Shown here in pieces: positions 1 through 64,000 of a stretch of DNA of 64,000 bases. The stretch comes from Prescottella agglutinans (GTDB lineage Bacteria; Actinomycetota; Actinomycetes; Mycobacteriales; Mycobacteriaceae), in the NCBI RefSeq assembly GCF_004011865.1, contig NZ_RKLP01000002.1, positions 434,001 through 498,000 on the forward strand, written 5' to 3'. Under the pieces are notes generated by a model, which saw only the letters and a list, made by a program, of their open reading frames with translations, ran no database searches and had not been told where the DNA came from. The translations under genes and the position numbers were made by a program. Each line of letters starts with the position of its first letter. Within the stretch, counting starts at the first letter, position 1.

Positions 1-1093
1 CCACCCCCTGCTGCCAACCCAGGAAGATGTCGCTCGCCGCCTGCATCACCCGCTGCCCCTCGACCACTCGCTGTCCCTCGCAGCGGTAGGACGGGCCGCC
101 GAGATACCGCGCGAGCACCGACGGTTGCGCCTCCTTCGCCTGGAGGAACAGCGGATCGTCGTCGTCGAGCCCCCGCAGCAGCAGGATCCAGGCCCGGGTG
201 CCGACGCTCCCCACCCCGACGACCTTCCTCGCCGCCTGGACGAACTCGTACTGCTCCAACGGGATCCGACACTCGCGCTGTAGCGTGTCGGCGTACTCGC
301 CGAGACGACCACGCAGTTCCCGATACAGACCGTCGGCGTCCGCGTCGGCGAACACCTCCTCGATCGGTACGACCAACGGTGGACGGCTGACGATCCGACG
401 CCGCCCGTCCACCACCGCCGTCAGCTTCCCCTGCGCCTGCAAACTGCCGTAGCGCCAGGACTTCTCGACGAGTTTCCGGCTGCTCTTGCGGGTAGCCGAG
501 TCGAGTTCGTCTCGCAGTTGCGCCAGTTCACTCGCCGGTTCGACATGTGCGTACCAGACGGCAAGGTTTCCGAGATCCGCCTGCCTGACCATGGTCTCCC
601 GGTATTCGGCGACGCACGCCCGGGTGATGCGCGAACGGCGCTTCTCACCGAATCCGATCTGCCGGGCCGCTACCTCGAAACTCGCGACCAAACGTTTGAC
701 GTCCCATTCGAAGGGGCCGGGATAGGTCTCGTCGAAATCGTTGAGGTCGAAAGCAAGTCGGCGTTCCGGCGTCGCGAAGATCCCGAAGTTGGCGAGATGG
801 GCATCGCCGCACAACTGCACTTGCAGGCCGGTGTCCGGTGTCCGCGACAGGTCGTCGGCCATCACGAGTGCCGCGCCGCGCAGGAAGGCGAACGCGGTCG
901 TCGACATTCGCGAGTACCGCACGGGCACCAGATCGGGGATACGGGTCCGCGCCTGCTCCTCGAGCAGCCCGAGTGGATCGCGGTCCGCGTCGGGACCGAT
1001 GTCGGCGAGCGCATCGAACGGCACGCGGCGACGTGTCTCCTCCCCGCGGCGCACGCGGTCGGTCCGGCTGGGTAACTGGACTACGTCGGTCAT
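1..1093 (-). CDS. DUF2252 family protein (3' end outside window)
   Basis: The frame is open on the minus strand from the ATG at 1093 to the left edge, giving 364 codons, so the C-terminus is missing. The product starts MTDVVQLPSRTDRVRRGEE and contains the block QLCGDAHLANFGIF followed by FDLNDFDET, the hallmark of DUF2252. That family is widespread in Actinobacteria and looks distantly kinase-like (HGD-type and D-x-N/D motifs), but its function is unknown. A GGAGG-like purine run lies just upstream of the ATG. It is divergent from yigZ with about 80 bp between them. The family call is firm; no substrate can be named. Confidence 0.85.
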   Translation of the reverse strand, partial: MTDVVQLPSRTDRVRRGEETRRRVPFDALADIGPDADRDPLGLLEEQARTRIPDLVPVRYSRMSTTAFAFLRGAALVMADDLSRTPDTGLQVQLCGDAHLANFGIFATPERRLAFDLNDFDETYPGPFEWDVKRLVASFEVAARQIGFGEKRRSRITRACVAEYRETMVRQADLGNLAVWYAHVEPASELAQLRDELDSATRKSSRKLVEKSWRYGSLQAQGKLTAVVDGRRRIVSRPPLVVPIEEVFADADADGLYRELRGRLGEYADTLQRECRIPLEQYEFVQAARKVVGVGSVGTRAWILLLRGLDDDDPLFLQAKEAQPSVLARYLGGPSYRCEGQRVVEGQRVMQAASDIFLGWQQGV

Positions 1094-1175
1094 GGCGCCT
1101 CGCCTCCGCTCGGTCCCGACCGCCCCATTGTCTCCCCGCTACGCAGCCAGGGCACGAGAACAGAGAAGATGAAGT

Positions 1176-1814
1176 ATGTCCTTCACGCTGCCCGCCGGTT
1201 CCGACGTCGTCGTGGAGACCGAGGTGAAGCATTCGCGGTTCATCGCGGCGCTGCGACGGGTCGACGACCCGGTCGGCGCCCAGGAGTTCGTGGACGAGCA
1301 GCGTCGGCTGTATCCCGACGCGCGGCACCACTGCTGGGCGTACGTGACGGGCAACGAACCGTCCGAGCGGGCCGAACGGTCGGGCGACGACGGCGAACCC
1401 GGCGGCACCGCCGGCGTGCCGATGTTGCAGGTGCTGCGGGCACGGGACCTGGTGGACGTCGCCGCGGTGGTGACCCGGTACTTCGGCGGCATCAAGCTGG
1501 GCGCGGGCGGACTGGTGCGCGCCTATTCCGGCGCGGTCGCGGTGGCCGTGGATGCTGCCGCCGCGACCGGCACAGGCCTGCTCAGCCGCGAGCGCCTCGA
1601 CCTGCTGTCGCTCGACGTCGGGCACGACACCGCGGGCCGGATCGAGGCCGAACTGCGCGGCCGTGGGATCCCTGTCGTCGACACCGACTACGGCGCCGAG
1701 GTCACCTTCACCCTGGCGACGAAGAACCCCGCACAGCTGGCCGCGATCGTCGCCGAACTCACCTCCGGCGCAGGAGAATTGGAGCCCGCCGGCGTCCGGT
1801 GGGTGGACGTGTGA
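1176..1814 (+). CDS. yigZ: YigZ/IMPACT family protein
   Basis: This 212-residue cytoplasmic protein matches the YigZ (UPF0029, IMPACT N-terminal) family throughout. Visible marks are the early KHSRFIAALRRV segment, HHCWAYVTG, then GDDGEPGGTAGVPML and VTRYFGGIKLGAGGLVRAYSG, the signature of the family; the C-terminal third corresponds to the DUF1949 ferredoxin-like domain. Length fits the family norm of about 200-215 residues. The eukaryotic relative IMPACT regulates translation through GCN2; the bacterial role is unsettled. It faces sucD tail to tail across a hairpin at 1821-1868. Confidence 0.93.
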   Translation: MSFTLPAGSDVVVETEVKHSRFIAALRRVDDPVGAQEFVDEQRRLYPDARHHCWAYVTGNEPSERAERSGDDGEPGGTAGVPMLQVLRARDLVDVAAVVTRYFGGIKLGAGGLVRAYSGAVAVAVDAAAATGTGLLSRERLDLLSLDVGHDTAGRIEAELRGRGIPVVDTDYGAEVTFTLATKNPAQLAAIVAELTSGAGELEPAGVRWVDV

Positions 1815-1820
1815 GACGCC

Positions 1821-1868
1821 GAACGGCGCCCGCAACCGGACGGAACGTCCTGGTTGCGAGCGCCGTTC
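1821..1868. terminator. Bidirectional hairpin between yigZ and sucD
   Basis: GAACGGCGC (1821-1829) pairs with GCGCCGTTC (1860-1868), and inside it GCAACC pairs with GGTTGC. It lies between the convergent ends of yigZ and sucD, so it can serve both. There is no strong T run on either side, as is common in high-GC Actinobacteria. Confidence 0.7.
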
Positions 1869-1911
1869 GTGAGATCCCCGAGTGAGCGGCGAGCGCTCAC
1901 CGCACGGTGGA

Positions 1912-2814
1912 TCAGAGGGTCTTCAGGATCTCCCGAGCGAGAGCCGCGGTCTCGGACGGCGTCTTGCCGACCTTGACACCGGCAGCCTCGAGGGCGTCCT
2001 TCTTGGCCTGCGCGGTGCCCGAGGAACCGGAGACGATGGCGCCGGCGTGGCCCATGGTCTTGCCCTCGGGAGCGGTGAAGCCCGCCACGTAGCCGACGAC
2101 CGGCTTGGTGACGTTGGCCTTGATGTAGTCGGCGGCACGCTCCTCGGCGTCGCCACCGATCTCACCGATCATCACGATCAGCTTGGTCTCGGGATCCTTC
2201 TCGAACGCCTCGATGGCGTCGATGTGGGTGGTGCCGATGACCGGGTCGCCACCGATGCCGATGGCGGTCGAGAAGCCGTACTCACGCAGCTCGAACATCA
2301 TCTGGTAGGTCAGGGTGCCCGACTTGGAGACCAGGCCGACCGGGCCCTTGCCCGCGATGTTCGCCGGGGTGATGCCGACGAGGGCCTCCTCCGGGGTGAT
2401 GATGCCGGGGCAGTTGGGGCCGATGATGCGGGTCTTGTTGCCCTTCTCCACGTTGTAGGCCCACGCGTAAGCGGAGTCCTGCACCGGGATGCCCTCGGTG
2501 ATGACCACGAGCAGCGGGATCTCCGCGTCGATGGCCTCGACGATGGCGTCCTTCGAGAAGGCCGGGGGAACGAACGCGATCGAGACGTCCGCGCCGGTCT
2601 CCTTCATGGCCTCGGCGACGGTCGCGAAGACCGGCAGCTCGACAGCGTTGCCGTCCTTGTCGGTGTGCGAGACCGTGGTGCCGGCCTTGCGGGCGTTGAC
2701 GCCACCGACGACCTGGGTGCCGGCCTTGAGCATCAGCGCGGTGTGCTTGGTGCCCTCGCCGCCGGTGATGCCCTGGACGATGACCTTGGAGTCCTTGGTC
2801 AGGAAGATAGCCAT
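1912..2814 (-). CDS. sucD: Succinyl-CoA synthetase alpha subunit
   Basis: This 300-residue protein is the alpha subunit of succinate-CoA ligase, which converts succinyl-CoA to succinate with ATP or GTP formation in the TCA cycle. It begins [21 protein letters not shown], typical of the CoA-binding Rossmann domain, and carries [10 protein letters not shown] and the C-terminal [11 protein letters not shown] segment whose histidine is the phosphorylated residue in the family. Length matches the usual 290-300. It lies 15 bp downstream of sucC on the same strand and is surely co-transcribed with it. The order sucC-sucD and the flanking genes match the mycobacterial locus. Confidence 0.98.
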
Positions 2815-2829
2815 TGTTGTGTGTGTCCC

Positions 2830-3999
2830 TTACTTCGCGGCGAACGCGAGCTCGGCAGCCTTGTCGGCAGCCTCGTCCATGGTTGCGACGACCGTCACCA
2901 GCGGGTGGTTGGCCTCGGCGAGGATGCGACGACCCTCTTCGACGTTGTTGCCGTCCAGGCGCACGACGAGCGGCTTGTTGGCCTCGTCGCCCAGGGTCTC
3001 GAGGGCGCCGACGATGCCGTTGGCGACCGCGTCACACGCGGTGATGCCACCGAAGACGTTGACGAAGACGCTCTTGACCTGCGCGTCGTTCAGGATGACG
3101 TCCAGGCCGGCAGCCATGACGGCAGCCGAGGCGCCGCCACCGATGTCGAGGAAGTTGGCGGGCTTGACGTTGCCGTGCTTCTCGCCCGCGTACGCGACGA
3201 CGTCCAGGGTCGACATGACCAGGCCGGCGCCGTTACCGATGATTCCGACCTCGCCGTCGAGCTTGACGTAGTTGAGGTCGTTCTCCTTGGCCTTGAGCTC
3301 GAGGGGATCGGTGGCGTCACGATCCTCGAAAGCCTCGTGGCCGGGCTGACGGAACCCAGCGTTCTCGTCCAGCGTCACCTTGCCGTCGAGGGCCAGGATC
3401 TGGTCGTCGGGCGTACGGACGAGCGGGTTGACCTCGACCAGGAGAGCGTCTTCCTTGATGAAGACCTCCCACAGCTTCTGGATCGTGTTGGCCGCGGCGT
3501 CGAGCACCTCGGCGGGCAGCTTGCCGGCCTCTGCGATGCTGCGCGCGAACGCGAGGTCGACACCCTTGACGGCGTCAACGGGGATCTTCGCGAGAGCGTC
3601 GGGGTTCTCCTCGGCGGTGACCTCGATCTCGACGCCACCCTCGACCGAGCACATGGCCAGGTAGGTGCGGTTGGTGCGGTCGAGCAGGAAGGAGATGTAG
3701 TACTCCTCAGCGATGTCGCTCGCCTCTGCGACCAGCAGCTTCTTGACGACGTGACCCTTGATGTCCAGGCCCAGGATCGCCTCGGCGTTCGCCTGCGCGG
3801 CATCCGCGTCGGGCGAGTACTTCACGCCACCGGCCTTGCCACGGCCACCGACCTTGACCTGCGCCTTGACCATGACCGGCTTACCGATTTCCTCCGCGAT
3901 CTCGCGGGCACCGGCGACAGTGTCGGTAACACGGCCGGCCGACGTCGGCACGTCATGCTTGGCGAAGAGTTCCTTCGCCTGGTATTCGAAGAGATCCAT
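2830..3999 (-). CDS. sucC: Succinyl-CoA synthetase beta subunit
   Basis: This 389-residue ATP-grasp protein is the nucleotide-binding partner of SucD. It begins [20 protein letters not shown], as in essentially all SucC proteins, with the ATP-grasp glycine loop [13 protein letters not shown], the segment LVEVNPLV with metal-binding residues, and a C-terminal ligase-CoA domain with [11 protein letters not shown] and FLDIGGGA. It heads the sucC-sucD operon. The upstream 140 bp hold a candidate promoter and a CRP-like site (4104-4119). Confidence 0.98.
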
Positions 4000-4103
4000 C
4001 TGCTCACCGTCTCGTCTGCGTTGACGCCCGCTCAGGGGTAGGAGCGGGTCCGTGTCGGACTTTAACTAGTTCAATCAATCGACTATCGCCCGCCCACATG
4101 CTA

Positions 4104-4119
4104 TGTGGCATATGTCACG
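4104..4119. promoter_or_regulatory. CRP/GlxR-like half-conserved site upstream of sucC
   Basis: TGTGG-CATATG-TCACG matches the actinobacterial cAMP-receptor protein consensus TGTGA-N6-TCACA at 8 of 10 core positions. It lies 105 bp upstream of the sucC start and just beyond the end of the membrane-protein gene. In this clade CRP homologues (Crp, GlxR) control TCA genes, so regulation of sucCD is plausible but inferred. Confidence 0.4.
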
Positions 4120-4143
4120 CGACGACAGCCGTCGATGCACGCC

Positions 4144-6000
4144 TCAACGGCGGTCACGGCGCCCGACGAGCGCCGCGCTCACCGCGAGGAGCACTACCGC
4201 AAGGATTGCAGGTGCCACACCGGCGGCGACGACCGGATCGGTCAGACGCCCGGCGGACAGCGGCCACGAGAGCACGTGGAGGGCGACGACCACGGCCGCA
4301 CCCACCAGGAGCACGGCGCCGCGCTGGGCCCGCGCACCCATCGCGACCAGCACCGCGACCACGATCGCGACCACCGACAGCACCTGCCCCCACGCGTCCC
4401 AACCCCACGGCAGGCGACCGAGCGCCGCCGCCGTGCCGTCGCTGCCGCGGTACAGCGGCAACGCGTACCCGAGCACCGTCGCGACGGCGGCGGCCGCCCC
4501 GACGACCAGTACCCGTTGCGGGGGATCGTTCGGCTCCGAGGTGTCGATGTCGTCACGTTCGGCCGCGCCGGCGATACCCGCCAGGACACCGGCGCCGACG
4601 GCCGCGACGACCGCGCCCGTGACGAGCGCACTGCCCACGCCCAACGTCACGCCGGGGATCTGCACCGCGGTCAGGGCGGTCTGCGCGACGTCCGCGGCCG
4701 CGGCGACCACCGCGACCCACATGATCGCGAGGGCCGGCCGGAACAACACGGAGAACTCCGACATCAGCAGCCACACGCCCGTGATCGCCAGCAACACCCC
4801 GGCGACGAGCACCATCCGGGTGGCGGGGATGCTCGGCTCCGGCAGACCTGCAGGTACGGAGAGCGCCGGCAGCAGCGCACCCACGCTCGCGAGCGCGCCG
4901 GAGACGATGCCCGCGATCCCCGCAGCGGCGTGCCACCGCTGCATCCGGTCCCGGGCCGTGGCACCGGTTCCGCGGGCGTCGGCCGGGGTCTCGGCGGACG
5001 CCGCGACCCGCGCGACCGCACGCCGTTCCCGGCGGCCCGCGACGGCCGGTATCGCCGCCGCCCCCGCGGCCAGCAGCGCCGCACCGAGAACGCCCCACAC
5101 GGTGCCGGCGCCGGGAGAGAGTCGGTCGTCGACGAGCCCCGCGGCCAGGCGGCTGCCGGTCGGCCCGAGTGCGGCCAGGGCCGCTCCCCCGACGACGCCT
5201 GCCGCCACTGCGACGTCCACCGACGCCAGGGCCGCCGCGACGGCGATCAGCACGGCGATCGCGACGACGGCACTGCCGATCGCGGTGGGGGCGTCCGCAG
5301 CGATCGCGGCGCGCACCACGAGCACCGGATCGCTCGACGTGAACGGGCGCGCGAAGAGGGCCGCCGCGAGGGCCCCGGCCGCGGCGAGGACGACCGCGAC
5401 GAGTCCGGCCCCGACACGGCTCCCCACCGGACGCCCGACCGCGTCCGGATCGGGCGACGAGCCGTAACCGTCTGCGTGCGAGGCGCGGTGGACCGCCACC
5501 AGCCCGATGATCCCCGCCACGACCGCGCACACGTGCCCGGCGAGGACGAGCACGGCACCGGGCCCGGCTTCGATTCCACCGGCGGTCAGCGGGCGGAACA
5601 GTTCGAGCCGGTTGGCGTCGATCGGACCGGTCCACAACTGCACATCCATCACGCACAACCCGGCCGACACGACGCCGGCCCCCGCGAGCAGAGCGGCACC
5701 CGCCGGCGACCTCCGCGCGGTGAGGACCGCGGCCACGACGGGAACGGCCAGCGCGAGGACCACCGTCACGACGGCGGCCGCGCCGACCGCCGGAATCCGC
5801 GTGCCGTCGGCTGCGGAGCGAGCGACCGCGCCGAGAGTTCCCGCGGCGACCCCGAGTGCGCCCACGGCGGCGAGCGCCACGGCCGCGTACGGCAGCAGCC
5901 CGGGTCCGTCGTCACCGCGGCCCGCCGGCCGGTCGGTCGTCCGTTTTCCGTCGGGCTCGATCGCTTCGGGCACCGCGCTGAGTTGGGTTGGGGAATCCAC
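4144..6000 (-). CDS. Large polytopic membrane protein, function unknown
   Basis: From the GTG at 6000 this encodes 618 residues, mostly alternating hydrophobic Ala/Val/Leu/Gly helices (about 16 or more candidate membrane segments) after a charged N-terminus (VDSPTQLSAVPEAIEPDGK). No transporter or enzyme motif was recognised. The GTG start is preferred over the ATG at 6111 because codons between them are atypical (ATA, TAT, GTA) and a TAGCGT -10 box lies 7 bases upstream of the GTG, the leaderless arrangement seen repeatedly here. The gene sits between sucC and the M23 peptidase, where M. tuberculosis has none. Confidence 0.75.
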   Translation of the reverse strand: MDSPTQLSAVPEAIEPDGKRTTDRPAGRGDDGPGLLPYAAVALAAVGALGVAAGTLGAVARSAADGTRIPAVGAAAVVTVVLALAVPVVAAVLTARRSPAGAALLAGAGVVSAGLCVMDVQLWTGPIDANRLELFRPLTAGGIEAGPGAVLVLAGHVCAVVAGIIGLVAVHRASHADGYGSSPDPDAVGRPVGSRVGAGLVAVVLAAAGALAAALFARPFTSSDPVLVVRAAIAADAPTAIGSAVVAIAVLIAVAAALASVDVAVAAGVVGGAALAALGPTGSRLAAGLVDDRLSPGAGTVWGVLGAALLAAGAAAIPAVAGRRERRAVARVAASAETPADARGTGATARDRMQRWHAAAGIAGIVSGALASVGALLPALSVPAGLPEPSIPATRMVLVAGVLLAITGVWLLMSEFSVLFRPALAIMWVAVVAAAADVAQTALTAVQIPGVTLGVGSALVTGAVVAAVGAGVLAGIAGAAERDDIDTSEPNDPPQRVLVVGAAAAVATVLGYALPLYRGSDGTAAALGRLPWGWDAWGQVLSVVAIVVAVLVAMGARAQRGAVLLVGAAVVVALHVLSWPLSAGRLTDPVVAAGVAPAILAVVLLAVSAALVGRRDRR

Positions 6001-6007
6001 TCGCGCG

Positions 6008-6013
6008 ACGCTA
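6008..6013 (-). promoter_or_regulatory. Leaderless -10 box, membrane protein gene
   Basis: TAGCGT on the minus strand ends 7 bases before the GTG at 6000. Confidence 0.5.
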
Positions 6014-6142
6014 GCGGGTGCGCGGCCGATCGTCGCTCGAACGGGGATGGCGGACCGCGGATATACGGGATGTAACGCGGCGGGCCCGTCCCGATATATG
6101 AACGAGACCATTTGGCATGTTCGGCATCCGCCCAGTTCACGC

Positions 6143-6158
6143 TGTGACGCCAGTCACA
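6143..6158. promoter_or_regulatory. Perfect CRP/GlxR-type operator
   Basis: TGTGA-CGCCAG-TCACA is an exact match to the CRP-family palindrome TGTGA-N6-TCACA. It is centred about 114 bp upstream of the M23 peptidase ATG and about 150 bp upstream of the divergent membrane-protein start, so it could act on either. CRP/GlxR proteins of this clade control resuscitation and wall-hydrolase genes. Confidence 0.65.
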
Positions 6159-6264
6159 TCTCCCGTTTCGTCCGGTCTTACGGGTTGCTCCCCTGCAACC
6201 GTTTCGTTACCGTCGCCAGGGTCTAAGTCACAGGCAGGTCACGGGCAGGAGGACGGAAGGGCAC

Positions 6265-7374
6265 ATGCGCCACCGCACTCAGTTCACCGCCAGCCGTTTT
6301 GTGAATCAACACGCTGACCCGGAAGCCCGACGGTTCCCGGCTGCGGCAGATCACGAGTTCGAGCGTTGCAATCCAGCAGCGGAGCCGTCTCCGGTCAAGC
6401 TGTCGGAACGGGCGAACGGCGTCACAACCAGCTATCCGACGCCCTCGGGGGTTCGTTACCCCGAGGCGGAAAGATCTGAGATTCGTAACGCCATGCTCCA
6501 CAGTTCCAAGAGTTCCGAACCCGAAAGCCACGACGACGCCCTCGACATCGACGGGCCTCCGACCGAGTTCTTCACCCCCGCGGGAACGATCGACCCGACA
6601 GCCGATGTCGTCGCGCCCCGCCGAGGCGGCCAGCACCGCCTCCCCGCTCCCCCCTCCGCCCTGAAGGGCCGCGCCGCAGTCATCGCGGTCGCCGCCGGCG
6701 CAGTCGTCGCCGCAGGCCAGGCAGCCACCAACGGCCCGGCCGAGAATTCCGACCACTCCGAGGTCGAACTCACCGCTTCCGGCTCCGTCGCCTCCACCGC
6801 GGTTCCACAGGCCGCCCAGTTCAGCGACGTCGCGCAGAACTCCTCCGACAGTTCGGCACCGCAGGTTCTCGCCGTCGCGAGCCCGACCGACCTCGGCCAG
6901 TTCTCGAACCTCCTCGCCAAGGGCCAGCGCTTCAGCGAGGAGCGCGCCGCCCGCGAGGCCGCCGCCCGCCGCCCGCTGTTCGTGCTGCCCGCCAAGGGCA
7001 CCTACACCTCGTCCTTCGGCGCCCGCTGGGGCACGCTGCACGCGGGCGTCGACATCGCCAACGCGATCGGCACCCCGATCTACGCGGTGGCCGACGGCGT
7101 GGTCATCGACTCCGGTCCGGCCTCCGGCTTCGGCATGTGGGTCCGCGTGCAGCACGCCGACGGCACCATCACCGTGTACGGCCACATCAACGAGACCCTG
7201 GTGACGGTCGGCCAGCAGGTGATGGCCGGCGACCAGATCGCCACGATGGGCAACCGCGGCTTCTCCACCGGCCCGCACCTCCACTTCGAGGTCCACCTCG
7301 CCGGCGACAACAAGATCGATCCGATTCCGTGGCTCGCGACCCGCGGCATCAGCCTCGGCGTCGAGCAGCCCTGA
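6265..7374 (+). CDS. M23 family peptidoglycan metallopeptidase
   Basis: This 369-residue protein carries a C-terminal LytM/M23 domain with HAGVDIANAIGTPIYAVADG, VYGHINETLVTVGQ and GPHLHFEVHL, supplying the HxxxD and HxH zinc ligands, so it is expected to be an active endopeptidase on wall peptides. A hydrophobic segment near residues 135-155 (AAVIAVAAGAVVAAG) probably anchors it, leaving the catalytic part outside. It is the counterpart of Rv0950c by neighbourhood. The start with GGAAGG just upstream is accepted, but codons before residue 77 are poorer in G/C at third positions; an internal ATG at 6493 is an alternative. Confidence 0.92.
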   Translation: MRHRTQFTASRFVNQHADPEARRFPAAADHEFERCNPAAEPSPVKLSERANGVTTSYPTPSGVRYPEAERSEIRNAMLHSSKSSEPESHDDALDIDGPPTEFFTPAGTIDPTADVVAPRRGGQHRLPAPPSALKGRAAVIAVAAGAVVAAGQAATNGPAENSDHSEVELTASGSVASTAVPQAAQFSDVAQNSSDSSAPQVLAVASPTDLGQFSNLLAKGQRFSEERAAREAAARRPLFVLPAKGTYTSSFGARWGTLHAGVDIANAIGTPIYAVADGVVIDSGPASGFGMWVRVQHADGTITVYGHINETLVTVGQQVMAGDQIATMGNRGFSTGPHLHFEVHLAGDNKIDPIPWLATRGISLGVEQP

Positions 7375-7390
7375 CGCTCGCTCCCCGATC

Positions 7391-7444
7391 ACGAAAAACG
7401 CCTGCGGGCCACGCGAATTCGCGTGGCCCGCAGGCGTTTTTCGT
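7391..7444. terminator. 54-bp perfect palindrome, bidirectional terminator
   Basis: Positions 7391-7417 are the exact reverse complement of 7418-7444, centred on GCGAATTCGC. Each arm is flanked by an AAAAA or TTTTT run, making a classical intrinsic terminator in both directions between the convergent M23 gene and pcrA. Confidence 0.95.
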
Positions 7445-7453
7445 GCGGCAGCC

Positions 7454-9916
7454 TCAGAGCTTGACCATCGGCACGCCGCCGATCAGCATCAGGCGCACCT
7501 TGCCGGCGGACCCGAAGTCGATCGTGACGGTCGCGGTGGGTCCGCTGCCCTTCGTCTCGAGGACCTTGCCGAGGCCGTACTTGTCGTGACTCACCCGGTC
7601 GCCGACCGCGAGCACCAGATTGTTGTTGCGTCCGCGCGGGGCCCCGAAGCTGGGCGACGAGCCGGCCGCCCGGCCTCCGCCTCCGAAGCCCGAACCACCG
7701 AATCCCGATCCGCCGTAACCCGATCCGCCGTAACCCTGACCGCGTGGGCGACCACCGCCGATCGCTCCACCGCCCCCGAGGACCCCGGGGTCCTCCCGGC
7801 GCCAGTCGACCAGGTCGGCCGGGATCTCTTGCAGGAAGCGTGATTCCGGATTGGTGACCGGCTGCCCCCACGCCGATCGCACGATCGCACGGGTGAGGTA
7901 GAGCCGGTGCCGCGCCCGCGTGATGCCCACGTAGGCGAGGCGACGCTCCTCCGACAACTCGGCGGGGTCACCGAGCGCCCGCATGTGCGGGAACTGCCCG
8001 TCCTCCCAACCGGTGACGAACACGACGGGGAACTCGAGACCCTTCGCGGTGTGCAGCGTCATGAGCGTGACGACACCCTCACCGGAGTCGGGCACCTGGT
8101 CGGAATCCGCGACCAGCGAGACCCGCTCGAGGAAGGCCGCGAGCGAACCCGGGTCGGGCATGCCCTCGTCGTCCACGACGTCGTCGGGGGCCGCGTTCTC
8201 CTCGGCGAACGCGGCCGCGTTGCGCGCATCGGAGCTGAATTCCCTCGCAACGCTCACCAATTCGTTGAGGTTGTCGAGTCGTGCGCCGTCCTGCGGATCG
8301 CTGCTGAGTTCGAGTTCGCGGCGGTACCCGGTGCGGTCGAGGACGGCCTCGATGATCTCGCCGATGTCGGTGAGGTCGTTTCCGTCGGCGTCGGTGGACG
8401 CCATCAGCCCGCGCACCCCGTCGAGCAACTCGAGGAACGACGCGATCGCCTTCTGGGACCGGGTGTTCAGCAGCGGCACGACGCCCTCGGCGCCGGCCCG
8501 CAGCGCCTGGGCGAACCCGACGCCCTTCTGCTCGGCGTACACGGACACGCACGCCTCGGCGCGGTCGCCGATGCCGCGGCGCGGGGTGTTGAGGATGCGC
8601 CGCAGGCTCACCGCGTCGTCCTCGTTGGCGAGCACACGCAGGTACGCGACGATGTCGCGCACCTCCTTGCGCTCGTAGAACCGCGTGCCGCCGACCACCT
8701 TGTACGGGATGCCGAGGCGGATGAAGATCTCCTCCAGCGCCCGCGACGAGTTGTTGGTCCGGTAGAAGACAGCGACGTCGCTGAACTTGGCCTCGCCGGC
8801 GTCGACCAGGCGGTCGATCTCGGACGCGACGAACTGGGCCTCGTCGTGCTCGTTGTCGGCGACGTAGCCGGTGATCAGTTCACCCTCGCCCGAGTCGGTC
8901 CACAGCCGCTTCTCGCGGCGACCGGTGTTGCGGGAGATGACGGAGTTGGCGGCCGACAGGATGTTCTGGGTGGACCGGTAGTTCTGCTCGAGCAGGATGG
9001 TCCGGGCCTCCGGGTAGTCCCGCTCGAACTCCTCGATGTTGCGGATGGTCGCGCCGCGGAAGGCGTAGATCGACTGATCGGCGTCGCCGACGACGCACAA
9101 CTCGGCCGGTGGGACGGCGTGCGGGTCGTCGCTCGGCTCCCCCACCAGCTCACGGACCAGCACGTACTGCGCGTGGTTGGTGTCCTGATACTCGTCGACC
9201 AGGACGTGCCGGAACCGACGCCGGTAGTACTCGGCGACCTGCGGGTGCCGCTGCAGCAGCGACACCGTCTCACCGATCAGGTCGTCGAAGTCGAGCGCGT
9301 TCGCGGCGCGCAGGCGCTGCTGGTAGTGCGCGTACACCCGCGCCACGAGCTTGTCGAGATCGTTGGAGTCGCGGTCCGCGTCCGCCGCGGCCTCTTCCGG
9401 GTCGATCAGTTCGTTCTTGAGGTTCGAGATCTTGGTCGCCAGCAGCCGTGCCGAGTAACGCTTGGTGTCGATCTCCAGGTCCTTGGAGATCATCGTCAGC
9501 AGGCGGCGCGAGTCGTCGGCGTCGTAGATCGAGAAGTTCGAGTTCAGGCCCGACAGCAGCGCCGACTGGGCGCGCAGGATCCGCACGCAGCTCGAGTGGA
9601 ACGTCGACACCCACATGCTGTTGGCGCGCGGGCCGACCAACTGCGCGACGCGTTCGCGCATCTCCGCGGCGGCCTTGTTGGTGAACGTGATCGCGAGGAT
9701 CTGCCCGGGCACCACGTCCCGCTCGGCCAGCAGGTAGGCGATCCGCCGGGTCAGCACGGCGGTCTTGCCGGACCCCGCGCCCGCGACGATGAGCAGCGGC
9801 GATCCCGCGTGCAGGACGGCCTCCCGCTGCTGGGGGTTGAGACCTTCGAGCAGGGCGTCGGACGAGGCGTGAGAACGGCCTGCCGCACCGATCGTGGAGC
9901 CGGGAATCGTGTTCAT
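7454..9916 (-). CDS. pcrA: ATP-dependent DNA helicase PcrA/UvrD1
   Basis: This 820-residue superfamily 1A helicase unwinds DNA 3' to 5' in nucleotide-excision repair and replication restart. It shows the Q-motif LNPQQREAVLHAGSP, Walker A AGAGSGKTAVLTRRIA, DEYQDTNHAQY (motif II), GDADQSIYAFRGA (III), and VTLMTLHTAKGLEFPVVFV (V), and ends in the Tudor-like tail VTIDFGSAGKVRLMLIGG. A Gly/Tyr/Phe-rich linker (about residues 715-750, repeats of YGGSG and FGGSG) precedes that tail. The position next to chorismate mutase and the M23 gene matches Rv0949. A TAGCGT box lies 9 bases upstream of the start. Confidence 0.97.
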   Translation of the reverse strand: MNTIPGSTIGAAGRSHASSDALLEGLNPQQREAVLHAGSPLLIVAGAGSGKTAVLTRRIAYLLAERDVVPGQILAITFTNKAAAEMRERVAQLVGPRANSMWVSTFHSSCVRILRAQSALLSGLNSNFSIYDADDSRRLLTMISKDLEIDTKRYSARLLATKISNLKNELIDPEEAAADADRDSNDLDKLVARVYAHYQQRLRAANALDFDDLIGETVSLLQRHPQVAEYYRRRFRHVLVDEYQDTNHAQYVLVRELVGEPSDDPHAVPPAELCVVGDADQSIYAFRGATIRNIEEFERDYPEARTILLEQNYRSTQNILSAANSVISRNTGRREKRLWTDSGEGELITGYVADNEHDEAQFVASEIDRLVDAGEAKFSDVAVFYRTNNSSRALEEIFIRLGIPYKVVGGTRFYERKEVRDIVAYLRVLANEDDAVSLRRILNTPRRGIGDRAEACVSVYAEQKGVGFAQALRAGAEGVVPLLNTRSQKAIASFLELLDGVRGLMASTDADGNDLTDIGEIIEAVLDRTGYRRELELSSDPQDGARLDNLNELVSVAREFSSDARNAAAFAEENAAPDDVVDDEGMPDPGSLAAFLERVSLVADSDQVPDSGEGVVTLMTLHTAKGLEFPVVFVTGWEDGQFPHMRALGDPAELSEERRLAYVGITRARHRLYLTRAIVRSAWGQPVTNPESRFLQEIPADLVDWRREDPGVLGGGGAIGGGRPRGQGYGGSGYGGSGFGGSGFGGGGRAAGSSPSFGAPRGRNNNLVLAVGDRVSHDKYGLGKVLETKGSGPTATVTIDFGSAGKVRLMLIGGVPMVKL

Positions 9917-10248
9917 CGTCTGTCCACGCTACCGGCGAAGTCCGACATTGCGGCAGGGACCCGATCGCGCCGACGGTGAAGGCAGTCACCTCTGCTTGGG
10001 TTGCACTCCTTTGCGTGGCAAACTGGGGTGATGATCATTGCCGCACAGGGAGAGCCGGGTATCCGATGGCGCTCGCCCCGCGAGCACTGGCGATTTCCCA
10101 GCGGGTACCGACCGACGGTGCCCGCGGCCTGATCCCCCGCGCGCCCCGAGGTCCACACCGGATCCCGGGGCGTTCTTGTGAGCTGGACCCGGATTCGTAA
10201 CGACTCGAGGGAACCGAACGAACCTAGTTCCGACACGAGGAGAAGATT
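9917..10248. other. Divergent intergenic region pcrA / chorismate mutase
   Basis: These 332 bp hold the outward promoters of pcrA (TAGCGT on the minus strand at 9926-9931) and of chorismate mutase (AGGAGAAG before the ATG, with TAGTTC-like -10 sequence about 25 bases further upstream). A 74-codon frame (9976-10200) lacks any family resemblance and coding-type codon use; I see no gene or RNA here. Confidence 0.5.
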
Positions 10249-10542
10249 ATGAGCAGTCCGACCGCAACGCCTTCATCCGAGTCACCCCTGCCTTCGAGCG
10301 AGGCCGAGATCGCCGAACTCCGGAAGGAGATCGACCGCCTCGACGCGGAAATCCTCGCCGCCGTGAAGCGTCGCAGCGAGGTGTCCCAGATCATCGGCCG
10401 CACCCGGATGGCCTCCGGTGGACCCCGCCTGGTCCACAGCCGGGAGATGAAGGTTCTCGAGCGTTTCAGCGAGCTCGGCCAGGAGGGACACACCCTCGCC
10501 ATGCTGTTGCTGCGCCTCGGTCGCGGACGACTGGGGCACTAG
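10249..10542 (+). CDS. aroQ: Chorismate mutase, AroQ-delta type
   Basis: This 97-residue cytoplasmic enzyme converts chorismate to prephenate, the entry to phenylalanine and tyrosine. Residues from about 21 to the end (EIAELRKEIDRLDAEILAA, then RMASGGPRLVHSREMKVLE and LLLRLGRGRLGH) closely follow the M. tuberculosis enzyme Rv0948c. That short form is weakly active alone and is activated by binding DAHP synthase through its C-terminal LGRGRLGH tail, which is intact here. AGGAGAAG precedes the start. It is followed by a strong terminator (10581-10620) and is monocistronic. Confidence 0.96.
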   Translation: MSSPTATPSSESPLPSSEAEIAELRKEIDRLDAEILAAVKRRSEVSQIIGRTRMASGGPRLVHSREMKVLERFSELGQEGHTLAMLLLRLGRGRLGH

Positions 10543-10580
10543 ACCTCCGAGAGCGTCGAGCTCCACGCGTCGAACTTCCC

Positions 10581-10620
10581 AACCAGCACCGCCCGGTCTT
10601 CGGACCGGGCGGTTCTGGTT
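10581..10620. terminator. Terminator after chorismate mutase
   Basis: ACCGCCCGGTC-TTCG-GACCGGGCGGT forms an 11-bp stem with a stable UUCG-type tetraloop; the flanks AACCAG and CTGGTT extend it. It also lies downstream of the convergent aldehyde dehydrogenase gene. Confidence 0.9.
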
Positions 10621-10649
10621 TCGCGGTCGCGTCCGCGGCCTCAGGGAGG

Positions 10650-12113
10650 TCAGGTCAGGGCGATGTACTTGGTCTCCAGGTACTCGGCGATGCCCTCGCT
10701 GCCGCCCTCGCGCCCGAAGCCGGACGACTTGACGCCGCCGAACGGTGCCGCGGTGTCGGAGATGACGCCCCGATTGACACCGACCATTCCGGTCTCGAGC
10801 GCGTCGGAGACGCGCAGGGCCCGGTCCAGATCGCGCGTGTAGATGTAGGCCGCCAGGCCGAACTCGGTGTCGTTGGCGGCCGCGATCGCCTCCTCCTCGG
10901 TGTCGAACCCGCTGATCGCGGCGACCGGACCGAACACCTCCTCGCGCAGGATCCGCGCCGACGGGGGCACGTCGGCGAGCACGGTCGCGGGATAGAACCA
11001 GCCCGGCCCGCCCGGCGCCTCACCGCCGAGCAGCACTTTCGCACCGGCCTGCACGGCGTCGTCGACCAGTTCGGTGACGGTGGCGAGCTGATCGGCGTTG
11101 ACCAGCGGGCCGAGGGTCGTCGCGGGGTCGATTCCGGGGCCCAGCTTCGACGCTGCCATGCGTTCGGCGAGCTTCGCGGTGAACTCCTCGCGGACGGCGT
11201 TCGCGACGTGGAAACGGTTCGCAGCGGTGCACGCCTCGCCGCCGTTGCGGAGCTTCGCGAGCATCGCGCCGTCGACCGCCGCATCGACGTCGGCGTCGTC
11301 GAACACGACGAACGGGGCGTTGCCGCCGAGTTCCATCGAGGTGCGCAGCAGGCCCTTCGCCGACTTCTCCACGAGCAACCGGCCGACACCGGTGGACCCG
11401 GTGAAGGTGAGCTTGCGTAGCCGCGGATCCGCGAGCAGCGGCTCGGTGACGGCACTCGAACGCGACGTGGGCAGCACCGACAGCACGCCCTGCGGGAGCC
11501 CCGCCTCGACGAACAGTTCGGCGAGCGCGAGCATCGTCAGCGGCGTCTCCGACGCCGGCTTGACGATCATCGTGCAGCCGGCGGCCAGCGCCGGCCCGAT
11601 CTTGCGGGTGCCCATCGCGAGCGGGAAGTTCCACGGCGTGATCGCCAGGCACGGTCCCACCGGCTGTTTGCTGACGAGGATGCGGCCGTTGCCCGCCGGC
11701 GCGGCTTGGTAGCGGCCCTCCGCGCGCACCGCCTCCTCGGCGAACCAGCGGAAGAACTCCGCGCCGTACCGCACCTCGGCGCGGCTCTCGGGCAGCGCCT
11801 TGCCCATCTCGAGGGTCATCAACTGGGCGAACGTCTCCGCCCGTGCGGTGATCTTCTCGAACACCGCACGCAGCAGCTCGCTGCGCTCGCGGGCCGGCGT
11901 CGCGGCCCAGTCCGACTGCGCGGCCGCCGCGGCGTCCAGCGCCTTGACCGCGTCGCCCGGACTGGCGTCGGCGACCTCGGTGAGCACCTCGCCGGTGGCG
12001 GGGTCGTGAACGGGAAACGTGGCGCCGTTCTCGGCATCGACCGGGGTGCCCCCGATCCACAGTTTGGTAGGAACGGCACGAATCAATTCGGCTGGGTTCA
12101 TGACCTCCATCAT
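10650..12113 (-). CDS. NAD(P)-dependent aldehyde dehydrogenase, succinate-semialdehyde type
   Basis: This protein of about 487 residues oxidises an aldehyde to its acid. It shows the cofactor segment [21 protein letters not shown], the [11 protein letters not shown] Rossmann loop, the general-base glutamate in [14 protein letters not shown], and the nucleophile in [13 protein letters not shown]-terminal [22 protein letters not shown] fits the succinate/glutarate-semialdehyde class (GabD-like). The start is uncertain: ATG 12113 and ATG 12101 are both reasonable, whereas the longest frame (12197) would run into pgi's leader. It is divergent from pgi. Substrate is inferred from class only. Confidence 0.9.
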
Positions 12114-12180
12114 GCGCCGTCTTCTCGTTCCACGAGAGTCGTCCGACTCGACGAGGGTGGTGCCGATAAGCTGCTGTTCC

Positions 12181-13830
12181 ATGAGCACAGACATCACCGG
12201 TACCGCAGCCTGGAAGAACCTGGATGCGCATCATCGAGTGATCGAATCTGCCCATCTGCGAGACCTGTTCGCGCAGGATCCCCGGCGCGGAACCGAGCTG
12301 ACCGTCTCGGCGGGCAACCTGTACATCGACTACAGCAAGCACCGCCTGACCCGCGAAACCCTGTCCCTGCTCCTCGATCTGGCGCGCGCCGCGCAGGTCG
12401 AACAGCGGCGAGACGACATGTTCGCGGGCGCCCACATCAACACGTCCGAGGACCGGGCGGTGCTGCACACCGCGCTGCGACTGCCCGCCGACACCGCACT
12501 CGAGGTCGACGGTCAGGACATCGTCGCCGACGTGCACTCGGTCCTGCGGCGGATGGGCGACTTCACCGACCGCCTGCGCTCGGGACAGTGGCGCGGCGCG
12601 ACCGGCGAGCGGATCCGCACGGTCGTCAACATCGGTATCGGCGGCTCCGATCTCGGACCGGTCATGGTGTGCGGCGCGCTGCGTCACTACGCCGACGCCG
12701 GGATCTCGGCCCGGTTCGTCTCGAACGTCGATCCGGCGGACCTCGTGGGGACGCTCGCCGATCTGGACCCGGCCACGACGCTGTTCGTCGTCGCCTCGAA
12801 GACCTTCTCGACGCTCGAGACACTCACCAACGCGTCGGCGGCCCGTCGCTGGCTGGTCGACGAACTCGGTGAGGAGGCGGTGCCCAAGCACTTCGTCGCG
12901 GTCTCCACGCACGCGCAGCGTGTCGCCGATTTCGGTATCGACACCGACAACATGTTCGGGTTCTGGGACTGGGTCGGCGGCCGGTACTCGGTGGATTCGG
13001 CGATCGGCCTGTCGGTGATGGCGGTGATCGGCAAGGAGCGGTTCGCCGAATTCCTCGCTGGCTTCCACACCATCGACGAGCACTTCCGGACCGCGCCACT
13101 CGAGCGGAACGCGCCGGCACTGCTCGGCCTGATCGGCGTTTGGTACTCGAGCTTCTTCGATGCGGAATCGCGTGCTGTGCTTCCGTATTCGAACGACCTC
13201 GCCCGGTTCGCCGCCTACCTGCAGCAGCTGACGATGGAGTCGAACGGCAAGTCGGTGCGCGCCGACGGCACCCCCGTCACCACCAAGACCGGTGAGATCT
13301 TCTGGGGCGAGCCCGGCACCAACGGCCAGCACGCGTTCTACCAACTGCTGCACCAGGGCACCCGATTGGTGCCGGCCGACTTCATCGGCTTCGCCGAGCC
13401 CACCGACGACCTGCCCACCGCGGACGGCACCGGCAGCATGCACGACCTGCTCATGAGCAATCTGTTCGCGCAGACCAAGGTGCTGGCCTTCGGCAAGACC
13501 GCCGAGGAGATCGCCGCGGAGGGGACCGCACCGGAACTGGTGCCGCACAAGGTCATGCCGGGCAACCGGCCCTCGACCACCATCCTGGCCCCGCGGCTCA
13601 CGCCGTCGACGATCGGCCAGCTCATCGCGCTGTACGAGCACCAGGTGTTCGTCGCGGGCGTCATCTGGGGAATCGACTCGTTCGACCAGTGGGGTGTCGA
13701 ACTCGGCAAGGCGCAGGCCCTCGAACTCGGCCCCGTGCTGACGTCGCCGGAAGCTCCTCCGCAGCAGGACGATTCGTCGACCGACACGCTGGTGCGCTGG
13801 TACCGGGCACAGCGGGGTCGCGCGGTCTGA
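12181..13830 (+). CDS. pgi: Glucose-6-phosphate isomerase
   Basis: This 549-residue enzyme interconverts glucose-6-phosphate and fructose-6-phosphate. It begins [18 protein letters not shown] and has the family signatures [51 protein letters not shown] and the C-terminal [18 protein letters not shown]. Length is exactly that of the family. The ATG at 12181 is chosen over longer in-frame options because homologues start there. It ends 9 bp before the convergent ApbE-like gene. Confidence 0.98.
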
Positions 13831-13839
13831 CGTGCGCCG

Positions 13840-14640
13840 CTACGCGGCGTGCGGGTGGCTCCACCCGTCCGTCGTGTAGACCCGGCCGAGTCGGTCGACC
13901 AGTCGCGCGCCGAGTTCCTGCTGTTCGAGCCAGGGCACCGCGCCGACGCCGCGCCGGATCGACGCCGCCGCCGCGCCGTACGCCCACAGCCCGTCGTCGG
14001 CCATCACCGACACCTGCTCCCACTCCCCGCTGACCGGATCGTGCCCGCCGTACGTCAGATCGGCGCCGACGGTCGCCATCGCGGTACCCGCCCGCAACTC
14101 CACCGCGCCGTCACCGGGTACCGCCACCTGCCAGCCGCCGGCCGGGCAGTGTCCCGCCGTCGCGAGGACGGAACCGACGCGCACCAGCACGCCGCACTCG
14201 AGTTCGTGGGCGACCAGCGCCGCCGCCCGGTCGGTGGTGTCGGCCTTCGCGGTGTCGGCGATGTCGAACGAGACGCCCCACGGGGCCAGGACGGTCGCGT
14301 CGTCGATCTGGACGTCGGCGAACGTCGGTTCGGGGTGGATGGGCGGAACGCCGGACGGTGATTCCTCGATCGCGAGCGGACTGACGGCGCCGTCGGTCAT
14401 GCGGGCCACCCACAGCGCCGACCTCAGCAATCCGGCCAGGCGGACACTGACCCGCACGGGCAGTCCCTGTGCCAGGTTGAGGGCGTGGATCTCGGCGTGA
14501 CCGCGCTGGAGGCTGCAGGCAGCCTCGACCTCGGTGAGCACCGTCCCCACCAGCGCCACCGCGGGCCCCAGCGCGGCACCTTCGGTGACTTGAACCTCGA
14601 TCTCCTCGTTCCAGGCGCTCCAGCGAGTGTCGACCTGCAT
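13840..14640 (-). CDS. ApbE-like FAD:protein FMN transferase, divergent
   Basis: This protein of about 266 residues (from ATG 14640, MQVDTRWSAWNEEIEV) follows the ApbE fold: an N-terminal region with LTEVEAACSLQR, a middle FDIADTAKADTTDRAAALV aligning with the DLGGIAKGYA motif, and YGGHDPVSGEWEQVSVMADDG aligning with the DP-x-TG stretch. Active ApbE proteins attach FMN to Thr of flavoproteins using FAD and Mg. Here the middle motif is eroded and no clear TSG is seen, so catalytic competence is doubtful. There is no obvious flavoprotein target beside it. It is convergent with pgi. Confidence 0.7.
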   Translation of the reverse strand: MQVDTRWSAWNEEIEVQVTEGAALGPAVALVGTVLTEVEAACSLQRGHAEIHALNLAQGLPVRVSVRLAGLLRSALWVARMTDGAVSPLAIEESPSGVPPIHPEPTFADVQIDDATVLAPWGVSFDIADTAKADTTDRAAALVAHELECGVLVRVGSVLATAGHCPAGGWQVAVPGDGAVELRAGTAMATVGADLTYGGHDPVSGEWEQVSVMADDGLWAYGAAAASIRRGVGAVPWLEQQELGARLVDRLGRVYTTDGWSHPHAA

Positions 14641-14706
14641 GACCGTGCTCCGTACGGATCGTGATTGTGCTGCCCCCAGTATGCGCTCGCTGCGCAAACT
14701 TCCCGA

Positions 14707-15315
14707 TCAGCGCTTTACCGGCACCACGCCGACGGCGGTGAGCGCGAACCGCACCAGGTCGTCGATCACGCCGGGGGCGTCATGTCCGGACGCGAGGGGC
14801 CCGGCCAGCACCTCCGCGGTGGCACCGACGAGCGAGGCTGCCACGAGGGGGACGTTCTGCGGCGCCAGTTCCCCGGCGGCGACACCGGCGGCGACCGCGG
14901 CCGCGAAGGCGTCGGCGAAGGTGCGCCGGAAGATCAACCGTTCGGCGTCGACGGCCGCGTCGACGGGTTCGGCGAGCAATGTGTACGCGAGTTTCGGGTT
15001 CCGCATCGCGCGCCCGCCGAACGTCTCGATCACCGCGGCGATGCGTTCGCCGGCCGACCGGCCCGGCCCCGCGGCGGCGTTCACCGCCGCCACCTCCCGG
15101 CCGACGATCTCGCGGAAGACCGCGACCACCAGATCCGACTTGCCGTCGAAGTGCGAATACACCGTGCCCGTCGCGACCTGCGCCCGGTTCGCGACGGAGG
15201 CGATCGTCAATCCCTGGTAGCCGGACTCGGACAGCACCGCGACCGCGGCCTCGAAGATAGCGTCACGCTGCGCAGCGAGGCGCGCCTCGACTGCAGGGGT
15301 CCGACGGTAGGCCAT
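14707..15315 (-). CDS. TetR family transcriptional regulator
   Basis: This 202-residue regulator has an N-terminal TetR helix-turn-helix: RDAIFEAAVAVLSESGYQGLTIASVANRAQVATGTVYSHFDGKSDL at about residues 17-62, followed by a ligand-binding helical domain. It is divergent from an enoyl-CoA hydratase gene with 77 bp between, and a palindrome at 15354-15368 lies near that gene's -35 region. It probably represses the hydratase in response to an acyl-CoA-like ligand; this is inference from layout. Confidence 0.92.
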   Translation of the reverse strand: MAYRRTPAVEARLAAQRDAIFEAAVAVLSESGYQGLTIASVANRAQVATGTVYSHFDGKSDLVVAVFREIVGREVAAVNAAAGPGRSAGERIAAVIETFGGRAMRNPKLAYTLLAEPVDAAVDAERLIFRRTFADAFAAAVAAGVAAGELAPQNVPLVAASLVGATAEVLAGPLASGHDAPGVIDDLVRFALTAVGVVPVKR

Positions 15316-15353
15316 GTATTCAGTGAACCAGGGCGAGCGGGGAAGTCGCGATT

Positions 15354-15368
15354 CGGTCCTGAGGACCG
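15354..15368. promoter_or_regulatory. Candidate TetR operator
   Basis: CGGTCCT-G-AGGACCG is a perfect 7-1-7 palindrome in the divergent TetR/enoyl-CoA hydratase region, about 13 bases upstream of the hydratase's TAGCGT -10 box, overlapping its -35 zone. Confidence 0.5.
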
Positions 15369-15380
15369 CTCGCGCGCGGG

Positions 15381-15386
15381 TAGCGT
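15381..15386 (+). promoter_or_regulatory. Leaderless -10 box, enoyl-CoA hydratase
   Basis: TAGCGT lies 6 bases before the ATG at 15393, with no room for a leader carrying a ribosome binding site. Confidence 0.55.
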
Positions 15387-15392
15387 CGAACC

Positions 15393-16160
15393 ATGCCGGT
15401 GCGCACCGAACGATCCGGGCCCGTCACGACGATCGTGCTGTCCCGGCCCGAGGTGCGCAACGCGGTCGACGGGCTCACCGCCGCCGCGCTCGCGGACGCG
15501 TTCCGCGAGTTCGACGCCGATCCCGACGCCGCCGTTGCGGTCCTGTGGGGCGAAGGCGGCACCTTCTGCGCGGGCGCGGACCTCAAGGCGTTGGGCACCG
15601 ACCGCTCCAATCACGTCACCCCGGACGGCGACGGGCCGATGGGGCCGACCCGGATGCGGCTGTCGAAGCCGGTGATCGCCGCGGTCTCCGGTCACGCGGT
15701 GGCCGGCGGGCTCGAGTTGGCGTTGTGGGCCGATCTTCGAATTGCCGAGTCGAACAGCGTCTTCGGGGTGTTCTGCCGACGGTGGGGGGTGCCGTTGATC
15801 GACGGCGGCACGGTGCGGTTGCCGCGGATCATCGGGGCCGGTCGAGCGATGGACCTGGTGTTGACGGGTCGGTCGGTCGACGCCGACGAGGCCCTCGCGA
15901 TCGGCCTGGTGAACCGGGTGGTGCCGACCGGGCAGGCACGCGCGGCCGCGGAGGAACTGGCCGCCGAACTCGCCCGCTTCCCGCAGACGTGCCTGCGCGA
16001 GGACCGGATGTCGGTGCTCGACCAGGAGGGCCTGCCCGAAGAGGAGGCGCTGGCGTCGGAGTTCCGGCACGGCATGGTCGCGGTGACGGTGGACGCGCTC
16101 ACCGGCGCCGCCCGATTCGCGGCCGGCGAGGGACGACACGGCCGATTCGACGAACCGTGA
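15393..16160 (+). CDS. Enoyl-CoA hydratase/isomerase (crotonase family)
   Basis: This 255-residue crotonase-fold protein carries CAGADLKALG and AVSGHAVAGGLELALWADLRIAE, which form the CoA-ester oxyanion hole, then GVFCRRWGVPLIDGGTVRLPRIIG. In the latter the usual catalytic glutamate position reads differently, as in a large actinobacterial EchA subgroup annotated as hydratases of unproven specificity. C-terminal DALTGAARFAAGEGRHGRF is typical of that subgroup. It is likely controlled by the divergent TetR. The exact substrate cannot be told. Confidence 0.92.
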   Translation: MPVRTERSGPVTTIVLSRPEVRNAVDGLTAAALADAFREFDADPDAAVAVLWGEGGTFCAGADLKALGTDRSNHVTPDGDGPMGPTRMRLSKPVIAAVSGHAVAGGLELALWADLRIAESNSVFGVFCRRWGVPLIDGGTVRLPRIIGAGRAMDLVLTGRSVDADEALAIGLVNRVVPTGQARAAAEELAAELARFPQTCLREDRMSVLDQEGLPEEEALASEFRHGMVAVTVDALTGAARFAAGEGRHGRFDEP

Positions 16161-16340
16161 CCGTCCGATATCGGCGGCGGCGCTCGAACGTCTACCATGT
16201 GCTGACTTGCGCTGGACCTCTCACGAGGGAACCCGCACTCCGCTGGTCGCGGCTGTCGTACGCAGCGCCGGGTCGGTCGATTTCGATCACCGAGTTCCCG
16301 CTGCCCGAGGCGCGCGAGATCGAGTGAGGGCAGGGATCAC

Positions 16341-16934
16341 ATGACTACTGACGTGCAGGTCGGGCGGCCGTCGCCGTGGCGAGGTTCCGAGCATTTCGCG
16401 TCCCACGGCTGGGACTTCGACGACGTCGACTCGCTGCCGGAGGCTGCGTCCCGGTTCGCGGCGATCGCCGAGGAACTGATGTCCGCGCACTCCGCGGGAT
16501 GGTGGCTGGAGGGACCGATGTCGGACGGGCGGCTGCATGCACGCCGACCTTCCCGACGGCAGCGAACACGGACGGCGACCGCGGGTGCGGACAGCGCCAC
16601 CGGTACCGCGCCGGCGCTGCGCTGGCGGGTGCGTGTCGTGGACGAGCCGGCCGCGGCGGATCGACCGCATCTCGGGTTCGAGAGCGCTCCGGCCACGCCC
16701 TGGCTGGCCGTCCGGGACGGCGCGCTGCGGAGCCATGCGGTGATCGACGGGGTCCTCGTCCGCACGGTGGAAACACTCGGCCACCGACATGCCGCGGACC
16801 GGGCGGCGAGCCTGCCGGACGCCGGGGCCGCCTATCGCCGCCTCGCGGCCGCGGCGACCGCGATGCACCGCGCGGGCGGTCGGCTCGTCGCGGTCGACGA
16901 CGGCTTCCTCGTCGTGGAGTACCCGCAGCGATGA
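16341..16934 (+). CDS. Hypothetical actinobacterial protein
   Basis: This 197-residue soluble protein starts MTTDVQVGRPSPWRGSEHF after GAGGGCAGGGA. I recognise no domain; it has Arg-rich middle residues (RRPSRRQRTRTATAG) and a hydrophilic, mixed C-terminal half ending VDDGFLVVEYPQR. Its TGA overlaps the ATG of the methyltransferase-like gene (ATGA), so the two are translationally coupled and probably work together. Codon use fits a real gene. Confidence 0.7.
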   Translation: MTTDVQVGRPSPWRGSEHFASHGWDFDDVDSLPEAASRFAAIAEELMSAHSAGWWLEGPMSDGRLHARRPSRRQRTRTATAGADSATGTAPALRWRVRVVDEPAAADRPHLGFESAPATPWLAVRDGALRSHAVIDGVLVRTVETLGHRHAADRAASLPDAGAAYRRLAAAATAMHRAGGRLVAVDDGFLVVEYPQR

Positions 16935-17737
16935 ACGACACGCCCTCCCCCGTAGCCGTGGTGGGTGGGTCGGATCCGCTGGTGCGACGACTTCGCGACG
17001 CGGGCTGTGTCTTCGCGGAGGACGAGGCCGCCGTACTGCGCCTGAGCGCCACCGACGCTGACGAGCTCGAAAGTCTCTGTGCACGACGTGTTTCCGGCGA
17101 GCCGCTGGAGCACGTCGTGGGCTGGGTCGCGTTCGGCCGGCTCCGCCTCCAAGTCGGGGTCGGCGTGTTCGTCCCCCGGCAGCGATCCCTGCTGCTCGCC
17201 GGTGTCGCGGTCGCGACCGCGGCTCCCCTTCGCGCTCCGATCGTCCTGGAGGCGTTCGCCGGCGCCGCGCCCATCGCCGCGTCGGTGCGTCGTTTCGTTC
17301 CGCATGCCCACGTGCACGCCACCGAGATCGACGCGGTCGCAGCCGGGTTCGCCCGACGGAACCTGGGCACCCGCGCCGGCGTGTTCTGCGGCGCCGGAAT
17401 CACCGCCGTCGACGAGGCGCTGCGCGGGCGGATCGACGTCATCGCCGCCGTTCCGCCGTACGTGCCCACGACGGCGTCCGGTCTCCTTCCTCGTGAGGCA
17501 CTCGAGCACGAACCGGGCAGGGCGTTGTTCGCCGGCGCCGACGGACTCGACCACGTCCGGCGGCTGATCGACCAATCGGGCGAATGGCTCAGCGGGGGCG
17601 GGTCGGTGCTGATCGAGATGAACCGGGGCCAGTGCGCGAGCGCGGCCGAACACGCGCGCCGCGCCGGCTTCGGGGTCCGCCGGCACCATGGCGACGACGG
17701 ACACACCGCGGTTCTGGCCCTCCGGAAGCGACGGTGA
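16931..17737 (+). CDS. PrmC/HemK-like N5-glutamine methyltransferase homologue
   Basis: This 268-residue protein resembles the actinobacterial putative protein-(glutamine-N5) methyltransferases related to PrmC. It has SGEPLEHVVGWVAFGRLRL and FVPRQRSLLLA (the RxPxxxT-like lead-in), then a motif I-like VLEAFAGAAPIAASV, and a motif IV that reads VPPY (residues 174-177) rather than NPPY. The Asn of NPPY normally positions the target glutamine amide, so activity or specificity is likely altered. The start overlaps the upstream gene's stop by 4 bp. It is not the main PrmC, which usually lies beside prfA. Confidence 0.75.
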   Translation: MNDTPSPVAVVGGSDPLVRRLRDAGCVFAEDEAAVLRLSATDADELESLCARRVSGEPLEHVVGWVAFGRLRLQVGVGVFVPRQRSLLLAGVAVATAAPLRAPIVLEAFAGAAPIAASVRRFVPHAHVHATEIDAVAAGFARRNLGTRAGVFCGAGITAVDEALRGRIDVIAAVPPYVPTTASGLLPREALEHEPGRALFAGADGLDHVRRLIDQSGEWLSGGGSVLIEMNRGQCASAAEHARRAGFGVRRHHGDDGHTAVLALRKRR

Positions 17738-17760
17738 CACCGGACCGGGCCGGCTGACGG

Positions 17761-17766
17761 TAGCGT
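17761..17766 (+). promoter_or_regulatory. Leaderless -10 box, HxxxD protein gene
   Basis: TAGCGT lies 8 bases before the ATG at 17775. Confidence 0.45.
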
Positions 17767-17774
17767 CCGAACCC

Positions 17775-19043
17775 ATGGACCGGTTGACCATGGTGGACGA
17801 GATATTCCTGCGCCGGCATCACGGATACGGGGTCCCGATCGTGATGCAGGGCGTGTGGCGCACCGCGGACGCCGTGGACGCCGCGGTCCTGGAATCGGTG
17901 CACGACGCCCTCACGCACAGTGCGCTGGGCCGCCGCGTCGTCCGCCCGCGGGTGCCCGGCGCGCGGCCCCGGTGGGAGGCGAGCGCCGACGCCCGCCCCC
18001 TCCGCTACGAGCAGGACCCGATCGACGATGTCGTGCGGTGGGCCGACGCGCAGGCCGACGTCGACGTCGACCCCGAGTTCGGCCCCGGGTGGGCGCTGTC
18101 CGCGGCGCCCGTCACCGGCGGTGGCACCGTGGTCTCGCTGGTGTGCTCGCACGTCGTCGCCGACGCCCGCGGCCTCGTGTCCGCCGTGGACGCCGCCCTC
18201 ACCGGCCGCCCGCCCGCCCCGACAGCACCCCGGACGTCGGACGTCGCGGATGCGGTCCGGACCGTCGGCACCGTGCTGCTCGGCGGGGCCGGGGCGTCGC
18301 TGGGGCTCGCGTTCAGCGCCGCACGGCGCCGCGAACTGCGCGAGTTCGTCGACGCCGCCCCCAAGCCGGGGCCGGGACGGACGCACCTCACGACCGGGAC
18401 GTGCACGGCGATCGTCGAAGTCGACGGGGCGGCGTGGGACGCGGCCGCGGCCGCCGACGGCGGCACCGCGAACGGACTGTTCCTCGCGGTTGTCACCGCG
18501 ATCGCCGACGCCTCCGGTGTACCGATGCCGCTGCACATCAGCGTGCCGGTCGACACCCGTAACTCCGACGCCGTGGACAACGCGATGGTGATCACCGAAG
18601 TGGTTGTGAAACCGAATGATTCACTTTCCGACATCCGCAGGGCGAGCCGTGACGCCTTCGCCGCGGCGCCGATGGGCGCACCGTCTGGCTTTCCCGAGGA
18701 GACCGCGCAGATCCTGCCCGACCGGATCGCCGCGCGCCTGACCGCCGGGGCAGGGGAACTCGACGCCCTGTGCTCGAACATCGGCCGATTGCCGGGCGCC
18801 CTCGCGTCGCTGGGTCCGCACCGCACCACCGGCGTCGCGACGCGGGCCATGCACCCGGGGATCTCCGCCGACCGCCCGGTGCGGACGACCACACACCTGT
18901 CGGCCTACCTGTCCTCGCTCGGCGGCACCTACACGCTGTCGCTGGTGGGGATCGACCCGGACCGCTTCGACAGCGGTGAACGGTTGCGGGACCTCACGGT
19001 GGCCGCACTCGCAGCAAAGGGGCTGACGGCACACTCGTGGTGA
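17775..19043 (+). CDS. HxxxD acyltransferase-like protein (condensation / wax-ester-synthase fold)
   Basis: This 422-residue protein begins MDRLTMVDEIFLRRHHGYGV, reminiscent of the N-terminus of wax ester synthase/DGAT proteins, and has HVVAD (His126-Asp130) as an HxxxD motif. The C-terminal half carries SVPVDTRNSDAVDNAMVIT, resembling the second half of condensation-superfamily enzymes. The family joins acyl groups to alcohols or amines. The acceptor is unknown, and it is shorter than the usual 450-470 residues. It stands just upstream of the RHH/exporter operon but is probably separate because an operator cluster begins at 19047. Confidence 0.65.
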   Translation: MDRLTMVDEIFLRRHHGYGVPIVMQGVWRTADAVDAAVLESVHDALTHSALGRRVVRPRVPGARPRWEASADARPLRYEQDPIDDVVRWADAQADVDVDPEFGPGWALSAAPVTGGGTVVSLVCSHVVADARGLVSAVDAALTGRPPAPTAPRTSDVADAVRTVGTVLLGGAGASLGLAFSAARRRELREFVDAAPKPGPGRTHLTTGTCTAIVEVDGAAWDAAAAADGGTANGLFLAVVTAIADASGVPMPLHISVPVDTRNSDAVDNAMVITEVVVKPNDSLSDIRRASRDAFAAAPMGAPSGFPEETAQILPDRIAARLTAGAGELDALCSNIGRLPGALASLGPHRTTGVATRAMHPGISADRPVRTTTHLSAYLSSLGGTYTLSLVGIDPDRFDSGERLRDLTVAALAAKGLTAHSW

Positions 19044-19046
19044 CGA

Positions 19047-19130
19047 GTGGTGCCACTTTGGCACCACCCTGACCTGGAAAGTTCGACAGGGGCCTTCACA
19101 TGGCATCATTTTGGTGCCATAGTGATGCCA
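19047..19130. promoter_or_regulatory. Phased RHH-type operator cluster
   Basis: Five 8-mers of the form TGRYRCCA/TGGYRYCA occur: TGGTGCCA at 19048, TGGCACCA at 19059, TGGCATCA at 19101, TGGTGCCA at 19112 and TGATGCCA at 19123. Within each group they repeat every 11 bp, one per helical turn, and form palindromes (19047-19067 is a perfect 9-3-9). The last ends on the A of the ATG at 19130. This is typical of ribbon-helix-helix autoregulation. Confidence 0.7.
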
Positions 19131-19645
19131 TGGATCTGACACCGTATGTAACCGCACTCCAGAACGACCTCGCGGTAGCCGCCGAGGCCGGTGGTCCGGA
19201 GGCCCGGGCGGTCGCCGAGCGGCTGACTGCCCCGCTCGATTCGGCGGTACGCCTGGCTCTGCTCGACGCCCTCTCGGCGGCCGCGAACGAGATCACCCGC
19301 GACCTCGCCCCCGGCTCGGTGGACCTGCGCCTGCGGGGACGCGAACCGGGCTTCGTCGTCACTCCCCCGCCGGCACCGCCGGCGTTCGACGAACCCGCCG
19401 CCCCGGCGGAGGCGCCGTCCACGCGTCCCGCGGATGTCGAGGACGGCCCGATGACCCGGATCAATCTCCGGCTCTCACAGGACCTCAAGGACCGCGTCGA
19501 GGACGCGGCACGCGCGGCCGGTCTGTCGGTCAATGCGTGGCTCGTCCGCGCCGCGACGGCGACGCTGGACGAGAACACCACGACGCGGCGCCCGGAGCGC
19601 CGGGCCCCGACCGGCGGCGACCGATTCACCGGCTGGGTCCACTGA
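19130..19645 (+). CDS. Ribbon-helix-helix DNA-binding regulator
   Basis: From the ATG at 19130 this encodes 171 residues. The N-terminal helical part (1-65) is followed by a Pro/Ala linker (about 78-104) and a C-terminal RHH domain at about 109-147: MTRINLRLSQDLKDRVEDA then ARAAGLSVNAWLVRAATATL, a strand plus two helices as in Arc/CopG/HicB-type proteins. No HicA-like toxin lies beside it. Instead it precedes a DUF4097 protein and an ABC exporter by 47 bp, so it probably represses the whole operon through the phased sites at 19047-19130. Confidence 0.85.
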   Translation: MDLTPYVTALQNDLAVAAEAGGPEARAVAERLTAPLDSAVRLALLDALSAAANEITRDLAPGSVDLRLRGREPGFVVTPPPAPPAFDEPAAPAEAPSTRPADVEDGPMTRINLRLSQDLKDRVEDAARAAGLSVNAWLVRAATATLDENTTTRRPERRAPTGGDRFTGWVH

Positions 19646-19692
19646 CCCCGCCTCCGCAGAGCAGCCACCTCCATCACACCCAGAGGATCACG

Positions 19693-20564
19693 ATGCCCAC
19701 TTTCACCACCCCGGAACCGATCTCGGCCGTCATCCAACTCGCCGTCGGCGACGCCACCGTCACGGCGACCGATCGCGACGACACGGTCGTGCAGGTACGG
19801 CCCACCGACGCGACCCGCGACGCGGACGTGCGCGCCGCCGAGCAGACCCGGGTCGAGTACACGTCCGGCCGACTGGTCGTCCGCGCCCCCCGGCCCCGCG
19901 TTCTGTGGGGCAAGGCCGGATCGGTCGACGTGACGATCGAACTCCCGACCGGTTCCGACCTGGAGGCCGACGCCTCGGTCGCCGCCGTCCGCGCGGCCGG
20001 CGCACTCGGCGACTGCCGGATCAAAACCTCGACGGGCGATGTCCGCCTGAGCGCGACCCGCGCCGCGCACGTCCGCACCGGTGCCGGCGCCGTCACCATC
20101 GAGCACGTCGACGGCGATGCCCAGGTCAGCACCGGATCCGGCCGGATCGAGGTGCGCAGCATCGCGGGCAGTGCCGTCGTCAAGAATTCCAACGGCCACA
20201 ACCGGATCGGCCCGGTCACAGGATCGCTCCGGACCAAGACTGCCAACGGCGACATCGTCGTCGACGGGGTGGGACACGACGTCGAGGCCGCAACCGCCAA
20301 CGGGGACATCCGGATCGGTGAGATCGCGCGCGGGGCGGCGAACCTGCGGACCGCACGCGGCGAGATCGAGATCGGCATCCGGAGCGGCACCGCGGCGCGC
20401 CTCGACGTCCACACCACCTTCGGCAAGGTTCAGAACCTACTGGCCGAGACCGCCGGTCCGGCGTCGACCGACGATTCGGTCGAGGTCCAGGCGCACACCG
20501 GTTTCGGCGACATCCTCGTTCGACGCGCGACCCCCGACCAGCCCACCAGCGAGAAGGCGGAGTG

Positions 20565-20565
<1 letters not shown>
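19693..20565 (+). CDS. DUF4097 beta-strand repeat protein
   Basis: This 290-residue protein begins MPTFTTPEPISAVIQLAVGD and consists of short imperfect beta-strand repeats (for example STGDVRLSATRAAHVRTGAG, SGRIEVRSIAGSAVV, NGDIVVDGVGHDVEAATANG), the DUF4097 solenoid-like pattern. There is no signal peptide or membrane segment. In Actinobacteria DUF4097 genes often travel with DrrAB-type exporters; its role is unknown. Its TGA overlaps the next gene's start. Part of a four-gene operon with the RHH regulator and the ABC pair. Confidence 0.88.
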
Positions 20566-21526
<961 letters not shown>

Positions 21527-21530
<4 letters not shown>

Positions 21531-22309
21531 CCACAGTCTCCTACGCCCTCCAGGACTCCGCGACGATGCTGCGCCGCAACGTCCGACACATGGCGCGCTA
21601 CCCGTCGATGACGATCCTGCTCGTGGGCATGCCGGTGGTACTGCTGCTGCTGTTCGTCTACGTGTTCGGCGGCACGCTCGGCGCCGGCCTCGGCGGTGGG
21701 CGCGACGCCTACCTCGAGTTCGTCACCCCGGGCATCATGCTGATCACGATCGCGAGCGCCGCTCAGGGAACGGCGATTTCGGTAGCCACGGACATGACCG
21801 AGGGCATCATCGCCAGATTCCGGACGATGGCGATCTCCCGCGCCTCGGTGCTGACCGGACACGTCGTCGGCAGCATGATCCAGACGATGTTCGCGCTCGC
21901 GGTGGTGACGGGCGTGGCCGTCCTCGTCGGATTCCGTCCCACCGCCGACCCGGTCGAGTGGCTGGCGGCGATCGGTCTGCTGGCCGGCTTCACGTTCGCG
22001 CTCACGTGGCTGTCGGTCGCGCTCGGTCTGGTGTCACGCAGCGTCGAGACCGCGAGCAATCTGCCGATGTTCCTGATGCTGCTCCCGTTCCTGGGCAGCG
22101 GGTTCGTGCCGACCGACTCGATGCCGACCGGTCTGCGGTGGTTCGCGGAGTACCAGCCGTTCAGCCCGGTCATCGAGACCCTGCGCGGACTGCTCCTCGG
22201 CGGCCCGATCGGCACCGACGGGGTCCTCGCGGTGGCGTGGACCGCCGGAATCGCACTGTTCGGGTACGTCTGGGCGAAGCGCCTGTACGACCGCCGCGCG
22301 ATCGGCTGA
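21527..22309 (+). CDS. DrrB-type ABC exporter permease
   Basis: This 260-residue ABC-2 type permease has about six membrane helices: MTILLVGMPVVLLLLFVYVF near the N-terminus, FVTPGIMLITIASAAQGTAI, further helices, then the conserved MLLPFLGSGFVPTDSMP-x-WFAEYQPFSPVIETLRGLL segment of the DrrB family. It forms the membrane path for the upstream ATPase. ATGA overlap with that gene shows coupling. The substrate is unknown; the operon looks like a self-regulated drug or lipid exporter. Confidence 0.94.
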
Positions 22310-22349
22310 CCGCGTCATGGGAAGCCGCGCGAAACGCTTCTCCCCGGCC

Positions 22350-22355
22350 TACCGT
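22350..22355 (+). promoter_or_regulatory. Leaderless -10 box, flavoprotein gene
   Basis: TACCGT lies 6 bases before the ATG at 22362. Confidence 0.45.
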
Positions 22356-22361
22356 GGATCC

Positions 22362-23813
22362 ATGGCTCCCGAAGAGTTCGACGTCATTGTGATCGGAGGC
22401 GGGCCGGCCGGGGAGAACGCGGCGGCCTACGCCATCGCCGGAAGCGGCCGCACCGCGGCGCTCATCGAACACGAATTGGTGGGCGGCGAGTGCTCGTACT
22501 GGGCGTGCATGCCGTCGAAGGCGCTGCTGCGACCGGTCGAGGTACTGGGCACCGCCCGCCACATGCCCGGTGTCGAGGAGAAGGTCAACGCGTACGGACT
22601 GGACGTCGAGGCGGTCCTGGCCCGCCGGGACGGCTTCACGCACAACCACGACGACTCGTCGCAGGTGCTGTGGGCCGACTCGGTCGGCATCGACGTCATC
22701 CGCGGGAGCGCGAAACTCACCGGGGTCCGGGAGGTCACCGTGGGCGAGCGGGTGCTGCGGGCCCGGCACGCGGTGGTGCTGGCGACCGGGACCACCGCGA
22801 GCGTGCCCGACCTTCCCGGCCTGCGCGACGCGCTGCCGTGGACGTCCCGGGACGCGACGAACGTGCGCGAGGTACCGAAGCGGCTGGCGATCGTCGGCGG
22901 CGGCGTCGTGGCGTGCGAGGCGGCGACGTGGCTGCACGAACTGGGCGCCGACGACATCACCGTTCTCGTCCGCGGATCGGCACTGCTCGAGCGCACCGAA
23001 CCCTTCGCCGGCGAGATGGTCGCCGAGAAGATGCGCAAGCACGGTGTGAACGTCCGGTTCGGCGCCTCGCTCGAGTCCGTCACCCGCGGCGACGTCTCCG
23101 ACACCGGGATCGGCCGCATCCACGGCGGACCGGTGACGCTGACGGTCCGGGGCGACGACGGCGATCCGGAGCTGACCGTGGACGAGATCCTCGTCGCGGC
23201 GGGGCGCACCCCCGCCACCGCGGGACTGGGCCTCGAGCGCGTCGGCCTGCCCGATCACGGCTACGTCACCGTGGACGATCACCTGACCGTGCAGGGGGTG
23301 GACGGCGACTGGCTCTACGCGGTGGGCGACACCAACGGCCGCGCCCTGCTGACCCACATGGGCAAGTACCAGGCGCGGGTGTGCGGCGACGTGATCGCGG
23401 CGCGCGCGGAGGGGCGGCCGCTCGACGGCCCCCGATTCGTCGCGTCCGCCGACCACGGCCAGGTGCCGCAGGTGGTGTTCACGACGCCGGAGGTCGCGGC
23501 GGTTGGACGCACCGAAAGCCAGTCCCGCGCAGACGGACTCGATGTCGAGGTCGTCGAGGTGGATATCGACGTCGCCGGCGCCGCCCTGTCCCGCGACGAC
23601 TACTCGGGCCGCGCCTCGCTCGTCGTCGACCGCGCCACCGACACGATCGTCGGTGCGACGTTCGTCGGCTCCGGCGTCGCCGAACTGGTTCACGCCGCGA
23701 CCGTCGCGGTGGTCGGCAAGGTGCCGCTCGAGAGCCTGTGGCACGCGGTCCCGTCGTACCCGACGGTCAGCGAGGTGTGGCTGCGACTGCTCGAGGCGCG
23801 GCGCGCGCAGTAG
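22362..23813 (+). CDS. LpdA-like pyridine nucleotide-disulfide oxidoreductase
   Basis: This 483-residue flavoprotein starts MAPEEFDVIVIGGGPAGENA (FAD-binding GxGxxG), has a redox-type pair in GGECSYWACMPSKALLRP (Cys44, Cys49), a second Rossmann motif AIVGGGVVACEAATWL, and the FAD segment LYAVGDTNGRALLTHMGKYQ. The C-terminal dimer domain contains HAVPSYPTVSEVW, matching the His-Glu dyad region. It resembles mycobacterial LpdA/quinone-reductase type proteins more than pyruvate dehydrogenase Lpd. The ATG at 22362 fits a leaderless transcript. Confidence 0.9.
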   Translation: MAPEEFDVIVIGGGPAGENAAAYAIAGSGRTAALIEHELVGGECSYWACMPSKALLRPVEVLGTARHMPGVEEKVNAYGLDVEAVLARRDGFTHNHDDSSQVLWADSVGIDVIRGSAKLTGVREVTVGERVLRARHAVVLATGTTASVPDLPGLRDALPWTSRDATNVREVPKRLAIVGGGVVACEAATWLHELGADDITVLVRGSALLERTEPFAGEMVAEKMRKHGVNVRFGASLESVTRGDVSDTGIGRIHGGPVTLTVRGDDGDPELTVDEILVAAGRTPATAGLGLERVGLPDHGYVTVDDHLTVQGVDGDWLYAVGDTNGRALLTHMGKYQARVCGDVIAARAEGRPLDGPRFVASADHGQVPQVVFTTPEVAAVGRTESQSRADGLDVEVVEVDIDVAGAALSRDDYSGRASLVVDRATDTIVGATFVGSGVAELVHAATVAVVGKVPLESLWHAVPSYPTVSEVWLRLLEARRAQ

Positions 23814-23903
23814 TCACACCGCCGAGAATAACGGCGCGCACTCCCCCGCCGATGTATCTGCCGGGCGGTCTCCCACCGCCGTACCGACAGGGGGGAATCC
23901 ACG

Positions 23904-24809
23904 ATGGCACGTGCACGAAACAGCAGGAAGATCCGCGCACAGGCGACCAGATCTCTCGGTGCGGGCCTGCTGATCGCCGTGTTCGTCGCCGGGTGCGGGG
24001 CCGGCGAACCCGGGCAGGTGGAATCGACCGAGATCATCGCCTTCGCCGACGGCGACGGATCCATCTACACGATCGCGCCGGACGGCAGCGGGCTCCGCCA
24101 ACTGACCGCCACTATCACCGACGACCGCACCGCCTACGCCTCCCACCCGGCCGTGTCACCCGACGGCAGCCGGATCGCGTTCACGAGAGGTTCGGCGATC
24201 GCGGTGATGAACGCCGACGGCACCGATCAGCAGGTGATCGCCGAGCGCGGCGGCCAGCCCGCCTTCTCGCCCGACGGTTCGCAGATCGTCTTCGGCTGCG
24301 TCGGCGGAATCTGCCTGATCAATGCGGACGGCAGCGACCGCAGGCAACTCTCCCCCGAGTACGACGGCCGAGGCGGCATCAGCCGTTCCTACCCGGTCTT
24401 CACCCCGGACGGCTCGAAGATCGTCTTCAACGAAGCCGGATACCTGGCCGGATTCGACACCGACGGCAACGGATGGTTCCAGATCCTGCGGGACCAGCAC
24501 TGGAACTCCGATCCCGCCTACTCCCCCGACGGGACGACGATAGTCTTCTCGAGCAACCGCGGCAGCACGGACGCGTCCGAAACCTATGCGATGACCGCGG
24601 ACGGCCGCGATATTCGGCCACTGACAACGGAATTCGCAGTCGGAGCGAAGTTCTCACCGGACGGGTCGAAGATCGTCTACACGCGCGGACTCACCGAACC
24701 CCGTCCCAGTGCGCAGATCTGGGTGATGAACGCCGACGGCAGCGATCCCCGACAGCTCACGTCGTCGTCACTGGTGGCGCAGTCCCCCAGTTGGGGCGGG
24801 CACAGCTGA
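23904..24809 (+). CDS. TolB-like beta-propeller lipoprotein
   Basis: This 301-residue protein has a lipoprotein signal (GAGLLIAVFVAGC, lipobox Cys31), then six or so PD40/WD40-like blades with the recurring pattern SPDGSxIxF (SPDGSRIAFTRG, SPDGSQIVFGC, TPDGSKIVFNE, SPDGTTIVFSSN, SPDGSKIVYTRG) each preceded by NADGSDxRQL. It should be anchored outside the cytoplasmic membrane. Binding partner unknown. A GGGGGGAAT sequence precedes the ATG. It appears monocistronic. Confidence 0.92.
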   Translation: MARARNSRKIRAQATRSLGAGLLIAVFVAGCGAGEPGQVESTEIIAFADGDGSIYTIAPDGSGLRQLTATITDDRTAYASHPAVSPDGSRIAFTRGSAIAVMNADGTDQQVIAERGGQPAFSPDGSQIVFGCVGGICLINADGSDRRQLSPEYDGRGGISRSYPVFTPDGSKIVFNEAGYLAGFDTDGNGWFQILRDQHWNSDPAYSPDGTTIVFSSNRGSTDASETYAMTADGRDIRPLTTEFAVGAKFSPDGSKIVYTRGLTEPRPSAQIWVMNADGSDPRQLTSSSLVAQSPSWGGHS

Positions 24810-24886
24810 CGCGACGGCGGCGCCCGGCACCCCTGGCTGACGCGCTCGGTACGCGGTACGCTGGTGGCACATCTGGAGGTGTGACC

Positions 24887-25483
24887 ATGCTCGCCAACCG
24901 TGACCGCGCCCGTGACACGATCCACGCCCTGTCCGATCAGGACCTGGTGGAACTCCTGGCCGAGGAATTCTCCCGGCGGCCGAACCTGCGACCGGTGCGT
25001 GACGACGTGACCGCACTGCTGGCCATGGGCCCGGCGCTCGCGCTGCAACACGAGCGCGCCGTCGCCAACCCGGCCGCCGCCGCGGTCGCCCGCACCCGCA
25101 TCGTGTCCTCGGCGCTTCGCTCGCTCGTCGACGAACACGAGATGCTCGACTCCACGGCCGTCAGCCGCGCCCTCGGGAAGTCCGCCACCAGTAGGAACAC
25201 CGCCAGCCGCCTCGCGGCAGGCGGCACCGTGGTGGCCCTGCCCGCCGCCGGGCACAAGCTCTTCCCCGCCTTCCAGTTCGACACCGAGCGCCGCGAGGTG
25301 CGGCCCATCGTCGCCGAGATCAACCGGGCGATCGACGCGAAGGACGACCCCTGGGGCGCCGCATCGTGGTGGCTGAACCCGGCCGACTTCGCCGACGATC
25401 CACGCTCCCCCGCGGAACTCGCCGTCGCCGGCGGCCACGACCAGGATCTGCGGGACATGGCCGACGACCTGATCGCGGACTGA
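24887..25483 (+). CDS. ParS/MbcA-type antitoxin
   Basis: This protein of 198 residues (MLANRDRARDTIHALSDQDL) is followed after 4 bp by a RES-domain gene, and its C-terminal half (FPAFQFDTERREVRPIVAEI, then DPWGAASWWLNPADFADD) is the Xre-MbcA-ParS toxin-binding signature, in which the tail shields the toxin's active site. The N-terminal part is helical and may bind DNA (SRALGKSATSRNTASRL). GGAGG lies 7 bases upstream of the ATG; an upstream -10-like TACGCT follows a CGGTACG direct repeat. The pairing with RES makes the call strong. Confidence 0.85.
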   Translation: MLANRDRARDTIHALSDQDLVELLAEEFSRRPNLRPVRDDVTALLAMGPALALQHERAVANPAAAAVARTRIVSSALRSLVDEHEMLDSTAVSRALGKSATSRNTASRLAAGGTVVALPAAGHKLFPAFQFDTERREVRPIVAEINRAIDAKDDPWGAASWWLNPADFADDPRSPAELAVAGGHDQDLRDMADDLIAD

Positions 25484-25487
25484 CCCG

Positions 25488-26126
25488 GTGGAGTATCCGG
25501 ACCCACCCGCCGTACTGCCGTCCGCCCTGATAACCACCGTCCCCGCCGACACGTCGGTGTGGCGCATCCACAGCGACGCGCGCGGCGCCGCCGACCTCAA
25601 TCCGACACCGCGGCCACGCGCCCGGGCCGGGGGCCGGTTCGACAGCCTCGACGGCTCCTACTCGTACCTCTACGTCGGCGACAGCCCGGCCGCCGCGGTC
25701 GCGGAGACGCTGTGCCGGAACCTGCCGGTCGACCAGTCCCCGAGACTGATTCCGCGGATACAGATCCGGGGACGGGCCCTGAGTGAACTGCGCACCACCC
25801 GCCCGGTGCGGGTGGCCGACCTGACCGGGACCGGTGCCGCGCGCCTGAACGCCGGCGTGTGGCTCACCAAGTGCGACCCGTCCGGATACGTCGCCACCCG
25901 CCGTTGGGCCGCAGCCGTTCTCGCCGCGAACCCGGACCTCGACGGACTCCAGTACCGGCCGCGGCACGACGAGAACAATCTCGCGTGGATGCTGACCGGA
26001 ACCCGCACCGCGACCGCACACGCCGCGATCGCACCCGTCGGCGGCGTCGTGCCCCTGGATTCCGCGGACGGCCACTACCTCCTCGGGGCGCTGCTCACCG
26101 CGCACAACGCGGCCCTCGCACCCTGA
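25488..26126 (+). CDS. RES-domain toxin (NAD-degrading, MbcT/ParT class)
   Basis: This 212-residue protein starts at GTG 25488 and has the RES fold: Arg26 in VWRIHSDARG, Arg50 in GGRFDSLDG, Tyr60-62, and Glu73 in AAAVAETLCRNLP, followed by VADLTGTGAARLNA and LDGLQYRPRHDENNLAWML. Known RES toxins (MbcT of M. tuberculosis, Res of Pseudomonas) destroy cellular NAD or modify targets by ADP-ribosyl chemistry and are neutralised by the ParS-type partner. All core residues appear intact, so it is probably active. Confidence 0.88.
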   Translation: MEYPDPPAVLPSALITTVPADTSVWRIHSDARGAADLNPTPRPRARAGGRFDSLDGSYSYLYVGDSPAAAVAETLCRNLPVDQSPRLIPRIQIRGRALSELRTTRPVRVADLTGTGAARLNAGVWLTKCDPSGYVATRRWAAAVLAANPDLDGLQYRPRHDENNLAWMLTGTRTATAHAAIAPVGGVVPLDSADGHYLLGALLTAHNAALAP

Positions 26127-26165
26127 TCCGTCACACGCGTGCGCTTCTCGTGCAACACTTTCGGC

Positions 26166-26624
26166 GTGCCCTCGACACGAGTCCGCCGGACACTGCGCGC
26201 CCCGCGCGAGCGGGTCTTTCGCGCGCTGACCGATCCGGAGGCGATCGCCACGTGGCGGGTGCCGTCGGGCATGGCCGGCGCGGTGCACGAGTACGACGCC
26301 CGGGTCGGCGGGAGGTTCCGGGTCTCGCTCACCTACGACTCCCCCGACCGGACCGGGAAGTCCGGCGCCCACACCGACACCTACCACGGGTACTTCGCGC
26401 AGATCGTCCCGAACGAGCGGGTGGTGGAGGTCCTCGAGTTCGAGACCGACGACCCCACGATGCGGGGTGAGATGACGATGTCGATCACGTTGCGCAATAC
26501 CGACGGTGGCACCGCGCTGACCGCGGAGCACTCCGGGTTGCCGCCGGGCGTCGATCCGGTGGACAACGAACTCGGCTGGAACGAGGCCCTCGACCGGTTG
26601 GCACTGCTCGTGGAGAACCCGTGA
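26166..26624 (+). CDS. SRPBCC (AHSA1-type) protein
   Basis: From GTG 26166 (VPSTRVRRTLRAPRERVFRA) this encodes 152 residues of the START-like helix-grip fold, with ALTDPEAIATWRVPSG, GGRFRVSLTYDS and ELGWNEALDRLALLVEN at the end, the AHSA1/activator-of-Hsp90 subgroup typical of bacteria. Such proteins bind hydrophobic ligands; none can be named. A longer start (26139) is possible, but homologues begin near the PSTRV stretch. It lies 39 bp after the toxin gene, and its tail faces the tail of a TetR gene. Confidence 0.85.
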   Translation: MPSTRVRRTLRAPRERVFRALTDPEAIATWRVPSGMAGAVHEYDARVGGRFRVSLTYDSPDRTGKSGAHTDTYHGYFAQIVPNERVVEVLEFETDDPTMRGEMTMSITLRNTDGGTALTAEHSGLPPGVDPVDNELGWNEALDRLALLVENP

Positions 26625-26642
26625 TGCTCGTACGCCCCCGTG

Positions 26643-27287
26643 TCAGGGAGCGAGCGGCGCGGTCAGTGCCGGGAACCAGATGTCGGTGAGGACGTCGGCC
26701 GCCCGCTCCCGGGGAACCTCGATCGTCCCCTGCAGCGCCCACCGGGTGAAGAACCGCTCGAGTTGGGTGACCAGCAGTTCGATCCGCAACCGGGCCTCGT
26801 CCTGCCGGTCCTGCGGCCAGCGCGCCAGGTACCGGGTCATCGAGTTCGGCAGCGCGACGATCGCGTCGCGGGACGTCTCGCGGAACGCGGGTTCGAGCGC
26901 CACCGCCTCGTCCCACGCGGGCAGGATGTCCTTGCATTCGTCGAACCAGTCGATGGCCCGGTTGACCCAGGCCGTGAACTCGGCCCGCGAGCCGGTGTCG
27001 AGCACCCGGTCGAGGTCCTCGTAGAACGCGAAGGCACTCGGCACCATCTTCTCCACGCTGATCGCCCGGAGGATCTCCACCTTGCTGGGAAAGTGCAGGT
27101 AGAACGTCGCGCGGCTGCAGCCCACGGCGCCTGCGATGTCGTCGACGGTGACCGCCGCGTACCCACGGGTCGAGAACAGCTCACGCGCGGCCTCCAGGAG
27201 CCGGGCACGGGTCCAGCGCTTCTGTTCGTCGCGCAGCGTCCCGCGCCTGCGCTTCGCCTCGTCCGCCACAGCTCCCACGGCATCCAC
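26643..27287 (-). CDS. TetR family transcriptional regulator
   Basis: From GTG 27287 this encodes about 214 residues. GGAGG lies 9 bases upstream of that GTG, which decides it over ATG 27305 and 27347. The helix-turn-helix is [45 protein letters not shown] (about residues 30-75); the rest is helical ligand-binding sequence. It is divergent from the acyl-CoA ligase/amidohydrolase operon, which it probably controls. Between them TGACGATGTGTCA-like sequences form imperfect repeats that could be the operator. Confidence 0.9.
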
Positions 27288-27435
27288 GATCGCCCACCTC
27301 CACATACCCCGGCAAGTCGGCCCGTCATCGAGACAACGGATCGTCACTCACTTGACACATCGTCAGTCACGTCGGAGTATGACGCACATCACTCTGAATT
27401 GTGTCGGGGACGGCCCCGATCCGAAAGGACCCGCA

Positions 27436-29094
27436 GTGACGAAGTCTCTCGACCCCCAGGCGTACATCGCATCGGTGATGGCCGGATTGACGGGACCCGG
27501 TGGGCGGTTCGAACTCGGCGAGGAAGAAGTGCTCGGCGCACGGATGCCGGTGATGAAGAACCGCGACCGCTCCCTCGGCGACGTTCTCGCGGCCTCCATC
27601 GCGTTCGGGGACCGCGACTACCTGGTCACCGAGGACCGCCGTCTGAGCTTCGCCGAGCACGGCGCCGGCGCGGCCGCCCTGGCCTGCGCGCTGCGGGACC
27701 GGTACGGCGTCGGGAAGGGCGACCGCGTCGGGATCCTCGCGGCCAACACCCCCGAGTGGGTGATGTCGTTCTGGGCCGCGCAGTCGCTCGGGGCGATCGC
27801 CGTCGGCTTCAACGCGTGGTGGGCGCCGCGCGAGATCGAGTACGGCATCGAGCACACGAAGCCGACCGTCCTGATCGTCGACGCCAAGCGCGCCGCGCTG
27901 CTCGACGGTCTCGACGTCGACGTCCCCGTCCTGACCATGGAGGACGACGTGCCCCGCCTCGTCGCCGAGTTCGCCGACGCCGAACTGCCGCGGGCCGACG
28001 TGCGCGAGGACGACCCGGCGGTGATCCTCTACACCAGCGGCACCAGCGGCCGCCCCAAGGGTGCGGTGCACTCGCACCGAAACCTGTTGGCCGTCATCGG
28101 CTATCACCGGTACAGCGACGCACTGCTCGCGGCCTTCTCGGGCGCGCCGGCGGGCGACGGCCCGAGCGACCTGCGGTACCTGCTCACCTCGCCGCTGTTC
28201 CACATCGCGAGCCTGCACAACCTGGTCGTCCCGCGTCTCGCCACGGGCAGCGCGGTGGTGATCTACCAGGGCTCGTTCGACGCGGACCGGGTGCTGCGGC
28301 TGATCGAGCGTGAGAAGGTGACCAACTGGGGCGCGGTGCCGACCATGGCGGGCCGCCTGCTCGAGCACGAGGACATCTCGCGCTACGACCTGTCGTCGCT
28401 GACCGCGTTCGCGCTGGCGTCGGCACCGTCGTCGCCGGGCTTCCAGCAGCGGCTGCGGGAGAAGCTGCCGTTCGCGGCCAACGCGCTGGTCGACAGCTAC
28501 GGACTCACCGAGTGCAGCACCGCGATCTCGGTCGCGACCCCGATGGATCTGCAGGCGTTCCCGGGCACCCTCGGCCGCCCGATCATCGGCGTCACCGTGG
28601 AGATCCGCGACCCGCTCGGCGAGCCGGTGGCCGACGGGGTCGAGGGCGAGATCTGCGTCCGCAGCCCGTACGTGATGCTCGGTTACTGGGAGAACGACGC
28701 CGCGACCGCCGACGCGATCCGGTCCGACCGCTGGCTGCACACCGGCGATTTCGGCGTGATCGAGAACGGCATGGTGCGCCTCACCGGGCGCCGCTCCGAC
28801 CTGATCCTGCGCGGCGGCGAGAACGTGTACCCCGTCGAGATCGAGCAGTGCCTCGACGAGCATCCGGCAGTCGCCGAGTGCGCGGTGGTGGGAGTCGACC
28901 ACCCCGATCTCGGGCAGGAGGTCGGCGCGGTGGTGGTCCTGCGGCCCGGAATGTCGGCGACCGAGGACGACCTGCGGGAGTTCGCCGCCGAGCGTCTCGC
29001 ATACTTCAAGGTGCCCACCCGGTGGCGGATCACCACGGACTCGTTGCCGCGCAACGCGACCGGCAAGACGCTCCGCACGCGAATCACCCTGTGA
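27436..29094 (+). CDS. Class I adenylate-forming acyl-CoA ligase
   Basis: This 552-residue enzyme starts at GTG 27436 (AAAGGA 7 bases upstream). It has the AMP-binding P-loop [18 protein letters not shown], the SYGLTECST motif, [16 protein letters not shown] with the ribose-binding Asp, [20 protein letters not shown] and the C-terminal lysine in [14 protein letters not shown]. It should activate a carboxylic acid to acyl-AMP and transfer it to CoA, most likely a fatty or aromatic acid. It is followed by an amidohydrolase in the same operon and is divergent from a TetR. Confidence 0.93.
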
Positions 29095-29138
29095 CGAATA
29101 CGTTTCCGCCTCCCGGCGGCGAGAGAGGCAAGATCCCG

Positions 29139-30881
29139 ATGAGTTACGACGCGATCATCAAGAACGGTCGGTGGTTCGACGGCACCGGCGCCCCGTCCGC
29201 GACCCGGAACCTCGGTATCCGGGACGGCCGGGTGGCCACCGTCTCGGCCGAGCCGATCGACGAGACCGGCTGCGAGCGGGTGATCGACGCGGCCGGCAAG
29301 TGGGTGATCCCCGGCATGCTCGACATCCACACCCACTACGACGTCGAGGTCCTGCTGCGCCCCCAGCTCGACGAGTCGGTGCGCCACGGCATCACCACGG
29401 TGTTCGTGGGCTCGTGCTCGCTGTCGACCGTCCACGTCGATCCCTCGGATGCGGGCGACCTGTTCGGTCGCGTCGAGGCGATCCCGCGGCGCCACGTCGT
29501 CGACGGGCTGGCCGAGCGCAAGACGTGGAGTTCGGCGCGCGAGTACGTGGACGCGCTCGAATCCCTGCCGCTGGGACCGAACGTCGCCGCGTTCATCGGC
29601 CACTCCGACATGCGGGCGTCGCTGATGGGTCTCGATCGGGCCACCCGCAAGGAGGTCAAGCCCACCGCGTCCGAACTCGCCGCGATGGAGGCGCAGCTGA
29701 CCGAGGCGCTCGACGCCGGGTTCGTCGGAATGTCGTCGCAGCAGTTGATGTTCGACAAGCTCGACGGCGAGGTCTGTAGGTCCCGCACGCTGCCGTCGAC
29801 GTACGCGACCGCCCGGGAGCGTCGCCGGCTCAACGCGATCCTGCGACGCCGCCGCCGGGCGCTGCAGGGCGGCCCGGACGTGGCCCGCCCGCAGAGCATG
29901 ATGGTGATGGCACTCAGCAGCCTCGGCATCTTCCGCAAGCCACTCAAGACGAGCCTGCTCTCGGCCGCCGACGTCAAGGCGATCCCCGGGATCGTGAAGA
30001 TCTTTCCGCTGATGGCGAAGGTCCTCAACGGCCTCGGCGGTGACTTCCGTTGGCAGCACCTGCCGGTGCCGTTCGAGGTGTACTCCGACGGCATCGACCT
30101 GCCGGTGTTCGAGGAGTTCGGCTCCGGCGCGGCGGCCCTGCACCTGTCGAACCAGATCGACGCGCGCCGCGAACTGCTGGCCGACGCGGACTACCGCCGA
30201 CGCTTCCGCAAGGACTACGACCAGAAGTACGGGCCGCGGGTGTGGCATCGCGACTTCTTCGACGCCGAGATCGTCGAGTGCCCGGACGACTCGGTCATCG
30301 GGAAGACGTTCGGTCAGGTCGGCGAGGACCGCGGCGGCGTGCATCCCGTCGACGCGTTCCTCGACCTGGTGGTCGAGTACGGACCGAAGGTGCGCTGGCG
30401 GACCACGATCTCGAACCACCGCCCGGAGGTGCTGAACACGCTCGCCGCCGATCCCGGTGTGCAGCTGGGCTTCTCCGACGCGGGCGCACACCTGCGGAAC
30501 ATGGCGTTCTACAACTTCGGGCTGCGCTTCCTGCGGCGCGTCCACGACGCCGAACGGGCCGGGACACCGTTCCTGTCGGTCGAGCAGGCGGTGCACCGGG
30601 TCACCGGTGAGCTCGCCGACTGGTACGGCCTCGACGCCGGGCACCTGCGCGAGGGTGACCGTGCCGACCTGGTGGTCATCGACCCCGAGCATCTGGACGA
30701 CTCCCTCGACACCTACGCCGAGTGCCCGATCCCCGAGTACGACAACCTGTCCAGGATGGTGAACCGCAACGACGACACGGTGTCCGCGGTGTTCGTGGGC
30801 GGCAAGTACGTCTTCGGTGCCGGACAGCCCGCCGAGGTGCTGGGGACTCGACGCAGCGGGCAGTTCCTCCGGGCCCGCTGA
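29139..30881 (+). CDS. D-aminoacylase-like amidohydrolase
   Basis: This 580-residue metal-dependent amidohydrolase begins MSYDAIIKNGRWFDGTGAPS and has the N-terminal urease-superfamily metal motif GMLDIHTHYDVEVL, FIGHSDMRAS, and a C-terminal LGFSDAGAHLRNMAFY with the catalytic Asp, followed by VHRVTGELADWYGL and a beta-sandwich tail. The family hydrolyses N-acyl-D-amino acids or cyclic amides. It lies 44 bp after the acyl-CoA ligase with AGAGAGG before the ATG. Together they may release and then activate an acyl group; this is inference. Confidence 0.9.
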   Translation: MSYDAIIKNGRWFDGTGAPSATRNLGIRDGRVATVSAEPIDETGCERVIDAAGKWVIPGMLDIHTHYDVEVLLRPQLDESVRHGITTVFVGSCSLSTVHVDPSDAGDLFGRVEAIPRRHVVDGLAERKTWSSAREYVDALESLPLGPNVAAFIGHSDMRASLMGLDRATRKEVKPTASELAAMEAQLTEALDAGFVGMSSQQLMFDKLDGEVCRSRTLPSTYATARERRRLNAILRRRRRALQGGPDVARPQSMMVMALSSLGIFRKPLKTSLLSAADVKAIPGIVKIFPLMAKVLNGLGGDFRWQHLPVPFEVYSDGIDLPVFEEFGSGAAALHLSNQIDARRELLADADYRRRFRKDYDQKYGPRVWHRDFFDAEIVECPDDSVIGKTFGQVGEDRGGVHPVDAFLDLVVEYGPKVRWRTTISNHRPEVLNTLAADPGVQLGFSDAGAHLRNMAFYNFGLRFLRRVHDAERAGTPFLSVEQAVHRVTGELADWYGLDAGHLREGDRADLVVIDPEHLDDSLDTYAECPIPEYDNLSRMVNRNDDTVSAVFVGGKYVFGAGQPAEVLGTRRSGQFLRAR

Positions 30882-30889
30882 CGGTCACG

Positions 30890-30917
30890 GGGCCCGGCAA
30901 CCGGACCGGCCGGGCCC
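30890..30917. terminator. Hairpin after amidohydrolase gene
   Basis: GGGCCCGGC (30890-30898) pairs with GCCGGGCCC (30909-30917). It separates the upstream operon from the esterase promoter that follows 11 bases later. Confidence 0.6.
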
Positions 30918-30928
30918 TCGGATCGTCG

Positions 30929-30934
30929 TATAGT
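30929..30934 (+). promoter_or_regulatory. Leaderless -10 box, first esterase
   Basis: TATAGT, the best -10 box in the window, lies 7 bases before the ATG at 30942. Confidence 0.6.
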
Positions 30935-30941
30935 CGCGGCC

Positions 30942-32477
30942 ATGACCCCGAGTCTCGAAGTGACCACCGCCGACGGCGTCGTCCGGGGCCACCGACTCGG
31001 CGACCTGCTGACCTGGCGCGGAATCCCGTTCGCGGCGCCGCCCGTGGGACCGCTGCGCCTGCGGGCGCCGCAACCGGTGGAACCGTGGACGGGGGTTCGC
31101 GACGCGACCGAGTTCGGCGCCGCCGCGCCGCAGCACCCGATGGGCGTCACGCTGCGGCCGGGGAAGCACCAGCCGATCTCGGAGGATTGCCTCACGCTCA
31201 ACGTGCTCGCGCCGGCGGCACCGAGCGCGTCCCCGAGGCCGGTCATGGTGTTCGTGCACGGCGGCGCGTTCACGATGGGCACCACCGCGTTGGGGATCTA
31301 CCGCGGCGATCGGCTGGTCCGCCGGGGCGACGTCGTCTACGTGTCGGTGAACTACCGACTCGGCGCCCTCGGCTTCCTCGACTTCACCGAGTTCTCCACC
31401 CCCGAGCGGCCGTTCGACAGCAATCTGGGGCTGCGCGACCAGGTTGCGGCACTGGAGTGGGTCCAGCGCAACATCGCCGCGTTCGGCGGCGATCCGGACA
31501 ACGTCACGCTGTTCGGCGAGTCCGCGGGCGGCACGTCGGTGACCACGCTGATGACGACGCCGGCCGCACGCGGACTCTTCGCCCGCACGATCGCGGAGAG
31601 TTCGGCGCCGGTCCTGGTGGGCGACGGCCGTCGGGCGAAGCGTTGGGCCCACGAGTTCATGACGCTGCTGGGCTGCGACGATCCGACGGACGCGGCGCGC
31701 GCCCTCGACGCCGCGACGCCGGCGGAACTCGGGAAGGCCGGGAATCGGCTGGGCGCCAAGGTTCTGTCCGAGACGCCCGGCCTGCACCCGTTCGGCCCCG
31801 TGGTGGACGGCGAGTTCCTGCCCGAGTCGCCGCTGGCGGCGTTCACGGCGGGGCGTGCGCATCCGGTGCCGATGATCATCGGCACCAACGCCCGCGAGGG
31901 CACCCTGTTCCCCAAGATGCTGGACGCGCTGCCCACCACCGTCGCCCGCATCGACGCGATGTTCGAACTCACCGACCCCGCAGCCCAGGCTCGGGTGGTC
32001 GCCGCGTACGCCGGCTACCCGGACGTGCCGACGACCATCGACCTGGGCGGCGATCTGACGTTCTGGAAACCGTCGGTCGAGATCGCCGACGCACACTCCG
32101 TCCACGCCCCCACCTACAGCTACCGCTTCGACTACGCACCGCGCCTCCTGCACTGGCTCGGCCTCGGGGCCACCCACGCGTTCGAGATGTTCGCGGTCTT
32201 CGGCTACGGCGACTCCGCGGTGGGGCGCGCACTCACGACCCCCGGCGGCCGACGCGGACTGCGGGCGGTCACCGATCGCGTGCAGGAGAACTGGATCTCG
32301 TTCGCCCGGGGCGGTGTCCCGGCGCCGTGGTGGCCGCGGCACGACGTCGAGCACCGGCGGACCCTGATCCTCGACGTGCCCACCCGCGTCGAACGGGATC
32401 CCGGCCGGGAGCGCCGGATCGCATGGGCCGGGTACCTCGGCTACGACGGCGAGGCCGCAGCCGAGCCCCGACCTTGA
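30942..32477 (+). CDS. Type B carboxylesterase/lipase (copy 1)
   Basis: This 511-residue alpha/beta-hydrolase of the acetylcholinesterase-like family has the N-terminal mark TWRGIPFAAPPVGPLRLRAP, oxyanion-hole segment VMVFVHGGAF, and nucleophile elbow FGESAGG (Ser194), preceded by NIAAFGGDPDNVTL. The histidine lies near LGATHAFEMFAVFG. No signal peptide is seen, so it is probably cytoplasmic. Its stop overlaps the TTG start of a paralogue, so the two are coupled. Substrates of this family are carboxylic esters or carbamates; the natural one is unknown. Confidence 0.93.
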   Translation: MTPSLEVTTADGVVRGHRLGDLLTWRGIPFAAPPVGPLRLRAPQPVEPWTGVRDATEFGAAAPQHPMGVTLRPGKHQPISEDCLTLNVLAPAAPSASPRPVMVFVHGGAFTMGTTALGIYRGDRLVRRGDVVYVSVNYRLGALGFLDFTEFSTPERPFDSNLGLRDQVAALEWVQRNIAAFGGDPDNVTLFGESAGGTSVTTLMTTPAARGLFARTIAESSAPVLVGDGRRAKRWAHEFMTLLGCDDPTDAARALDAATPAELGKAGNRLGAKVLSETPGLHPFGPVVDGEFLPESPLAAFTAGRAHPVPMIIGTNAREGTLFPKMLDALPTTVARIDAMFELTDPAAQARVVAAYAGYPDVPTTIDLGGDLTFWKPSVEIADAHSVHAPTYSYRFDYAPRLLHWLGLGATHAFEMFAVFGYGDSAVGRALTTPGGRRGLRAVTDRVQENWISFARGGVPAPWWPRHDVEHRRTLILDVPTRVERDPGRERRIAWAGYLGYDGEAAAEPRP

Positions 32478-33946
32478 CCGCCGCCGACGTGGAGGTCGCC
32501 GTCGCCGAGGGCACGCTTCGCGGTCGACGGTTGCCGGACCTGTTGTCGTGGCGCGGAATTCCGTTCGCCGCCCCTCCCGTCGGCCCGCTGCGCCTGCGCG
32601 CCCCCGAGCCCGCACCTGCGTGGGTCGGCGTGCGGGACGCCACCGAGTTCGGCCCGCCGGCACCGCAGCAGCGTCGGCGGGGCGACGAGAACTGCCTGAC
32701 CCTCAACGTGCTCCGCCCCGCCGAACCCGGCGCCGCCCGGCCCGTCATGGTCTACATCCACGGCGGCGCGCACACGGCCGGCACCTCGGCGGACCCGCTG
32801 TACAGCGGCGCGTCACTGGTCCGTCGCGGCGACGTCGTGTTCGTCTCGCTGAACTACCGACTCGGGGCCCTCGGCTACCTCGATTTCCGTGAATTCTCCA
32901 CCCCCGGCCACCCTTTCGACGTCAACCTCGGGCTGCGCGACCAACTCGCGGCCCTGCGGTGGGTGCAGCGCAACATCGCCGCCTTCGGTGGCGACCCGGA
33001 CAACGTCACGCTGTTCGGCGAGTCCGCGGGCGCGGACGCCGTCATGACCCTGATGTGCGTTCCCGAGGCGCAGGGACTGTTCGCCCGCGTCATCGCGCAG
33101 AGCCCACCTCCGGCCACGTCCAACGGCCCGGAGTTGGCCGCGCGGTGGGCACGCGAGTTCCTCGACGTCGCCGGCGTGTCCCGGTCGGACGCCGCCGCGT
33201 TCCTCGCCACCGCCACCCCCGACGTCCTCGTCGAGACTGCGGCGACGCTCAGCATCCGCGGCGCCGACGAGGTACCGGGCACACGCCCGTTCGCGCCGGT
33301 GGCCGGCGACGGGTTTCTCCCCGAGCACCCGTTGAACGCGTTCGAGGCCGGCACCGAACACCGGGTGCCGCTCGTCATCGGGACCAACGCGCAGGAGGGC
33401 CGGATCTTCTCTCGACTCCTCGACATCCTGCCGACGAACGAGGCCCGGATCGAGAAGATGTTCGAGGGCACCGATCCCGCGATCAAGGCCCGCGCGATCG
33501 GCGCCTACCCCGGCTACCCGGGCCGGCGCGCGGCCTCCGACCTGGGCGGTGACGTCGTGTTCTGGGAGCCGTCGTTGCGGTGCGCGCACGCGCACACCCG
33601 GCACAGCGACACGTACATGTACCGCTACGACTTCGCACCGCGACTGCTGCGCCTCGCCGGCCTGGGCGCGACCCACGCGACGGAACTGTGGCCGGTGTTC
33701 GGGTCCCGGGGACTCGCGGCCCGCACCGCGACCGCGTTCGGCGGCCGCCGCGGGATTCGCGCCGTCACCGACACCCTGCAGGGCCACTGGCTCGCGTTCG
33801 CGCGCGAGGGGCGGCCCCTCGCGCCGTGGCCGCGGTACTCGTTCGAACGCCGCGACACGCTGATCATCGACGAGATCTGCCGCGTCGAATGCGATCCTCT
33901 GGGGAGCCGACGCGAAGCGTGGCGCGGATACCGGCACCGGCATTGA
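32474..33946 (+). CDS. Type B carboxylesterase/lipase (copy 2)
   Basis: This protein of 490 residues is clearly paralogous to the gene before it: SWRGIPFAAPPVGPLRLRAP, VMVYIHGGAH, FGESAGADAV (Ser184) and LGATHATELWPVFG align directly. The start is taken as the TTG at 32474, which overlaps the upstream TGA (TTGA); GTG 32489 is the alternative and would trim five residues. The two copies have diverged most around the acyl pocket, suggesting different substrates rather than simple dosage. Confidence 0.92.
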   Translation: MTAADVEVAVAEGTLRGRRLPDLLSWRGIPFAAPPVGPLRLRAPEPAPAWVGVRDATEFGPPAPQQRRRGDENCLTLNVLRPAEPGAARPVMVYIHGGAHTAGTSADPLYSGASLVRRGDVVFVSLNYRLGALGYLDFREFSTPGHPFDVNLGLRDQLAALRWVQRNIAAFGGDPDNVTLFGESAGADAVMTLMCVPEAQGLFARVIAQSPPPATSNGPELAARWAREFLDVAGVSRSDAAAFLATATPDVLVETAATLSIRGADEVPGTRPFAPVAGDGFLPEHPLNAFEAGTEHRVPLVIGTNAQEGRIFSRLLDILPTNEARIEKMFEGTDPAIKARAIGAYPGYPGRRAASDLGGDVVFWEPSLRCAHAHTRHSDTYMYRYDFAPRLLRLAGLGATHATELWPVFGSRGLAARTATAFGGRRGIRAVTDTLQGHWLAFAREGRPLAPWPRYSFERRDTLIIDEICRVECDPLGSRREAWRGYRHRH

Positions 33947-34004
33947 ACCCCCGGTGGTATACCGTTGCGACTCGCAACCAAATTTCAGGCTGTGGGAGAC
34001 CCCG

Positions 34005-34445
34005 ATGTCGATGCTCGACCTGCGTCTGGGCGGCGACGGATGGTTCGCCCAGCTGACCCGGTTCGCCCTCGTCGGCGGATCGAGCAACGTGGTGTACGCG
34101 CTGTCGTTCATCGCCCTGGACGCGTACGGGACGTTGCTCGCGAACGCCGTGGGGGTCGCCACCAGCACCGTGCTGGCCAACGAACTCCACCGCCGGCGCA
34201 CCTTCCGCGCCGCCGACCGGGTGCCCTGGTTCTCCGCCCAGTGGGAGGGCGGCGCGCTCGCGCTCCTCGGTCTGATCATCAGTTCGCTCGCGCTGGCGCT
34301 GCTGCAATTCTTCTTCCCCGACGCGTCGGGCCTGGTGTCGATCTCGCTGGTCATCGCAGTCAGCGGGGTGGTCGGCGGCCTGCGGTTCATCGCGCTCCGC
34401 GGCTGGGTGTTCGGCCGCCGCCAGCCGTCACTTCAGCAGCCGTGA
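34005..34445 (+). CDS. GtrA family membrane protein
   Basis: This 146-residue protein starts MSMLDLRLGGDGWFAQLTRF after GGGAGA and shows four membrane helices: FALVGGSSNVVYALSFIAL, GTLLANAVGVATSTVLANEL, ALALLGLIISSLALALLQFF and SISLVIAVSGVVGGLRF, ending WVFGRR. The GtrA family takes part in moving or handling polyprenyl-linked sugars for surface glycans. The C-terminal codons overlap the convergent Fpg gene by 18 bp. Confidence 0.88.
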   Translation: MSMLDLRLGGDGWFAQLTRFALVGGSSNVVYALSFIALDAYGTLLANAVGVATSTVLANELHRRRTFRAADRVPWFSAQWEGGALALLGLIISSLALALLQFFFPDASGLVSISLVIAVSGVVGGLRFIALRGWVFGRRQPSLQQP

Positions 34446-35294
34446 CATCCGCCGGTCGGCGAGGATCTTCCCGCCGGTCTGGCACGTCGGGCAGTACTGG
34501 AACGACCGCTCGGCGTACGACACCTCCCGCACCGTGTCCCCGCACACGGGGCACGGCAGCCCGGCGCGGGCGTGCACCGTCATCCCCGCCCGCTTCTCGC
34601 CCTTGAGCCGCGCGGCCTCCTGCCCCACCGAGCGTTCGACGGCGTCCGACAGTTCGGAGCGCATCGCGCCGTACAGCGCGTCCACCTCGTCGGGCGTCAG
34701 CTTCGCCGCGGTCGCGAACGGCGAGAGCCTGGCCGCATGCAGGATCTCGTCGGAGTACGCGTTGCCGACACCGGCCAGCAGCGACTGGTCCACCAGCGCG
34801 GTCTTGATCCGGGCGGTGGTCCCGGCGAGGATCTCGCCGAACTGCGGCCGCGTCACCTCGAGCGCGTCCGGCCCGAGCCGAGCGATCCCCGGTACCTGCC
34901 GCGGATCGGTCACCACCCACACCGCGAGTCGCTTCTTGGTGCCGGCCTCGGTGAGGTCGAACGCGGGTGTCTCCCCTTCGGCGGTGAAGAAGTGCACGCG
35001 CAGGGCAAGCGGCCCCTTCCCCGGTTTCGGTGGCGCCTCGCCGGGGTTGTCGATCCAGCGCAGCCACCCGCCGCGGGACAGGTGCGTGATCAGCCAGAGC
35101 CCGTCGCAGTCCATCGCGAGGTGCTTGCCGAACCTGCGCGCGCCGGTGACGTCGCGGCCCCGTAGGGCGCTGATCGGCGGGTCGAACGTCTTGAGCACGC
35201 TCAGTGCGGCCACGTCGACGCGGCCGACCACCGCGCCGACCGCGTGGTCGCGCAGGAACTGTGCCAGGGCCTCGACCTCGGGCAGTTCAGGCAT
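34428..35294 (-). CDS. Fpg/Nei family DNA glycosylase
   Basis: This 288-residue base-excision enzyme begins MPELPEVEALAQFLRDH, with Pro2-Glu3 as the catalytic pair, has the H2TH-type segment LVDQSLLAGVGNAYSDEILH and a C-terminal zinc finger CPVCGDTVREV then YCPTCQTGGKILADRR. It removes oxidised bases and nicks the abasic site. The last part of the finger is followed by a short MSRLLK tail. Length fits the family. It converges on and overlaps gtrA's end; a TACGCT box 6 bases upstream suggests a leaderless mRNA. Confidence 0.95.
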   Translation of the reverse strand: MPELPEVEALAQFLRDHAVGAVVGRVDVAALSVLKTFDPPISALRGRDVTGARRFGKHLAMDCDGLWLITHLSRGGWLRWIDNPGEAPPKPGKGPLALRVHFFTAEGETPAFDLTEAGTKKRLAVWVVTDPRQVPGIARLGPDALEVTRPQFGEILAGTTARIKTALVDQSLLAGVGNAYSDEILHAARLSPFATAAKLTPDEVDALYGAMRSELSDAVERSVGQEAARLKGEKRAGMTVHARAGLPCPVCGDTVREVSYAERSFQYCPTCQTGGKILADRRMSRLLK

Positions 35295-35300
35295 GCGCTC

Positions 35301-35306
35301 AGCGTA
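35301..35306 (-). promoter_or_regulatory. Leaderless -10 box, Fpg/Nei gene
   Basis: TACGCT on the minus strand lies 6 bases before the ATG at 35294. Confidence 0.5.
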
Positions 35307-35333
35307 GGCGCCGCCGCCGACAGCCGGGCGGGG

Positions 35334-35804
35334 TCAGACAGGTTCGTTCAGCGACTCGACCTCGACCGCGGCACCGAGCAGGCCGGTCAGGATCTGGAGG
35401 ATGTTGCTGCGCAAGGTGGATTCCGCGACCGGGTCGAGGATCTCGGCCAGACTCGGAATCCCGAGGTCGAACCGGGTCTCGAACCGGATCAGCACACCGC
35501 CGTGTTCCGGCTCCGGACAGAGCTGCCACGACCCTTCCATCGTCAGGAAGTCCCCGCTGAGTTGGGCGAAGTCGATGCGGCGGTCGACCGGATCGAGCAC
35601 GTCCCGCTCGGTCCAGCGCAGGGTGCCCTTGCGGAACCGGACCAGCCAACTGGAGACGACCGCCCCGTCCGCCTGCGGGGGCCCGAGTTCGACGCCGAGG
35701 ACGGTCTCGGTGAGTTCGGGATAGCGAGCGAAGTCGCTGATCCGGGCGTAGGCCGCGTCGGGCTCGACGTGCTCGGCGCGGATGTGCATGACTACGTGAC
35801 GCAT
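35334..35804 (-). CDS. SRPBCC / polyketide-cyclase-like protein
   Basis: This 156-residue protein begins MRHVVMHIRAEHVEPDAAYA and shows the RISDFARYPELTETVLGVE and LRWTERDVLDPVDRRIDFAQ pattern of the RatA/CoQ10-type START subgroup, which includes aromatase-cyclases and lipid binders. It is the last gene of a minus-strand operon, 22 bp after the aminotransferase. In that setting it could hold or fold a hydrophobic intermediate. No catalytic residue can be assigned. Confidence 0.85.
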   Translation of the reverse strand: MRHVVMHIRAEHVEPDAAYARISDFARYPELTETVLGVELGPPQADGAVVSSWLVRFRKGTLRWTERDVLDPVDRRIDFAQLSGDFLTMEGSWQLCPEPEHGGVLIRFETRFDLGIPSLAEILDPVAESTLRSNILQILTGLLGAAVEVESLNEPV

Positions 35805-35826
35805 GAGGACTCCAAGGGTTTCGTGT

Positions 35827-37074
35827 TCAGGTGATGGTGAGGTCCGCGAGCGCGTCGGTGAGCGCGCGGAGGAACAGATCGACCTCCTCCGGCGTCAGGG
35901 TCGCGGGCGGGGTGAAACGCAGCACGTCGGCTGCGTTCAACGAGTGGTTTGCCAGGACGTCGCGATCGAGCAGGTTCAGGAACAGCTCCCCGACCAGGCC
36001 GCCCGAGGCCATCTCCAGGCCCAGCAGCAACCCCCGGCCGCGGACCTGGGACACACGGCCGCCGCCGTGCCGGGCCACCGCCGCCCGGATGCCGACCAGC
36101 AGGCGGTCTCCGAGCGCCGCGGCACGCGCCGGCAGGTCCTCGTCGCGAATCACGCCGATCGCGGCCCGCGCGGCGGCACACGCCGCCGGCGACCCCGCGA
36201 ACGTGGAGGTGTGCAGGTACGGGTCCCGGGCGAAGGGCGCGTAGGCCGCCGGGGTGGCGACCACCGCGGCGATCGGCATCACTCCCCCGGAAAGCCCCTT
36301 GCCCACCAGCAACAGGTCGGGCACCACGCCGTCGGTGTCCACACCCCACCAGTGGCCGACCCGACCGAGACCGGTCTGGACCTCGTCGACGATCAGCAGC
36401 GCGTCGTACCGGCGGCACAATTCGGCGGCGTCGCGCAGATAGCCCGGAGGCGGCACGTGCACACCGCCCTCGCCCTGCACCGGTTCGACGATGAAGCAGC
36501 CGTGGCCGCCGGTCGCCGCGAGCGCCACCTCCAACTCGGCCGGATCGCCGAAGCCCACCTCCATGATGTGCGGCAGCAGGGGCTGGAACGGCCGCTGCAG
36601 CACCGCATTCGCGGTGACGCTCAGCGCGCCGAGCGTCTTGCCGTGAAACCCCTTGCGGGTCGTGATCACGGCCGTCTTGCCATGCGCGCGGGCCAACTTC
36701 AACGCGCACTCGGTTGCTTCCGCGCCGGAGTTGACGAAGTGCACCAGATCCAGGTCACCCGGTGTCACCTCGGCGAGGGCCGCGGCGGCACCGGCGCTGA
36801 CCGGGTCCAGGAACACCCGGGAGGCCATCGGGTGCCGCCGAATCTGGGCGCACACCGCCTCCACGACAGCCGGGTGGCGGTGTCCGAGCAGATAGACGCC
36901 GTAGCCGCCGAAGTCCAGGAACCGCCGGCCGTCCGCGACCGTGATCCAGGCACCCGACGACTCGACCTCGGCCATGTCACCGATCAGCCGACCGAGCGCC
37001 GCCCGGCCGCCACCGAAGTGCCTCCGGTACCGGTCGGTCAGCACGTCGGACTCGAGCATCGCACCGGTGCTCAT
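35827..37074 (-). CDS. Class III PLP-dependent aminotransferase
   Basis: This 415-residue protein has GAWITVADGRRFLDFGGYGV, VHFVNSGAEATECALKLARA, the phosphate-binding FHGKTLGALSVTAN, the cofactor Asp in LLIVDEVQTGLGRVGHWW and the Schiff-base lysine in LLLVGKGLSGGVMPIAAVV. It resembles putrescine/diamine and acetylornithine-type enzymes. ATGA overlap links it to the SDR before it. With a reductase that could make an aldehyde, the natural reading is amination of that aldehyde to a primary amine, as in tambjamine- and prodiginine-type side-chain pathways; this is inference. Confidence 0.92.
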   Translation of the reverse strand: MSTGAMLESDVLTDRYRRHFGGGRAALGRLIGDMAEVESSGAWITVADGRRFLDFGGYGVYLLGHRHPAVVEAVCAQIRRHPMASRVFLDPVSAGAAAALAEVTPGDLDLVHFVNSGAEATECALKLARAHGKTAVITTRKGFHGKTLGALSVTANAVLQRPFQPLLPHIMEVGFGDPAELEVALAATGGHGCFIVEPVQGEGGVHVPPPGYLRDAAELCRRYDALLIVDEVQTGLGRVGHWWGVDTDGVVPDLLLVGKGLSGGVMPIAAVVATPAAYAPFARDPYLHTSTFAGSPAACAAARAAIGVIRDEDLPARAAALGDRLLVGIRAAVARHGGGRVSQVRGRGLLLGLEMASGGLVGELFLNLLDRDVLANHSLNAADVLRFTPPATLTPEEVDLFLRALTDALADLTIT

Positions 37075-38120
37075 CGGGCGGCGCTCTCCGCCATCGGCGG
37101 CTGCGCCGGCAACAGCTTCTTGACCTGGGCCCAGTAGATCAGTGAGCGCCGGAGAGCCTCGGTGAGCGCGTCCTTGGTGGCCCGGTCACCGAATCCCAGC
37201 CGGTCCAGATCACTGGGCATGACGTCGCCGGACTGGAAGACCCACGCGGACTCGAGGAAATCGACGAACATCTGCCTCTGGCCGTCCGGGATCAGGTCGT
37301 CCAACAGCGGCAACAACAGCCGATCGATGGACTCGAAGGGCATGAATCGTGGCCGCACCGCACCGATCCACGCGAGCCGGGACACGTGCTCGCACAACTC
37401 GGCGAGGTCGGTGAAGGTGAGCGCCTGGTCGCCAGCGGTCAGCCAGTACTCGCCCCCGGTCGCCCCCTCGCGGATCAGGTTGCCGACGGCCTCGACGACG
37501 ATGTCCAGGGGAACGGTGTCGACGCGGGAGCCGATGTCTCCCGCCATGACCGGCAGGGTGCCCCGGACCGCGCTCCCCAGGATGCGGTGCAGGCCCTGGA
37601 AGGCGGCCATGCGGCCGTCGCGGGAATCCCCGGTCACGACCGACGGCCGGAGGATGACGGCCGGCACGGAACCGGCACGGATCAACTCCTCCGCCTCCGT
37701 CTTCGATTCCAGGTAGGCGGCCAGTCCGGCGAAACGCTCGTCGGACGGCGCCTGGCGGATCACGAAGGCCGTGCTCAGGTAGTAGAGCGGGGCGTCGGCG
37801 TCGGCAGCCACGCGCAGCATGGACGCCGGGCCCTGGACGTTGACCGCCCGGAGCCGCGCCGGATCCACGTTCCACTTGGTGACCGCCGCTCCGTGCAGCA
37901 CGACATCGACCCGGTCCACCAGATCGGCGTAGTCCGCCGCCGGCAGGCCGAGCGTGGGATGTGTGAAGTCGCCGGCGAACTCGCCGACCCGTGGGTCGTC
38001 GATCGGGCGTCTGCCGCGCAGACAGACGATGTCGAAGTCGTCGGCCATCGCGTCGAGCACCGCCCGGCCGATGACTCCGGAGCCGCCGGTGAGCAGCATG
38101 GTTCGCTTGCTCCGGGTCAT
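37071..38120 (-). CDS. SDR, fatty acyl-CoA/thioester reductase-like
   Basis: This 349-residue extended SDR begins MTRSKRTMLLTGGSGVIGRAVL with the TGxxGxxG cofactor loop. It carries LHGAAVTKWNVDPARLRAVNVQG and PLYYLSTAFVI, features of the NAD-binding-4 (male-sterility/thioester reductase) group, with Tyr in AYLESKTEAEELI as the YxxxK catalytic pair (here Y-L-E-S-K). It may reduce an acyl thioester to aldehyde or alcohol. Its ATG overlaps the stop of the 24-residue peptide gene and its stop overlaps the aminotransferase start. Confidence 0.85.
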   Translation of the reverse strand: MTRSKRTMLLTGGSGVIGRAVLDAMADDFDIVCLRGRRPIDDPRVGEFAGDFTHPTLGLPAADYADLVDRVDVVLHGAAVTKWNVDPARLRAVNVQGPASMLRVAADADAPLYYLSTAFVIRQAPSDERFAGLAAYLESKTEAEELIRAGSVPAVILRPSVVTGDSRDGRMAAFQGLHRILGSAVRGTLPVMAGDIGSRVDTVPLDIVVEAVGNLIREGATGGEYWLTAGDQALTFTDLAELCEHVSRLAWIGAVRPRFMPFESIDRLLLPLLDDLIPDGQRQMFVDFLESAWVFQSGDVMPSDLDRLGFGDRATKDALTEALRRSLIYWAQVKKLLPAQPPMAESAAR

Positions 38121-38191
38121 CGGGGATCAGGGGCGAAGACCCCACCCTTCGGGCCGTGACGGGAAGCGTGATCGAACTGTTCGGTGTTCAT
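38117..38191 (-). CDS. 24-residue peptide heading the SDR-aminotransferase operon
   Basis: An ATG at 38191 opens a 24-codon frame, beginning MNTEQFDHASRH and ending GVFAPDPR, whose TGA overlaps the ATG of the SDR (ATGA). AAGGGG lies 7 bases upstream, and TTGCCG-N17-ATAAGT farther upstream could be its promoter. The product is hydrophilic with two His and a GPKGG turn; no signal peptide. It may be a peptide substrate (RiPP-like precursor) of the neighbouring enzymes or a leader controlling them by coupling. I do not recognise a family. Confidence 0.6.
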   Translation of the reverse strand: MNTEQFDHASRHGPKGGVFAPDPR

Positions 38192-38269
38192 GTCGGCACC
38201 CCTTCGATGCGTTTCGACCTCTTCGATACTTATGGTGGAATCACGATGCGCGGCAACGCATATCCGGCG

Positions 38270-39403
38270 CTACGCGATGGCCAGCGGGTTCCCGGCGAAG
38301 TAGCTCAGCAACGGGCCGGCCATCTTGGCTCGGGCCGGGGGATGGAAGCCCAGGCCGTTGACCGCGGCAGCGAGGTAGCCGATCCGGTCCGAGGTGATGA
38401 AGTTCAGCCCGCCGAGGAGCTCCACCGCGCGGGGCACCGCGGACGCGATCGCGTCCTGCACGGCGTACCGCACCAGGAGCGCGTCCACGAGCAGCTGCCG
38501 GCTGTCCAGCTCGTCGGTCATCCGGCGGGCGACGTTCTCCACCGACGCCATCGCCCCTTCCAACGTGACGACCAGCCGGAGCCGGTCGGATTCGCTGATC
38601 CAGTCCGAATCGAGCGCCGACTCCACCACGGCGCTGGCGGCTCCGACGTACGAGCCGGTGATGAGCAGTTCGAACCACAGGAAGGCGGCATTCTGGATGT
38701 CGTCGAGTTGTTCGCCCTCGCTCACCGACGTGGTTACGACGAGATCCGACGGAACCAGCACGTCGTCGATGGTGACCTGATCGCTTTCGGCACCGGCCAG
38801 CGCGAAGCTGGACCAGAACGAGCTGACCGAGACGCCGTCGTCCTTCGCGGGGATCAGCGCGACCGCGAGCTGTTCTCCCGGGCCGTCCGGCCGCGGGAGC
38901 ATGACGCTGGCGGTCAGCAGATCCATGGAGCGCGACAGGCTGCACGGCTTCTTGACCCCGCTCAGCCGGACGCCGTCGGGCGTGGGGGTGGCGGTCATGG
39001 TCGGCTTCAGGATCTGCCCGTCCGGACGCCCCTCCGCGAAGCCGGATGCGAGCAGCAGATTGTCGGCGGCGATGGCCTGCAGCAGCATCCAGTCCATCCC
39101 GGTGTTCGTGTCGCTCACCGCGACGAGGCTCGCCACCGAGAAGTGGTGCATCGTCGTGGCGACCGCCAGCGACGGTGACCGCGAGCCGATCGCGCGCTGC
39201 ACGCGGACGGCTTCGAGAGGGCTCGCCCCGATGCCGCCCAGGTCGGCGGGCACGAGGAGTCCCGGCCCACCTGCCTCGCGGAACACCGTGGTGCCGGGGC
39301 TGCCCGGGCGCTCGAGGTCGCCCGGCGCTATCGACGTCAGTGCCTCGTCCAGACCGGGCAGACTGCGTTGCAGCACGCCACGCTCAGTTTCGAGAAACCT
39401 CAT
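38270..39403 (-). CDS. Acyl-CoA dehydrogenase-like flavoprotein
   Basis: From ATG 39403 (MRFLETERGVLQRSLPGLDE; AAGGAG close upstream) this encodes 377 residues with the acyl-CoA dehydrogenase layout: N-terminal helical domain with GLLVPADLGGIGASPLEAV, the beta domain DGVRLSGVKKPCSLSRSMDL, then GAESDQVTIDDVLVPSDLVV and a helical C-terminus ending VELLGGLNFITSDRIGYL and PLLSYFAGNPLAIA. The typical catalytic Glu context is not obvious, so it may be an oxidase, hydroxylase-like or inactive member. It lies 78 bp upstream of the peptide gene on the same strand and may belong to the same pathway. Confidence 0.85.
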   Translation of the reverse strand: MRFLETERGVLQRSLPGLDEALTSIAPGDLERPGSPGTTVFREAGGPGLLVPADLGGIGASPLEAVRVQRAIGSRSPSLAVATTMHHFSVASLVAVSDTNTGMDWMLLQAIAADNLLLASGFAEGRPDGQILKPTMTATPTPDGVRLSGVKKPCSLSRSMDLLTASVMLPRPDGPGEQLAVALIPAKDDGVSVSSFWSSFALAGAESDQVTIDDVLVPSDLVVTTSVSEGEQLDDIQNAAFLWFELLITGSYVGAASAVVESALDSDWISESDRLRLVVTLEGAMASVENVARRMTDELDSRQLLVDALLVRYAVQDAIASAVPRAVELLGGLNFITSDRIGYLAAAVNGLGFHPPARAKMAGPLLSYFAGNPLAIA

Positions 39404-39606
39404 TTCTCCTTCACCTTCCGTCAGGTGTAGGGCTCGGAGCGAGGTGCTCACTCCAGGTCGGATGTCCAAATTTCCCGGTTTCCAACCTCGTCCGACGACG
39501 GCCCGCTGAACAGCACCCCGAGGGTGGGCGGCGACACCCGTGGGGGTGAGGAAACCCCACCCTGGGTGGCGCTCACCGGATCGATGCCGGTCAGCGCCCT
39601 CGTGGC

Positions 39607-40347
39607 TCAGCGACGGATCAGGTAGATGTCCATGATCCAGCCCTTGCGCTCGCGCAGTTCGGCCCGCACGCGCACGATCTCGTCCTCGACCTCGCGCAAC
39701 TTGCCGGAGATCAGGACCTCGTCGGGCAGGCCGAGGTACGCGCCCCACCAGATCTCGGCGTCCTCGCCGGGAACGTGGGTGAAGCTGCACTCGGCGTCGA
39801 GCATCACCACCGCCGTGTCGACTCCGTCGGGCAGACCCTCGCGCAGCCGCCGCCCGGTGGTGACGTGGACGGGCTCACCGATCCGGTTGAGCACGATCCG
39901 ATGCTGGGCCGCGAGGGACTGCACGCTCGTGACACCGGGGATCACCGAGTACTCGAAGCTCACGTTGCCGCGTGCGAGGACGCGTTCGACGATCCGCAGC
40001 GTGCTGTCGTAGAGCGACGGATCACCCCACACGAGGATCGCGCCGACGCCGTCCTCGGCCGCGAACCGCTCCTCGAACACCTGCGCGCGACGGTCGTGCC
40101 AGTCGTCGACGACGCCCTGGTAGTCGGATGGGGTCCGGTCGCGCGGCGGGTCGACGATGTCGACGATGCGGTACCCGCGGTCCATGTGCTCGGACAGGAT
40201 CGTGGTGCGCAGGTCCACCAGTTCCTGCTTCTCGTCGCCCTTGCCGATGACGAAGAACACGTCGGCCCGGTTCATGGCCTTCACGGCCTGGATCGTCACC
40301 TGGTCGGGGTCGCCGGCGCCGATGCCGATCACAAGCAGTTCACGCAT
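39607..40347 (-). CDS. cobF: Precorrin-6A synthase (deacetylating)
   Basis: This 246-residue SAM-dependent methyltransferase begins [20 protein letters not shown] and has [20 protein letters not shown] and [19 protein letters not shown], the tetrapyrrole-methylase core, with the C-terminal [10 protein letters not shown] of CobF. It methylates C1 of precorrin-5 and removes the acetyl group on the aerobic cobalamin route. Its usual partners (cobG-cobN) are not in the window, so it is split from the main cluster. It is divergent from thyA; TAGCCT lies 6 bases upstream of the ATG. Confidence 0.95.
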
Positions 40348-40353
40348 GGGCGC

Positions 40354-40359
40354 AGGCTA
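40354..40359 (-). promoter_or_regulatory. Leaderless -10 box, cobF
   Basis: TAGCCT on the minus strand ends 6 bases before the ATG at 40347. Confidence 0.5.
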
Positions 40360-40421
40360 TCGCCCGTGCGCCTTTCCGGTAGCACCCACCACCAGAAAGG
40401 CGCACGGGCGGCGCAGCCGCC

Positions 40422-40427
40422 TAGACT
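40422..40427 (+). promoter_or_regulatory. Leaderless -10 box, thyA
   Basis: TAGACT lies 7 bases before the GTG at 40435; no ribosome binding site is present. Confidence 0.6.
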
Positions 40428-40434
40428 CGGGTCC

Positions 40435-41711
<1,277 letters not shown>

Positions 41712-41759
41712 GCGCGCGGCCGCCGCGACCCCGCCGGCGTCCGGCACCCCTACGATCGC

Positions 41760-42161
41760 TTACCGCTCGCGATCGGGTCGTCGCCCGGTGCCGTCCTCCG
41801 GGTCGCGGTCCGGGTCGTAGTCCGGGTCGACCTCGTCCGCCCGCTCGAACTGTTCGTCGAGGTCTTTCCTGGCGGAAGCAGCCGCGTTGCTGCGCGCGTC
41901 GGCCCGCTGCTGCAGCCGTTCCGCCTCGGCACGCTTCGCATCCGCTTCCGCGGTGGCCCCGCGAGCTTTCGCAGCGGTCTCTTCCGCCAACGCTTCCCGC
42001 TCGCCGACCCGGAACGATTCCTCCCGGGCCGTGCCTCGAATCTTCTCGGCCTCAGCACGGCGTTGTCGGGTGCGCTGGCGCAGTATCACGGAGACGAGGG
42101 CGATCACGACCAGCACGATCACGATCGCGACGACGATCCAGATGATGGTCGTGGTGTCCAT
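41760..42161 (-). CDS. Small single-pass membrane protein with charged helical tail
   Basis: This 133-residue protein begins MDTTTIIWIVVAIVIVLVVI, one membrane helix at the N-terminus (about residues 6-28), followed by a long Ala/Glu/Arg-rich helix (ARGATAEADAKRAEAERLQQ) likely to form a coiled coil, and an acidic Asp/Pro tail (DPDYDPDRDPEDG). CAGGAG precedes the ATG. It is a common actinobacterial type of unknown function, perhaps a membrane-linked scaffold; the coiled coil would lie in the cytoplasm if the N-terminus is outside. Confidence 0.8.
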   Translation of the reverse strand: MDTTTIIWIVVAIVIVLVVIALVSVILRQRTRQRRAEAEKIRGTAREESFRVGEREALAEETAAKARGATAEADAKRAEAERLQQRADARSNAAASARKDLDEQFERADEVDPDYDPDRDPEDGTGRRPDRER

Positions 42162-42427
42162 CTTGGGCTCCTGGAGACCTTGATCCGTCGACACACGGGA
42201 GACACCCGCCGGTCTCCCACGACTCGTCCGAGGTGGGAGCACGAGCACTCGAGAGCGTCCTTGGTCGGGAGATTGCCCGACAGCGGGCGAGTTGAAACAC
42301 GGCACGCGGCGCTTCAGGCTCCTGGCCGGATTCTTATGCCCCGCATCTGTGGGCGGAGGAGTCTGTGGTGGGCCATACTTCAGAGGCAGTGTCCCGTTTC
42401 GTCCCCGACGCACCGGAGTGGCATGTG

Positions 42428-42754
42428 ATGGACAAGACCTCACTGACGGCCCTGGCCCGCCAGCAGCTGAAGTTGGCGGCTACGTCGTCGAGCGGTCGCA
42501 GCTCGCAGACCGTGTTCGGCGGCCACCAGCGTCACCTGCGCCAGACCGTGATCGCGCTCGGCGCCGGGAAGAGCCTGGCCGAGCACGACAGTCCCGGTGA
42601 GGCGACCATGTTGGTGCTCACCGGCAAGCTCGCACTGATCTGCGGCGAGGACTCTTGGAAGGGGTCCACCGGAGACATGCTGATCATTCCCGCGGCCCGG
42701 CACAGCGTCGAGGCGCTCGAGGACGTCGCCTTCCTCCTCACGGTCGCCAAGTAG
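42428..42754 (+). CDS. Cupin domain protein
   Basis: This 108-residue protein begins MDKTSLTALARQQLKLAATS and has a single beta-barrel cupin: RQTVIALGAGKSLAEHDSPG, MLVLTGKLALICGEDSW and GDMLIIPAARHSVEALEDVA. The metal-binding pattern is partial, one His in each motif (AEHDS, ARHSV). A small ligand or metal-dependent role is possible but cannot be named. GGAG lies 9 bases upstream. It converges on a TetR gene 3 bp away. Confidence 0.85.
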   Translation: MDKTSLTALARQQLKLAATSSSGRSSQTVFGGHQRHLRQTVIALGAGKSLAEHDSPGEATMLVLTGKLALICGEDSWKGSTGDMLIIPAARHSVEALEDVAFLLTVAK

Positions 42755-42757
42755 CGG

Positions 42758-43366
42758 TCACGCCGGCGCGGTCGCGGCCACGCCGCCGAGCGACAGCAGT
42801 CCGTCCACGAACTCGCGCAGCGCACCCTCGTCACCGGCGTCGACGTCACCGGCGGTGGTGATGAGCGACGCGACCAGGCGGAAGGCCCACTCGCTGATCG
42901 CCCGGGGGCTCGCCTCGGCGGGCCGGTCGCCGGCACGCATCCGTTCGAAGTGCGGCGCCAGGAACTCGGCGCCGCGCTCGACGAGCGGGGCCGAATGCAC
43001 CGTGAACCACGGCAGCACGGTGGCCGGATCGTCCCGGAGCCCCTTCTGCAGCACCGGGTGCCGACGCGCGTAGCCGACCGCGAACACGACGCAGTCGACG
43101 AATCCGCCGCGGACGTCGTCCCGACGGCACAGAATCGGATCGAGCACCGCGAAGAACCGCGTGATCTCGCGCTGGAGCAGCGCGTCGAAGATCTGGGACT
43201 GGTCGCCGACGTACTTGTAGAGCGTCGGCCGGGACAGCCCGGCGCGTTCGGCGATCAACGCGTGCAGCCGTGAGCCGTAGCCGACCTCGATCAGACAGGC
43301 CTCCGCGGCGTCGAGGATGCGTTCGCGAATCGCGGTGGGACTCAGGTCTTGTGCACGGGAACTCAC
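42758..43366 (-). CDS. TetR family transcriptional regulator
   Basis: This 202-residue regulator starts at GTG 43366 and has the helix-turn-helix RERILDAAEACLIEVGYGSRLHALIAERAGLSRPTLYKYVGDQSQI (about residues 14-60). The first part of the helix-turn-helix is followed by a helical C-terminal domain. It is divergent from the AurF-type oxygenase/monooxygenase operon, which it is expected to control. TACACT lies 7 bases upstream of the GTG. Confidence 0.92.
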   Translation of the reverse strand: MSSRAQDLSPTAIRERILDAAEACLIEVGYGSRLHALIAERAGLSRPTLYKYVGDQSQIFDALLQREITRFFAVLDPILCRRDDVRGGFVDCVVFAVGYARRHPVLQKGLRDDPATVLPWFTVHSAPLVERGAEFLAPHFERMRAGDRPAEASPRAISEWAFRLVASLITTAGDVDAGDEGALREFVDGLLSLGGVAATAPA

Positions 43367-43373
43367 CGCTCGG

Positions 43374-43379
43374 AGTGTA
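43374..43379 (-). promoter_or_regulatory. Leaderless -10 box, TetR gene
   Basis: TACACT on the minus strand ends 7 bases before the GTG at 43366. A palindrome ACCGGCCGGT follows about 18 bp farther upstream and could be an operator. Confidence 0.45.
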
Positions 43380-43569
43380 GTGCGAAAGTGACCTACCGGC
43401 CGGTTCTGTTCTCACCCGATTGATGTGCCTTCCGATCACAGACACCGTTGACGTCCGCCCCCGCACGCGCCTACGTTCGAAGTGACACCGGCAGCAGGCG
43501 TCGTGTCGACCACGGCGTCGTTCCCGCCCCGCCGGCCCGCCGCGCGGGGTCCGCCCAGGAGGGACGGTC

Positions 43570-44466
43570 ATGACGCAGATCGCGAAACCGCACGCCCGGG
43601 GGCAGGTCGCGGACCGATTGCTCAAGGGGTCGGTCAAACGCTCCTACGCCCCGGTGGTGGACATCGACTGGGACGCGCCGCTCGAGGACGGCAAGTACTT
43701 CCTGCCGCCGCACATCCTTTCGCTGTACGGGACGCCGATGTGGGACTCGATGAGCGAGGAGCAGCGAATCGAGTTGTCCCGCCAGGAGTCCGCGAACATC
43801 CTCGGCGTGGGCATCTGGTTCGAGAACATCCTGAACCAGGCGCTGCTGCGGTACCTGCTCCACAACGACCCGGGCTCGCTGCACACCCGGTACGCCCTCA
43901 CCGAGATGGGCGACGAGTGCCGGCACATGGCCATGTTCGGCCGCGCGATCGAACGCATGGGCGCCAAGCCGTTCCGGCTGCGCTGGTACCAGGCAACCGC
44001 AGTGAACCTGCTGCCCAAGGCTTTCCGCGGCACGATGCTGTGGGTGGCTGCGCTGATCGGCGAGGAGATCTTCGACGCCACTCAACGACGCGTCGTCGAC
44101 GACCCGCAGTTGCAGCCCCTGATCGCGCGGTTGATGCGCATCCACGTCACCGAGGAGGCGCGGCACATCCAGTTCGCGCGGGCCGGGGTGCGGCGACGGG
44201 TCGCCGAGACCCGCCGCATCGAGAGGATCTGGGTGGGTACCGTCCAGGGTCTCGGAGGCCTGCTGCTCGAGCGACTGTTCACGAACCCGGCCATGTACCG
44301 ACGGGCGGGACTCGACCCGCAGGAGGCCCGTCGGCAGGCCCTGGCGAACCCGTACTTCCGAGAGAACCAGCGCCGCGGATTCGCCGGTCTCGCAGAGTTT
44401 CTCGAGGACACCGGACTGATGCACCGCACGTCCCGGGCGATGTGGCGGCGGGCGGGGTTCCTGTGA
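43570..44466 (+). CDS. AurF-type diiron oxygenase
   Basis: This 298-residue protein begins MTQIAKPHARGQVADRLLKG and has the paired metal motifs of AurF-like ferritin-fold oxygenases: ELSRQESANILGVGIWFENIL, ALTEMGDECRHMAMFGRAI (ExxxxxH type) and VTEEARHIQFARAG (EExRH). AurF oxidises an aryl amine to a nitro group through hydroxylamine; the actinobacterial relatives are mostly uncharacterised and may act on other amines or lipids. It is the first gene of an operon with a flavin monooxygenase (GTGA overlap) and is divergent from a TetR. Confidence 0.9.
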   Translation: MTQIAKPHARGQVADRLLKGSVKRSYAPVVDIDWDAPLEDGKYFLPPHILSLYGTPMWDSMSEEQRIELSRQESANILGVGIWFENILNQALLRYLLHNDPGSLHTRYALTEMGDECRHMAMFGRAIERMGAKPFRLRWYQATAVNLLPKAFRGTMLWVAALIGEEIFDATQRRVVDDPQLQPLIARLMRIHVTEEARHIQFARAGVRRRVAETRRIERIWVGTVQGLGGLLLERLFTNPAMYRRAGLDPQEARRQALANPYFRENQRRGFAGLAEFLEDTGLMHRTSRAMWRRAGFL

Positions 44467-46232
44467 GCGACCACGGGACCTCGCGGGTCGCGATCGTCGG
44501 GACCGGCTTCTCCGGCCTGTGCATGGCGATCCGCCTGAAGGAGGCGGGAATCGACGACTTCGTGATCCTGGAGAAGGCGTCGGAGGTCGGGGGGACGTGG
44601 CGCGAGAACACCTACCCGGGCTGCGGGTGCGACGTGATGTCGCTGATGTACTCGTTCTCGTTCGCGCCGAACCGGCGGTGGACGCGGATGTACGCGCGCC
44701 AACCCGAGATCCTCGACTACATCCGCCGGATCGTCGACGAGTACGACCTGACCCCGCACATCCGTTTCGACTCCGAGGTGGTGGCCTACGACTTCGACGA
44801 GTCCGCCGATCGCTGGATCGTGCGCACCGGACGCGGGGACACGTACCGTGCGCGGATCGTCGTGGCCGGACTGGGTCCGCTGCACAAGCCCGCGATCCCC
44901 GACTTCGCAGGGCGGGAACGCTTCACGGGCAGGGCTTTCCACTCCGCCGAGTGGGACCACGCGGTCGATCTGGCCGGCAAGCGGGTGGCCGTGATCGGGA
45001 CCGGCGCCAGCGCGGTCCAGTTCGTCCCGGAGATCGCGAAGGTGGCCGCGCACGTCGACGTCTTCCAGCGCACCGCGCACTGGGTCGTCCCGAAACTCGA
45101 TCGACCGATCACCCCGACCGAGAAGCGCCTGTTCCGCACCGTCCCCGGCGGCCAGAAGGCGTACCGCGGCGCGATCTACTGGAGCCACGAGTCGCTGATC
45201 GCCGGCTTCATGCACCCCCGGTTGATGACGGTCCTCGAACGCGCCGCCCGCGGCCTGCTGCGGCGCCAGGTGCCGGATCCGCAACTGCGCGCCGCACTGA
45301 CACCGGACCACACGATCGGTTGCAAACGGATCTTGGTGTCCAGCAACTACTATCCGGCCTTGCAGCGCGAGAACGTCGACCTGGTGACGGCACGCATCGA
45401 CGGGTTGACCGAGACCGGTATCCGCACCGTCGACGGCGTCGAGCGCGCCGCCCACGTCGTCGTGTACGGCACCGGATTCGCGATCGAGGACCGCTTCGAG
45501 ACCGACCACATCGTCGGCCGGGGCGGGCTGACCATCCAGGACGCGTGGCGCGGCGGCATGGAGGCGTACCTCGGGATGGCGGTGAGCGGCTTCCCGAACT
45601 TCTTCCTCATGATGGGCCCCAACTCGGGCGGCGGGAACCAGTCCATCGTGTTCGTCATCGAGGCGCAGTCGCACTACATCCTCGAATGCCTCGGGGAGAT
45701 GGACCGTCGGGATGCCACCCGCATCGAGGTGCGTGCCGGCATCCAGCGGGACTTCAACCGCCGCATCCACCGGAGGCTCGCGCGATCGGTGTGGAACTCC
45801 GGCGGCTGCGACAGCTGGTACCTGGATCGGACCGGTCGCAACCGCGCGGCGTGGCCCGGGTCGAGCGTGTCGTACTGGCTGCGGACGCGGCACCCGGACG
45901 TCGACGCCTTCGACCTGAGCAGCGCGGACGAACGCGACGAGGAGGACTACCGCGGGCCCGCGGTACTCGAGGGCGGCGGCCGGAGCCTGGACGTCGACGT
46001 GCACCTGACCGGGCACATGGACCCGCTCGACGGGCGCTACCACTGGTACGGCCGGGTCGTGGGCGACGAACTCATCGCCGAACTGAAACGGCCGGACGCC
46101 GGGGTCCCCACCCTGCGGATCGGCGAGGGTCGCGCCGTGGACGCGACCCTCGCCGAACGAGACCCGTGGGGGCACTTCCGGATCACCGGAGTCGGCGCAC
46201 CACCGTTCTCCCTCGACGACCTGGTGGTCTGA
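44463..46232 (+). CDS. Baeyer-Villiger-type flavin monooxygenase with C-terminal DUF4873
   Basis: This 589-residue protein starts at GTG 44463, overlapping the AurF gene stop. It has AIVGTGFSGLCMAIRLKEAG (FAD), the exact type I Baeyer-Villiger fingerprint FxGxxxHxxxW in RFTGRAFHSAEWDH, and a second Rossmann loop VAVIGTGASAVQFVPEIA (NADPH). After about residue 500 comes a DUF4873-like domain (YRGPAVLEGGGRSLDVDVHL to the end). Such fused proteins oxidise ketones or other carbonyls in steroid, terpene or lipid breakdown. The partner diiron gene suggests two-step oxidation. Confidence 0.93.
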   Translation: MSDHGTSRVAIVGTGFSGLCMAIRLKEAGIDDFVILEKASEVGGTWRENTYPGCGCDVMSLMYSFSFAPNRRWTRMYARQPEILDYIRRIVDEYDLTPHIRFDSEVVAYDFDESADRWIVRTGRGDTYRARIVVAGLGPLHKPAIPDFAGRERFTGRAFHSAEWDHAVDLAGKRVAVIGTGASAVQFVPEIAKVAAHVDVFQRTAHWVVPKLDRPITPTEKRLFRTVPGGQKAYRGAIYWSHESLIAGFMHPRLMTVLERAARGLLRRQVPDPQLRAALTPDHTIGCKRILVSSNYYPALQRENVDLVTARIDGLTETGIRTVDGVERAAHVVVYGTGFAIEDRFETDHIVGRGGLTIQDAWRGGMEAYLGMAVSGFPNFFLMMGPNSGGGNQSIVFVIEAQSHYILECLGEMDRRDATRIEVRAGIQRDFNRRIHRRLARSVWNSGGCDSWYLDRTGRNRAAWPGSSVSYWLRTRHPDVDAFDLSSADERDEEDYRGPAVLEGGGRSLDVDVHLTGHMDPLDGRYHWYGRVVGDELIAELKRPDAGVPTLRIGEGRAVDATLAERDPWGHFRITGVGAPPFSLDDLVV

Positions 46233-46393
46233 AGCGAGCCCACGGAAGGGAGTCCGACGCCGACCCCCTCCCCCGAGGATCGACGCCGGACAGTCACGCG
46301 GCGTGAGAGAGCCACCACGATCCCGCTCACGACAACGTCACCGAGTGCATCGGGGGTCGACTGGAACGTGTTACACCCGATTTCGACCGAACT

Positions 46394-46410
46394 CCCGGAT
46401 TTTTTCCGGG
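46394..46410. promoter_or_regulatory. Palindrome in the -35 zone of the sensor kinase gene
   Basis: CCCGGA-TTTTT-TCCGGG is an exact 6-bp inverted repeat ending 4 bases before the TATGCT -10 box. By position it could be an operator; it could also terminate transcription from the monooxygenase operon, but the T run lies in the loop, not after the stem. Confidence 0.4.
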
Positions 46411-46414
46411 CACC

Positions 46415-46420
46415 TATGCT
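46415..46420 (+). promoter_or_regulatory. Leaderless -10 box, sensor kinase
   Basis: TATGCT lies 6 bases before the ATG at 46427. Confidence 0.5.
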
Positions 46421-46426
46421 GCCTGC

Positions 46427-48112
46427 ATGGTCGACAGCGCGAATTGGGACTTCGGGGACTTCGAGAACCTGGAGGAAGTGCTCGCCGACATGCGCGGCCG
46501 CCTCGTGGACAGCGTCGCGACGCCCGCCCGGCTGCGGGAACTCCTCGAGGCCGTGCTGGTGGTGGGTGCGGGCCTGGAACTGGACTCGATCCTGCAGCGG
46601 ATCGTGCAGGCCGCGACGACGCTGCTCGACGCGCGATACGGGGCGCTGGGTGTGCGGAACCCCGACGGCGGACTCTCGGAGTTCGTCTACGAGGGCATCA
46701 GCCCGGACGAACGCGCTCGGATGGGCCACCTTCCGGAGGGCCACGGCCTGCTGGGACTGCTGATGGAGCATCCGCGGCCGGTCCGCGTCGCGCACCTGGG
46801 TAAGCACCCCGCGTCGGTCGGTTTCCCGCCGAACCACCCGCCCATGGACAGCTTCCTCGGCATGCCGATCATCGTGCGGGGCCAGGTGTTCGGCAGCATC
46901 TACCTCACCGAGAAGCGCACCGGCCCCGAGTTCACCGACGAGGACGAGACGATACTCGACGCGCTCGCCACCTCGGCCGGCGTCGCGATCGACAATGCGC
47001 ACCTGTTCGAGGAGTCCCGCACCCGCGAGCGGTGGCTGACGGCGCTCGCGTCGTTCAACGCGCGACTGCTGTCGGGCGGTTCGATCGACGAGGCCCTCGA
47101 CCTGCTCGTGACGCGCACGCGGGACCTGTGCAGCGCGAACGGCGCGTACGTCATGGTCGTCGACGAGGAGGACGCCACCGTCGAGGCCGCCGCCTCCGAC
47201 GACGGGCCCCGGACGGGCAGCCACATCGACCTGTCCGAGTCCGACCTGCTGCCGGTCGTCCGGGGTCGACGTCCCGCGCTGCTCACCGAGCAGGATCGGG
47301 TGGCCCCGTTCGACGCGTCCGGCAGCGCCCGGATCGCCGCGCTGCCGCTGTCCACGACGTCGGGCGTCGCGGGCATGCTGGTGGTCACCCGGGAGAACCT
47401 GGGGTGGACGCAGGGCGAGATCACCCGGCTGGGGTCGATGGCGGACTCGGCCGCGCTGGCGGTGGAGTTCGCCGATCAGCAGCACCGGCGACGGCAACTC
47501 GACGTGCTGGCCGACCGGGACCGTATCGGCCGCGACCTGCACGACAACGTCATCCAGCAGTTGTTCGCAACCGGGATGAGCCTGCAGAGCCTGCTGCTCG
47601 ACGAGGCCCACCCGGTTCCGGAGTCCGCGGCGAACACGCTCACCCAGACGGTCTCCCAACTCGACCGCACGATCCGCGAGATCCGCACCTCGATCTTCGA
47701 TCTGCACACCGCGGGCGAGGAGGCCCCGACGAGCCTGCGCCGACGGCTGCTCGACGCGATCGGCGACCTCACCACTCGGTCGGCGCTGACCCCGAACGTG
47801 CAGTTCACCGGCGCGATCGACACGCTCGTGCCGGCGCGGATCCATCCGCACGCCGAGGCGGTCCTGCGGGAGGGGCTGAGCAACGCGCTGCGGCACGCGG
47901 GTGCGGCCACGATCACCGTCGCGGTCGACGCCGCGGACCACCTGACGATCCGCATCTGCGACGACGGCGTCGGCGTCGGCGTCCCCGACAACCCGCGTCG
48001 CAGCGGCCTGGACAACCTGGTCCGACGGGCCGAGCAGTGCGGCGGCATCTGCACCGTGCTGCCCGGTGCCGACGCCGGCACCGAGCTCACCTGGCGGGTG
48101 CCGCTGCGGTGA
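46427..48112 (+). CDS. DevS/DosS-like GAF sensor histidine kinase
   Basis: This 561-residue kinase has two GAF domains (about residues 50-190 and 215-345) and a HisKA-3/HATPase module with the phospho-acceptor in RIGRDLHDNVIQQLFATG (His372) and the ATP lid IRICDDGVGVGVPDNPRRSG. GAF-1 carries SVGFPPNHPPM, the stretch that in mycobacterial DosS/DosT holds the proximal heme histidine (here His137), so heme-based sensing of O2, NO or redox is likely. It has no adjacent partner; the NarL-type regulator at 50554-51192 is the nearest candidate. Confidence 0.92.
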   Translation: MVDSANWDFGDFENLEEVLADMRGRLVDSVATPARLRELLEAVLVVGAGLELDSILQRIVQAATTLLDARYGALGVRNPDGGLSEFVYEGISPDERARMGHLPEGHGLLGLLMEHPRPVRVAHLGKHPASVGFPPNHPPMDSFLGMPIIVRGQVFGSIYLTEKRTGPEFTDEDETILDALATSAGVAIDNAHLFEESRTRERWLTALASFNARLLSGGSIDEALDLLVTRTRDLCSANGAYVMVVDEEDATVEAAASDDGPRTGSHIDLSESDLLPVVRGRRPALLTEQDRVAPFDASGSARIAALPLSTTSGVAGMLVVTRENLGWTQGEITRLGSMADSAALAVEFADQQHRRRQLDVLADRDRIGRDLHDNVIQQLFATGMSLQSLLLDEAHPVPESAANTLTQTVSQLDRTIREIRTSIFDLHTAGEEAPTSLRRRLLDAIGDLTTRSALTPNVQFTGAIDTLVPARIHPHAEAVLREGLSNALRHAGAATITVAVDAADHLTIRICDDGVGVGVPDNPRRSGLDNLVRRAEQCGGICTVLPGADAGTELTWRVPLR

Positions 48113-48131
48113 GGTGACAGGCCGAGAGGGC

Positions 48132-48137
48132 TAGCGT
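48132..48137 (+). promoter_or_regulatory. Leaderless -10 box, MOSC fusion gene
   Basis: TAGCGT lies 7 bases before the ATG at 48145. Confidence 0.5.
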
Positions 48138-48144
48138 CGTAGCC

Positions 48145-49926
48145 ATGACTCGTTCCGCCGCCGGCCGGCTGGTATCGATCAACGTCGGCCTTCCGAAGGA
48201 CGTTCCGTGGCGCGGACAGACCGTTCACACCGGCATCTGGAAGTCGCCGGTATCGGGTCCGGTCACCGCCCGGCGGCTCAACCTCGACGGCGACGGGCAG
48301 GGCGATCCGGCCGGACACGGCGGCGAGATGCGCGCGGTCATGGTCTATCAGCTCGATTCGTATCGGCACTGGGCCCGCGAGTTCGGACGTGACGATTTCG
48401 TTCACGGACAGTTCGGGGAGAACTTCACCGTCGAGGGTCTCCCGGACGACGAGGTGTGCATCGGGGACCGATACCGCATCGGCGGCGCGGTCTTCGAGGT
48501 CACCCAACCGAGGGTCACGTGCTACCGCGTCGGCCTGCGGATGGACGAGCCCCGCATGGCCGCGCTGCTCGTCTCGCATCGTCGCCCCGGCTTCTACCTC
48601 CGCGTCCTCGAGGAGGGCGCAGTCGAGGCCGGCCAGGAGATCGCCAAGGTCTCCGGCGGTCCGGAGTCGTTGACGGTGGTCGAGGCCGACCAGTTGCTGT
48701 ACTCCGCGAACCACCCCCGCGATCAGCTCGAGCGCGCCCTGCGGATCGACGCGCTCAGTCCGGGATGGCAGGCGTCGTTCCGGTCGCTGCTCGAGGGGGC
48801 CGACAGTCCGGTCGTCGGCGGCAACGTCGGTTTGAGCCCGGCCGCGGCAGGCCCTCCCCCTGCGTGGTCGGGGTTTCGACCGCTGCGCGTCACCGGGATC
48901 CGGCAGGAGAGCGCCACCATCTTCTCCGTCCTGCTCGCCGACCCGGACGGAGCAGCGCTTCCGGCGGCGCTGCCCGGCCAGTACCTGACCGTGAAGCTCG
49001 AACCGGAGGGCGCCGGGCCGTCGCTCGTCCGCAGCTATTCGCTCTCCGGCGGGCCGGGCGCCCCCACCTACCGCATCAGCATCAAGGTCGACCCCCACGG
49101 GGCGGCCGGTAACCGACTGCACGACACCCTGTCCGTCGGTGACCGGCTGAACTCGGCCGCGCCACGCGGCACCTTCTTCCTGTCGAGTAACCGTGCGCCG
49201 GTGCTCCTCGTCTCCGCCGGCATAGGCGTGACGCCCGTGCTGGCGATGCTCCGGTCGCTGGCCGACGAGAATTCCGCCCGGGAGGTGTGGTGGCTGCACG
49301 GGGCCCGGAACACCACCGAACACGCCTTCGCGGACGAGGTGCGCGAGCAGCTGGTTCGCTTGCCCAACAGCCATTTTCGCATCTGCTACAGCCGCCCCGG
49401 CCCCGACGATCACGTCGGAGTCGACTTCACGGACACCGGGCACGTCGATGCGGAACTACTCGCGAGCATCGATCCGCCGCGCGACGCCCACGCCTACATC
49501 TGTGGCCCCGACGCGTTCATGCGAGATGTCACCGACGCGCTCGTCACGCTCGGACTGGCCCCCGACCGGGTGCGCACCGAGATCTTCGGCGCCGGGCCGA
49601 GCACCACCCCGGGCATCGCCGCCACCGCCACGAGGCCGCCGCACGCACCGCCCGACGCCGTCGATGTCGGCCCGGCGGTGTCGTTCGCTCGCAGCGGTCT
49701 CACGGCCAAGTTCGACGCCGCGCGGTACGCCAGCATCCTCGAACTGGCCGAGGCCTGCGATGTCCCGGTCCGATGGTCGTGCCGGACCGGGGTCTGCCAC
49801 ACCTGCGAGACCGCGATGATGAGCGGTCACACCTCGTACGCCCCCGAGCCGATCGACTCGCCCGGTACCGGGGATGTGCTCATCTGCTGTTCGACACCGG
49901 TCGACGACGTGGTTCTCGACCTCTGA
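48145..49926 (+). CDS. MOSC - ferredoxin-NADP reductase - [2Fe-2S] fusion protein
   Basis: This 593-residue protein joins three modules. Residues about 1-220 are MOSC (GDGQGDPAGHGGEMRAVMVY, FGENFTVEGLPDDEVCIGD, TCYRVGLRMD with the conserved Cys), about 240-470 are an FAD/NAD(P) reductase (SLVRSYSLSGGP, LLVSAGIGVTPVLAMLRSL, AYICGPDAFMRDV), and about 505-593 a plant-type ferredoxin with CRTGVCHTCE and a distal Cys in LICCSTP. MOSC domains bind molybdenum cofactor or carry sulfur, so the chain NAD(P)H to FAD to FeS to a Mo site on one polypeptide is plausible, as in YiiM/mARC-like N-reductases. Confidence 0.9.
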   Translation: MTRSAAGRLVSINVGLPKDVPWRGQTVHTGIWKSPVSGPVTARRLNLDGDGQGDPAGHGGEMRAVMVYQLDSYRHWAREFGRDDFVHGQFGENFTVEGLPDDEVCIGDRYRIGGAVFEVTQPRVTCYRVGLRMDEPRMAALLVSHRRPGFYLRVLEEGAVEAGQEIAKVSGGPESLTVVEADQLLYSANHPRDQLERALRIDALSPGWQASFRSLLEGADSPVVGGNVGLSPAAAGPPPAWSGFRPLRVTGIRQESATIFSVLLADPDGAALPAALPGQYLTVKLEPEGAGPSLVRSYSLSGGPGAPTYRISIKVDPHGAAGNRLHDTLSVGDRLNSAAPRGTFFLSSNRAPVLLVSAGIGVTPVLAMLRSLADENSAREVWWLHGARNTTEHAFADEVREQLVRLPNSHFRICYSRPGPDDHVGVDFTDTGHVDAELLASIDPPRDAHAYICGPDAFMRDVTDALVTLGLAPDRVRTEIFGAGPSTTPGIAATATRPPHAPPDAVDVGPAVSFARSGLTAKFDAARYASILELAEACDVPVRWSCRTGVCHTCETAMMSGHTSYAPEPIDSPGTGDVLICCSTPVDDVVLDL

Positions 49927-49995
49927 CGTCGAGACCGCTACTGCCGTGTGGCAGCGGGCGGGCACATTTCCACCCTTGTTGTCGGGCAGAAGCTT

Positions 49996-50349
49996 CTACT
50001 TGTTCTTTCTCGGCTTCTTCTCCTTATTCGCCTTCTTCGACTTCTTCGACTTCTTCGACTTCTTTGCAGCCTGCGCAGACTTGCGCTTCCCGGTGCCCCC
50101 TTCGGTGGCGGAGGCGCTGTCGGGGAGCGCGCGCTCTGCGGCGCGGCGGAGGCTGTTCATGAGTTCGGGCGACCGGAGCAGAAAGGTCGATTCCTGCAGG
50201 GCCAGGTAGCGGTCGCGGGAGATCAGCACGGCGGTGGCGTTCTTGCCGGCGATCTCGATCGCGACGGTGTCGTCGTTGACCTGCCGGACCAGTCGGTTCA
50301 ATCGCTTGCGCGCGGATTTGACGGTTGTTGGCGCCACTGCCGACTCCAT
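49996..50349 (-). CDS. Phd/YefM-type antitoxin-like protein with lysine-rich tail
   Basis: This 117-residue protein has the Phd/YefM N-terminal fold: SARKRLNRLVRQVNDDTVAI then KNATAVLISRDRYLALQEST, which forms the DNA-binding dimer of type II antitoxins. The C-terminal 30 residues are a histone-H1-like tail made of KKSKKSKKSKK and KEKKPRKNK instead of the usual toxin-binding tail. No RelE/Doc-like toxin lies beside it. A palindrome over its start (50348-50373) suggests autoregulation. Its tail coding is visibly A/G-rich (CTTCTTCGA repeats on the plus strand). Confidence 0.8.
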   Translation of the reverse strand: MESAVAPTTVKSARKRLNRLVRQVNDDTVAIEIAGKNATAVLISRDRYLALQESTFLLRSPELMNSLRRAAERALPDSASATEGGTGKRKSAQAAKKSKKSKKSKKANKEKKPRKNK

Positions 50350-50373
50350 TCGCTGAGTAACTTCCTAGCGAAT
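50348..50373. promoter_or_regulatory. Inverted repeat at the Phd-like gene start
   Basis: ATTCGCT-N12-AGCGAAT is an exact 7-bp inverted repeat covering the start codon and ribosome-binding region of the Phd-like gene, the place where such antitoxins bind. Confidence 0.45.
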
Positions 50374-50388
50374 CTTGCCATCTACCAG

Positions 50389-50530
50389 CCGGATTCGAGT
50401 CGACTGGCAGAGATCGATTACCTCCGAACGCGCATGACGTCCGTGGGGAGACGAGTACAGGGCCGCAATGTCGTCGAGCGATCCTTCGCTGCCGTCAAGC
50501 AGTGGTGGGAATTGGCCACAGGCTCGAGTG
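50389..50530 (+). pseudogene. Relic of an IS5-family transposase C-terminus
   Basis: Plus-strand translation contains SSRLAEIDYLRTRMTSVG followed at 50461 by GRNVVERSFAAVKQWWELAT. The core QGRNVVERxFxxxKQWxxLAT is the conserved C-terminal block of IS5-type DDE transposases, holding the catalytic glutamate. The rest of the gene and the terminal repeats are missing and no start fits, so it is a decayed fragment between the Phd-like gene and the response regulator. Confidence 0.7.
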
Positions 50531-50553
50531 TCTCGCCAATGTGGAGGCACGCT

Positions 50554-51192
50554 CTAACTGCGCCGGTTGTTCCGCAACTCCGTCGCGAGGACCGCGGCCT
50601 GGGTGCGGCGCTGCATGCCGAGCTTGGCGAGCAGGCGGGACACGTAGTTCTTGATCGTCTTCTCGGCCAGGAACAGCCGCTCGGCGATCTCCCGGTTGGT
50701 CAGGCCCTCACCGATCAGGTCGAACACGGCCCGCTCCTGGTCGGACAGTTCCGCCAGCGGGTCGGCGGTGCGCTCGGACCGGATCCGCTGCATCAGGGCG
50801 GCCGTCGCGCGGCTGTCGAGCAGCGACCCGCCCGCGCCGACGGTCCGGACCGCCGAGATCAGGTCGGTGCCGAGGATCTGCTTGAGCACGAACCCGGAGG
50901 CCCCGGCCATGACGGCGTCGAACAGGGCCTCGTCGTCGGCGAACGACGTGAGCATGAGGCACCGCAGGTCGGGCAGCACGGCCCGCAGGTCGCGGCACAG
51001 CTCTACACCGTTGCCGTCGGGCATGCGGACGTCGAGAACGGCGACGTCGGCGCCGCTGTTCGGGATCCGTGCCATCGCCTCGCCGACCGACGCGGCCTCG
51101 CCGACGACCGTGAGGTCGGGCGCGCTGCCGAGCAGATCGACCAGTCCGCGCCGCACGATCTCGTGATCGTCCACCAGAAAGACCCGGGTCAT
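50554..51192 (-). CDS. NarL/FixJ (LuxR) family response regulator
   Basis: This 212-residue regulator begins [21 protein letters not shown], with phospho-acceptor Asp54 in [11 protein letters not shown] and the signalling residues in [15 protein letters not shown] and GFVLKQ. The C-terminal helix-turn-helix is [20 protein letters not shown] then [20 protein letters not shown], close to DevR/DosR. ATG 51192 is chosen because GGAAGGTGG lies 6 bases upstream; GTG 51201 would add three residues. It may be the partner of the DevS-like kinase 2.4 kb away on the opposite strand. Confidence 0.92.
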
Positions 51193-51251
51193 CGGTGCCA
51201 CCTTCCGTAACTCTCGGCAATGACGCTACCGGGCCCGCGATCGTCCCCGCC

Positions 51252-52070
51252 TCACGGCCCGAGGCGGACGCGGAAGAACGACAGGATCTCGTCACGCGCG
51301 GCGATCGTGGGCTGGCCCGCGGCGTCCACGAGGTGGGCGGTCACCACGCTGTGCGGGCCGCCGATCACGTGCTCGAAGAACGGCGAGGTGTCCGGGTTGG
51401 CGGCGGAGTCGGGAAGTTCCCGCGCCACGAAGCGGTCGCCGAGCGCGTCCGCGTAGGCGGCGAAGCGTTGCGCCCGGCAGAACCGGTCCCCGCGGAACCG
51501 GTAGGCCATCACCGTCAGGTCCTCGCCCTCGAGGCGGCGTCGGACCGCCGCCAACTCGGCCGGGCCGCTGTCGACGGCGTCGGGGTCGTCGAGCGGCAGC
51601 GACGGCTGCGACAGCACGGGCGCGAGGACGGCCGGTTCGAGCATCATCGACAGCGCGAAGTTGCCCGTGAAACACATCCCGATCACGCCGACACCGCGGC
51701 CGCCGCACTCGTCGTGGGCGCGACGCGCGAGGCTCCTCAGCCACACCGTCACCGGGCTCGGGTCGTTCACGCCGAGCGCGCGGAACTCGGCGCTCACACA
51801 CGCCCGCCGCAGCACCGCGACACCCTCCTCGACGGCGGGAACCGCACCGTCGCGGCCGAACAGCGACGGCATGTACACGGTGAAACCCGCGTCCCGCACC
51901 CAGCGGGCGAAACGCGCGACGTGCGGACTGATCCCCGGCATCTCCGGCATGACGACCACCGCCGGTCCGCCGCCCGCGACGTACACGGTCCTGCCGACGC
52001 CGTCGAACTCGATCCGTCGGCGCTCGAAGTCCTCGAGGGGGTCGTCGTCGTGCATGCTCCGGTCCGGCAC
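51252..52070 (-). CDS. Dienelactone hydrolase family protein
   Basis: From GTG 52070 (GGAGGA 7 bases upstream) this encodes 272 residues of an alpha/beta hydrolase. The nucleophile lies in GVIGMCFTGNFALSM, where Cys replaces Ser as in dienelactone hydrolase, with PAVVVMPEMPGISPHVARFA for the oxyanion region and the late histidine in PHSVVTAHLVD. Dienelactone hydrolases open lactones from aromatic breakdown; this longer relative (usual length about 230-250) may act on other esters. It lies 50 bp after the GlxA-type regulator on the same strand, so they could be co-transcribed. Confidence 0.88.
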   Translation of the reverse strand: MPDRSMHDDDPLEDFERRRIEFDGVGRTVYVAGGGPAVVVMPEMPGISPHVARFARWVRDAGFTVYMPSLFGRDGAVPAVEEGVAVLRRACVSAEFRALGVNDPSPVTVWLRSLARRAHDECGGRGVGVIGMCFTGNFALSMMLEPAVLAPVLSQPSLPLDDPDAVDSGPAELAAVRRRLEGEDLTVMAYRFRGDRFCRAQRFAAYADALGDRFVARELPDSAANPDTSPFFEHVIGGPHSVVTAHLVDAAGQPTIAARDEILSFFRVRLGP

Positions 52071-52119
52071 CGCGTTCCTCCGTCACTGATCCGAGTGGTG
52101 TGCCCGATCAGTGTTTCGA

Positions 52120-53163
52120 CTACCGCGCCGCGGCACGAGTGGCGTCGCCGCCACGATCGAGGGCGATCCCGCCATCCGCCCGCGCGGCCGCCGGTCCCAC
52201 CCGGAACTGGCGGCGGTACTGCGCGGTGCTCATCCCCACCTGCGCGAGGAACAGCCGCCGAAACGTCCCCGCGTCCCGGTAGCCGACGAGTTCGGCGATC
52301 TGCGCCAGCGGGCGGTCGGTGGTCTCGAGGAGCGACTTCGCGGCGCGGACGCGGGCCCGCCGGAGAAACGCCAGCGGTGACTGTCCGGCGTCGGCGCGGA
52401 AGCGGCGCAGCATCGTCCGCGTGCTCACGTGGAACGCCCTGGCCAGACGGGCGAGGTCGTACGGCTCGGCCAGATGCTCGACCAACCACCTGCCCACCTC
52501 CTCGGCGAACGGGCCGTGACCGCTCGGCAGCATCGCCTCGACCACGTACGGCGCCTGGCTCGTCCGGTTCTCGGCGACGAGGGTGATCCTGGCCGTGGCC
52601 CGGGCGACGCCGTCCCCGAGATGCGTGCGGGTGATGGCCGTGGCGAGGTCGAGGGCGGCGCTGAACGCCGCCGTGGTCGTGACCGGCCCGTCGTGCACGA
52701 CCAGCGAATCCCCGAGGACGTTCGCCGCCGGGTACCGCCGACCCAGTTCGGCCGCGAACAGCCACGACGTGGTGCACCGGCGCCCGTCGAGGAGTCCGGC
52801 CTCGCCCAGCAGGAACGCGCCGACGCACACCGAGGCGATCTCGGTTCCGCGGGCCGCCGCGGCGGCGAGGAACTCGGATTCGCGGCGCAGGGCGGCCAAC
52901 CGGACGTCCGGGTCCTCCGACGGCACGAGTTCGAACCCGGGCACGACGAGTCGGTCGAAATCGTGGTGCCACCGCTGGGCGCCGATCGGGAATCCTCCGG
53001 CCGCCCGCACGGGCGTCTCCGACGCGGCGATCACCGACACCACGAACGGGTCCCGGGCGGCGCCCGCGTGCCGGGCGACCCGATTCGCCACCAGCAGGAT
53101 GTCCGAGAAGAGGAAGATCTCCGCCGCCAGGCACCCCTCGTAGGCGAGGATCCCGATCCGCAT
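52120..53163 (-). CDS. GlxA-type AraC regulator with DJ-1/PfpI domain
   Basis: This 347-residue protein starts MRIGILAYEGCLAAEIFLFS (GAGGGA 7 bases upstream). Residues about 1-180 form a DJ-1/PfpI-like domain with EIASVCVGAFLLGEAGLLDG and RCTTSWLFAAELGRRYP; residues about 215-320 form an AraC double helix-turn-helix (LARLARAFHVSTRTMLRRFR, LAQIAELVGYRDAGTFRRLF). GlxA-type regulators sense small amines or quaternary compounds in the PfpI-like domain. The divergent Dabb-like pair begins 112 bp away and is its likely target, along with the hydrolase behind it. Confidence 0.92.
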   Translation of the reverse strand: MRIGILAYEGCLAAEIFLFSDILLVANRVARHAGAARDPFVVSVIAASETPVRAAGGFPIGAQRWHHDFDRLVVPGFELVPSEDPDVRLAALRRESEFLAAAAARGTEIASVCVGAFLLGEAGLLDGRRCTTSWLFAAELGRRYPAANVLGDSLVVHDGPVTTTAAFSAALDLATAITRTHLGDGVARATARITLVAENRTSQAPYVVEAMLPSGHGPFAEEVGRWLVEHLAEPYDLARLARAFHVSTRTMLRRFRADAGQSPLAFLRRARVRAAKSLLETTDRPLAQIAELVGYRDAGTFRRLFLAQVGMSTAQYRRQFRVGPAAARADGGIALDRGGDATRAAAR

Positions 53164-53274
53164 CGTCGCTGTCCCTCCCCGTGCGCTCGCCGGTCTCCCA
53201 CTGCGTGGAACGGTCGTAGGCACCACCATCCACGACGCCCTAGCGTCCTGTCGAGGTACACCGAAGGGAGTTCG

Positions 53275-53655
53275 ATGGAGCGTGTGCTCGCCGAGCCTGC
53301 GGCCGCCGATGCTGCGCCGACCGTCTACATCGTCGACGAGATGGAGGTCGTGCCCGGTCGGGCGCGCGAGTTCCTCGCGTCGTACCTCGACCAGTACGCG
53401 CCGGGCGCCCGCGCGCGGGGACTGACCCTCGACCGGATCCTCGTGAGCCCGCCGGTGTGGCTCGACGACCAGTCGAACACCGTCACCGTCACCTGGACCG
53501 TCACCGGCGCGGACGCGTGGTGGCAGCAGCGGTGGGCCGCCGGCCGCGATCCCGACGTCGCGGCGTGGTGGGCGTCCGCCGACGAGTCGCTGGTGAGCCG
53601 GCGCCGCACGACGTCGTCCGCGCTCGACGATCTCGAGGCGGTGACCGATGTTTGA
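53275..53655 (+). CDS. Hypothetical protein, probable dimeric alpha/beta barrel
   Basis: This 126-residue protein begins MERVLAEPAAADAAPTVYIV after GAAGGGAG and has a pattern of one ferredoxin-like alpha/beta unit (VYIVDEMEVVPGRAREFLAS, WLDDQSNTVTVTWTVTGADA) as in antibiotic-monooxygenase/NIPSNAP-type barrels. It overlaps the next gene by 8 bp. Tryptophan-rich segment AWWQQRWAAGRDPDVAAWWA is notable. Function unknown; likely a partner of the following protein and regulated by GlxA-type AraC. Confidence 0.75.
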   Translation: MERVLAEPAAADAAPTVYIVDEMEVVPGRAREFLASYLDQYAPGARARGLTLDRILVSPPVWLDDQSNTVTVTWTVTGADAWWQQRWAAGRDPDVAAWWASADESLVSRRRTTSSALDDLEAVTDV

Positions 53656-54289
53656 GGTGACCAGGCTGATCCACTTCGCCGACACCGCCGACCCCGCGTT
53701 CCGGGAGGCGATCGTCGCGGGTCTGCGTGCCGACGTGGAACCTCATGCCGCGGCCGTGCTGATCGGGCCCGCCCTACCCGGCGGGATCAACACCGGCGAC
53801 GTGATCGCCCGCTTCCGTTTCGACACCGAATCCGATTGGCGCGCAGTCGAGAACATCGTGGACTCCTGGTTCTGGAGTCCGGCCGTCGACCACATCGACG
53901 GCGTCAGTTACACGGGCACCGTCCGCCCGTCGCGAGACGGCGGTGCCCCGACGGTGTACCGCCTGCTGCTCGTCGCCGTCGATCCGGCCACCGATCCGGA
54001 ACTCGTCCGGCAGTTCGAGACCGAGACCGGGGCGATGCCGCACTACATCCGCTCGATCGGCTCCTCGCAGCTCGCCCGGGTGCGCGATACGACCGGTTCC
54101 GCGGACTGGACGCACGTGTGGGAGCAGGAGTACACGAGCCTCGACGGCCTGACCGGGCCCTACATGTCCCACCCCTACCACTGGGCGCACGTCGACCGAT
54201 GGTTCGACCCCGAGCGCGGCCGGAAGATCGTCACCTCGCTGTGTCACGGCTTCGTGGCGATCGAGGAACCGTTCCTCACCGCCAGGTGA
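53648..54289 (+). CDS. Dabb (stress-responsive A/B barrel) family protein
   Basis: This 213-residue protein begins MFEVTRLIHFADTADPAFRE and appears to have two alpha/beta barrel halves: the second contains IGSSQLARVRDTTGSADWTH and TSLDGLTGPYMSHPYHWAHV, the Dabb pattern. It overlaps the upstream gene (8 bp) and so is coupled. Dabb proteins occur as small decarboxylases, cyclases or stress proteins. The histidines (HPYHWAHVDRW) could be catalytic. The pair with the previous gene suggests a small enzyme for an unknown carbonyl or ring substrate. Confidence 0.8.
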   Translation: MFEVTRLIHFADTADPAFREAIVAGLRADVEPHAAAVLIGPALPGGINTGDVIARFRFDTESDWRAVENIVDSWFWSPAVDHIDGVSYTGTVRPSRDGGAPTVYRLLLVAVDPATDPELVRQFETETGAMPHYIRSIGSSQLARVRDTTGSADWTHVWEQEYTSLDGLTGPYMSHPYHWAHVDRWFDPERGRKIVTSLCHGFVAIEEPFLTAR

Positions 54290-54374
54290 CGATCGCGGCC
54301 CTTCGTCACCGGAACGCCCGCCGCCGTCCTAACATTTCGGTCGAACGTTCTGCTGCCGAAGGGGACCACGAAGA

Positions 54375-56327
54375 ATGACCACGGGTATCGAACAGCGCGA
54401 GTTCCAGACGGAGACGCGCCAGATTCTGGATCTGATGATCCACTCGGTGTACTCCAACAAGGACACCTTCCTCCGCGAGCTCGTCTCCAACGCGTCGGAC
54501 GCGCTCGACAAGCTCAAGCTCGAGGCATACCGCGACAAGGACCTCGAGGCCGACACCTCGGATCTGCACATCGAGCTCGCGGTGGACGCCGACACCCGCA
54601 CGCTGACCGTGCGGGACAACGGCATCGGCATGTCGCGCGACGAGGTGATCGACCTGATCGGCACCCTCGCGAAGTCCGGCACCGCCGAACTGCGCCGCAA
54701 GCTGCGCGAGGCGAAGGACGCGGCGGCGTCCGAGGAACTGATCGGCCAGTTCGGCATCGGCTTCTACTCGACGTTCATGGTCGCCGACAAGGTGACGCTG
54801 CTGACCCGCAAGGCCGGCGAGAAGCACGGGACGCGCTGGGAGTCGAGCGGCGACGCCACCTACACGATCGAGACCGTCGACGACGCGCCGCAGGGCACGT
54901 CGGTGACGCTGCACCTCAAGCCCGAGGACGTCGAGGACCACCTCTACGACTACGCGTCCGAGCGCAAGCTCCGCGAGATCGTCAAGCGCTACTCGGATTT
55001 CATCGCGTACCCGGTGCGGATGCAGGTCGAGCGTCCCGCACCGAAGGGTGACGACGACACCGAGGACGCGGAGCCGAAGACGGTCGTCGAGACGGAAACG
55101 CTCAACTCGATGAAGGCGCTGTGGGCCCGGCCGCGCAGCGAGGTCTCCGACGACGAGTACAACGAGTTCTACAAGCACGTCAGCCACTCGTGGGACGACC
55201 CGCTCGAGGTCATCCCGATGAAGGCCGAGGGCACCTTCGAGTACCAGGCGCTGCTGTTCATCCCGTCGCACGCGCCGTTCGACCTGTTCTCCCGCGAGCA
55301 CCGTGCCGGCATCCACCTGTACGTCAAGCGGGTGTTCATCATGGACGACTGCGAAGAACTCATGCCCGAGTACCTGCGCTTCGTCAAGGGCGTCGTGGAC
55401 GCGCAGGACCTGTCGCTCAACGTCTCTCGCGAGATCCTGCAGCAGGATCGCCAGATCCGGGCGATCCGACGCCGGCTCACCAAGAAGGTCCTCACCACGA
55501 TCAAGGAGATGCTGTCCTCCGAGGACGAGGCGACGCGGGACAAGTACCGCACCGTGTGGTCGCAGTTCGGCCGGGTCCTCAAGGAGGGCCTGCTGTCGGA
55601 CTTCGACAACCGCGACACCCTGCTCGAGATCTGCTCGTTCCCGTCGACGCACAGCGAGGACGAGCAGACCACGCTGGCGCAGTACGTCGAGCGGATGAAG
55701 GACGGCCAGGAGCAGATCTACTACCTCACCGGCGAGTCCCGCCAGCAACTCGAGGCGTCACCGCACATGGAGGCGTTCCGCGCCCGCGGCCTCGAGGTGC
55801 TGCTGCTCACCGACCCGGTGGACGAGATGTGGGTGACGTCGGTCCCCGAGTTCGACGGCAAGCCGCTGCAGTCGATCGCGAAGGGCGAGGTGGACCTCGA
55901 CACCGAGGAGGAGAAGCAGGAGGCCGAGGCCAAGCGCGAGGAACAGGACAAGGAGTACGCCGACGTCCTCTCGTGGCTGACCACGACCCTCGAGGACCAG
56001 GTCAAGCAGGTACGCCTGTCGACCCGCCTCACGGACTCCCCCGCCTGCATCGTCGGCGACGAGTTCGGCATGACGCCTGCGCTCGAGCGGATGTACCGGG
56101 CGTCGGGCCAGGAGGTTCCGCACTTCAAGCGGATCCTCGAACTCAATCCGACGCACCCGCTCGTCGAGGGTCTGCGCAGCGCGCACGCCGAGCGCGGCGA
56201 CGACCCGAGCCTCGCCGAGACCGCCGAACTGCTGTACGGCACCGCCCTTCTCGCCGAGGGCGGCGAGCTCGAGGATCCGGCGCACTTCGCGAAGATGCTC
56301 GCGAACCGCCTGGCACGCACCCTCTAG
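54375..56327 (+). CDS. htpG: Hsp90 family chaperone HtpG
   Basis: This 650-residue chaperone begins MTTGIEQREFQTETRQILDL and has the GHKL ATP site: LRELVSNASDALDKL, LTVRDNGIGMSRDEVIDLIG, LIGQFGIGFYSTFMV and DDAPQGTSVTLHLK. The middle domain has RAGIHLYVKRVFIMDDCEEL and VDAQDLSLNVSREILQQDRQ. Length is slightly above the usual 620-640, from an acidic insertion around residue 225 (KGDDDTEDAEPK). It appears monocistronic with hairpins downstream. Confidence 0.97.
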   Translation: MTTGIEQREFQTETRQILDLMIHSVYSNKDTFLRELVSNASDALDKLKLEAYRDKDLEADTSDLHIELAVDADTRTLTVRDNGIGMSRDEVIDLIGTLAKSGTAELRRKLREAKDAAASEELIGQFGIGFYSTFMVADKVTLLTRKAGEKHGTRWESSGDATYTIETVDDAPQGTSVTLHLKPEDVEDHLYDYASERKLREIVKRYSDFIAYPVRMQVERPAPKGDDDTEDAEPKTVVETETLNSMKALWARPRSEVSDDEYNEFYKHVSHSWDDPLEVIPMKAEGTFEYQALLFIPSHAPFDLFSREHRAGIHLYVKRVFIMDDCEELMPEYLRFVKGVVDAQDLSLNVSREILQQDRQIRAIRRRLTKKVLTTIKEMLSSEDEATRDKYRTVWSQFGRVLKEGLLSDFDNRDTLLEICSFPSTHSEDEQTTLAQYVERMKDGQEQIYYLTGESRQQLEASPHMEAFRARGLEVLLLTDPVDEMWVTSVPEFDGKPLQSIAKGEVDLDTEEEKQEAEAKREEQDKEYADVLSWLTTTLEDQVKQVRLSTRLTDSPACIVGDEFGMTPALERMYRASGQEVPHFKRILELNPTHPLVEGLRSAHAERGDDPSLAETAELLYGTALLAEGGELEDPAHFAKMLANRLARTL

Positions 56328-56389
56328 ACAACTGCGGTCGCGGAACGGTCGAACGACCACAGTTCCGCTCGACTCGACAGCGGGAAACG

Positions 56390-56439
56390 ATGGTGCCGGC
56401 AGTCTGTTGCCTCGTGTGGCAACACACTGCCGGCACCAT
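56390..56439. terminator. Long hairpin downstream of htpG
   Basis: ATGGTGCCGGCAGT (56390-56403) pairs exactly with ACTGCCGGCACCAT (56426-56439), and inside TGTTGCC pairs with GGCAACA around a 6-base loop. It lies between the convergent htpG and repeat-protein genes and can serve both directions; no T run follows. Confidence 0.8.
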
Positions 56440-56502
56440 TGGGGAGAAATTCCCAGCGCTTCACGACCTTCGGGACGGGTCCATGAAGCTATTCAAGAAC
56501 GG

Positions 56503-57428
56503 TCACCCCTGGTGGCTGCCGTCCTTGCTGCCGTCCTTGCTGCCGTCCTTGCTGCCGTCCTTGCTGCCGTCGTGGCTGCCATCCTTGCTGCCGTCGTGGC
56601 TGCCGTCCTTGCTTCCATCGTGGCTGCCGTCCTTGCTGCCATCGTGGCTGCCGTCCTTGCTGCCATCGTGGCTGCCATCCTTGCTGCCATCGTGGCTGCC
56701 GTCCTTGCTGCCGGACTCCAGGCTGCCGTCCTTGCTGCCGTCGTGGCTGCCGGCACCGAGGCTCCCGAGCGCCCCGAGACTCCCCAGCGCCCCGAGACTC
56801 CCTACGGCCCCGATGCTCCCCACGGCCCCGATACTTCCCAGGGCGCCTAGGCTGCCGAGGCTGCCGGAACCGCCACCGTCGTGGCTGCCGTCCTTGCTGC
56901 CGGACTCCAGGCTCCCCCAGCTGCCGCTACCGTGGCCCCCGTCGTGGCTGCCATCCTTACTGCCGGACTCCAGGCTCCCCCAGCTGCCGGAGTCACTACC
57001 GTGGCCCCCGTCGTGGCTGCCATCCTTACTCCCGGACTCCAGGCTCCCCCAGCTGCCGGAACCGCCACCGTCGTGGCTGCCATCCTTACTGCCGGACTCC
57101 AGGCTCCCCCAGCTGCCCGAACCGCCACCGTCGTGGCTGCCATCCTTACTGCCGGACTCCAGGCTCCCCCAGCTGCCCGAACCACCACCATCGTGGCTGC
57201 CATCCTTACTGCCGGACTCCAGGCTCCCCCAGCTGCCCGAACCGCCACCATCGTGGCTGCCATCCTTACTGCCGGACTCCAGGCTCCCCCAGCTGCCCGA
57301 ACCGCCACCGTCGTGGCTGCCGTCCTTACTGCCGGACTCCAGGCTCCCCCAGCTGCCCGAACCGCCACCGTCGTGGCTGCCGTCCTTACTGCCGGAAGCG
57401 AGGCTCCCCCAGCTGCCGGAACCGCCAT
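56503..57428. repeat. Nested coding tandem repeats (60-bp and 12/24-bp units)
   Basis: Nine 60-bp units run from about 56880 to 57428, six of them nearly identical (57061-57420 steps exactly 60 bp). From 56515 to about 56750 a 24-bp unit alternates (GCTGCCGTCGTG / GCTGCCGTCCTT themes). Copy number is likely to vary by slippage between strains. Confidence 0.95.
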
Positions 57429-57624
57429 CGTGACTTTCGGAGCCGCCGAGGCTGCTCGCCACCGGGGCGGCGAGGGATTCCGCTGACCCGGGGCTTCCGG
57501 ATTCAGGTTCAGCGTGCCCGACCGCAAGCGCACTCACCGTGAGCGCGGTGGCCGCCGTCGCGGCAATCATGATGCGGGTCTTCATCTTCAGAGTGCGGGG
57601 ATTTCCGTTCCCGTGGATTGGCAT
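56503..57624 (-). CDS. Secreted Gly/Ser/Asp/Lys/His repeat protein
   Basis: This 373-residue protein has a signal peptide (about residues 14-38, MKTRIMIAATAATALTVSAL then AVGHA) and then almost only repeats. Residues about 60-260 hold nine copies of a 20-residue unit, GSGSWGSLESGSKDGSHDGG, encoded by 60-bp repeats. Next is a short Gly/Leu/Ile/Ala block (GSLGALGSIGAVGS type), then about 75 residues alternating KDGS and HDGS. GGAGG 10 bases upstream supports the ATG at 57624. Asp every four residues with His suggests metal binding or a flexible wall polymer. No family recognised. Confidence 0.85.
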   Translation of the reverse strand: MPIHGNGNPRTLKMKTRIMIAATAATALTVSALAVGHAEPESGSPGSAESLAAPVASSLGGSESHDGGSGSWGSLASGSKDGSHDGGGSGSWGSLESGSKDGSHDGGGSGSWGSLESGSKDGSHDGGGSGSWGSLESGSKDGSHDGGGSGSWGSLESGSKDGSHDGGGSGSWGSLESGSKDGSHDGGGSGSWGSLESGSKDGSHDGGHGSDSGSWGSLESGSKDGSHDGGHGSGSWGSLESGSKDGSHDGGGSGSLGSLGALGSIGAVGSIGAVGSLGALGSLGALGSLGAGSHDGSKDGSLESGSKDGSHDGSKDGSHDGSKDGSHDGSKDGSHDGSKDGSHDGSKDGSHDGSKDGSKDGSKDGSKDGSHQG

Positions 57625-58157
57625 CGTTTCACTACCTCCTCGATTGACCGACGCAGAAATTCAAAACGATCCGCCCAACCGCATGAAATCAAAGTCATCG
57701 ACACGCAACCATCGCCCCTGCGAAACTCCGCCAGACCCCCGACTGGACGGTTGACGCCCCATATGCGTGTAGGCGAGGTCAACCTAGCATTCCGATTCGG
57801 TATCGGAAGCCGGAATTGGCGTTTTACGATTTGCGGCATCTGCGGGTTTGGAGTGTTTTGTGCCGGTTACGAATTCGCTTCGCCCGGCGTGCTCTACAAG
57901 CGCAATCCCGAGACCTTCCTCGACAACGGCGTAGAGGAAGATCAGCCCGCGTTGCCGACACAACTCCCGGGCACGACATCGGACGCATTTCACCCGGAAC
58001 GGGGCCAACGGTTCGAATTGCGAGCCGAAACCGGTTGCCCGACTGCATGATCAGCACGCGACAGTCACGTCGCACTCCCCCCGCAAAACCGGCCACGAAC
58101 CTCCCCGGTGTGCGTAGCATCTACACCATCTCGTTCGATTCCCTTCGGGAGGCCGGC
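57625..58157. other. 533-bp gap without a supported gene, lower GC
   Basis: This divergent region between the repeat protein and the MreB-like gene is visibly poorer in G+C than its neighbours (57655-57720 and 57781-57860). It contains an inverted repeat TTCCGA-N7-TCGGAA at 57790-57808 and GGGAGG just before the GTG at 58158. Frames in it show no family resemblance and poor codon use. It probably holds regulatory sequence; a decayed insertion is also possible. Confidence 0.5.
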
Positions 58158-59147
58158 GTGCGTGGACTTGGCATCGATCTCGGAACTACCAACACTGTCG
58201 TCGGGACCCTGGACGGCGGAATCGTCCTGAACGAACCGTCTTTCATGCTGGTCCGGAACAAAGACCCGCACCGCGCCCTCGCGATCGGCCAGGATGCGCG
58301 CAACCTCGTCGGCCGCACGCCGGCAGGCATCACACAGGTCCGCCCCATGCGCGACGGCGTCATCGTGGACCTGGAATCTGCCCGGGCATTCGTCACGGCC
58401 GTCATTGAGCAGGTCGCCCCGCACCGACGGTACGGTCGACGACCGACGGCCGTCTTCTCGGCTCCCGCCGGGGCCACCCCGCTCGAGCGTCGGGCACTGC
58501 TCGAGGTCGGACACGAGGCCGGCCTGCGCAAGGTCGGGCTCATCCCGGAACCGGTGGCCGGCGCTCTCGGGTGCGGTGTCAATCCGCTCGAGCCCCGCGC
58601 CCATCTCGTCGTGAGCGTCGGTGGCGGTGTCTCGGAGGTCACGGCCATCTGCTTCGGTGGCGTGATCTCGCACCGCAGTTGCCAACTGGCCGGCGAGGAA
58701 CTGACCGAGGCGCTGCACCACTACCTGCGCGAAGAGCACCAGATCATGGTCGGAGAGCTCACGGCGGAGCGCGCCAAGATGGGCACGCCCGACGCCGCCG
58801 ACGAACAGTCGCTCGTGGTGGAGGGACTGGACGCCGTCACGGGCCGTGCACGACTGATCTCACTCGACGTCGAGGAGATCGTGGAGGCACTTCGACCGAC
58901 CACGACAGGAATCGTGCAGACACTGACCGCATGCTTGGAAGATCTTCCCCCGCAAGCGATCAGCGACGTGATGTCCGAAGGCGTCCTGGTGATCGGTGGC
59001 GGCGCGATGCTCCGCGGACTGTCCCAACTGTTCGAAGAGTCGTTCGGTCTCCCGGTGAAGACGGCCGAGCGGCCGCTCACCTGCGTCGCGGAGGGCGCCA
59101 CGGCCTGCCTGGATCACCCGGAGGTCGTCGCCGCGTACAGCGGCTGA
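58158..59147 (+). CDS. MreB-like actin-fold protein with altered phosphate-2 motif
   Basis: From GTG 58158 (GGGAGG 5 bases upstream; the frame extends upstream without support) this encodes 329 residues, the length of MreB. It has phosphate-1 GIDLGTTNTVVG, GIVLNEPSFMLV, IGQDARNLVGRTPAGITQVR, PLERRALLEVGHEAGLRKVG, LIPEPVAGALGCG and the adenosine motif VIGGGAMLRGLSQLFEESFG. The phosphate-2 motif reads VVSVGGGVSEV, where MreB has VVDIGGGTTEV: the Asp that helps ATP hydrolysis is Ser. It may bind but not hydrolyse ATP. Convergent with the SEDS-PBP fusion. Confidence 0.9.
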   Translation: MRGLGIDLGTTNTVVGTLDGGIVLNEPSFMLVRNKDPHRALAIGQDARNLVGRTPAGITQVRPMRDGVIVDLESARAFVTAVIEQVAPHRRYGRRPTAVFSAPAGATPLERRALLEVGHEAGLRKVGLIPEPVAGALGCGVNPLEPRAHLVVSVGGGVSEVTAICFGGVISHRSCQLAGEELTEALHHYLREEHQIMVGELTAERAKMGTPDAADEQSLVVEGLDAVTGRARLISLDVEEIVEALRPTTTGIVQTLTACLEDLPPQAISDVMSEGVLVIGGGAMLRGLSQLFEESFGLPVKTAERPLTCVAEGATACLDHPEVVAAYSG

Positions 59148-59168
59148 TCTCTCGATCACCAAAGCTTC

Positions 59169-59205
59169 TGATCCCCCGCAGCGTCCGATCCGCTGCGGGG
59201 GATCA
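59169..59205. terminator. Bidirectional terminator between MreB-like and SEDS-PBP genes
   Basis: TGATCCCCCGCAGC pairs exactly with GCTGCGGGGGATCA around a 9-base loop, followed by TTTG on the plus strand. Confidence 0.85.
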
Positions 59206-59219
59206 TTTGCGACAGCTGA

Positions 59220-62084
59220 TCACCGACCGGGTGCCGGTGCCGGCGGGGGACCCGGCCGCCCCGCGAGGTAGCGCTCGAGGATCGACTTGACCACGGGACC
59301 CGACGTCGCCGATCCGAATCCACCGCCGCGCACCAGCGCCGTGACGACGATCTCGGGCGACTCGAAGGGCACCACCGCGGAGAACCAGGCGTTGAGACCG
59401 CCCGGTGCCGACGGATCCTCCGCCGTGCCGGTCTTGGCGCCGGCCGTCACCGGCAGCGTGGCGAGCTGACCTGCCGTGCCGGCAGCGGCCGATGCCCGCA
59501 TCCCGGCGCGGACGGGACCGAGCTTGTCGGCGAACGGAAGCCGCTGAGGCTCGCCCGTCGGAATCGGCGCGCCGTCTCCGGTCGCGTCGGCGGCGGCGAG
59601 CTGCGGGGTGACCATCGCCCCGGTGGCGATGCCGGACGTCCACCGCGCCACCTGGATCGGGGTTGCGATCACGGTGCCCTGCCCGATGCCCATCAACAGC
59701 GTCGAGCCGGGATACCAGGTGCCACCGATGTCGGCGACGTTTTCCGGTGTGCCCAGGAACCCCGCGGACTCGCCGGGCAGGTCGATCCCCGATCGGCTGC
59801 CCACTCCGAGTTGGGAGGCGGTCTTCGCCATCCGCTCCGGACCGAGAAGCTCACCGAGCTTGTAGAAGTACACGTTGTCCGACCACTGGATCGCCCCCAA
59901 CAGGTTGTTCGGCCCCAGCGGCTTCCAGTTCGCGAACGTGTGCCCGCCGTAGCTGTAGGCGGCACCGGTCTCGATCACCTGCTCCGGGTCCAGCACCTGG
60001 TCCACCTGGTTCGCCGACGCGACAACGATCTTGAAGGTCGAGCCCGGCGGCGCGGCGGTCTGATAGGCGTGGTTGAGCATCCGTCCGGGCCCGGATCCCT
60101 CGGTCTGCGCGGCCAGCGCGACCGCGTCGACGGGGGGACCGTAGACGTTGTTGTCGTACCCGGGCACGCTGGCGAGCGCGAGCACCCCACCGGTGCGCGC
60201 GTCCATCACCACCGCGGCACCGAGGTCGCCCCCGCTGCTGCGGACCGCCTGGGCCAACGCATCCGTCGCCAGGGTCTGCAGGCCGATGTCCAGGTACAGG
60301 CGCAGGTTGTGGCCCGGCACCGGATCGACGCGCTCGGCCGGGCCGATCAGATTTCCGGCCGGATCGACATAGATGCACTGCCTGCCGTCGGTGCCGCGGA
60401 GCAGCGCGTCGTACTGCTTCTCGAGACCCGCCCTGCCGACCCGCGACCCGAGTGCGAGCTGGGGCCAGCGTTCCATGTCCTGCGGATCACCGACGCTGAC
60501 GTAGCCGAGGACGGAGGCGAGCGTGGCGCCGTACGGATAGTGCCGCTTCCCGGAGGGGACGACGAGCACGCCGGGCAGCTTCGCGTCGATTATCCGCCGC
60601 GCCTGCTCGGGGGGAACCTGGCCGACGACGGCCTGCAACTCCCCTTCGCCGCTGTCCCCCAGCGTTTTCGTCAGCTCGGCGTCGGGCTCACCCAGCAGCG
60701 CGGCCAGCATGCCGCGCTCACCGGCGTCGTCCTCGTCGAACATCCGGGCGACCACCGAGATGGTGTACTCGGGCACGTTGGTCGCCAGCGGCACGCCGTT
60801 CCGGTCGAGGATCTCGCCGCGTTCGGCGGGCAGCCGGATGCAGCGAGTCATCTGGGTGTCGCTCAGCGCGCGCAACTCCGGACCGCGGTCGCTCTGCAAC
60901 TGCCAGGCGAACACGGACATCGCCACCAGGAGCGCGGTGACGGCGAGGGACCCCGCCGTGACGCCCCGCGGCCGGCGCCGGCGGGTGGACGGCTGCGCCC
61001 ACAGCGGCCGGCCGACACCGTCGCGGCGCACCGCGAGCACCAGCCCGATCGAGATGAATCCGACGACCGCGACCGTGCCGCCGTAGCTGAACATCGGGAG
61101 CGGCATCCCGGTCTGGGGCAGTACCGACAGGCTCGCCCCGATGGACAGCACCGCATGGATCCCGAACAGCCCACCGACGCCCGCGGCCACGAGCGCGGCC
61201 TCCCGGGTCCGGGCGCGGCGCGCGGCGAGCGCGGCACGCCACGTGATCACCAGGCTGGCCGCGATGACGGCGATGCCGGCGAACAGTCCCCACCCGTACA
61301 CGACGCTCGCGAACGCGAGGTCGTGCTCGGCTTCGGGAAGATATGCCGCCCTCAGGTCGTAGATGGGGTCTCGCGCCAGTCCCCACAGGCCGCCGCTGCC
61401 GACCGCGATGTCGGCCTGCATCGACGCCCAGCCTGATCCGCTCGGATCGGCGTCGCTCGACACGAATGTCTGGATCCGTTCGAGCTGGTACGGGCGGAGG
61501 AAGAGCACGGCAATGGGCAGCGCGGCGATCCCCAGCGCGAACAGCGGCATCAGCGGCGCCATCGGCACCCGGGCCAGGATCAGCATCAAGAACGCAATCG
61601 CGACCAGCACCACGGCACTCGACAGGTCGGGCTGCAGCGCGACGAGTGCGACGACGGCACCGGCGATCGCCAACGCCGCCGTCAGCCGGCCGAACGTGTA
61701 GCCGCCGGCGAGGATGGTCGCCGACACCATGACCAGACCGAGCTTGGCGATCTCGGACGGCTGAACGGTGAACAGGCCGAAGTCCAGCCACCGCTGTGCG
61801 CCCTTGACCGCGACGCCGACGAGCGGCACCGCTGCCAGCATCACGACCGAGACCCCGAGGGTCACCCATCCGAACCGGGCCAGATTGTTCACCCGCATCC
61901 GCGATACGACCCACATCAACCCGAGTCCGATCACGGTGAAGAACGCGTGGCGGATCGCCTGCGACGTGAACCCGATCGAGACCAGGTTGAGCAGGCCGAG
62001 GACCGCGAGTACGACCGCCGCCGCAACGATCCAGGGGTCGGACTCGCGATCGTGCCCCCGTACCCGGCCGCCGTCCCCGCTCAT
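59220..62084 (-). CDS. SEDS (RodA/FtsW) - class B PBP fusion protein
   Basis: This 954-residue membrane protein joins two wall-synthesis enzymes. Residues about 15-355 are a SEDS glycosyltransferase: KGAQRWLDFGLFTVQPSE, catalytic Asp153 in ALQPDLSSAVVL, and PLPMFSYGGTVAVVGFIS. A basic cytoplasmic linker (STRRRRPRGV) and an extra helix (about 377-396) follow. Residues about 410-945 are a PBP2/PBPA-like transpeptidase: LPAERGEILDRNG, SxxK in GSTFK (Ser682, Lys685), SDN (735) and AGAKTGTAED (Lys884). All catalytic motifs are present, so one chain should polymerise and cross-link peptidoglycan. It overlaps the next upstream gene by 4 bp. Confidence 0.95.
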   Translation of the reverse strand: MSGDGGRVRGHDRESDPWIVAAAVVLAVLGLLNLVSIGFTSQAIRHAFFTVIGLGLMWVVSRMRVNNLARFGWVTLGVSVVMLAAVPLVGVAVKGAQRWLDFGLFTVQPSEIAKLGLVMVSATILAGGYTFGRLTAALAIAGAVVALVALQPDLSSAVVLVAIAFLMLILARVPMAPLMPLFALGIAALPIAVLFLRPYQLERIQTFVSSDADPSGSGWASMQADIAVGSGGLWGLARDPIYDLRAAYLPEAEHDLAFASVVYGWGLFAGIAVIAASLVITWRAALAARRARTREAALVAAGVGGLFGIHAVLSIGASLSVLPQTGMPLPMFSYGGTVAVVGFISIGLVLAVRRDGVGRPLWAQPSTRRRRPRGVTAGSLAVTALLVAMSVFAWQLQSDRGPELRALSDTQMTRCIRLPAERGEILDRNGVPLATNVPEYTISVVARMFDEDDAGERGMLAALLGEPDAELTKTLGDSGEGELQAVVGQVPPEQARRIIDAKLPGVLVVPSGKRHYPYGATLASVLGYVSVGDPQDMERWPQLALGSRVGRAGLEKQYDALLRGTDGRQCIYVDPAGNLIGPAERVDPVPGHNLRLYLDIGLQTLATDALAQAVRSSGGDLGAAVVMDARTGGVLALASVPGYDNNVYGPPVDAVALAAQTEGSGPGRMLNHAYQTAAPPGSTFKIVVASANQVDQVLDPEQVIETGAAYSYGGHTFANWKPLGPNNLLGAIQWSDNVYFYKLGELLGPERMAKTASQLGVGSRSGIDLPGESAGFLGTPENVADIGGTWYPGSTLLMGIGQGTVIATPIQVARWTSGIATGAMVTPQLAAADATGDGAPIPTGEPQRLPFADKLGPVRAGMRASAAAGTAGQLATLPVTAGAKTGTAEDPSAPGGLNAWFSAVVPFESPEIVVTALVRGGGFGSATSGPVVKSILERYLAGRPGPPPAPAPGR

Positions 62085-63334
62085 CGGCAGACCGCGTTCT
62101 CGGCGGGCACGTACAGCGGCTCCGACGCGGCGACCGCAGGCGCGCTCGTGACCGCGGCGACGCCCAGGGCGGAAGCGTCCGGCAGCGTGGTCCGGCTCAG
62201 TCCGTACACGCCGTCGCGCCCCGGCTCGGCCGGGATGGTGACGTCACCGCCCTCGCGCACCTCACCGGTGCACCGGTCGTAGACGTTCAGCTTCCAGGTG
62301 ACCGCACCGACCGCCGACGGATCGAGGCGGACGTCCACCCGTACCGCGCACGGCTTGCCGGGGTTGCACGATCCGTCGGCGAAACTTGCTGTGACCCCGG
62401 CGATTTGACCCGAGGACGCCGGAGCACCGGTATGAACCGGCGCCGGCGCGACACCACCTGCTTCGGTCGCGGCCCCGGTCTGGTTCGCCGGTTCGGGCGG
62501 CGGCGGCGACACCGGTTCGATGCGGTTCTGCGCCGTGGAGGAGTTCACCGGATCGAGGAGGGCGTTCCAACCCCGGCTCAGTTGCTCCAAGGCACGAGGA
62601 GCCGCCACAGCCGACCCGGCGAGAATGACGATCGCAAGAACGGCGTAAAGGCCCTGTCGCCGGGACGGCCGACGTCGACGACTGTGCCACGCGCTTCGGA
62701 CCGGCGGGTACCAACCGGTGCTCGTCACGAGCGACACGGCCGGTACGGACGGACCGTTCCGTACATCGGTCTGACCGTCCCGATCTTCCACCACCAGACC
62801 GTGCGGCACGGACCGTCCTGTCGTCGCCCGGACGAGTTCGCCGATCTGACGTCTCCGCCGTGCCTCGCCGGCCGGGTCGAGTTCGGGATCGATCACCCGA
62901 CGAACCCGGCGAATCAGGCTGTCCGGATCCGTTGTGCCCGACACCGATTCGGCCAGAAGGTCACCGAACCCGGAACCCCGGCAGTTCGTGGCGATACTGC
63001 GGAACAGGCCCACGATCGCATCGTTCGGCTCGATGCCGGACGCGGCGCTGTCGGCGCCGTCGATCGTGAGCCGTCCGCCGTCGGACACCATGACCGCGTC
63101 TTCCCGCACAGCGACCGGGCGGCCACGCCCGGCGCCCCGTTCGAGCGCGCCGGCCAGGTCCGCGACCAGTTGAGCGGCCTGCGCCGGCGTCAGCCGCACG
63201 GCCGCGAGCAGCGTCGGCAGCGTGACACCGGCACCGCCGCCGCCCGAGTCGTCATCGATCGACTCGGGCGGTTCCGGTCGGGCCTCGACGGGCTCGCGAC
63301 TGCTCGCGTGGACTCCCAAGGCTGCTTCGTTCAT
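62081..63334 (-). CDS. Membrane protein with possible degenerate kinase-like N-terminus
   Basis: From ATG 63334 (MNEAALGVHASSREP; CGGGGA upstream) this encodes 417 residues. Residues about 50-190 resemble the C-lobe of actinobacterial Ser/Thr kinases or MurJ-type pseudokinases (LTPAQAAQLVADLAGALERG, VREDAVMVSDGGRLTIDG) without HRD or DFG. A basic stretch and one membrane helix (GLYAVLAIVILAGSAVAAPR) follow, then a Pro-rich linker and an outer beta domain with Cys pairs (GSCNPGKPCAVRVDVRLD, YDRCTGEV). It overlaps the SEDS-PBP gene by 4 bp, so it likely escorts or regulates that enzyme. Confidence 0.7.
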   Translation of the reverse strand: MNEAALGVHASSREPVEARPEPPESIDDDSGGGGAGVTLPTLLAAVRLTPAQAAQLVADLAGALERGAGRGRPVAVREDAVMVSDGGRLTIDGADSAASGIEPNDAIVGLFRSIATNCRGSGFGDLLAESVSGTTDPDSLIRRVRRVIDPELDPAGEARRRRQIGELVRATTGRSVPHGLVVEDRDGQTDVRNGPSVPAVSLVTSTGWYPPVRSAWHSRRRRPSRRQGLYAVLAIVILAGSAVAAPRALEQLSRGWNALLDPVNSSTAQNRIEPVSPPPPEPANQTGAATEAGGVAPAPVHTGAPASSGQIAGVTASFADGSCNPGKPCAVRVDVRLDPSAVGAVTWKLNVYDRCTGEVREGGDVTIPAEPGRDGVYGLSRTTLPDASALGVAAVTSAPAVAASEPLYVPAENAVCR

Positions 63335-63642
63335 CGCGCATCCCCGAAACGGTCTGCCTCCCGCGGGCGACACCGAACCGGAGCGGGTGGGCGGTGGACT
63401 GGGCTGGGCTTGTTCCTGTCGAAATCCGTTGCGCCTGTTCGAATCTATTTAACTCCGATCCGGTCCACCGAGGGGAGGAATCGCGAAGGCGGAAGGGCCC
63501 GAACGCCCGCCGTGCGCGGGGGCGCCCGCGACCGGGCGGCGAGAGGGAGAAACCGGGCACGGCGCCTGCGACCCGCCCTGGGCAGCATTCCCGTTTTGCC
63601 TGATTCGATCGCACCCCGGACCGTTTCGTAACGTAAGGGCCC
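63335..63642. other. Divergent intergenic region
   Basis: These 308 bp separate the kinase-like gene from a membrane-protein gene on the plus strand. An A/T-rich patch around 63440-63455 (TTAAATAGATT on the minus strand) is a plausible promoter for the SEDS-PBP operon. Frames here lack family resemblance. I see no RNA gene. Confidence 0.45.
63629..63634 (+). promoter_or_regulatory. Leaderless -10 box, membrane protein gene
   Basis: TAACGT lies 8 bases before the GTG at 63643. Confidence 0.4.
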
Positions 63643-64000
63643 GTGTCGATCGAACTCCTGCCCCCGATACCCATACCGGCGCGGCCCTGGCCCGCACTGG
63701 TGCGCGTGCCGCGGGACGGACGACGCTGGCCGGGAACCGCACGAGCGGCCGTGGCCGTCGCCCTGCCCGGTCTGGTCGGGATCGCACTCGGCCACGACCT
63801 GTCCGCCGCGACGGCGACCCTCGGTGCGTTCGCGGTGGTGTACGGCGAGGGCCGTCCCTATCGGGTGCGCTGGCGGGCGGTCTCCGTCGCCGCCGGCGTG
63901 ATGGTGTTCGCGGCCTTCCTCGGCGCCGTCGTCGGCGGCGCCGTCCACGACGCGGCGTCCTCCGGCGGATCCGCACTGTGGCCGATGGCGCTGGTGCTCG
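63643..64000 (+). CDS. FUSC/aromatic-acid-exporter-like membrane protein (3' end outside window)
   Basis: The frame is open from GTG 63643 to the right edge, 119 codons. It starts VSIELLPPIPIPARPWPAL and shows hydrophobic helices (RAAVAVALPGLVGIALG, ATLGAFAVVYGEG, VSVAAGVMVFAAFLGAVVGG). The placing of GAFAVVYGEGRPYRVRWRAV is like the start of FUSC or aromatic-acid-exporter proteins of about 350 residues. The remainder is outside the window, so the family call is tentative. Confidence 0.6.
   Translation, partial: MSIELLPPIPIPARPWPALVRVPRDGRRWPGTARAAVAVALPGLVGIALGHDLSAATATLGAFAVVYGEGRPYRVRWRAVSVAAGVMVFAAFLGAVVGGAVHDAASSGGSALWPMALVL

Follow-up and report, generated by a model that had tools for sequence, protein, structure and literature searches.

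A single-chain RodA-type SEDS and class B PBP protein encoded beside a divergent mreB in Prescottella agglutinans

We analyzed a stretch of 64,000 nucleotides (the window) from the genome of Prescottella agglutinans, which has 5.4 Mb in 22 contigs. The gene of interest joins a SEDS protein and a class B penicillin-binding protein (PBP) in one chain, and it lies between a gene for an orphan membrane protein, which we call "up," and a divergent mreB, which encodes a bacterial actin (Table 1). The fusion is a single open frame on the minus strand that starts with the ATG at 62084. The plus-strand reading of 59220-62084 contains a stop; an earlier note on this DNA had named no strand. The nearest named relatives have very similar fusions (96% identical in Rhodococcus hoagii AcN21-7 and 95% in Prescottella equi DSM 20307). 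The window also holds a 373-amino-acid ORF (56503-57624, minus strand) between htpG and mreB, which appears to have a signal peptide and contains long repeats of the GSKDGSHDG type; no relative of it was listed, under default filters, in the fusion loci that we obtained from a peptide-pattern scan.

Table 1. Features of the fusion locus, in positions of the window
Feature	Position	Strand	Evidence
SEDS-bPBP fusion gene, 954 aa	59220..62084	-	ORF, Pfam and NCBIfam matches
RodA-type SEDS domain, residues 16-354	61023..62039	-	rodA_shape match; top-scoring solved structures are RodA 6pl5/6bar
Codon of D255, predicted SEDS catalytic Asp	61320..61322	-	structure-sequence alignment, conservation
Linker in the cytoplasm, residues 355-377, made up of the SEDS C-tail and the PBP N-terminal segment; proposed docking loop for MreB	60954..61022	-	conservation
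bPBP transmembrane helix, residues 378-398	60891..60953	-	Kyte-Doolittle segment 373-398
PBP pedestal/dimerisation domain, residues 418-580	60345..60833	-	PF03717
Transpeptidase domain, residues 622-937; S682xxK685, S735-D-N737, K884-T-G886	59274..60221	-	PF00905, conservation
Divergent mreB, 329 aa, convergent with the fusion	58158..59147	+	PF06723, E 3.3e-91
Orphan membrane protein "up," 417 aa	62081..63334	-	4-nt overlap with the fusion start
"up" cytoplasmic domain, residues 34-175, candidate KIND / protein-kinase C-lobe-like fold	62810..63235	-	
"up" long helix, expected to be transmembrane, residues 225-260	62555..62662	-	AlphaFold2 model
"up" outer Ig-like beta-sandwich, residues 305-412	62099..62422	-	

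Three Pfam families match the fusion above their cut-offs: FTSW_RODA_SPOVE (PF01098) at residues 40-354 (E 1.5e-59; 202.2 bits, with a cut-off of 26.4), PBP_dimer at 418-580 (E 6.4e-33), and Transpeptidase at 622-937 (E 8.8e-49). The SEDS part is complete, because the TIGR rodA_shape alignment covers residues 16-354. On the other hand, the fusion scores below the curated values of both NCBIfam equivalogs, with 230.5 bits rather than 336.7 for RodA (TIGR02210) and 391.7 rather than 455 for PBP2/MrdA (TIGR03423). Because the TIGR02210 cut-off is missed, we call the SEDS half "RodA-type" and not RodA. A predicted model with a mean pLDDT of 55, too poor for judging the interface between SEDS and PBP, has helices that, together with the hydrophobic stretches of the sequence, would be compatible with 10 + 1 transmembrane helices. 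In this arrangement, the linker and the extra helix would fit the topology that the two domains need, as the earlier note suggested. A fold search with the model returned PBPs at the top (TM about 0.3 of the query), and we set it aside because of the model's low pLDDT.

To describe conservation we use an alignment of 46 fusions, many of which are closely related and one of which (L078) is truncated by a contig end. The alignment omits a broken copy (L056), L060 (discussed below), L080-L083 (the same genes as L061-L064), a fragment (L084), and the mre-cluster loci L065-L074. The predicted catalytic aspartate of the SEDS half is D255. It aligns with the Asp of the RodA structures 6pl5 and 6bar, which is Ala in 6pl6 and 6bas; its counterpart in E. 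coli RodA (8tj3) is the Asp of "HTD." Among the fusions, D255 is invariant (46/46). (The structure 6pl5 is RodA-PBP2 of T. thermophilus.) The earlier note had named D153 instead, which is wrong: D153 sits in a "QPDL" motif, and 2 of the 45 readable fusions have N there. In the PBP half, the note's SxxK, SDN, and KTG motifs are where it placed them. S682 and K685 are kept in 46/46 fusions and KTG in 45/45 readable ones. The middle motif varies (SDN in 37, SNN in 4, and SND in 5), and SND and SAD are also found in aligned solved structures of PBP2. Separately, two outer cysteines, C415 and C570, are invariant (46/46), and it is a guess that they could form a disulphide in the pedestal.

Could the SEDS half have stopped polymerizing and be kept only as an anchor or scaffold for the transpeptidase? 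K94 and D153 are variable among the fusions, and the stem of the fusion clade in the SEDS tree is long (1.46 changes per column). But D255 is invariant, R98 and R203 are kept in 45/45 readable fusions, and in the SYGG motif the S and both G's are complete and the Y is present in 44/46. We consider a non-polymerizing scaffold to be extremely improbable.

A single chain could in principle be an artifact in which a sequencing or assembly error joined two adjacent genes. We looked for a frameshift or stop near residues 360-380 and for homologs that are always split there, and neither occurs. In a sample of the family, 50 of 301 genomes match the fusion (its own genome included), in 6 of 31 genera, and 49 of these 50 have it unbroken in a single frame (51 copies, with two each in G707 and G737). 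Although 10 of the 51 copies were flagged with a read-through stop, the retrieved sequences were open to the conserved end in 10/10. Furthermore, three Rhodococcus plasmids carry the fusion as one CDS, annotated as "FtsW/RodA/SpoVE family cell cycle protein." The substitution pattern is also of a coding type across the linker: codon position 3 is the most divergent in the SEDS part, the linker, and the PBP part alike (in 6/6 relatives compared), so the linker is translated. The one frameshifted relative is within the genus, where 11 of 13 other genomes match, ten unbroken and one (G008, the copy L056) split into three frames by breaks around residues 255-266 and 485-491, away from the domain joint. 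These breaks are likely to be indel errors of the assembly, because the listed completeness of the genome is 79%. (The copy lies at L056 6001-8850, from the complete chromosome of Prescottella defluvii SampleD3_15, and mreB is also broken there, into two frames.) Given the independent assemblies, we rule out both a sequencing error and split homologs, and we give the artifact practically no credence. One natural SEDS-PBP chain of 954 residues, as first proposed, holds.

The search for the same domain order also gives the spread of the fusion. It was found in 6 of 180 genomes in an order sample (E 1e-90), in 5 of 345 in a class sample, and in 1 of 396 in a phylum sample (E 1e-70). These counts include the fusion's own genome, which is the only match in the phylum sample. 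From these samples and the family counts, the fusion is patchy within Actinomycetota. Even in the same genus, two genomes (G004 and G005) gave no match at a threshold of E 1e-60. (Each carries a third SEDS gene, an FtsW-type one that has no PBP match nearby in the 15 kb examined; L094 in G004 and L093 in G005.) Phyla beyond Actinomycetota were covered by the peptide-pattern scan only. Its sole match outside Actinomycetota, L060 from the Phycisphaerales, was taken for a distant fusion and turned out to be two separate ORFs.

Where did the halves come from? We built a SEDS tree from 42 of 51 SEDS rows, after near-copies were removed; L060 is absent from this tree and from the PBP tree. All of the fusions form one clade (support 100/100), which groups with the RodAs of mre clusters and E. 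coli RodA, apart from the FtsWs and the RodAs of pkn clusters (99/95). This contradicts an FtsW-type origin of the SEDS half. The earlier note had labeled the SEDS half "RodA/FtsW"; the tree makes it RodA-type rather than FtsW-type. Forcing the fusions together with the pkn-type RodAs costs 6.85 log units, and because the AU test gives p 0.056, that origin is disfavored marginally and is not firmly excluded. In the PBP tree, where the PbpA row is a stretch of 406 residues, the PBP parts of the fusions cluster with E. coli PBP2 and the PBPs of mre clusters, with SH-aLRT 94 and with long branches flagged.

The gene arrangements of the likely relatives differ from the fusion. Actinobacterial mre clusters, such as SCO2607-2611 of Streptomyces (PMC4255298), also have MreB beside a RodA-type SEDS and a PBP2-type PBP, but their MreB belongs to another clade, and in the ten clusters that we examined, the PBP precedes the SEDS as a separate gene on mreB's strand. 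An operon of this kind that lost a stop codon would yield the reverse order, and therefore a rearrangement is needed. The pkn-cluster RodA-PbpA pair, which is adjacent in this genome (L117), shares the order of SEDS then PBP but is encoded by separate genes and belongs to another SEDS clade. The fusion's own genome has two more SEDS genes in all. One (C3) adjoins genes for a transpeptidase and two kinases, and the other (C19) has a transpeptidase gene at a distance of about 7 kb; from their arrangement, we take these to be RodA-PbpA and FtsW-FtsI, respectively.

The linker between the halves is nearly fixed in length (23 residues in 42 of the 46 fusions; three have 24 and one has 25). It is rich in arginine, the net charge of residues 353-377 ranges from +3 to +10 across the 46 fusions, and W362 and R373 are present in all of them. 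Beyond these features, the linker is more variable than both domains at second codon positions. It corresponds to the C-terminal tail of RodA and the N-terminal segment of PBP2, joined here as one loop. In E. coli, these two segments are described as binding MreB, and MreB with a mutant RodA-PBP2 complex has been termed a minimal elongasome (PMC13327600). Artificial SEDS-bPBP fusions are reported to be active (PMC6207328, PMC10449877). The engineered E. coli RodA-PBP2 fusions likewise have SEDS first and are joined inside the cell, but their linkers (GGGSx3 or TSGSGSGS) are artificial and flexible, while the natural linker has about 23 residues, is basic, and has two invariant residues. An artificial RodA-PBP2 fusion from E. 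coli was partly cleaved in its linker (PMC6207328). Similarly, the natural chain might be a precursor that is cut in its Arg-rich linker, so that the working enzyme would still be a complex of two proteins. We view this as very unlikely, as the linker's length is nearly fixed, W362 and R373 are in every fusion, and the linker contains no known cut site.

The conserved neighbors of the fusion (the divergent MreB and the orphan membrane protein) say the most about its function, and the earlier note had left them out. We examined 43 chromosomal-type loci, which are 34 of 35 peptide-pattern loci (including L056) and nine further genomes; three plasmid copies are counted separately. In 43/43 of these loci, mreB is at the 3' end of the fusion. 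Of the 34 peptide-pattern loci, 33 have it convergent with the fusion and that of Haloechinothrix has it co-oriented, and it is beside the fusion in 9/9 of the further genomes (one locus spans two contigs with matching ends, and two have gaps of about 0.9 kb). Because it is convergent, mreB is not in the fusion's operon in 42/43 loci. The MreBs that are linked to fusions form their own clade (SH-aLRT 100). Across the 180 genomes of the order sample, a full-length divergent MreB (E 1e-78 to 1e-91) is found in exactly the 6 genomes that have the fusion, where MreB fragments in G177 and G156 (profile positions from 133-136 on, E 1e-75 to 1e-88) are not counted as full length. Canonical MreB (E < 1e-130) is found in 49 of the 180, and G169 has both types.

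The plasmid copies (L112, L113, and L114, on pRWAY03, pRB29, and unnamed4) stand apart from the chromosomal-type loci. In none of them is there an mreB within 4-5 kb; "up" is missing from two, and L114 keeps shrunken and broken remnants of it. So the fusion may act without mreB and "up." (By position, two of the plasmid hosts, G707 and G737, have a second copy of the fusion on a large contig.) Taken further, the fusion might be a single-chain synthase that is independent of MreB, i.e., a spare polar or stress synthase, with mreB and "up" adjoining it for other reasons. That mreB is on the opposite strand in 42/43 loci would fit with this, and so would polar growth directed by DivIVA, which is described for the actinobacteria that have been studied (PMC3296230, PMC8262863). 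Nevertheless, the linkage is retained in every one of the chromosomal-type loci examined, the divergent MreB co-occurs with the fusion in 6/6 genomes among the 180, and the length of the linker is fixed. We think that independence from MreB is unlikely.

The other neighbor, "up," is at the 5' end of the fusion in 42/43 chromosomal-type loci (34/34 peptide-pattern loci and 8 of the 9 further genomes). In the remaining genome, no "up" is visible and the contig ends inside the fusion. "up" has no match in Pfam or NCBIfam, and a Pfam search with 19 members of the family gave nothing credible (best E 0.03). The match of its residues 34-175 to a KIND-like fold is below the level at which the fold tool advises caution for helical folds, and Foldseek with "up" lists beta-sandwich chains with low TM. 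A profile comparison with the genome's two kinases gave a plausible register but a probability of 0.4%, which is not significant. KIND stands for "kinase non-catalytic C-lobe," a domain of Spire, and Spire's role is tied to actin. No kinship of "up" with the KIND domain of Spire shows at the sequence level.

We also searched for other components of the Rod system. MreC was not found in the fusion's own genome, and it is absent from 10 of the 11 fusion genomes tested. (The search was positive in G328, G032, and G025, and 8/14 control genomes were positive.) The eleventh fusion genome, G328, has MreC and a separate mre-type PBP-SEDS pair. (In G328, the fusion and its divergent MreB stand alongside this pair, MreC, and a strong RodZ-type match; L064/L083 and L096.) RodZ-type HTH_25 matches are weak (E 4e-6 or worse) in 10 of the 11 fusion genomes, and strong ones were found only in G328 and G032 among 13 genomes, with none in the fusion's own genome. 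A missing RodZ is not telling, because G025, which has an mre cluster, also has no strong RodZ-type match. Compared to RodA-PBP2 of the Rod system (6pl5, and 8tj3 from E. coli), the fusion has a RodA-type SEDS with the same catalytic Asp, a PBP2-type pedestal and transpeptidase, and mreB nearby. It differs in being one chain with SEDS first, in scoring under the NCBIfam equivalog cut-offs, and in its genome, which has neither MreC nor a strong RodZ-type match. M. tuberculosis and its relatives are described as having no Rod components besides RodA-PBP2 (PMC8262863).

The fusion itself is not new. A sentence in PMC10449877 states that natural single ORFs encode SEDS-PBP fusions and cites the genome of Rhodococcus RHA1; this sentence gives no gene, neighborhood, linker, or distribution. 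RHA1 is a strain of R. jostii (PMC4255298). The cited fusion is probably from the same family; R. jostii NBRC 16295 carries it (L040). In the literature that we searched, we found no description of a linkage of a SEDS-PBP fusion to MreB or "up," and the passages on actinobacterial growth make no mention of an MreB-linked fusion synthase. As far as this literature shows, the conserved module with mreB and "up," the linker, and the family tree are new.

We favor the view, as a probable one, that the fusion is the single-chain peptidoglycan synthase of a reduced Rod system that is guided by MreB. The RodA-type half would polymerize Lipid II at D255, and the PBP2-type half, tethered by the short cytoplasmic linker and its own transmembrane helix, would crosslink the new strand outside at S682. 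The divergent MreB would dock on the linker inside the cell, and "up," with its KIND-like and Ig-like domains, may take the regulatory place of MreC and RodZ. The result would be a fixed 1:1 synthase, which MreB would steer via the linker and "up" would regulate. We prefer an MreB-steered synthase because a dedicated MreB adjoins the fusion, MreC is missing, and the two segments that correspond to MreB-binding segments are one loop. Also, because the transmembrane helix of PBP2 is reported to stimulate RodA in an artificial fusion (PMC10449877), tethering may keep the polymerase on. The role of the fusion, beside the polar machinery, is probably conditional, because two genomes of the same genus do not have it and other SEDS pairs are present. 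By analogy with Streptomyces, whose mre genes are described as acting in spore walls, we speculate that it could be tied to a rod-to-coccus cycle.

A more specific version, which we hold as a tentative possibility, is that this is another type of machinery for wall growth in actinobacteria, a natural minimal elongasome: RodA and PBP2 would be one chain whose cytoplasmic joint docks a dedicated MreB, and a single membrane protein, pseudokinase-like (KIND-fold) inside and with an Ig domain outside, would stand in for MreC and RodZ. If so, then Spire would not be the only case of a KIND fold that works with an actin-family system, and this second pairing would have arisen independently.

The fusion is a natural joining, in Rhodococcus-type bacteria, of two cell-wall enzymes that other bacteria make separately. 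The coupling of SEDS proteins to class B PBPs, and the connection of MreB to both, have been studied with artificial fusions and activated mutants. Both could be tested directly on a natural 1:1 chain whose linker has a fixed length and which comes with a dedicated MreB and without MreC. Some actinobacteria that grow at their poles would thereby have a synthase that is linked to MreB, and they may offer a natural system in which to test what steers the building of the wall.
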